Below, in pieces: positions 1 through 20,412 of a stretch of 20,412 nucleotides of DNA. How positions within the stretch are numbered: the stretch's first letter is position 1; each line of letters opens with the position of its first letter. The position numbers were made by a program, and so were the translations under genes. This DNA comes from a virus, in the IMG/VR virus record IMGVR_UViG_3300032820_000156, positions 1-20,412 of that record; one strand, given 5' to 3'. The notes below the pieces were generated by a model. That model was not told where the DNA came from. It worked only from the letters and a program-made list of their open reading frames with translations, and did not search any database.

Positions 1-19
1 CCCTTTAATAGGAGATAAT

Positions 20-418
20 ATGTCACAAGTTATAAACAAACAATTTGATGGAGGTAGAAAAGCTATCTTTGTCATGAATTTTAAAATTGCATCAACCACA
101 GCGGAATCTTATGAAATTGCGTGCGCTGCTTTAAATAATAGTACAGCAGGAGATCCCTGCACAAGTTTAGCTATCAATAAGGTATGGTGGAGTGTTAATA
201 ACACAGCTGTAACTAAGCCTTTATCCGTATATTGGGAAGCAACAGCAGATGATTTAGCCATCACGTGCAATTACGCAGATAGCAAGGATTTCAGTTCAAT
301 TGGAGGATTATTAAATCCTGAATCTTCCGGATATACTGGAGATATAAAAGTTGAATTTGAATCAATTACAGATGATGATACGGCGACCTTAGTTTTAGAA
401 CTATTAAAAAGTTACTAA
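20..418 (+). CDS. Unassigned small phage protein, possibly virion-associated
   Basis: I do not recognise a named family for this 132-residue protein. It is acidic, rich in Ser, Thr and Asp, and looks globular and beta-rich: no signal peptide, no membrane segment and no catalytic motif. A clear Shine-Dalgarno sequence (AGGAGA, 10-15) sits a few bases before the ATG, which supports the start. It heads the + strand run and is followed 11 bases later by a lipoprotein-like gene. Its composition and position near tail and connector genes suggest a small structural or decoration protein, but that is inference from context. The gene itself is well supported by length, ribosome binding site and packing. 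Confidence 0.75.
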   Translation: MSQVINKQFDGGRKAIFVMNFKIASTTAESYEIACAALNNSTAGDPCTSLAINKVWWSVNNTAVTKPLSVYWEATADDLAITCNYADSKDFSSIGGLLNPESSGYTGDIKVEFESITDDDTATLVLELLKSY

Positions 419-429
419 GTAAATATGGA

Positions 430-639
430 ATGCGGAAACTCATGTTTAGCATGGCTATCATTAGCGCGCTTAGTATGTATGGATGTAATGTGTATTCGGG
501 GATGTCTATGAAGCCCCATAAAACAACTGTAAGTACAACCTACGGGCAAGATGAGGTGGACAAGGCTAATGACAGCAAGGATCAGAGAAAGGATTCAATG
601 CAGATAACCGTGAAACAGGAGTTTGTATGGAAGGAATAA
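430..639 (+). CDS. Small lipoprotein-like exported protein
   Basis: This 69-residue protein begins with a typical short export signal: Arg2 and Lys3, a hydrophobic stretch at about residues 4-17, then Gly18-Cys19. The lipobox is imperfect (Met-Tyr-Gly-Cys), but the single Cys right after the hydrophobic core suggests a lipid-anchored protein of the outer or inner membrane. The rest is short, polar and charged (many Lys, Asp, Gln) and ends in Trp-Lys-Glu. It opens a series of small membrane proteins. A partner in a spanin-type lysis pair is possible, since the gene at 709 encodes a membrane-anchored coiled coil, but usual spanin gene order is the reverse and no lysin is visible. Function is therefore open. 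Confidence 0.6.
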   Translation: MRKLMFSMAIISALSMYGCNVYSGMSMKPHKTTVSTTYGQDEVDKANDSKDQRKDSMQITVKQEFVWKE

Positions 640-640
640 A

Positions 641-712
641 ATGGAATTGATTATAACTGTATATGCTATTTGGATTGTGGGGGGAGTAATTGTTATGGTG
701 ATACAACAATGA
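641..712 (+). CDS. 23-residue single-span membrane peptide
   Basis: A very short reading frame starts with ATG one base after the stop of the lipoprotein-like gene and ends in a TGA that overlaps the next ATG as ATGA (709-712). The product is almost entirely hydrophobic (Ile, Val, Gly, Trp, Tyr) from residue 3 to 21, enough for one membrane span, and ends in Gln-Gln. The fit of both junctions to its neighbours is the main evidence that it is translated. A similar peptide recurs at 1075-1152. Role unknown; a small holin-like or membrane-assembly peptide is conceivable. Confidence 0.5.
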   Translation: MELIITVYAIWIVGGVIVMVIQQ

Positions 713-1074
713 ACGGACTTAAGATATCCTTCGCCGTCGTGGCGTTTGTGCTAATTCAGGGTGTGGCAGTCATATGGTACGTGAGCAAATTGGATTCTCG
801 CGTGGATCAAATGTACAAAAGCTTCGAAGAAGAAAATAAAAAAGAAGTCATCGAAAATCAGGTCAAAATGAAAATTGATTTGGAAAATCTCATCGCAGAT
901 GTCAAGGACTTACAAAGAGACATGAAGCAGATGAATAAAAAAGACAAAGAAATAGTTAAGCAAAATAAATCTATAGAGCGCCAGCATAAAGATCTTTTCG
1001 AGATGTTGCAGGGGTCAACTGATATGATTCAACAGAACCAGACTAAAGGCGGTTCATACAACTACGGAGACTAA
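709..1074 (+). CDS. Membrane-anchored coiled-coil protein
   Basis: I place the start at the ATG at 709, which overlaps the preceding TGA as ATGA; an in-frame TTG at 670 would add 13 residues that run back through the preceding peptide's gene. The 121-residue product has one N-terminal membrane span (about residues 6-25) followed by a long, highly charged stretch of Lys, Glu, Asp, Met and Leu (about 28-105) that reads as a coiled coil, then a Gln/Gly/Tyr tail. This is the architecture of a type II inner-membrane protein whose helix projects into the periplasm, as in i-spanins, though no family is recognised. It lies in a run of small membrane genes and is followed without a gap by another one. 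Confidence 0.65.
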   Translation: MNGLKISFAVVAFVLIQGVAVIWYVSKLDSRVDQMYKSFEEENKKEVIENQVKMKIDLENLIADVKDLQRDMKQMNKKDKEIVKQNKSIERQHKDLFEMLQGSTDMIQQNQTKGGSYNYGD

Positions 1075-1152
1075 ATGACTGATTGGTTTGATAAAGTAGC
1101 CATAATCATTGGAATTATAACCGTAATAATATTTGTATTGGTGGTGGTGTAA
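1075..1152 (+). CDS. 25-residue single-span membrane peptide
   Basis: The ATG follows the previous stop directly and the TAA shares its last base with the ATG of the next gene (TAATG at 1150-1154). The product has a short polar start (Met-Thr-Asp-Trp-Phe-Asp-Lys) and then a continuous run of Ile, Val, Leu, Phe and Ala that ends at the stop codon, so it is a single membrane span with almost no tail. Exact fit between neighbours and resemblance in size and design to the peptide at 641-712 support a real gene. Function unknown. Confidence 0.5.
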   Translation: MTDWFDKVAIIIGIITVIIFVLVVV

Positions 1153-1562
1153 TGGCTAATGACAGGTTCGATGTATCGGATAAAACGGCGATCAGCATGC
1201 CTATGCGCAACCTACTCGCGATCCTATCGGCCACAGCGGTCGGCGTCTGGGCCTTCTTCGGGATCCAGGAAAGGCTAAATACTCTGGAGACACGTGTAAC
1301 GCTGTCAGAATCAGACCTCACAAAAAATACAGAATTTAGAATCAAGTGGCCTAGGGGTGAATTAGGTGCTTTACCTGCGGACGCTCAGCAGGACCTTTTA
1401 ATAGAATTTCTTAGTTCTCAATTAGAGTCCATGATGGAAGATATGGAATCAATGATGAGCAATACCGTGAATATAAAGAGGGCGCAGCAGGATATAGAAC
1501 GATTATTAGGGGACGTGGAGAAATTAAAAGACAAGCTGAGGGAATCAAATGGAAGTAATTAG
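1152..1562 (+). CDS. Membrane-anchored protein with coiled-coil C-terminus
   Basis: The product has 136 residues. A polar start (about 1-17) is followed by one hydrophobic segment (about 18-37, with AVGVWAFFG), then Glu/Leu/Thr-rich heptads, a short central region around LGALPADAQQDLL, and a second charged helical region (about 85-133, with repeated Met-Glu-Ser-Met). It appears to be anchored in the inner membrane with a helical outer domain. I have a sense of similar proteins in marine phages but cannot name a family. The start shares a base with the preceding stop, and the end overlaps the next gene by 14 bases, so translation is probably coupled along this membrane-protein run. Confidence 0.65.
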   Translation: MANDRFDVSDKTAISMPMRNLLAILSATAVGVWAFFGIQERLNTLETRVTLSESDLTKNTEFRIKWPRGELGALPADAQQDLLIEFLSSQLESMMEDMESMMSNTVNIKRAQQDIERLLGDVEKLKDKLRESNGSN

Positions 1563-1863
1563 CGTAATAGTCATGTTCATATTTGGAAATATGAACGATC
1601 AGGAGCATAGAATGACACAGTATGTGCCAATGGAATCACTGTCCTCATGCATGAAGGAAGTGAGAATACTCAAGAAAAAAGAAACAGATTATACAAAGGA
1701 CGCATTCTGCGGTCCAGCCCTGGTGGAGCTGAGCGATGACGGGGAAATCCTGACATTGCATACTGAGATCCCAGAAGGAGCGAAGATGGTAAGGAAGAAA
1801 ATAAGCAAGGAAGCTTTTGAAAGATGGACACTTCGATCCAAGGAAAAATGGAATAACAAGTAA
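1549..1863 (+). CDS. Small protein with N-terminal hydrophobic segment
   Basis: This 104-residue protein begins with a short hydrophobic stretch (residues 2-13, Glu-Val-Ile-Ser-Val-Ile-Val-Met-Phe-Ile-Phe-Gly), long enough for a weak signal or partial membrane insertion. The rest is a compact mixed domain with two Cys residues (about 34 and 54), an acidic strand-rich part and a basic C-terminus. The start lies inside the preceding gene (14-base overlap). A conserved globular domain with a disulfide outside the cytoplasm is plausible. No family or function is recognised. It closes the run of small membrane genes that starts at 430. Confidence 0.6.
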   Translation: MEVISVIVMFIFGNMNDQEHRMTQYVPMESLSSCMKEVRILKKKETDYTKDAFCGPALVELSDDGEILTLHTEIPEGAKMVRKKISKEAFERWTLRSKEKWNNK

Positions 1864-1868
1864 TTACA

Positions 1869-2006
1869 GTGGTTCAAATATTCACTCGTTCAACGTACTT
1901 TACACCAATCAAAAAAAGGACTAGTATAGGAAGATCTCCTAGGTCGAAGCCGACGAATAAACACAAGCGACGAACCTGGAAGAAATATAATCGGCAAGGA
2001 GGCTGA
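1869..2006 (+). CDS. Short, very basic phage protein with GTG start
   Basis: The gap between 1863 and 2008 holds a 45-residue frame starting at GTG (1869) and ending at TGA (2004-2006), two bases before the next ATG. The product is extremely basic, with a motif Lys-Lys-Arg-Thr-Ser-Ile-Gly-Arg-Ser-Pro-Arg-Ser-Lys-Pro, then Asn-Lys-His-Lys-Arg-Arg and an aromatic/basic Trp-Lys-Lys-Tyr end. I recall short proteins with this SIGRSPRS-type motif from marine phages, which is my main reason for trusting it; that is memory, not a search. The charge suggests nucleic acid binding or packaging with DNA. Weak points are the GTG start and the lack of a strong ribosome binding site. Confidence 0.6.
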   Translation: MVQIFTRSTYFTPIKKRTSIGRSPRSKPTNKHKRRTWKKYNRQGG

Positions 2007-2007
2007 G

Positions 2008-2475
2008 ATGGTTGCAAAAAGAGGATACGGAGCAGTTAAAAGAATGAATCTTGGTGGTCGCACAGGAGATATGATGTACTCTCGTGGATACGGAGTAGAT
2101 GAAAGATCTCGACGTGTGCCAACAGAGTTATTAGACCGAGGACCTACTGCGTTGAAAAAAGGTGGCAAAGTCAAAGGATATAAGCAAGGAGGCGTAATTA
2201 AACGTCAAAGAGGTGGACCAGGCAGAAGAAATTTACTAGAAGAAATGGGCCGACTTGATGCAGAGCGCATGAACCCTAATCGAAGAGCCGAGAGGTCAAG
2301 AGTCATAGGAGAACTCAACCGAGGCTTCAAGAAAGGCGGAGTCGCTAAAAAATCTAAAGGCGGAGTCGCTAAAAAATCTAAAGGCGGAGTCGCTAAAAAA
2401 TCTAAAGGCGGAGTCGCTAAAAAATCTAAAGGCGGAGTCGCTAAAAAATCTAAAGGTGGAAAAGTTAGTAAATAG
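2008..2475 (+). CDS. Lys/Gly-rich basic protein with tandem KGGVAKKS repeats
   Basis: The 155-residue product is strongly basic and of low complexity. The first part (1-105) has RGYG and GGR/GGK motifs with scattered charged residues. From about residue 108 it consists of five identical eight-residue repeats (Lys-Gly-Gly-Val-Ala-Lys-Lys-Ser), followed by Lys-Gly-Gly-Lys-Val-Ser-Lys at the end. A GGAGG ribosome binding site (1999-2003) precedes the ATG. The composition suggests binding to DNA or to an acidic virion surface; no family is identified. The repeat arrangement means copy number probably varies between relatives. It is a possible substrate for lysine modification by the oxygenases in this window, which is speculation. 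It sits directly before the connector genes. Confidence 0.7.
   Translation: MVAKRGYGAVKRMNLGGRTGDMMYSRGYGVDERSRRVPTELLDRGPTALKKGGKVKGYKQGGVIKRQRGGPGRRNLLEEMGRLDAERMNPNRRAERSRVIGELNRGFKKGGVAKKSKGGVAKKSKGGVAKKSKGGVAKKSKGGVAKKSKGGKVSK
2332..2460 (+). repeat. Five perfect 24-bp tandem repeats plus a partial copy
   Basis: Five identical 24-base units, each starting AAAGGCGGAGTCGC, run head to tail from 2332 to 2451. A sixth partial copy (2452-2460) differs by one base (GGTGGA for GGCGGA). Because 24 is a multiple of three, the array encodes five identical octapeptides and keeps the frame. Lack of synonymous differences between units points to recent expansion by slippage or recombination. Confidence 0.95.
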
Positions 2476-2483
2476 GAGATTAT

Positions 2484-3182
2484 ATGCCAACTTATGCTAG
2501 CACAGCGAACTTCGATTTATCCATTGATGAGGTTATAGAAGAAGCTTTTGAACGGTGCGGTTTACAAGATCGTACAGGTTACGAAATAAAAACCGCACGT
2601 CGTTCTTTAAATCTTTTATTAGCTGATTGGGCTAATAGGGGATTGAACCAATGGACGATCCAAAAACAATCTAAGGCCGTAGTAGCCGATACCACAAGTT
2701 TAACGGACACTAATTTGTTTGGTAGTACTACGGGCGACGCCGCACAAATTATTGATATCACCGATCTTGTTATTCAAGATTCAAATGGCAATGATTATAC
2801 AACGACTCCGGTAAGCCGAGCTACTTATTGGAACTATACAGTTAAAACATCACGTGGAAGGCCTACTCAGTATTATTTTGAAAAAACCATTATGCCTACT
2901 TTGTATTTATATCCGGCCGCTGATACAGCGTACACGGTAATATATTATGCTCTCGTAAGGATGGCTGATTCAGGGGCTTATACCAATAACAGTCAAATTC
3001 CATTTCGGTTTCTTCCATGCCTTACTGCGGGATTAGCTTATTATCTTGCTATGAAGTATGCCCCGGACAGGATTCAAATTTTAAAAGCAATATATGAAGA
3101 AGAATTTAAACAAGCCGCGGATCAAGACAGAGAAAATGTCAGTTCTAATTTTGTCCCTCAATTTTATGTGATTAATGGTTAA
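2484..3182 (+). CDS. P22 gp4-like head-to-tail adaptor
   Basis: The 232-residue protein matches the pattern of the P22 gp4 tail accessory/adaptor family found in many marine podoviruses. It opens with a helical region containing LSIDEVIEEAFERCG, a Arg-Thr-Gly-Tyr-Glu-Ile-Lys-Thr-Ala-Arg-Arg-Ser-Leu segment and LLLADWANRGLNQW (about residues 12-60), then a beta-rich middle and a C-terminal helical part with FLPCLTAGLAYYLAMKYAP and EEEFKQAADQDRE. Such proteins bind the portal ring and close the DNA-filled head before tail attachment. A strong AGGAGA precedes the ATG. It starts the virion block; a P22 gp10-like protein is encoded far away on the other strand (15746-17593). Family is assigned from motif memory, with good confidence. 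Confidence 0.8.
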   Translation: MPTYASTANFDLSIDEVIEEAFERCGLQDRTGYEIKTARRSLNLLLADWANRGLNQWTIQKQSKAVVADTTSLTDTNLFGSTTGDAAQIIDITDLVIQDSNGNDYTTTPVSRATYWNYTVKTSRGRPTQYYFEKTIMPTLYLYPAADTAYTVIYYALVRMADSGAYTNNSQIPFRFLPCLTAGLAYYLAMKYAPDRIQILKAIYEEEFKQAADQDRENVSSNFVPQFYVING

Positions 3183-3184
3183 TT

Positions 3185-3586
3185 ATGGCGAAGTATTCAA
3201 CTGGTAGATATGCATTAAGAATTTCGGATCGTGACGGACAGGCATACCCTTATAATGAAATGGTCCAGGAATGGACAGGATCGTGGGTTCATACTTCAGA
3301 ATACGAACCTAAATCCCCTTTATTAGATCCTCGCTATCATCCTACAGATCCTCAATCACTGGCACATGCTAAACCTCAGATTGCTGATGTTAATATAGTC
3401 GTAGGTAATATAGGAACCACTGTTAATAGTTTTCAAACTTTAGAGGAAGCTGTTACTTTATACCGTGCTAATGGAGCCGCTTATGCAGGCTTTGTAAGAA
3501 GTATGATGCCTCTAGGAGTTCAACAACCTAATAAACCAACTTTATTGCATAGTTTTGTAGGAAAGGTTACAGTGACCACGACATGA
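3185..3586 (+). CDS. Conserved small virion protein of the connector block
   Basis: The 133-residue protein carries a pattern I associate with a conserved marine-phage structural protein: an early Ala-Tyr-Pro-Tyr-Asn-Glu-Met-Val-Gln-Glu-Trp, then His-x-Ser-Glu-Tyr-Glu-x-Lys and a Pro-rich Asp-Pro-Arg-Tyr-His-Pro-Thr-Asp-Pro-Gln stretch (about residues 20-60). The C-terminal half is less distinctive. Relatives often have a CxxC zinc pair near the N-terminus; this one has no Cys at all. It starts two bases after the adaptor gene and overlaps the next gene by four (ATGA), so the three are probably co-translated. A role in the head-tail junction is inferred from position. Confidence 0.65.
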   Translation: MAKYSTGRYALRISDRDGQAYPYNEMVQEWTGSWVHTSEYEPKSPLLDPRYHPTDPQSLAHAKPQIADVNIVVGNIGTTVNSFQTLEEAVTLYRANGAAYAGFVRSMMPLGVQQPNKPTLLHSFVGKVTVTTT

Positions 3587-4236
3587 CCGATTATTCTGAT
3601 TTATTAACAAACGTAAGAAATTATACGGAGACATCCAGTGATGTGCTCTCGGATGCTGTTGTTAATACATTCATCGTTAATGTTGAAAATAAATTATTTA
3701 AGGAAGTGGATCTCAGTTATTACCGTAAATATGACACGGCTAATTTAACCGTAGATAATGCTTTTCTTTCCCTTCCAGGAGACTGGAGGGCAACTCGATT
3801 TCTTCAAATTGTTGTTGCGGATGAAAGAACAACCTTGCTACAAAAGGATATTTCATTTATGACAGAGTATTGGCCTGATAGAACAGCAACGGGTACTCCT
3901 AAGTACTATGCTGATTGGGATCAAGACACGCATTATATTGCGCCAACACCAAGTGCCAACATAGCTGTTGAACTTGCATATCTAAGAATGCCTGATACAT
4001 TATCGGCTTCCAATACTTCCACGTGGATCAGTCAAAATGCTCCCAACGTGCTGTTATATGGTTGTATATTAGAAGGACTTGCATACTTGAAAGGTCCGAC
4101 AGATATGATACAACTATATGATAAAAAATATAATCAGTCTGTAAAGAATCTTGCCACATATGAGATGGGGCGGGATCGTAGAGACGAATATAGAGACGGT
4201 GTCATTCGTGTCCCTCTCGAATCTAGGAACCCCTAA
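3583..4236 (+). CDS. Putative head-tail connector/adaptor protein
   Basis: The ATG overlaps the preceding TGA as ATGA. The 217-residue product has an N-terminal helical part (about 1-45, ending in NVENKLFKEVDL), a beta-rich middle with LSLPGDWRATRFLQI and TGTPKYYADWDQD, and a C-terminal segment with WISQNAPNVLLYGCILEGLAYLKGP (about 145-172) followed by a charged, Tyr/Arg-rich tail. The segment 'W-x-x-x-Asn-Ala-Pro-x-x-Leu-Leu-Tyr' is common in phage adaptor-type proteins that sit between portal and tail. I assign a connector role with moderate confidence from this motif and from the adaptor gene two places upstream. Confidence 0.6.
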   Translation: MTDYSDLLTNVRNYTETSSDVLSDAVVNTFIVNVENKLFKEVDLSYYRKYDTANLTVDNAFLSLPGDWRATRFLQIVVADERTTLLQKDISFMTEYWPDRTATGTPKYYADWDQDTHYIAPTPSANIAVELAYLRMPDTLSASNTSTWISQNAPNVLLYGCILEGLAYLKGPTDMIQLYDKKYNQSVKNLATYEMGRDRRDEYRDGVIRVPLESRNP

Positions 4237-4247
4237 AGGAGGTTATT

Positions 4248-4697
4248 ATGGCTATAGTACAAGCTGTTTGCAACACTTTTAAAGTGGAGATCCTGAAAGC
4301 ATTGCATAATTTTACAGCAACGACAGGGAACACTTTTAAATTAGCGCTTTATGATGATGAAGCGACTTTATCTAAAGCAACTACTATCTACGACACACCA
4401 GACGAGGTAGGTGCATCCGGCACTTATTCAGCAGGTGGTGGAACATTAACATCGGTGACTCCAGTGTTATCAACTGATACCGCTGTGTGTGATTTTTCAC
4501 CTGATCTTTCATTCACTAGTGCGACTATTTCTGCACAGGCTGCTGTTATTTATAACAGTTCCACGGTCACTGGTTTAACAACCAATGCATCTGTTTGTGT
4601 TTTAGATTTTGGTGGAGTTAAAACTTCGACCGCAGGAACATTTACAATTACGTTTCCAGCGGCTGAAGCGACTGCTGCAATTTTAAGGATCGCATAA
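4248..4697 (+). CDS. Conserved beta-rich virion protein
   Basis: A near-perfect ribosome binding site (AAAGGAGG, 4235-4242) precedes this 149-residue protein. It opens with Val-Gln-Ala-Val-Cys-Asn-Thr-Phe-Lys-Val-Glu-Ile, then HNFTATTGNTFKLALYDDEATL, and is otherwise a Thr/Ser/Ala/Gly-rich beta sandwich with VCVLDFGGVKTSTAGTF. This looks like a widespread marine-phage protein of unknown function often encoded beside tail genes. The very strong translation signal suggests a high copy number in the particle, such as a tail or decoration protein. No catalytic motif is present. Confidence 0.65.
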   Translation: MAIVQAVCNTFKVEILKALHNFTATTGNTFKLALYDDEATLSKATTIYDTPDEVGASGTYSAGGGTLTSVTPVLSTDTAVCDFSPDLSFTSATISAQAAVIYNSSTVTGLTTNASVCVLDFGGVKTSTAGTFTITFPAAEATAAILRIA

Positions 4698-4714
4698 AAA
4701 CAAGGAGATGATTT

Positions 4715-6178
4715 ATGTCGCAGACCTTTACGGTCACTGTTGTAGGTTCTCATCCGAATCATAAATTTGCCATTGATGGCGTTACACAGGCGACATTAAA
4801 CTTAATAGAGGACAATACATATCGCTTTGATCAAGCGGATAGTAGTAACTCTAGCCATCCTTTACGTCTTTCTATCACTTCTGATGGAACTCACGGAGGG
4901 GGTATTGAATACACAACGGGTGTAACCACGAGTGGTACCCCTGGAAGTGGTGGAGCTTATACAGAAATAACTGTAGCTGTTAGTGCTCCAACTCTTTATT
5001 ATTATTGCTCAGCCCATTCAGGGATGGGAGGGACGGCTAATACAGCGTCTACTTCAGAACATTTACAAGGATGGGGACGACAGACTTGGGGCAGTGGAGC
5101 ATGGGGAGAATACGCACCGGTTGCCGCGACAGGTGACGGCCTTACGTCGAGTACCGCAGCGCCCGCTTCTATTACGGGTGATTGCAACATCACGCTTACC
5201 GGCGTCTATGGTACGTCTACTGCTGGTGATGCCACCGCAGAAGGTCTTGCTGTTGTCACTGTCGTACAATCACAGACACTCACTTCCAATACTAATGATG
5301 TAGCTTCCGTAACAGGAACGGCGTCCGTCAGCCCTACGGCTGCTGGACTCACTTCCTCTTTGGGGGATGAAACTGTGGATACTGCTTATCAGTCAGGATG
5401 GGGTCGTGGCTTCAATGCCGATACAGGAACAGAGATTGGATGGGGTGATAATCTTTGGGGAACTTTAGAAAGTTCATATGCTTTAACGGGAGCCAGTGCG
5501 ACAACAAGCACTGGGGATATGACATTCCAAGGGGATGTTGATATTACAGTAACAGGACAGAGTGCCACAGTCAGCGAAGGTAGCATTCTTACTTCTATTT
5601 TTGTAACAGGAGTTCAGGCAGCAACAAGTATTGGATCATACTCAATCACTGCTGATGCAACGATAACGGTTGTTGCAGCTTCAGAACCTGAACTTGATGC
5701 TAGTACTGGAGATGTAGTAGTAGAAATTAGTCCAACAGTAGAACCTGCGGGAACTTTATTAACGGGATCCTTGGGATCCTCTACCATTACAGGGGAGTGT
5801 AATGTTACTTTGACAGCAGCGGGACTGACTTCTTCTCTAGGGGATGAAACGGTCACTGGTAACGTTAATGTGGATGCCGATGGCAATGGTCTAACTTCAT
5901 ATGCGGGCGATGCAACGGCATCGGCGGATCTTGACATCACGGTTACGGGAAATGGATTAACAAGTTATATTGGCGATGCCGGTCAGATATCAGGTTATCT
6001 TGCACCGAATGTTTCCGCTACAGCTTCTATAGGAACCTTAAATATTAGCACGGATGTTGTCTTTACAGCAACGGGGAATTCTGCTACAATTAGTACAGGA
6101 ACATTACGAGGAACCTTCTGGCAAGAAGTGGATGACTCGCAAACAGCCATTTGGGTAGAAGTTGACAAGGCTGCATAA
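4715..6178 (+). CDS. Tail-type beta-repeat protein with N-terminal cupredoxin-like domain
   Basis: The 487-residue protein has two parts. Residues 1-106 resemble the cupredoxin fold: His48 in SSHPL and then Cys98-x-x-His101-x-x-Met104 in a YYYCSAHSGMGG loop, the exact spacing of a type-1 (blue) copper site. Similar domains occur in marine phage structural proteins. The rest (about 110-487) is Thr/Gly/Ala-rich beta repeats, with two near-identical TAAGLTSSLGDETV segments and many TG-x-x-T-x-G-x-x units, and two Trp-Gly clusters (about 119-133 and 228-249, GWGRQTWGSGAWG type). That design fits a tail fibre, spike or adhesin shaft. Whether it binds copper, and why, is not known. AAGGAGA precedes the ATG. 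Confidence 0.7.
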   Translation: MSQTFTVTVVGSHPNHKFAIDGVTQATLNLIEDNTYRFDQADSSNSSHPLRLSITSDGTHGGGIEYTTGVTTSGTPGSGGAYTEITVAVSAPTLYYYCSAHSGMGGTANTASTSEHLQGWGRQTWGSGAWGEYAPVAATGDGLTSSTAAPASITGDCNITLTGVYGTSTAGDATAEGLAVVTVVQSQTLTSNTNDVASVTGTASVSPTAAGLTSSLGDETVDTAYQSGWGRGFNADTGTEIGWGDNLWGTLESSYALTGASATTSTGDMTFQGDVDITVTGQSATVSEGSILTSIFVTGVQAATSIGSYSITADATITVVAASEPELDASTGDVVVEISPTVEPAGTLLTGSLGSSTITGECNVTLTAAGLTSSLGDETVTGNVNVDADGNGLTSYAGDATASADLDITVTGNGLTSYIGDAGQISGYLAPNVSATASIGTLNISTDVVFTATGNSATISTGTLRGTFWQEVDDSQTAIWVEVDKAA

Positions 6179-6207
6179 AATCATTAAAAAAGTTATTAGG
6201 AGATTAA

Positions 6208-6933
6208 ATGGTAACGTATTCGACGGGTCTTAGAACAGAACTACAGGTAACAGGAGAAAATTCAGGTACATGGGGAACCATTACCAACAACAACTTTTCT
6301 CAGGTTTTTGAATTCGCCATTGCAGGCGTTTACGCCGTTCCTGCCATTACAACAGGCACATCTACTACTCTGTCTAATGCCGACGGACCCGATACTGCAG
6401 CTAACAACCAATCAAGACAAAATCAATTAATTTTCACAGGAACCGTTTCCACGACTCATACTGTTCAATTTCCAGCAACGCAAAAAACTTATGGACTTTA
6501 TAACAATATCACTGGTGGAGCTGACATTTCAGCACGTCTAGGGGCTACAGGAAATACGCTTACCATTACTAACGGAAAGTACCGTCTTGTTTCAACGGAT
6601 GGCACTGACTGGTATGACATTCTGTCTCTGGCAGGTTTGGATGAAACATGGACTTTAGTGGCGGATGGAACTACTTTAACAGCAGGGCAAAACGCTTTTG
6701 CTAACACGAACGCAGGAACTATAACATATACTTTACCTCTTTCTCCAAGCATTGGGGATCAGTGTAAGGTTGTTGATCTAGGAAACGCGGCTACGAATAA
6801 CATCACTATCAATAGAAATTCACAGCCAATTCAAGGACTGGACGCAAATATGACAATTTCTACTGACAGTGCTGCAATTTCTTTGGTATACAGTAATGCA
6901 ACATACGGGTGGAGGTTGAAATATAACGACTAA
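6208..6933 (+). CDS. Tail fibre-like protein with GENSGTWG motif
   Basis: The 241-residue protein starts with Tyr-Ser-Thr-Gly-Leu-Arg, then Thr-Gly-Glu-Asn-Ser-Gly-Thr-Trp-Gly-Thr-Ile-Thr-Asn-Asn-Asn-Phe (about 14-30), a pattern I know from marine-phage tail fibre-like proteins. The remainder is a Thr/Ala/Asn-rich beta protein, ending in an aromatic WRLKYND. It is preceded by AGGAGA and ends in a TAATG junction with the collar-domain gene, so the two are coupled. A receptor-contacting or fibre-base role is likely from motif and context. Confidence 0.7.
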   Translation: MVTYSTGLRTELQVTGENSGTWGTITNNNFSQVFEFAIAGVYAVPAITTGTSTTLSNADGPDTAANNQSRQNQLIFTGTVSTTHTVQFPATQKTYGLYNNITGGADISARLGATGNTLTITNGKYRLVSTDGTDWYDILSLAGLDETWTLVADGTTLTAGQNAFANTNAGTITYTLPLSPSIGDQCKVVDLGNAATNNITINRNSQPIQGLDANMTISTDSAAISLVYSNATYGWRLKYND

Positions 6934-7577
6934 TGAGTAACTTACAGGATTTTACAAATAGAAGTGAAGTAGGCGCAATCAAGCCTTGGGGCAAAGCAAC
7001 AGCTCCTGCCGGCTATGTATTATGTGATGGAGCGGCTATTTCAAGAACGGACTATGTTGATCTTTTCACTGTCATAGGAACAACTTATGGCGTGGGAAAT
7101 GGCTCTTCAACTTTCAATGTCCCTGATCTTCAAGGCAAAAGTCCTCAAGGATATGATGGCAATACTTACAATCTAGCTGCAACGGGAGGCGCGAACACCG
7201 TGACGGTGGCCGTGACCAACAACCAAGCGGTAAGTTCGGTGACTAATACTGTAACCAACAACCAAGCGGTAACGGTAACGGGATCTATTTCCACTACTTC
7301 GTTAACTACAGCTCAACTAGCGAGTCACAGTCACTCTGGTAATCTTGACACCGTTTCACCTGTTCAAAGAGGTGTAGGTGGTGTTCAATATTGGTGGGGT
7401 GTTACTGGATCAACAGGATCAGGAACAGGACATACTCACTCTCATACATTAGCGGGATCTCTAACTGGAACAGTGGCAGTAACTTCAAGTGGTGGCGCTC
7501 TAACGGGTGCGGTAACCGCGGCAGGAAACAATACTTTTTCACCGTACGTGGTGGTTAACTACATTATTAAACATTAG
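6933..7577 (+). CDS. Phage tail collar-domain protein
   Basis: The 214-residue protein has a clear phage tail collar domain (PF07484 type) at about residues 12-75: GAIKPWGKATAPAGYVLCDG, then Ile-Ser-Arg-Thr-Asp-Tyr, Leu-Phe-x-x-Ile-Gly-Thr-Thr-Tyr-Gly-x-Gly, and a STFNVPDLQG(K) strand. After it come Val/Thr/Asn repeats with a duplicated VTNNQAV segment (39-base period, see separate entry), His-rich HSHSG and GHTHSH segments, and an end (PYVVVNYIIKH) typical of these fibre tips. Such proteins form collar or short-fibre parts at the distal tail. The His pairs may bind metal ions in the trimer, as in T4 gp12; that is inference. Its start shares a base with the preceding stop. Confidence 0.85.
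   Translation: MSNLQDFTNRSEVGAIKPWGKATAPAGYVLCDGAAISRTDYVDLFTVIGTTYGVGNGSSTFNVPDLQGKSPQGYDGNTYNLAATGGANTVTVAVTNNQAVSSVTNTVTNNQAVTVTGSISTTSLTTAQLASHSHSGNLDTVSPVQRGVGGVQYWWGVTGSTGSGTGHTHSHTLAGSLTGTVAVTSSGGALTGAVTAAGNNTFSPYVVVNYIIKH
7215..7272 (+). repeat. Duplicated 19-bp segment, 39-bp period
   Basis: ACCAACAACCAAGCGGTAA occurs at 7215-7233 and again at 7254-7272, exactly 39 bases (13 codons) apart. It encodes the repeated Thr-Asn-Asn-Gln-Ala-Val of the collar protein's repeat region. The identity in DNA is higher than needed for the protein, so it is a recent internal duplication. Confidence 0.85.
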
Positions 7578-7585
7578 GAAAAATA

Positions 7586-7981
7586 ATGGCGACACAAATT
7601 GTAATATCAAACGAAGACTATATTAGAACAAATGATGATGGAAATTCTCAAATTCAGTGGGTGGATAGAGGAAACTCTATGCCTGCGCTTCCTCATGGTG
7701 TTGCGGATTCAATTCATTATGTGATATGGAATGATTTAGCAGGCCAGAATGAAGTGCAAAAATGTGATGAAGCCCATAATATGACTGGAAATGTAAGTTT
7801 AAATTCTGTAAGTGATGTTGTTCATGGATCCACGACTGTTCAAGATTTATTGGATTGGGTTGAGACAAGACAAGGTCAAATTTCTCAGGCCCATACGGAT
7901 TTTATGGCTGCCGGAGGCGGAGAACTAGGAACTGCCGCAGAAGGAAAGACCTGGCGCGATTACGATCCTAATTATTCTTAA
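7586..7981 (+). CDS. Small tail-associated conserved protein
   Basis: This 131-residue protein is the last gene of the + strand virion block. The N-terminal half (VISNEDYIRTNDDGNSQIQW, Pro-His-Gly-Val-Ala-Asp-Ser-Ile-His-Tyr-Val-Ile-Trp-Asn) resembles small proteins found after tail fibre genes in marine phages, where a His-x-Val-x-Trp strand is typical; the C-terminal half is helical with a final WRDYDPNYS. Function is not known; a fibre chaperone or tail-tip protein are options. Its 3' end overlaps the convergent - strand oxygenase gene by 14 bases, so there is no room for a terminator between the two transcription units. Confidence 0.65.
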   Translation: MATQIVISNEDYIRTNDDGNSQIQWVDRGNSMPALPHGVADSIHYVIWNDLAGQNEVQKCDEAHNMTGNVSLNSVSDVVHGSTTVQDLLDWVETRQGQISQAHTDFMAAGGGELGTAAEGKTWRDYDPNYS

Positions 7982-8558
7982 TTTTCATATTAAACGAAAC
8001 ACTTATCCTAGGTTTTTTATTCAAATTTTTAAAAACTCGGTGATAACACGAGGAATTAAAAAGAATAAGTTTATCTATAGTAGCTTTTAAAGGTTTAATT
8101 ATAATTCTGTCCTGCAAGGCTAGATCTAATTCAGAAGTAACACCAGTAAAATTTAAAAGTCCAATGTTTCCACAATTTTTAGGAGTCTGTAAATAATAAA
8201 CTCCTGAAATATCTCCTGCATGATTATGTGGCCAATTAATGTCATTAGTATAATTTATATTAGCCCATAAATTTTCCATAGTAATAGTTTTAAAATTAAA
8301 TGTGGAAATTTCTTCACCTATATTTCTTAAAAAAATAATAGCTTTTTGGGTTATAGCTTCAACAAGAGGTTCGTATATTCCCACAAGAGGCAGGAATTGT
8401 GACTGCCATCCAAAACCGTAATTAGAAAAAGCTTGTCCGTCTTTGTTTCCTCGTCTCATTAATTCAATGGTGGCTAATAAGTTATTTCGATAATTCTTCT
8501 GTAGTCCTAGTCGAGTTTCGCCGTATACATTAGGAGGAAAATTAAATTTAGGTTTCAT
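7968..8558 (-). CDS. Putative 2OG/Fe(II) oxygenase, HxH type (PF13759/TIGR02466-like)
   Basis: The 196-residue protein has the pattern of the 2OG-FeII_Oxy_5 group: WANINYTNDINWPHNHAGDI (about 98-117) followed by SGVYYLQTP, and later LILFNSSCYHRVF (about 164-176) with PRISVSFNM. Likely metal and co-substrate residues are His111-x-His113, His173 and Arg184. The HxH in place of HxD is shared with four other proteins here. These enzymes use 2-oxoglutarate and O2 to hydroxylate a substrate; this one's is unknown. It is the last gene of the nine-gene - strand operon, starts in an ATGA overlap with the gene before it, and its 3' end overlaps the convergent tail gene. Confidence 0.75.
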   Translation of the reverse strand: MKPKFNFPPNVYGETRLGLQKNYRNNLLATIELMRRGNKDGQAFSNYGFGWQSQFLPLVGIYEPLVEAITQKAIIFLRNIGEEISTFNFKTITMENLWANINYTNDINWPHNHAGDISGVYYLQTPKNCGNIGLLNFTGVTSELDLALQDRIIIKPLKATIDKLILFNSSCYHRVFKNLNKKPRISVSFNMKIKNN

Positions 8559-9118
8559 AATGTGTGTATATCCTTGACCACTAATTGAAATACAGCAGAA
8601 TACCTTCCCATTGTTTTATTTTTAGAATTCCATAATAAAGGAGTATGCAAGCAATCTTTTGATTCAAATAAAATAGCCCTGTTTTCTTTAAATCCCACAT
8701 GGACATCAATCTCATTACCTTTTTTATCTTGTCTATAAAAAGCAGTACCGCCATTTATTCTCTCATCACTTTTAATATAGAAAATAAGCTGCTGTTCGCA
8801 TTTATCTTTCACATAATCTATGTGAGGGAGAGGTTCTTTAGTGTTAACCCAAGTCCATGAACTTAATTCACAATGAACTATTTCCTTATTAAATTTGTTT
8901 CTTAATGCCTCTGTAAATATTAAAAAATCCTTTGGAGCAAGAGGTCCATTGGAATACCATATGTGATAAGAATGAGGAGAGTTATCAAGATCTCTTTTTC
9001 GTTCATCAGAAAGGGAATGAGAATCATGGCTCCATTCTAAAAAAGAAATATTATCGTATATTTTATTGAATTCTTTTTCAGGTAAAAAATTATCTACGAT
9101 AGTTAAATTTATAGACAT
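8555..9118 (-). CDS. Putative 2OG/Fe(II) oxygenase, HxD type (copy 2)
   Basis: The 187-residue product looks like a prolyl-hydroxylase-type 2-oxoglutarate/Fe(II) enzyme: IVDNFLP start, Pro98-His99-x-Asp101 as HxD, GGTAFY after a beta strand (about 123-128), GFKENRAILF, then His158 (Cys-Leu-His-Thr-Pro-Leu-Leu-Trp) and Arg172 (MGRY). All four key positions are present. It is clearly related to the product of 10989-11528, with matching IIDDFLP/IVDNFLP starts, EPxPHxD, GFKxNRAxLF and CxHxPLLWNS. In both places the gene is next to a DUF6065-like gene, so a two-gene module seems to have been duplicated. It begins two bases after the preceding stop and overlaps the following gene (ATGA). Confidence 0.85.
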   Translation of the reverse strand: MSINLTIVDNFLPEKEFNKIYDNISFLEWSHDSHSLSDERKRDLDNSPHSYHIWYSNGPLAPKDFLIFTEALRNKFNKEIVHCELSSWTWVNTKEPLPHIDYVKDKCEQQLIFYIKSDERINGGTAFYRQDKKGNEIDVHVGFKENRAILFESKDCLHTPLLWNSKNKTMGRYSAVFQLVVKDIHTL

Positions 9119-9120
9119 TT

Positions 9121-9786
9121 TTAGAAAAAACGTCTTAATAATGCTTTTCCTTTTTCTAGAAGAGGTTTGGCATGAGTAACATAATCAGTGACTTTAGCGT
9201 TTGAAGTAGCAAATCTAAGAAATTCTGGACTTGGATTAATATTTTCTTTTAATCGTATGGGTTCATTTATCTTATCTGCGTAGAAAACAACTTCACAAAT
9301 AACAGTGTTTCTGGTGATAAGTACTCGTTGGTGTGTGTCTTGTAGTTCAAAAGCGATATTAAAAGGCCTGCACCATTGTGAAATGTCAAATTTTCCTTTT
9401 ATCATCTTTAAACCAGGCAGGCTTGTTTCAGGATGACACTGTTCTATGAAACATTTTTCTTTTGAGTAAAAACACATTCCAAGATGTAATTGAAAAGTTA
9501 ATTTATTCTTATAGACGCTACTGAACTTACTTGTATTTAAAATTTCATTTAACATGTGTTCTGTTTTCGATGTATTAGTGGTTATAAGATAATCTCCCTC
9601 TCCTTTCGGGCCCGGTGATACTGTAAAATCCAGATCTACCGGACATTTTAATTTAAACCTGTTCATTACTGACCATTTATGGGCAAAACATTTATGATAT
9701 CCTTCATCAGTGTCATACTTGTAAGGTTCGAGTTCTTGGTGTAATACTCTGGGTAAAGCATCAGTATAGAAATAGTTAATAATCAT
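9121..9786 (-). CDS. Diverged DUF6065-like protein
   Basis: I choose the ATG at 9786, which overlaps the upstream stop as ATGA; a longer frame to 9828 would add 14 residues inside the neighbour. The 221-residue product begins MIINYFYTDALP. By eye it shows the same order of features as the DUF6065-like protein at 11525-12217: a basic/aromatic segment, NKLTFQLHLGMCFYS against NKWLITTPPGYSCLF, then KMIKGKFDISQW against FIINGVVDTDNY, and a closing VLITRNTVICEVVFY against FIIKKGEPMVQIIPF. Identity is low, so homology is an inference. It may be a jelly-roll protein that works with the adjacent oxygenase. Neither role nor active site is visible. Confidence 0.55.
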   Translation of the reverse strand: MIINYFYTDALPRVLHQELEPYKYDTDEGYHKCFAHKWSVMNRFKLKCPVDLDFTVSPGPKGEGDYLITTNTSKTEHMLNEILNTSKFSSVYKNKLTFQLHLGMCFYSKEKCFIEQCHPETSLPGLKMIKGKFDISQWCRPFNIAFELQDTHQRVLITRNTVICEVVFYADKINEPIRLKENINPSPEFLRFATSNAKVTDYVTHAKPLLEKGKALLRRFF

Positions 9787-10421
9787 TTTATTTTTATCAT
9801 ATCCTCTTCTACAGTTTGTTCGATCCAAGTTGAATCACTGACAAGTTTCTTTAAAAATTCTGGATGTAGCTTTTCTTTTAGAACTTTTCTTAATAGCTGA
9901 ACTTCATCTTCAAATTTTAAATCTTTATGCGGTCCATTACGATTTACATAATGTAAATGCATTTGATGATGCCAACTGGAGGGATGTTCCGAGAATATAG
10001 GACGCCAGTGAGGCACTTCACACCCTTTGTAAATCACCCCATCTCCAGACTCAATTACTATAGGTATGTCACCCATACATATAGGCCATTTATAATTTTT
10101 ATTTTGATATGAATACTTCATTGTAATAGTCACACTGTATTCACTTTGACTTCTGTCTACGTGCTTGGGCAGAACAGCTCCTGGCCGGTATAATCTTGTG
10201 TAAGCATAGATAGGTTTTAACTGTAAATTTGTCTCTTTTTCCATCCTGGGAAGGCAGTAAAATAGAAAATTTTGTAGTAGATGATCATACGCCGCGTGCA
10301 TCGCAGGAGAGCCTAGGCTGTCTAAAGCCATATTTTCACAGGTCAAAAGAATCCACGAAGAAGCAAAATCCACTATAGCGGGATCTAAAAAATTTTTAAC
10401 ATATTTATATTTTTCTTTCAT
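9783..10421 (-). CDS. 2OG/Fe(II) oxygenase-like protein with atypical C-terminus
   Basis: The 212-residue protein has a YVKNFLDP start, then YAYTRLYRPGAVLPKHVDR (about 72-90) with His87-x-Asp89, and GDGVIYKGCEVPHWR (about 126-140) with His138. These are the iron-binding positions expected for a 2-oxoglutarate dioxygenase. The usual Arg about ten residues after the last His is not obvious: the strand reads HHQMHLHYVN. Arg140 next to the metal His may do the job, or the co-substrate pocket differs. A charged C-terminal extension (about 165-212) follows. The gene joins its upstream neighbour through a one-base TAATG overlap and its downstream neighbour through ATGA. Confidence 0.7.
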   Translation of the reverse strand: MKEKYKYVKNFLDPAIVDFASSWILLTCENMALDSLGSPAMHAAYDHLLQNFLFYCLPRMEKETNLQLKPIYAYTRLYRPGAVLPKHVDRSQSEYSVTITMKYSYQNKNYKWPICMGDIPIVIESGDGVIYKGCEVPHWRPIFSEHPSSWHHQMHLHYVNRNGPHKDLKFEDEVQLLRKVLKEKLHPEFLKKLVSDSTWIEQTVEEDMIKIK

Positions 10422-10996
10422 TAATTAAACCAGGTAATAACACTATGCCTCACTCCGTTATTCACAGGAGTGACAGCGTGAGGGTAGCAAAAATTACTGG
10501 GAAAGATCACGGCACTTCCTGCTTTTTTAGGAATAATATGTTCACCTCCGAAAAAAGAAAAATCTCCACCCTCATAATTATCATTTAAAATTATGGAACA
10601 GCTTAAAACTCTTGGGGAAAAAGTGTGATCCACGTGTTCCTTGCATTCCCCCTTCTCTGATCCTTTGTATATTAAATGGTGGAATCCTGTATCCGTCCAT
10701 CCATCCCCGGTTCCAGACACGTGATTAAATTCCTTTTCATATGATTTTAATATTTTAGCGTGCGCGTCAAAGATTTCTCCACCAGTATCTTTTGGCAGTT
10801 CTCTTTTAATATAACACCCTACTCGGTAGAAGTCGCCTACCACCCTATAGTACTCTGTGGTCGTGTCTTTAATTCCTGTTGTCTCTTTTATTATTCCTAT
10901 ATCTTCCGCCTCAGTAAATTCTTTCATAATTTCTGCACATAACTTTTTATCGATTATGTTTTCGTAGCACTTAATGTAGTCCTTCAGATTAATCAT
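10421..10996 (-). CDS. Canonical 2OG/Fe(II) oxygenase (prolyl 4-hydroxylase-like)
   Basis: This is the most classical dioxygenase of the cluster. With the ATG at 10996 the product has 191 residues: GWTDTGFHHLIY, then His121-x-Asp123, SCSIILND, Tyr-Glu-Gly-Gly-Asp-Phe-Ser-Phe (about 141-148), GSAVIFPS, His173 and Arg183 at the right spacing, ending ITWFN. All iron and 2-oxoglutarate contact positions are intact, so I expect an active enzyme. Relatives hydroxylate prolyl, lysyl or other side chains, but the substrate here is unknown. A longer frame to 11032 is possible but would overlap the preceding gene by 44 bases; the chosen start overlaps by 8. Confidence 0.88.
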   Translation of the reverse strand: MINLKDYIKCYENIIDKKLCAEIMKEFTEAEDIGIIKETTGIKDTTTEYYRVVGDFYRVGCYIKRELPKDTGGEIFDAHAKILKSYEKEFNHVSGTGDGWTDTGFHHLIYKGSEKGECKEHVDHTFSPRVLSCSIILNDNYEGGDFSFFGGEHIIPKKAGSAVIFPSNFCYPHAVTPVNNGVRHSVITWFN

Positions 10997-11528
10997 GATA
11001 ATCCACTGATTCAAACCACACAAGACAAGCATATCTTCCCATAGAGGTGGAATTCCATAATAGAGGGCTATGCATGCAATTTTTTGCTGAAAAAAGAACA
11101 GCTCTGTTTTTTTTAAAACCTATGTGTGTATTTAAGTCATGACCCTTGTCCTTGTTTTCTATGTAAAAACCTGTACCACTGTTTACTTCTTGATCCCCTT
11201 TAATATAAATCATTAAATGCCTTTCTCCTGGAAATTTTTCTATGTCAAAATGAGGGGCAGGCTCCTGTGCGTTTGTTAATGTCCAAGCTGCTAAATTTAT
11301 TCTTTTCATTTCTTGTCTAAATTTCTTTCTTACATTTTCTTTAACGGTTGTAATAAAGTTATCATCTGAATGGATAGCGTGTGAAAAGAAAATATGAGCA
11401 TCTTTATCTTCTCCCTTGTTATTTTTAATATACATAGGACTAAATGACAGTTTACCTATGTTCTCATAAATATTATTAAATATATCTTTTGGTAAAAAAT
11501 CATCTATGATATGTATATTCCAACTCAT
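10989..11528 (-). CDS. Putative 2OG/Fe(II) oxygenase, HxD type (copy 1)
   Basis: The 179-residue protein has MSWNIHIIDDFLP, a middle helical part, LAAWTLTNAQEPAPHFD with His93-x-Asp95, NSGTGFY (about 116-122), GFKKNRAVLF, then Cys-Met-His153-Ser-Pro-Leu-Leu-Trp and Arg165 in SMGRY. The full iron and 2-oxoglutarate set is therefore present. It is a paralogue of the product of 8555-9118, which shares all these landmarks at nearly the same spacing. Its start overlaps the preceding DUF6065-like gene (ATGA), as expected for co-translated partners. Substrate unknown. Confidence 0.85.
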   Translation of the reverse strand: MSWNIHIIDDFLPKDIFNNIYENIGKLSFSPMYIKNNKGEDKDAHIFFSHAIHSDDNFITTVKENVRKKFRQEMKRINLAAWTLTNAQEPAPHFDIEKFPGERHLMIYIKGDQEVNSGTGFYIENKDKGHDLNTHIGFKKNRAVLFSAKNCMHSPLLWNSTSMGRYACLVWFESVDYHD

Positions 11529-12217
11529 TTAAAACTTTTCTTTTTCCAAAACATTTTTTTATACCTGTCAATAAACTCACTGTTTAATAGATTCAAAGTA
11601 TAGGAATGTTTTTTTTCGTGATAGAAACCTGACCACATTTTCCACGACTCTCTTTTAAAAGGAATAATTTGAACCATAGGCTCTCCTTTTTTAATGATAA
11701 ACTGCTTATCACGCTTAAGAAGAATAAAGGGAAAATTAATAGTGTTAATATAATTATCCGTATCTACGACCCCATTAATAATAAAGAAACGATCTTCTTT
11801 AAACCTGTTCATTGGTTGCGTGAACAAGCAACTGTATCCCGGAGGCGTTGTGATCAGCCATTTATTTATAAATTTACCCATATATTCTCCAGTTTTACTA
11901 TGCCATTCTTTGGGCGCTTGAATTTTATCGTGATACCCAATAGCAGATTCTTCCTTGTTCGCTGGAATAATAGAAAATTCTTCTTCTGTAGGATTGATTA
12001 TATAATCTTGGTCGAAAGGTATAATGTATCCGGCCGCCATCGCATCAAGAAAAGGCATACATGTTTTAATTGTTGGGGATTGTAAATCCCCACGCTTGTG
12101 TCTTTCTAATTTTTTATATTCTTCAGGAATAATGTTGCTCGCTGGTTTTGGATGAGGCCATATTTCTACCATAGGCCTGCTAGTCGAGCAGAATTTAATT
12201 TTTTTATCAAATATCAT
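11525..12217 (-). CDS. DUF6065-like protein
   Basis: The 230-residue protein matches a pattern I associate with DUF6065: a Pro-rich start (IWPHPKPASNIIPEEYKKL, about 19-37), then TIKTCMPFLDAMAAGYIIPF (about 49-68), FINKWLITTPPGYSCLFTQP (about 116-135), a FIINGVVDTDNYIN strand pair and KKGEPMVQIIPFKRESWKM near the end. Members are found beside oxygenases in phages and bacteria as far as I recall; their biochemical role is not established. The strand-rich pattern could form a jelly-roll barrel. The gene overlaps both neighbours by four bases (ATGA), so it is made together with the oxygenase downstream. The assignment rests on memory of motifs. Confidence 0.65.
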   Translation of the reverse strand: MIFDKKIKFCSTSRPMVEIWPHPKPASNIIPEEYKKLERHKRGDLQSPTIKTCMPFLDAMAAGYIIPFDQDYIINPTEEEFSIIPANKEESAIGYHDKIQAPKEWHSKTGEYMGKFINKWLITTPPGYSCLFTQPMNRFKEDRFFIINGVVDTDNYINTINFPFILLKRDKQFIIKKGEPMVQIIPFKRESWKMWSGFYHEKKHSYTLNLLNSEFIDRYKKMFWKKKSFK

Positions 12218-12846
12218 TTTTCGACCGGCGTTCCTACAATAGTATTATTAATTGTGAAATTCAAAGGCATTGAACGCCTTATATCATTCGGATCCTTCGT
12301 TTTGAAGGGATTGACACAATGCATATGATCCGCCTGAAAAATATAAAACTCACCCGCCTCTGGAAGGAAAGATTCTGATGCTGTGCCATTTGGAGCAAGA
12401 AAAGTTATGAACCCATCCTTAAATTTATGTGGCTCTGTGACATCATTTATGAATTCAGGAACTTTTAAATACAAATTAGCCGCATACCCTATATTGTCAT
12501 TGTGAGTGTGAATAGGATTATATTCTCCCGGCTTCATATCATTCATCCAACATGAAAGTATATCAAGATTATGAGGTCCAGGCTTGCATGTACCGTGTTC
12601 TATGCAAGTGTCGATATAATTGCTCATACATTCTGTTATTCTTTTAAATATTTTAGCGCTTTGAAGTATAGGCATCAAATCCAATTCTGAATCAAGTCTT
12701 CCCGCTAGATCTTTCGCTTTTGATTTTAATAAGTTTGTGTTTTTTAAGGCCTCTTCATATTTTTGATTCATATCATCAATGAGATCCAGTTCTATTCTAT
12801 ATTTACAGACTATCCTTCCGAATACTAACATTTCGTCATACATCAT
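12214..12846 (-). CDS. Putative 2OG/Fe(II) oxygenase, HxH type with helical N-terminus
   Basis: The 210-residue protein has a charged helical N-terminal part (about 20-85) and then a dioxygenase-like core: LDILSCWMNDMKPGEYNPIH, giving His113-x-His115 followed by Asn-Asp, AANLYLKVP, and GEFYIFQADHMHCVNPF with His176 and an Arg pair at 190-191 in IRRSMPLNF. The last His and Arg are well placed for iron and 2-oxoglutarate; the first pair is HxH, as in three to four neighbours. Two ATGs, at 12846 and 12843, are equally possible starts. The upstream gene's TGA overlaps both. Confidence 0.72.
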   Translation of the reverse strand: MMYDEMLVFGRIVCKYRIELDLIDDMNQKYEEALKNTNLLKSKAKDLAGRLDSELDLMPILQSAKIFKRITECMSNYIDTCIEHGTCKPGPHNLDILSCWMNDMKPGEYNPIHTHNDNIGYAANLYLKVPEFINDVTEPHKFKDGFITFLAPNGTASESFLPEAGEFYIFQADHMHCVNPFKTKDPNDIRRSMPLNFTINNTIVGTPVEK

Positions 12847-13400
12847 TTTGAGTAGATTCCCATGTTACCAGAAATAACAACTCTTTCATTATTAGAATTA
12901 GAGGAAGGGGCTGTATGAAGCAATGAAGACGGAAATATTATTAATAATCCAACATTACTCTTGACTGAGTATTGATATTCTTTGCTTAATAAATGAGGTG
13001 AATAGAATTCCGTTCCTCCAACAGAAGTTAAATATAGAACAGATGAAAAATTATTAGATGGAGGTGAGTAATGAGATCCGTTGTTATGGGTATGTTCTTT
13101 ATGATATCCCTTGTCAGCGTAGATCGCCGTCCAATAATTATGCAATTGATAATTGTAATTATTATTTTCGAAATAATTTTTTATGGGCATCATTAATTTT
13201 TCATATTCATGTAGTGGTATAGAGTTCTGAAAATCCGTGGCGTAATCAGAGAGGCTCTGCTCTTCTTCGTAAAAAGATGCTCGTTGGATAATGGCTTTCT
13301 TCTTCTCCTGGTATTCATTCAGGAGAGGGGTGATCTCCTCTTTTTGAAATTGGAATTTTTTAATTGGCACACTAAAAATGTTTAATTCTTCTAGTAGCAT
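12843..13400 (-). CDS. Putative 2OG/Fe(II) oxygenase, HxH type; first gene of the operon
   Basis: The 185-residue protein starts LNIFSVPIKKFQF, a common opening of this enzyme group. A Glu/Lys-rich helical part follows, then NYWTAIYADKGYHKEHTHNN with His103-x-His105 and a SSVLYLTSVGGTEFYSP strand pair (about 119-135). IIFPSSLLHTAPSSNSNNERVVISGN supplies His162 and Arg173. A GGGAGGG stretch lies about 13 bases before the ATG as a probable ribosome binding site. As the promoter-proximal gene it is transcribed from the 13401-13554 region, which carries the FNR-type palindrome. Substrate unknown. Confidence 0.75.
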   Translation of the reverse strand: MLLEELNIFSVPIKKFQFQKEEITPLLNEYQEKKKAIIQRASFYEEEQSLSDYATDFQNSIPLHEYEKLMMPIKNYFENNNYNYQLHNYWTAIYADKGYHKEHTHNNGSHYSPPSNNFSSVLYLTSVGGTEFYSPHLLSKEYQYSVKSNVGLLIIFPSSLLHTAPSSNSNNERVVISGNMGIYSK

Positions 13401-13464
13401 TTATCTATCTTTCCCTCCCATATTTCTGTCCTTTCCATATCATATTTTCTTTGTCAAGAGAACT

Positions 13465-13504
13465 ATTATCATAATTGGACATTAATCATCTTGATTTAAA
13501 TCAA
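13465..13504 (-). promoter_or_regulatory. FNR/CRP-type palindrome upstream of the oxygenase operon
   Basis: Positions 13491-13504 read TTGATTTAAATCAA, a perfect 14-base inverted repeat and an exact match to the FNR-type consensus TTGAT-N4-ATCAA. On the - strand, -10-like hexamers TATGAT (13473-13468), GATAAT (13470-13465) and TAATAG (13468-13463) start 17, 20 and 22 bases after it. An activator bound at -41.5 (class II) needs about 22. The leader to the ATG at 13400 would be some 55-60 bases. The + strand gene at 13555 could use the same site. Promoter function is inferred. Confidence 0.4.
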
Positions 13505-13554
13505 TGATGTGTTTAAATTGGTTCTCACCCAAAATTGTAAATCAGGAGAATAAA

Positions 13555-13779
13555 ATGGAAAATCAAGAGGTATTGAAGGCTATAGCTGTCCTTGCCGATA
13601 AAACAGGACGGTATCACGAAAGACTAATGGCGGTTGAGAGAGACAATTTAAGACTAGAGAAAGAACTAGCCGAACACAAGAATGGATGCGGGTGTGAGAA
13701 TTCTTCTGAAAAGAAAGATATGAGTTTTACTGTAGGTGGTAATGAGGCCGAGGCTGAATGTGAATCCTGCGGGGCCTAA
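13555..13779 (+). CDS. Small coiled-coil protein with four cysteines (CxC...CxxC)
   Basis: I place the start at ATG 13555, which has AGGAGA seven bases upstream; the longer frame from 13504 lacks a ribosome binding site and would start inside the palindrome. The 74-residue product has a helical, heptad-like part (about 1-42, with charged Glu/Arg/Leu pattern), then Cys45-Gly-Cys47, an acidic linker and Cys69-Glu-Ser-Cys72 at the end. The four cysteines could bind one zinc or iron ion. It is the only + strand gene between two - strand operons and shares its upstream region with the oxygenase operon. A regulator or metal-linked accessory role is possible, but nothing proves it. Its end overlaps the convergent gene by 4 bases. 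Confidence 0.6.
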   Translation: MENQEVLKAIAVLADKTGRYHERLMAVERDNLRLEKELAEHKNGCGCENSSEKKDMSFTVGGNEAEAECESCGA

Positions 13780-14033
13780 TCTTTAGGAACTTCCCCTAGC
13801 ATATCAGCTAGTGATGGCGCGAATATTTTGACATCACGTCGGATGTGTTCTTCTTTTGTTGCTGTAGCAGGATTATCAACATCGGTTTTCATCGCATCTT
13901 CAGAATCATATTCCTCCCCTGTTACCGTATTGGTAAGAGTGGTTTCACTTTTACATTTATACCTCGGGATTCTGCGTCCATCAGATGTGTCCATATGTCC
14001 TAGAAGTTCTGCCGGTTCTACTATTTTAGCCAT
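13776..14033 (-). CDS. Unassigned small acidic phage protein
   Basis: The 85-residue product has EYDSEDAMKTDVDNPATATKEEHIRRDVKIFAPSL (split here as EYDSEDAMKTDVDNP, then ATATKEEHIRRDVKI, then FAPSL). I recall small proteins with the Asp-x-x-Asn-Pro-x-T-x-T segment and an R-x-V-x-I-x-x-PSL strand from marine phages, some with CxxC pairs that are absent here (a single Cys at residue 27). The ATG follows the stop of the upstream oxygenase gene directly. It is the last gene of the right - strand operon. No function is known. Confidence 0.6.
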   Translation of the reverse strand: MAKIVEPAELLGHMDTSDGRRIPRYKCKSETTLTNTVTGEEYDSEDAMKTDVDNPATATKEEHIRRDVKIFAPSLADMLGEVPKD

Positions 14034-14597
14034 CTAATTTAATTTCCTTTGTATTTTAGCATTAAAACTTAACATAATTCTATCCTCTTTTGAATTGTTA
14101 ATTTCCACCTCATGATTAAGCCATGAAGGAAAAATAAGCAAGTCATTAACTTTCGGCTGCCAGCCTACGCGTGGGGCTAAATGAATGGATTGATTCTCTT
14201 TCATAGGGGGAGATAAAACTTCAGATTGGGGATGAGGATTATGAAAAGTCAGTTTCCCGCTGTCCTTTGGGACTTGCAGATAAAAAGCTCCTGAGAGATA
14301 ATTATGGGGGTGTGAGTGCAATTTATTGTAGGTTCCCGGCCCATTGATCATGGCCCACATCCCAGTAAGACGCGGTTCACAATGATTCTCCACACCTAAA
14401 TGATCTAACGCCTCTATGCAGTAGTGAATGAGGTCCGCTTTAATGACACCGAAACGCTTGTCCTCGTGAAGATCATCACGGCTGTGCCATCCCCCTTGAT
14501 TCGTTTTTTGAATTCCTTTTGAATCTTCTTTTTGAACTTCTCGGACAGCTTTAATTAAATCTCCATAGTCACCGTTGGTGAAATTTACCGCGAACAC
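14034..14597 (-). CDS. Putative 2OG/Fe(II) oxygenase, HxH type; start uncertain
   Basis: The protein (187 residues from the GTG at 14597) has GMWAMINGPGTYNKLHSHPH with His94-x-His96, LSGAFYLQVP, SGKLTFHNPHPQ, and DLLIFPSWLNHEVEINNSKE with His162 and Arg173, ending MLSFNAK: a complete PF13759/TIGR02466-type pattern. The true start is probably further upstream. The frame continues without stop through Leu-Phe-Ile-Thr-Pro-Val-Phe, a typical start of this family, back to an ATC at 14627-14625. That ATC overlaps the upstream TAA and has AAGGAG (14640-14635) seven bases before it. The GTG has no ribosome binding site. See findings. Confidence 0.8.
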   Translation of the reverse strand: MFAVNFTNGDYGDLIKAVREVQKEDSKGIQKTNQGGWHSRDDLHEDKRFGVIKADLIHYCIEALDHLGVENHCEPRLTGMWAMINGPGTYNKLHSHPHNYLSGAFYLQVPKDSGKLTFHNPHPQSEVLSPPMKENQSIHLAPRVGWQPKVNDLLIFPSWLNHEVEINNSKEDRIMLSFNAKIQRKLN

Positions 14598-14626
14598 AGG
14601 AGTAATGAATAAGGAATGAAGTTCGA

Positions 14627-14995
14627 TTAGAGTGCTCCTTTTGTTGTTTCTAAAAAGCTCATTGTGATGTGGATCTCATTGGCGGCGTTCGCCGTAATTT
14701 TAATCAAGTCCGATTCCTCCAGAACCAGAGGCTGTGACAGAACTTCATAGGTCGTGTCGGTAGTAATAGTCTTATCGTTGGTAATTTTATAGGTTGCTGA
14801 AGCGCTACTGTCAGTCCATTCTATGGTATACTCGGTGGTGTTCGCCGAATCATTGCATATGAGGATGGATTTAATTACAGCCGTGGTTGGAAAAACAGGA
14901 GGCAGAGCTCCTGGATCAGCCGTTGGAACAGTGTAAATGGTTGTAGGACCAGTGGTGGTCATATCTACAGCGGCGTTTTTAAAGGTATCAGCCAA
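14627..14995 (-). CDS. Small beta-rich virion protein with TTG start
   Basis: The 122-residue product (Ala-Asp-Thr-Phe-Lys-Asn-Ala, TTTGPTTIYTVPTADPG, AVIKSILICNDSANTTEYTI, SQPLVLEESDLIKITA, IHITMSFLE) has the alternating pattern of a beta sandwich and matches small virion proteins seen in marine phages, where VVKSIxISN and a PLVLEAGDxL strand are typical. The start codon is TTG at 14995, eight bases after GGAAGGAG, so this unusual start is well supported. The gene overlaps the end of the 55-residue gene before it. A decoration or tail-tube accessory role is inferred. Confidence 0.7.
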   Translation of the reverse strand: MADTFKNAAVDMTTTGPTTIYTVPTADPGALPPVFPTTAVIKSILICNDSANTTEYTIEWTDSSASATYKITNDKTITTDTTYEVLSQPLVLEESDLIKITANAANEIHITMSFLETTKGAL

Positions 14996-15155
14996 GGAAC
15001 CAACTCCTTCCGCTATTTTTTTCTTCTATGTCTTGAGCATAGGAAGTGTTAAGAAGCAGGATAAGTTGCTCCAGAAGACGAATCATTTGATCAAACTGAC
15101 CGCTTTCATACTGGGGTGTTGCGTTAGGTAAACGTGTGATTGTAATTTTAGGCAT
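14988..15155 (-). CDS. 55-residue conserved small protein
   Basis: Between the genes at 14995 and 15159 lies a 168-base frame from ATG (15155) to TGA (14990-14988). The product begins MPKITITRLPNATPQYESG, followed by QFDQMIRLLEQLILLLNTSY, a leucine-rich amphipathic helix, and ends Ser-Trp-Phe-Leu-Gly. The helix pattern QFDQxxRxLxQLxxxLN with a final xxWFLG is something I recall from small marine-phage proteins in the same position. It starts three bases after the previous stop and overlaps the TTG start of the next gene, so it fits the operon closely. The function is unknown; oligomerisation through the helix is likely. Confidence 0.65.
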   Translation of the reverse strand: MPKITITRLPNATPQYESGQFDQMIRLLEQLILLLNTSYAQDIEEKNSGRSWFLG

Positions 15156-15158
15156 TTT

Positions 15159-15746
15159 TTAATATCTTCCAAATCCTCCAGGATATCCGAATAATCCTCC
15201 CAATCCCCCTAGCATGGAATAGGGATTAAAACCATAGGAAGATGTATGTCCAGGTGGCTGTGCCTGCTGTATTGGGGATTGTTTATTTAAGCCCGCAATT
15301 CCTTCTTCTATCTTACCCAAGCGATCACTAATGTTGCTGAATTGATCTCCAAATCCACCCATCTTTTCACCGAGTCCTCCTAAAGTGGATTCAAATCCAC
15401 CCATTCTTTCTCCAAGTCCCCCAAGCTGTTCGCCGAAACCTCCTATTTGTTCACCATATCCTCCAAGTGTTTCTCCGTATCCCCCTAATTGCTCTTCAAA
15501 ACCTGTTATCTGCTCTCCCATTCCTTTAATTCCCCACGGATCCAGTTGCTGTTGAATTGGTGGCTGTTGGTACGGCCATTGTCTTGGTCCTCCTCCTTGC
15601 GGAGGGTATTGAGGTCGTACTGGCTGTTTTGGATCTCCCCAGTTTCCAGTCATGCCGGGTCGGCCACCAAGTCCAGTAATCCCACTTCCCAACGCGTTAA
15701 GGAAGGGATTCATCATCCTTCTTTCATTAGGATTGAATTGTGTCAT
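15159..15746 (-). CDS. Gly-rich heptad-repeat protein with Pro/Gln-rich N-terminal part
   Basis: The 195-residue product has three parts: a Pro/Gln/Gly-rich stretch (about 39-71, with QYPPQGGGPRQWPYQQPP), eight seven-residue repeats of the form Gly-Glu-x-hydrophobic-Gly-Gly-aromatic/hydrophobic (77-132), and a Gly/Phe/Tyr-rich tail (LGGLGGLFGYPGGFGRY). No known domain is recognised. The heptads keep hydrophobic residues at positions 4 and 7, like a coiled coil interrupted by Gly pairs. The protein may be an extended linker, self-assembling rod or flexible virion protein. It follows the gp10-like gene with a TAATG overlap. The Pro-rich part could be a hydroxylation target; this is a guess. Confidence 0.65.
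   Translation of the reverse strand: MTQFNPNERRMMNPFLNALGSGITGLGGRPGMTGNWGDPKQPVRPQYPPQGGGPRQWPYQQPPIQQQLDPWGIKGMGEQITGFEEQLGGYGETLGGYGEQIGGFGEQLGGLGERMGGFESTLGGLGEKMGGFGDQFSNISDRLGKIEEGIAGLNKQSPIQQAQPPGHTSSYGFNPYSMLGGLGGLFGYPGGFGRY
15351..15518 (-). repeat. Eight heptad-coding units (21-bp period)
   Basis: Residues 77-132 of the Gly-rich protein form eight seven-residue units (GEQITGF, EEQLGGY, GETLGGY, GEQIGGF, GEQLGGL, GERMGGF, ESTLGGL, GEKMGGF). The DNA has a 21-base period with CCTCC and CACC-type cores on the + strand, but units differ at many silent positions. It is therefore older than the perfect 24-base array at 2332. Confidence 0.9.
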
Positions 15747-17593
15747 TATCTTCTTCCGTCCGGTCTGAGTTGCAGTTTCATTGAACCAAGTCGCCAGTTC
15801 GTGTCATTAATAGCATTGGATACAAAAGCGAGGTTCACGGACCTTCCCCTTCCCCGTATGTCAATTTTTTGTGTTGAAGACGTGACATTTCCTGTTGTTG
15901 TCACATTAGCTGCTGACTGTGGATATTGTTCCAAAGTCAATGTAACAGCAACATTATTTGTTAGATTAGTGAAGTCAGGAACGAATTTACTGACGGACAT
16001 TAATTGATCTCCCGAGGCGATTTCAATGGATCCTGAAGTCAGGCTCGCACTAATCGCCGTGCCGTCAGCTTGATTGTTTCCTTTCTCGTGTTCGTAGACA
16101 TAAGAGGCTCCCGCCGTCAGGCCTAGAATGGTCGCGGAATTAGCCGTTAAAGTCGTGCTATATTGAGTGGCGATAGGCTGTTCATATATCTCTGCCGCAA
16201 GCCAACTCGTACGGTCAAGGCTGATAGTATACCAGGTATTTTCCAGATAATTATAGACAACTCCTCTGTCAATTTGCGTAGCACTAGCTGTAGCGTAATA
16301 CCAAATAATTTCATTGAACTCGGTGTTCAGTCCGCATGCAATGTCGTTTCTATTAGTGAAACTAAGGTCATCAAATACAAAGTCCTGTACGGAACAAGGC
16401 ATTTTTTTAACCACACCATCATACACGTAAAAGGAATTCTCTCCCATCCAGTAGGCTTTACCGTTTACATCTATGCAAGCATGTTGAGCTATCAATCCGC
16501 AGTTAGCTCCTAATTGACGCTGTCCGAAAGTATAAGGAGTTCCAACAAACTGAACACCGTGCAGGGATTTATCCGTCCACACAAGTATTTGTCCTGTTGA
16601 TTTAACCGCTCCTATGATACGTGATCCATCCGCAATACGAAGGGATCCTGCTTCATTCGTCGCTACAGGAGTCCAATCCGTCAGATCTTCCCTGTCCGAC
16701 CATCTAAAAAATAAATCATCCTGTGTAGCCGTGTTTGCAATCGTTGTCTCCGTTCCCATACAAAAAAGGTGACGGGTGTCCGCAGACACTAGACTGAACC
16801 GTGACGCCGTAGGGGCGTTTGTAATAATCGCCGCCCTATTAGAGACACCGCCTGAAAGATCCCATTTATAAGTTCCCCCATTAATAACCGTTGCGATCAA
16901 ATCTTCCCCAAAGTTATCAAGTGACCAGTTTCTTGCGTAAATCACCACACTTGATGATGAACGAGCTGTACCCCAGGTACTAGCCCCCCATGTAGAAGTG
17001 CCCCATCCATATCCAAAGGTGGAGGTTGCCTCTCCAATGGAGAGTTGATAATTGGCGTTTCCTGTTCCACCGCCGCCTGATGTTGATCCTGACGCCGTAC
17101 TCGTATGAGTGACGGTATAATTATCTGAATCCGTAATGGTAGTAATCTCAAATTCATTATTCATATCCAAGCCGTCAATGGCGGAGAATGAATCAAAGGT
17201 CACAAAATCCCCTTGTTCAGCGTCGTGCGCCGTATCCGCTACGGAAACAGTTGTCGTACCGTTGGTCGTGAAAGGGTTGGTAAGGGAGTCGGGTCCTGAT
17301 CGTATGGGGGTGATGTCATTGAACACTCCTCCAACAAAAACATAGAGTTTCCTGTCGGTTCCCAAGGCGAGATGCCTAGTTCCGTCCAGACTAAGCCACG
17401 CATGCGTATCGCGGACTACGCCCACCACTGTTGTATTAGGATTAGGAAGATAGTCCCATCCGTTCCAACGCTCGGGTTTTCCGTAATGAAAACGTACAAA
17501 ATCAGAGTCGATATAGCGTCGGTCATCACCGGCCGCATAAGGAGAATCCTGTTTATCTATTCCTGGTTGAAATTTTAAATCGGTTAATTGCAT
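15746..17593 (-). CDS. P22 gp10-like tail/DNA stabilisation protein
   Basis: The 615-residue protein starts LKFQPGIDKQDSPYAAGDDRRYIDSD (given in parts: LKFQPGIDKQDSPYAAG, then RRYIDSDFVRFHYGKPERWNGW), a pattern I associate with the phage stabilisation protein family (P22 gp10, PF11134) of marine podoviruses. Most of it reads as beta-propeller-like strands, with repeated W-x-x-x-D and YVYDGVVKKMPCSVQDFVFDD segments. A Trp-Gly cluster GYGWGTSTWGASTWG (about residues 193-209) follows a Gly/Ser linker and resembles clusters in the repeat protein at 4715-6178. In P22 the protein forms part of the tail needle-hub connection. Here its gene lies 11.5 kb away, on the other strand, from the gp4-like gene. 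Start: ATG at 17593, 16 bases after the preceding stop. Confidence 0.75.
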   Translation of the reverse strand: MQLTDLKFQPGIDKQDSPYAAGDDRRYIDSDFVRFHYGKPERWNGWDYLPNPNTTVVGVVRDTHAWLSLDGTRHLALGTDRKLYVFVGGVFNDITPIRSGPDSLTNPFTTNGTTTVSVADTAHDAEQGDFVTFDSFSAIDGLDMNNEFEITTITDSDNYTVTHTSTASGSTSGGGGTGNANYQLSIGEATSTFGYGWGTSTWGASTWGTARSSSSVVIYARNWSLDNFGEDLIATVINGGTYKWDLSGGVSNRAAIITNAPTASRFSLVSADTRHLFCMGTETTIANTATQDDLFFRWSDREDLTDWTPVATNEAGSLRIADGSRIIGAVKSTGQILVWTDKSLHGVQFVGTPYTFGQRQLGANCGLIAQHACIDVNGKAYWMGENSFYVYDGVVKKMPCSVQDFVFDDLSFTNRNDIACGLNTEFNEIIWYYATASATQIDRGVVYNYLENTWYTISLDRTSWLAAEIYEQPIATQYSTTLTANSATILGLTAGASYVYEHEKGNNQADGTAISASLTSGSIEIASGDQLMSVSKFVPDFTNLTNNVAVTLTLEQYPQSAANVTTTGNVTSSTQKIDIRGRGRSVNLAFVSNAINDTNWRLGSMKLQLRPDGRR

Positions 17594-17609
17594 GGCCCCA
17601 CATAATAAA

Positions 17610-18416
17610 TTACTTCTTCTCTGGAGGCAAGAATTGAGTGCCTATATTTCCTCTAAAAGAATAGGTTCCATAATGCGTCACGCCGCTAAATACATCAGCA
17701 TAAACGGTGCCACCAATTTTCTGCCATAGTCTACAGAAAGCATAGTCTTCTGACAAGTATCTTTTGGAATCCGGATCAATCATCGTGTCAAAAAAAGCAT
17801 AGTTCCAATCGGAGGTTTCATGATATTTAAACTTATCCTCATGGGGCTGTCCTAAATGCTGATCATTCGTGAACTTGAGATGAGGATAGGCCACTTTCAT
17901 TTTATTAAACACATTTCGTTTAATAAGCATGAATCCGGTTGCCGCATCCATCACTTCAATAAATCCCTTTCTCATTTCAATATGGTCGGGATTTTTTACA
18001 TTAAGATTATATTCTAAAGAAAAAGCGTGGAGTTCATCGGGAGTAATGTCAGGTTTTTCTTGAGCTTTCTTTGTTACTTTGCGCCAATCAATTGCCTTGC
18101 GAGGGTAGATGGCCGCCACTACTTCTTCATCTAGATCCAACATGCGCATAACAGTTTTATACTCAAAGCCAATATCCGCATCTATAAATAAGAGATGAGT
18201 ATACTTATTTTTATCATCCATAAATAATTGGACTAATGTATTGCGAGCCCTGGTTACCAACGATTCATTTCCAATAGTGGCGAACTGCAATCCTATGCCT
18301 TGTCTTATGCATTCATGCATTAAGGCCAAGCAGCCTTCAAAATAATTAACACTAAGCATTCCTCCGTAACACGGGGTAGCGACAAACAGTTTAATTTTAG
18401 AAGTTTTTTTGACCAT
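17610..18416 (-). CDS. GT-A-type glycosyltransferase (family 2-like)
   Basis: The 268-residue protein has a nucleotide-sugar transferase pattern: IKLFVATPCYGGM (about 8-20), ATIGNESLVTRARNTLVQLF (46-65), HLLFIDADIGF with Asp79-Ala-Asp81 as the DxD metal motif, VVAAIYPRK, DAATGFMLIKRNVF, and RYLSEDYAFCRLWQKIGG near the C-terminus, where the acidic pair could be the catalytic base region. This resembles family 2-like transferases found in marine phage genomes. Donor and acceptor are unknown. The gene overlaps the one before it by 20 bases and lies downstream of an oxygenase, so hydroxylation followed by glycosylation of a virion protein is a testable idea. A host-surface or DNA target is also possible. 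Confidence 0.8.
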   Translation of the reverse strand: MVKKTSKIKLFVATPCYGGMLSVNYFEGCLALMHECIRQGIGLQFATIGNESLVTRARNTLVQLFMDDKNKYTHLLFIDADIGFEYKTVMRMLDLDEEVVAAIYPRKAIDWRKVTKKAQEKPDITPDELHAFSLEYNLNVKNPDHIEMRKGFIEVMDAATGFMLIKRNVFNKMKVAYPHLKFTNDQHLGQPHEDKFKYHETSDWNYAFFDTMIDPDSKRYLSEDYAFCRLWQKIGGTVYADVFSGVTHYGTYSFRGNIGTQFLPPEKK

Positions 18417-18687
18417 AACTAACTGTTAAATATTCAATATGAGTTACCCATCCTTTAGGAATGGCAATGGCGCCACCACCCATAACGTCATTCTTATCTT
18501 TACTATCTTTGCTGTAGGAACGCATAATAATTACTTTTTCAGGGTTATTAACAACCATCCATCCCACCTCTTGGCACACGGCCAACGGCGAATGAAGGAT
18601 CTCTTTAATATCAATCCATCCGGTTTCTGTATCACGAGCATCCGTCCACGTCACACGGACCATCGGGACATTCTTGATATCAATCAC
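18397..18687 (-). CDS. Small conserved protein of unknown function, GTG start
   Basis: The 96-residue protein starts at GTG 18687, which overlaps the preceding TGA as GTGA. Its pattern, VRVTWTDARDTETGWIDIKE, then VGWMVVNNPEKVIIMRSYSK, and GGAIAIPKGWVTHIEYL, fits a small beta-barrel-like fold; I recall phage proteins with GW, a valine-rich strand and IPKGxVxxIxxL, with no assigned function. Single copies sit near tail and modification genes. The end overlaps the glycosyltransferase gene by 20 bases. No enzymatic residues are evident. Confidence 0.6.
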   Translation of the reverse strand: MIDIKNVPMVRVTWTDARDTETGWIDIKEILHSPLAVCQEVGWMVVNNPEKVIIMRSYSKDSKDKNDVMGGGAIAIPKGWVTHIEYLTVSYGQKNF

Positions 18688-19421
18688 TTTTTATTATAAA
18701 ATTCTTTGTTACGCAATGTTTCAGCATTACCAGCTTCGTTGCCTGGCTTCTTAACGAGTTCAAGGTTAAAAGAAACCGATCGTCTTTCCTGTCTCTTGGT
18801 TCTAAAAGGATAGACACCGTGTGAAAGCCAATTAGGAAATAAGAATATATCACCCACTTTTGGAGTTTGCTGCAACTTATGTCCGCTGAATGTCGCGGCT
18901 TGACCGTGAAAAAAAACTATGTCACCTACTGTTGGATAATGATCTTCTTCCTTGTATTCATGTTCCAGTCCGGGTGGAATGCGTAAATAAATGACTCCTG
19001 ATAATTGTCCTTCATGAATATGAAAAGGATTAAAGTCTCCCGCCCACTGGCTCACGGTCCACATTGATTGAATGACAAGCTTGCCCACAAACGCAGGACT
19101 AATGGTTTCATTTGCTGGAGGAATGGAGATGTAAGCTTTTACCATTTCTCCAATATACTCAACCATCGGCTTGAATTCTTTGGTGCTCATCCACGATGAA
19201 GGAAAGCGCACTTCTTTTTTAACATTGCCCGCTAGGTTTGGCGCGTGATTAAATTCTTTGGAAAGCTGTTCACTCCCCAGCATTTTTGTTGCTTTCTTAT
19301 CCAATAAATGAATAAGATCCATAGGAACTGTTCCTTTGATAACAGTAGGACCAAACGGTCTAATGGCTTCAAATTTATGATTGAAGAGCGCTACTGATTC
19401 TGTCTTAACTTTCTTCGCCAT
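18684..19421 (-). CDS. Putative 2OG/Fe(II) oxygenase, HxH type; first gene of the right operon
   Basis: I prefer the ATG at 19421 (245 residues, starting MAKKVKTESVALFN) to a TTG at 19442. Neither has a clear ribosome binding site. The core contains IQSMWTVSQWAGDFNPFHIH with His134-x-His136, LSGVIYLRIPPG, GDIVFFHGQAATFSG and GDIFLFPNWLSHGVYPF with His201, followed by Arg213-Arg214 and SVSFNLE, the PF13759/TIGR02466-type pattern. The long N-terminal part (about 1-110) is larger than in the other copies. It is the first gene of the nine-gene right operon, diverging from the gene at 19537. Confidence 0.78.
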   Translation of the reverse strand: MAKKVKTESVALFNHKFEAIRPFGPTVIKGTVPMDLIHLLDKKATKMLGSEQLSKEFNHAPNLAGNVKKEVRFPSSWMSTKEFKPMVEYIGEMVKAYISIPPANETISPAFVGKLVIQSMWTVSQWAGDFNPFHIHEGQLSGVIYLRIPPGLEHEYKEEDHYPTVGDIVFFHGQAATFSGHKLQQTPKVGDIFLFPNWLSHGVYPFRTKRQERRSVSFNLELVKKPGNEAGNAETLRNKEFYNKK

Positions 19422-19480
19422 TATTCTATTGTCATATACCAAGAATTTGCATATAAATATAGATTAAAATAGGCCTACAT

Positions 19481-19510
19481 TCTACAAGGCTCGCCTTCTT
19501 GCATTATAAT
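19481..19510 (+). promoter_or_regulatory. Sigma70-type promoter for the gene at 19537
   Basis: A perfect -10 hexamer TATAAT (19505-19510) lies 18 bases after a partial -35 TCTACA (19481-19486, 4 of 6 matching). It is about 25 bases before the ATG at 19537, and AAGGAG precedes that ATG. The divergent - strand operon must start in the same 94-base gap, but no equally good promoter is visible for it. Confidence 0.45.
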
Positions 19511-19536
19511 CACAATCATGAATTGCAGAAGGAGAC

Positions 19537-20349
19537 ATGCTTAAGAAAATATTCAAGATGGCTAAAAAAGCCGCGCCCGTAATTGGTGCCGGACTAGGAT
19601 TTTTATACGGCGGTCCTATGTTGGGATCAGCTATTGGTGGAGGACTCGGGAGTCTTGTGGCGGGTAAAAGCCCTAAGGAAGCCTTGAAGTTTGCCGCATT
19701 ATCTGGACTCACAGGAGGAGCTCTCAGTAGATTTGGAGGACTGCAAGCCGGTCAAGGACTCGGTGGCCTATTCAATAGAGGAGCGACCCAAGCTGCTCAA
19801 ATAGGATCTCAAGGCGGGAAGTTTATGCCTAGCGTCAAGCAATTAACTTCAGGTAGAACTACCGAATTTATTCCTAATGCAGCGAAAAAAGGATTACTTC
19901 AAAAAGGACTTGGATGGATTAAAGCTAATCCAATGAAATCCGCATTAGCAGGTCTTTTAGGAGCGGGAGCCATTGGCGGGGAAGAAGAAGAAACAATTGA
20001 GGCTAAACCAGTTTACGGAACACAAAACCCATTTAGAGATTTAGGTTCGGCTTCGATTAATCCAAACCAATTAATTCCTTTCTCCGAATACGGACCAAAC
20101 TTTGCTGACGGAGGAATTATTACTCTAGCTGACGGCGGGGATTTTCCACGACGCACAGGAAAGATAAGAGGACCGGGAACCGAGACAAGTGATGACATTC
20201 CGGCGATGCTCAGCGACGGAGAATTCGTGGTGAACGCCAATACCGTGAGAGGATTAGGATCAAGGCTAGGAGGACGAGGAAGAGAAGATGAAAGAGAGAG
20301 AGGATCTAAATATTTATATGACATGCAAGACAGATACGGGACAGCATAA
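19537..20349 (+). CDS. Gly/Ala-rich virion or ejection-type protein with DDIPAMLSDGEFVVN motif
   Basis: The 270-residue protein opens with a basic, hydrophobic Gly/Ala-rich region (about 10-75, with VIGAGLGFLYGG and AIGGGLGSLVAG), like membrane-active or internal virion proteins. It ends in a conserved motif of phage structural proteins: Gly-Pro-Gly-Thr-x-Thr-Ser-Asp-Asp-Ile-Pro-Ala-Met-Leu-Ser-Asp-Gly-Glu-Phe-Val-Val-Asn (about 216-238), then a Gly/Arg-rich tail. The motif is common in tape-measure and tail-associated proteins. An ejection-protein role is plausible from composition. AAGGAG precedes the ATG and a perfect TATAAT lies upstream. Its TAA overlaps the next ATG. Confidence 0.7.
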   Translation: MLKKIFKMAKKAAPVIGAGLGFLYGGPMLGSAIGGGLGSLVAGKSPKEALKFAALSGLTGGALSRFGGLQAGQGLGGLFNRGATQAAQIGSQGGKFMPSVKQLTSGRTTEFIPNAAKKGLLQKGLGWIKANPMKSALAGLLGAGAIGGEEEETIEAKPVYGTQNPFRDLGSASINPNQLIPFSEYGPNFADGGIITLADGGDFPRRTGKIRGPGTETSDDIPAMLSDGEFVVNANTVRGLGSRLGGRGREDERERGSKYLYDMQDRYGTA

Positions 20350-20412
20350 TGGCTGATGTTTATGAACAAAGGACTCGGCAGCCCGAGTACATAGAAAAAA
20401 GAGCGGAGCAGT
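20349..20412 (+). CDS. Start of a further structural-type gene, cut by the window edge
   Basis: An ATG at 20349 overlaps the preceding TAA (TAATG) and the frame stays open to the end of the window: MADVYEQRTRQPEYIEKRAE. The segment QPEYIE is one I recall at the N-terminus of large marine-phage structural proteins. Only the first 21 codons are available. Confidence 0.6.
   Translation, partial: MADVYEQRTRQPEYIEKRAEQ

Follow-up and report, generated by a model that had tools for sequence, protein, structure and literature searches.

The window analysed here is a stretch of 20,412 nucleotides of viral DNA (IMG/VR record IMGVR_UViG_3300032820_000156), and the question raised by its positions 7968-13400 is what a virus does with seven oxygenase genes packed into a single nine-gene run. 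The array had been described, in a sequence-only reading, as unusual in its density and as suggestive of a multi-step or multi-target modification system. All nine open reading frames, A1 to A9, were confirmed on the minus strand; they are listed below with their neighbours.

A1, 12843..13400, minus strand: 2OG-Fe(II) oxygenase, phrog_81 / 2OG-FeII_Oxy_5 (Pfam E 3.2e-8, phrog_81 E 1.4e-23), HxH..H..R
A2, 12214..12846, minus strand: 2OG-Fe(II) oxygenase, phrog_81 / 2OG-FeII_Oxy_5 (Pfam E 1.5e-7), part of the conserved core of the site
A3, 11525..12217, minus strand: DUF6065 / phrog_7084 (Pfam E 3.5e-7), dUTPase-like fold in the model, conserved core partner
A4, 10989..11528, minus strand: 2OG-Fe(II) oxygenase of phrog_274 type (E 7e-15), HxD..H..R 100% conserved
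A5, 10421..10996, minus strand: 2OG-FeII_Oxy_3 / phrog_61, prolyl-hydroxylase-like (Pfam E 6.8e-13), frame also open from the ATG at 11032
A6, 9783..10421, minus strand: 2OG-Fe(II) oxygenase fold in the model, phrog_2954, annotated 'ferrochelatase' in other phages, HxD..H invariant
A7, 9121..9786, minus strand: phrog_17480 (E 7.6e-15), possible divergent DUF6065/dUTPase-like protein
A8, 8555..9118, minus strand: 2OG-Fe(II) oxygenase of phrog_274 type (E 4.7e-16), HxD..H..R
A9, 7968..8558, minus strand: 2OG-Fe(II) oxygenase, phrog_81 / 2OG-FeII_Oxy_5 (Pfam E 1.9e-13), HxH..H..R
O14034, 14034..14597, minus strand: 2OG-Fe(II) oxygenase outside the array, phrog_81 (Pfam E 5.7e-27), solved relatives 2rg4 and 3bvc
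O18684, 18684..19442, minus strand: 2OG-Fe(II) oxygenase, phrog_81 (E 8.8e-27)
phrog_1574 protein, 17610..18416, minus strand: phrog_1574 (E 1.1e-43), weak similarity to a phrog glycosyltransferase (E 1.4e-4)
Tail collar / fibre protein, 6933..7577, plus strand: phrog tail families, HxH-rich segment, adjoins the array
Small protein g7586, 7586..7981, plus strand: runs towards the array and overlaps it tail to tail by 14 bases; serves as a syntenic marker of the site
Divergent gap of 103 bases, 13401..13503, no strand: between A1 and the plus strand gene at 13504, from the gene layout

The junctions are as tight as had been described, with overlaps of 1 to 8 bases or, between A7 and A8, a spacing of 2 bases. 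Overlaps of four bases (ATGA) join A1/A2, A2/A3, A3/A4 and A8/A9, and A5/A6 share a single base (TAATG). A4 and A5 overlap by 8 bases when A5 is started at the internal ATG at 10996 rather than at 11032, and A6 and A7 by 4 bases when the internal ATG of A7 at 9786 is used rather than the TTG at 9828. Across 510 equivalent junctions in related contigs the median value was -4. The whole nine-gene block is one translationally coupled unit, for which the 103-base gap would be the natural place for a promoter; a promoter and terminator scan, this gap included, returned nothing above chance. An assembly chimera was rejected, since the order A3-A4-A5-A6-like-P81-A9 recurs in an independent contig (L009), and the array ends are matched at 99-100% by two others (L051, L054). 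A search among phages for a close DNA match to the stretch gave none.

Profile and fold evidence places all seven array oxygenases in the 2OG-Fe(II) superfamily, as their motifs had suggested, and distributes them over four families: phrog_81 (A1, A2, A9), phrog_274 (A4, A8), phrog_61 (A5) and phrog_2954 (A6). A1, A2, A5 and A9 score above the Pfam cut-off for 2OG-FeII_Oxy_5/3, and A4 and A8 belong to the superfamily through phrog_274 and shared motifs. The oxygenases at 14034 and 18684, also noticed earlier, are both phrog_81 by profile. In related contigs the catalytic residues are 97-100% conserved within each family, which confirms the distal Arg claimed for six of the seven. The motif is HxD..H..R in phrog_274 and A5, and HxH..H..R in phrog_81, where the carboxylate position is occupied by His in 125 of 125 cases; the exception is A6, with HxD..H and no usual distal Arg/Lys. 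Because HxH..H replaces HxD/E..H, 2OG chemistry is not assured for the phrog_81 proteins, as judged from their residues.

The AF2 model of A6 (pLDDT 89.1) has a prolyl 4-hydroxylase as its best PDB match (E 1.4e-8), and all the matches listed are 2OG oxygenases, including an EF-Tu-bound prolyl 4-hydroxylase and a viral collagen prolyl hydroxylase. The best of them, P. putida P4H (4j25/4iw3) and PBCV-1 vCPH (5c5t), have the HxD..H metal site in common with A6, which is only 8-18% identical to these bacterial and viral enzymes and differs from them at the distal Arg/Lys position. H87, D89 and H138 are invariant in related contigs. None of 23 A6-family members gave a Pfam ferrochelatase match, and a ferrochelatase or iron-haem role for A6 was rejected on fold and profile. 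The modelling indicates a 2OG-oxygenase fold for A6 and, with it, for the protein that many marine phages have annotated as 'ferrochelatase', an assignment that is new here. The result bears on the view that the array consists of metabolic auxiliary genes, which would drain 2-oxoglutarate or adjust the nitrogen and iron metabolism of the host. Such a role has been proposed for cyanophages (PMC3037559), and host iron-transport genes rise during infection by HTVC027P (PMC12753301); the iron-linked argument falls, however, because the 'ferrochelatases' have, by their model, the oxygenase fold. A simple 2OG sink also needs neither many divergent, fast-swapped oxygenases with intact active sites nor a conserved dUTPase-fold partner. 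A metabolic role is considered decidedly improbable.

A3 scores above the Pfam cut-off for DUF6065 (30.4 bits against 26.6), and a search by sequence found no solved structure for it. DUF6065 genes occur in the tail/neck neighbourhoods of unrelated phages (L077, L097, L098, L169), and elsewhere near thymidylate synthase (HSTV-2) or ribonucleotide reductase (S-RIM4). The best 50 PDB Foldseek matches of the AF2 model of A3 (pLDDT 75.7) are all dUTPases (best E 1.5e-5), and its GVxDxD and GxPxxQ segments align in register with dUTPase motifs 3 and 4. Unlike members of the dUTPase superfamily, A3 has a different C-terminus and no recognised Gly-rich motif 5, and a Pfam dUTPase search of the whole stretch gave no match. 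Comparison with the dUTPase profile gave E 0.23 for the broad DUF6065 profile and E 0.016 for a clean alignment, 2 of 40 shuffles scoring as high. Since the sequence-profile score is not significant alone, support for the fold comes from the structure model and from the annotation of the relative in the cultured Synechococcus phage S-CREM1 as a 'triphosphate nucleotidohydrolase'. A3 models as a dUTPase fold, also a new assignment. The earlier count of two DUF6065-like genes stands for A3 and is weakened for A7, which has no Pfam DUF6065 match and is tied to the A3 family by hhalign only (E 0.0024-0.015, above 60 of 60 shuffles, 45-47 residues covered); a direct scan of viral contigs for its close relatives returned one partial match only.

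A nucleotide-enzyme fold would suit an array for the synthesis or processing of a modified nucleotide or DNA base, A3 acting on the nucleotide and the oxygenases hydroxylating the base. The S-CREM1 annotation and the HSTV-2 and S-RIM4 neighbourhoods fit this, as does a known phage carbamoyltransferase acting on 5-hydroxymethylcytosine (PMC8670742). Thymidylate synthase is, however, absent from 14 array-bearing contigs of up to 64 kb, mostly fragments; hypermodification genes of HTVC023P-type phages lie near the DNA polymerase and not at the array site (PMC9599517); the position among late tail genes is ill-suited, and seven diverse oxygenases exceed the needs of base chemistry. Base modification is considered improbable.

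With an independent structural gene as a neutral anchor, 19 complete sites were found in related phages. All 19 carry the A2-A3 pair with 0-11 further genes (2 to 13 in total); in related contigs A3 is immediately preceded by A2 in 92 cases, and A6 by A5 in 63 of 77. Dense sets are also found in S-CREM1 and Mosig; published counts for single genomes are 10 oxygenases in S-CREM1 and 24 in S-SCSM1 (PMC9964418, PMC9602691), and HTVC023P-type pelagiphages are reported to have up to eight types of 2OG oxygenase (PMC9599517). Dense oxygenase arrays recur in ocean phages and are not rare, so that the claim of unusual density is not supported.

The composition of the site is far from constant. The stabilization protein is 95% and g13776 92% identical to relatives; in the same relatives identity is 69% for the collar, 51% for g7586, 72% for A3, 50% for A5 and 47% for A6, and A1, A4, A7, A8 and A9 have almost no ortholog above 40% where the stabilization protein is about 95% identical. 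For every array gene, some gene of another phage is a closer relative than any paralog within the stretch, which points to cassette exchange; origin by tandem duplication was rejected. The array is a hypervariable cassette, not described before, whose adjacent tail-tip genes diverge too; in podovirus contigs the site adjoins tail collar/fibre genes. The A3 model, this hypervariability and the tail-gene neighbourhood of the oxygenases go beyond the earlier reading.

Most related arrays hold oxygenases and DUF6065 alone. Inserts in others, a further new observation, encode a carbamoyltransferase, GT9, FkbM and other methyltransferases and JmjC hydroxylases, and a sulfotransferase is weakly matched near the L159 array. 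Because of these added transferases and hydroxylases, the suggested multi-step or multi-target role is reasonable.

The reading favoured, tentatively and at somewhat less than an even chance, is that the array decorates tail-adhesin proteins or glycans, with hydroxylation as the leading step. The locus would be a 'decoration cassette' that an HTVC023P-like marine podovirus can exchange. Its oxygenases would hydroxylate residues or glycans on tail-tip adhesins during virion assembly, A5 and A6 working together, and the hydroxyls would be capped, in related phages, by the methyl-, carbamoyl- and glycosyltransferases encoded at this site. Exchange of oxygenase genes would give a new decoration pattern, altering the host-facing surface with the virion backbone unchanged. 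The least supported part of the model is the step assigned to A3/A7, which may provide a nucleotide-linked substrate or recognise one, or may attach to trimeric fibres by way of the dUTPase trimer fold. Tail decoration is favoured by the tail-gene site, the identity valley, cassette exchange, the P4H fold of A6, the array inserts, the thymidylate synthase count and a gene of S-SCSM2R in which A6 and A5 are naturally fused, with glycosyltransferases, GT25 among them, after it. Against it, the tail-adjacent position could be a tolerated insertion hotspot, the A3 fold has no obvious place in protein hydroxylation, DUF6065 lies near nucleotide-metabolism genes in the phages named above, phrog_81 has HxH..H in place of HxD/E..H, and S-CREM1 has a similar array in a different context. 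The fuller version, a combinatorial, exchangeable post-translational tail decoration with the dUTPase-fold DUF6065 protein as obligate hydroxylase partner, whose swaps re-dress the tip and keep the backbone, is regarded as doubtful.

Another possible target is the host cell surface, be it LPS, exopolysaccharide or envelope proteins, which the array would modify late in infection, for instance to block superinfection or to keep released virions off debris; the neighbouring tail fibre would then be linked to it through a receptor that both follow. The inserted genes for GT9 heptosyltransferase, FkbM methyltransferase and carbamoyltransferase belong to the usual repertoire of surface-glycan decoration, tail-tip genes vary within the same cassette, and the S-SCSM2R oxygenases lie within a glycosyltransferase run. 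The array itself, however, lacks any enzyme that builds glycans, unless the distant gene at 17610 encodes one, and the predominance of arrays with oxygenases and DUF6065 alone also tells against a host-surface target, which is thought rather unlikely. The product of that gene had no match in a Pfam search; its relatives lie near DUF6065 in other phages (L088, L163, L164). There is a slim chance that the oxygenases tailor some small molecule or peptide that is produced as infection proceeds: the chemistry resembles natural-product tailoring and the S-CREM1 array adjoins a tryptophan halogenase, but the contigs surveyed showed neither a recognisable scaffold-building enzyme nor a precursor peptide at the site. 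For tail decoration, the fixed hypervariable site, the dUTPase-fold partner and the corrected 'ferrochelatase' offer a testable tail-hydroxylation idea in place of a vague 'host metabolism' story.

Among known systems, the HTVC023P-type Podoviridae pelagiphages (HTVC023P, HTVC027P and 80 environmental genomes; PMC9599517) have the same site and a stabilization protein 39-41% identical, and the order tail-collar-array-stabilization-glycosyltransferase is common to the window and HTVC027P. In that work the oxygenases were called nearby but non-adjacent, and the A6-type gene, adjoining an oxygenase, was read as ferrochelatase (PMC9599517). The two isolates differ from the window in lacking a DUF6065 match and in having no more than 3-4 oxygenases of the array type at the site. 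One array-bearing contig (L076) lies within an alphaproteobacterial single-cell genome. Pelagibacter phage Mosig EXVC030M has a tandem row of oxygenases of A5, A6, phrog_274 and phrog_81 type, flanked by tail-fibre and neck genes; unlike the window it is T4-like, has no DUF6065 match in the cluster and adds haem oxygenase and bilin reductase genes. In S-CREM1 (ORF70-80) a DUF6065 relative (hhalign E 1.5e-9) directly precedes nine tandem annotated oxygenases, an A6-type gene and one JmjC gene among them; this phage, in contrast to the window, is a T4-like cyanomyovirus, with the array on the plus strand beside the halogenase and a glycine-rich/collagen-like protein.

The sequence-only reading had proposed nine translationally coupled genes, and their open reading frames and junctions confirm one coupled operon, entirely on the - strand of a linear virus record of 20,412 bases. 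In transcription order, the genes and the families assigned to them are:

A1, 13400-12843, - strand, first gene transcribed: phrog_81/2OG-FeII_Oxy_5 (Pfam and PHROGs)
A2, - strand: phrog_81/2OG-FeII_Oxy_5 (Pfam and PHROGs)
A3, - strand: DUF6065/phrog_7084 (Pfam and PHROGs)
A4, - strand: phrog_274 (PHROGs; library name 'endonuclease V', yet the sequence bears HxD..H..R)
A5, - strand: phrog_61/2OG-FeII_Oxy_3 (Pfam and PHROGs)
A6, - strand: phrog_2954 (PHROGs; library name 'ferrochelatase')
A7, - strand: phrog_17480 (PHROGs)
A8, - strand: phrog_274 (PHROGs; name and motif as for A4)
A9, 8558-7968, - strand, last gene transcribed: phrog_81/2OG-FeII_Oxy_5 (Pfam and PHROGs)

From A1 to A9 the junctions measure -4, -4, -4, -8, -1, -4, +2 and -4, those of A4/A5 (-8) and A6/A7 (-4) being computed from internal ATGs of A5 and A7, respectively. 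The array block has a lower G+C content (about 31-38%) than the structural genes have (about 37-49%).

Catalytic positions, scored on alignments that comprised 57-125 sequences for each oxygenase family, are 97-100% conserved in every family aligned. The motif is HxD..H..R in phrog_274 and A5, HxD..H in A6, and HxH..H..R, not HxD/E..H, in 125 of 125 phrog_81 sequences. Judged from the alignments, such conservation argues that selection maintains the activity of the array oxygenases. A caution applies to phrog_81, in which a histidine occupies the usual carboxylate position, possibly forming a three-His iron site. For one phrog_81 member outside the array (14034-14597), the nearest relatives with solved structures, 2rg4 and 3bvc, are both uncharacterized proteins of marine origin.

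A ferrochelatase identity for A6 was rejected, given the 2OG (2-oxoglutarate) oxygenase fold of its model and the missing Pfam match. The model (pLDDT 89.1) matches a prolyl 4-hydroxylase at E 1.4e-8, the top PDB matches listed are 2OG oxygenases or unnamed proteins with the same fold, and the ferrochelatase match is absent from 23/23 family members. A total of 144 phage records contain an A6 relative, and many of these annotate it as 'ferrochelatase', a name that looks wrong for many marine phage proteins. In pelagiphage HTVC023P the relative is gp67, labelled 'putative ferrochelatase'; the iron-haem argument in the paper on HTVC023P-type phages is built on that name (PMC9599517).

The A3 model (pLDDT 75.7) suggests a dUTPase-like fold: dUTPases account for 50 of the 50 PDB matches listed (best E 1.5e-5; target-normalised TM up to 0.73), and were matched again in a viral structure library. 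Sequence support is marginal (E 0.012-0.016, equalled by 2 of 40 shuffles), over a stretch spanning dUTPase motifs 2-4; the A7-A3 link is weak, over motifs 3-4. For the DUF6065 relative in Synechococcus phage S-CREM1 (hhalign E 1.5e-9), the GenBank annotation reads 'triphosphate nucleotidohydrolase'. Nucleotide or DNA modification is suggested by this predicted fold and by DUF6065 genes of other viruses, which adjoin thymidylate synthase and DNA polymerase in haloarchaeal viruses (L002, HSTV-2) or lie near ribonucleotide reductase in cyanophage S-RIM4 (L247). It is nevertheless unlikely, as thymidylate synthase was not found in 14 array contigs and the published hypermodification genes of HTVC023P-type phages sit near the polymerase (PMC9599517).

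With A3 as query 51 contigs were recovered, and at least 584 by a wider search. The stabilization protein (15746-17593) served as anchor for site counts, in order to avoid circularity. A2 and A3 were present in 19/19 complete sites of 2 to 13 genes (thirteen in the largest, L240), A2 directly preceded A3 in 92 cases and A5 directly preceded A6 in 63/77, and 510 array junctions in related contigs had a median of -4, all these tallies being of contigs, some near-duplicates, and not of independent events. Distant phages retain A3-A5-A6 (L071, L072, L077), carry A3 between other oxygenases adjoining tail and neck genes (L097, L098, L169), or have it in the vicinity of tail genes, where no oxygenase was recognised (L052, L164, L167). 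One array-bearing phage contig (L076; A3 65% identical) lies within the alphaproteobacterial single-cell genome AG-910-K03, which hints at the host.

Among 38 contigs picked as close relatives through the genes flanking the array, the stabilization protein averaged 95% identity and the gene g13776 92%, against 72% for A3, 50% for A5 and 47% for A6; the gene g7586 averaged 51% and the tail collar/fibre protein (6933-7577, + strand) 69%. In the same contigs A1 had one ortholog above 40%, and A4, A7, A8 and A9 had none. The nearest relative of every array gene sits in another phage (50-90%), identity within the window being at most 40%. Array turnover thus proceeds by exchange of cassettes, with the tail tip diverging alongside the array. 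Contigs of one metagenome (3300032278; L051/L171 and L054) agree with the window at 99-100%, and they break off within the array, the pattern that strain variation at that point is expected to leave.

The collar protein contains HSHSG and GHTHSHT stretches, resembling the HxH motifs with which short tail fibres bind metal. A lysine-rich protein (2008-2475) ends C-terminally in five or more GGVAKKSK copies, and an imperfect GGxGExxGG repeat protein (15159-15746) adjoins the stabilization protein.

Among the genes inserted in related arrays are those for carbamoyltransferase (N and C parts; full-length in L072), GT9, FkbM and Methyltransf_24 methyltransferases, JmjC hydroxylases and a DUF6817-2OG fusion, and these inserts point to group transfer onto hydroxyls; L159 has a weak sulfotransferase match near its array. 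We tentatively favour a role of the array in decorating proteins of the tail tip or the glycans on them. The analysis establishes the operon, its site and turnover, the conservation of the active sites, the companion chemistry and the A6 fold, and, at model level, the A3 fold; the substrate, the timing and the role of A3 are what we infer. Modification of the host surface, the nearest rival, is rather improbable, and roles in host metabolism or on small molecules fit less well, each being quite improbable.

The papers found in a literature search do not describe the DUF6065 core, the hypervariable site or the A6 correction. Among cultured phages, pelagiphage HTVC027P carries three genes of array type at the corresponding site, HTVC023P four oxygenases among tail genes, and Pelagibacter phage Mosig six, with tail-fibre genes on one side and neck genes on the other. 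S-SM1 carries about ten oxygenases in a row; S-SCSM2R (L261) has a natural A6-type/A5-type fusion (14986-16269), with several glycosyltransferases after it, one of family 25 among them. In S-CREM1 (L260) the DUF6065 relative is followed by nine annotated oxygenases; a collagen-like/glycine-rich protein and a tryptophan halogenase (7302-11069) lie just ahead. Since such runs occur in cultured phages, and 24 oxygenases have been reported for S-SCSM1 and ten for S-CREM1 (PMC9602691, PMC9964418), the window array is of an already known kind.
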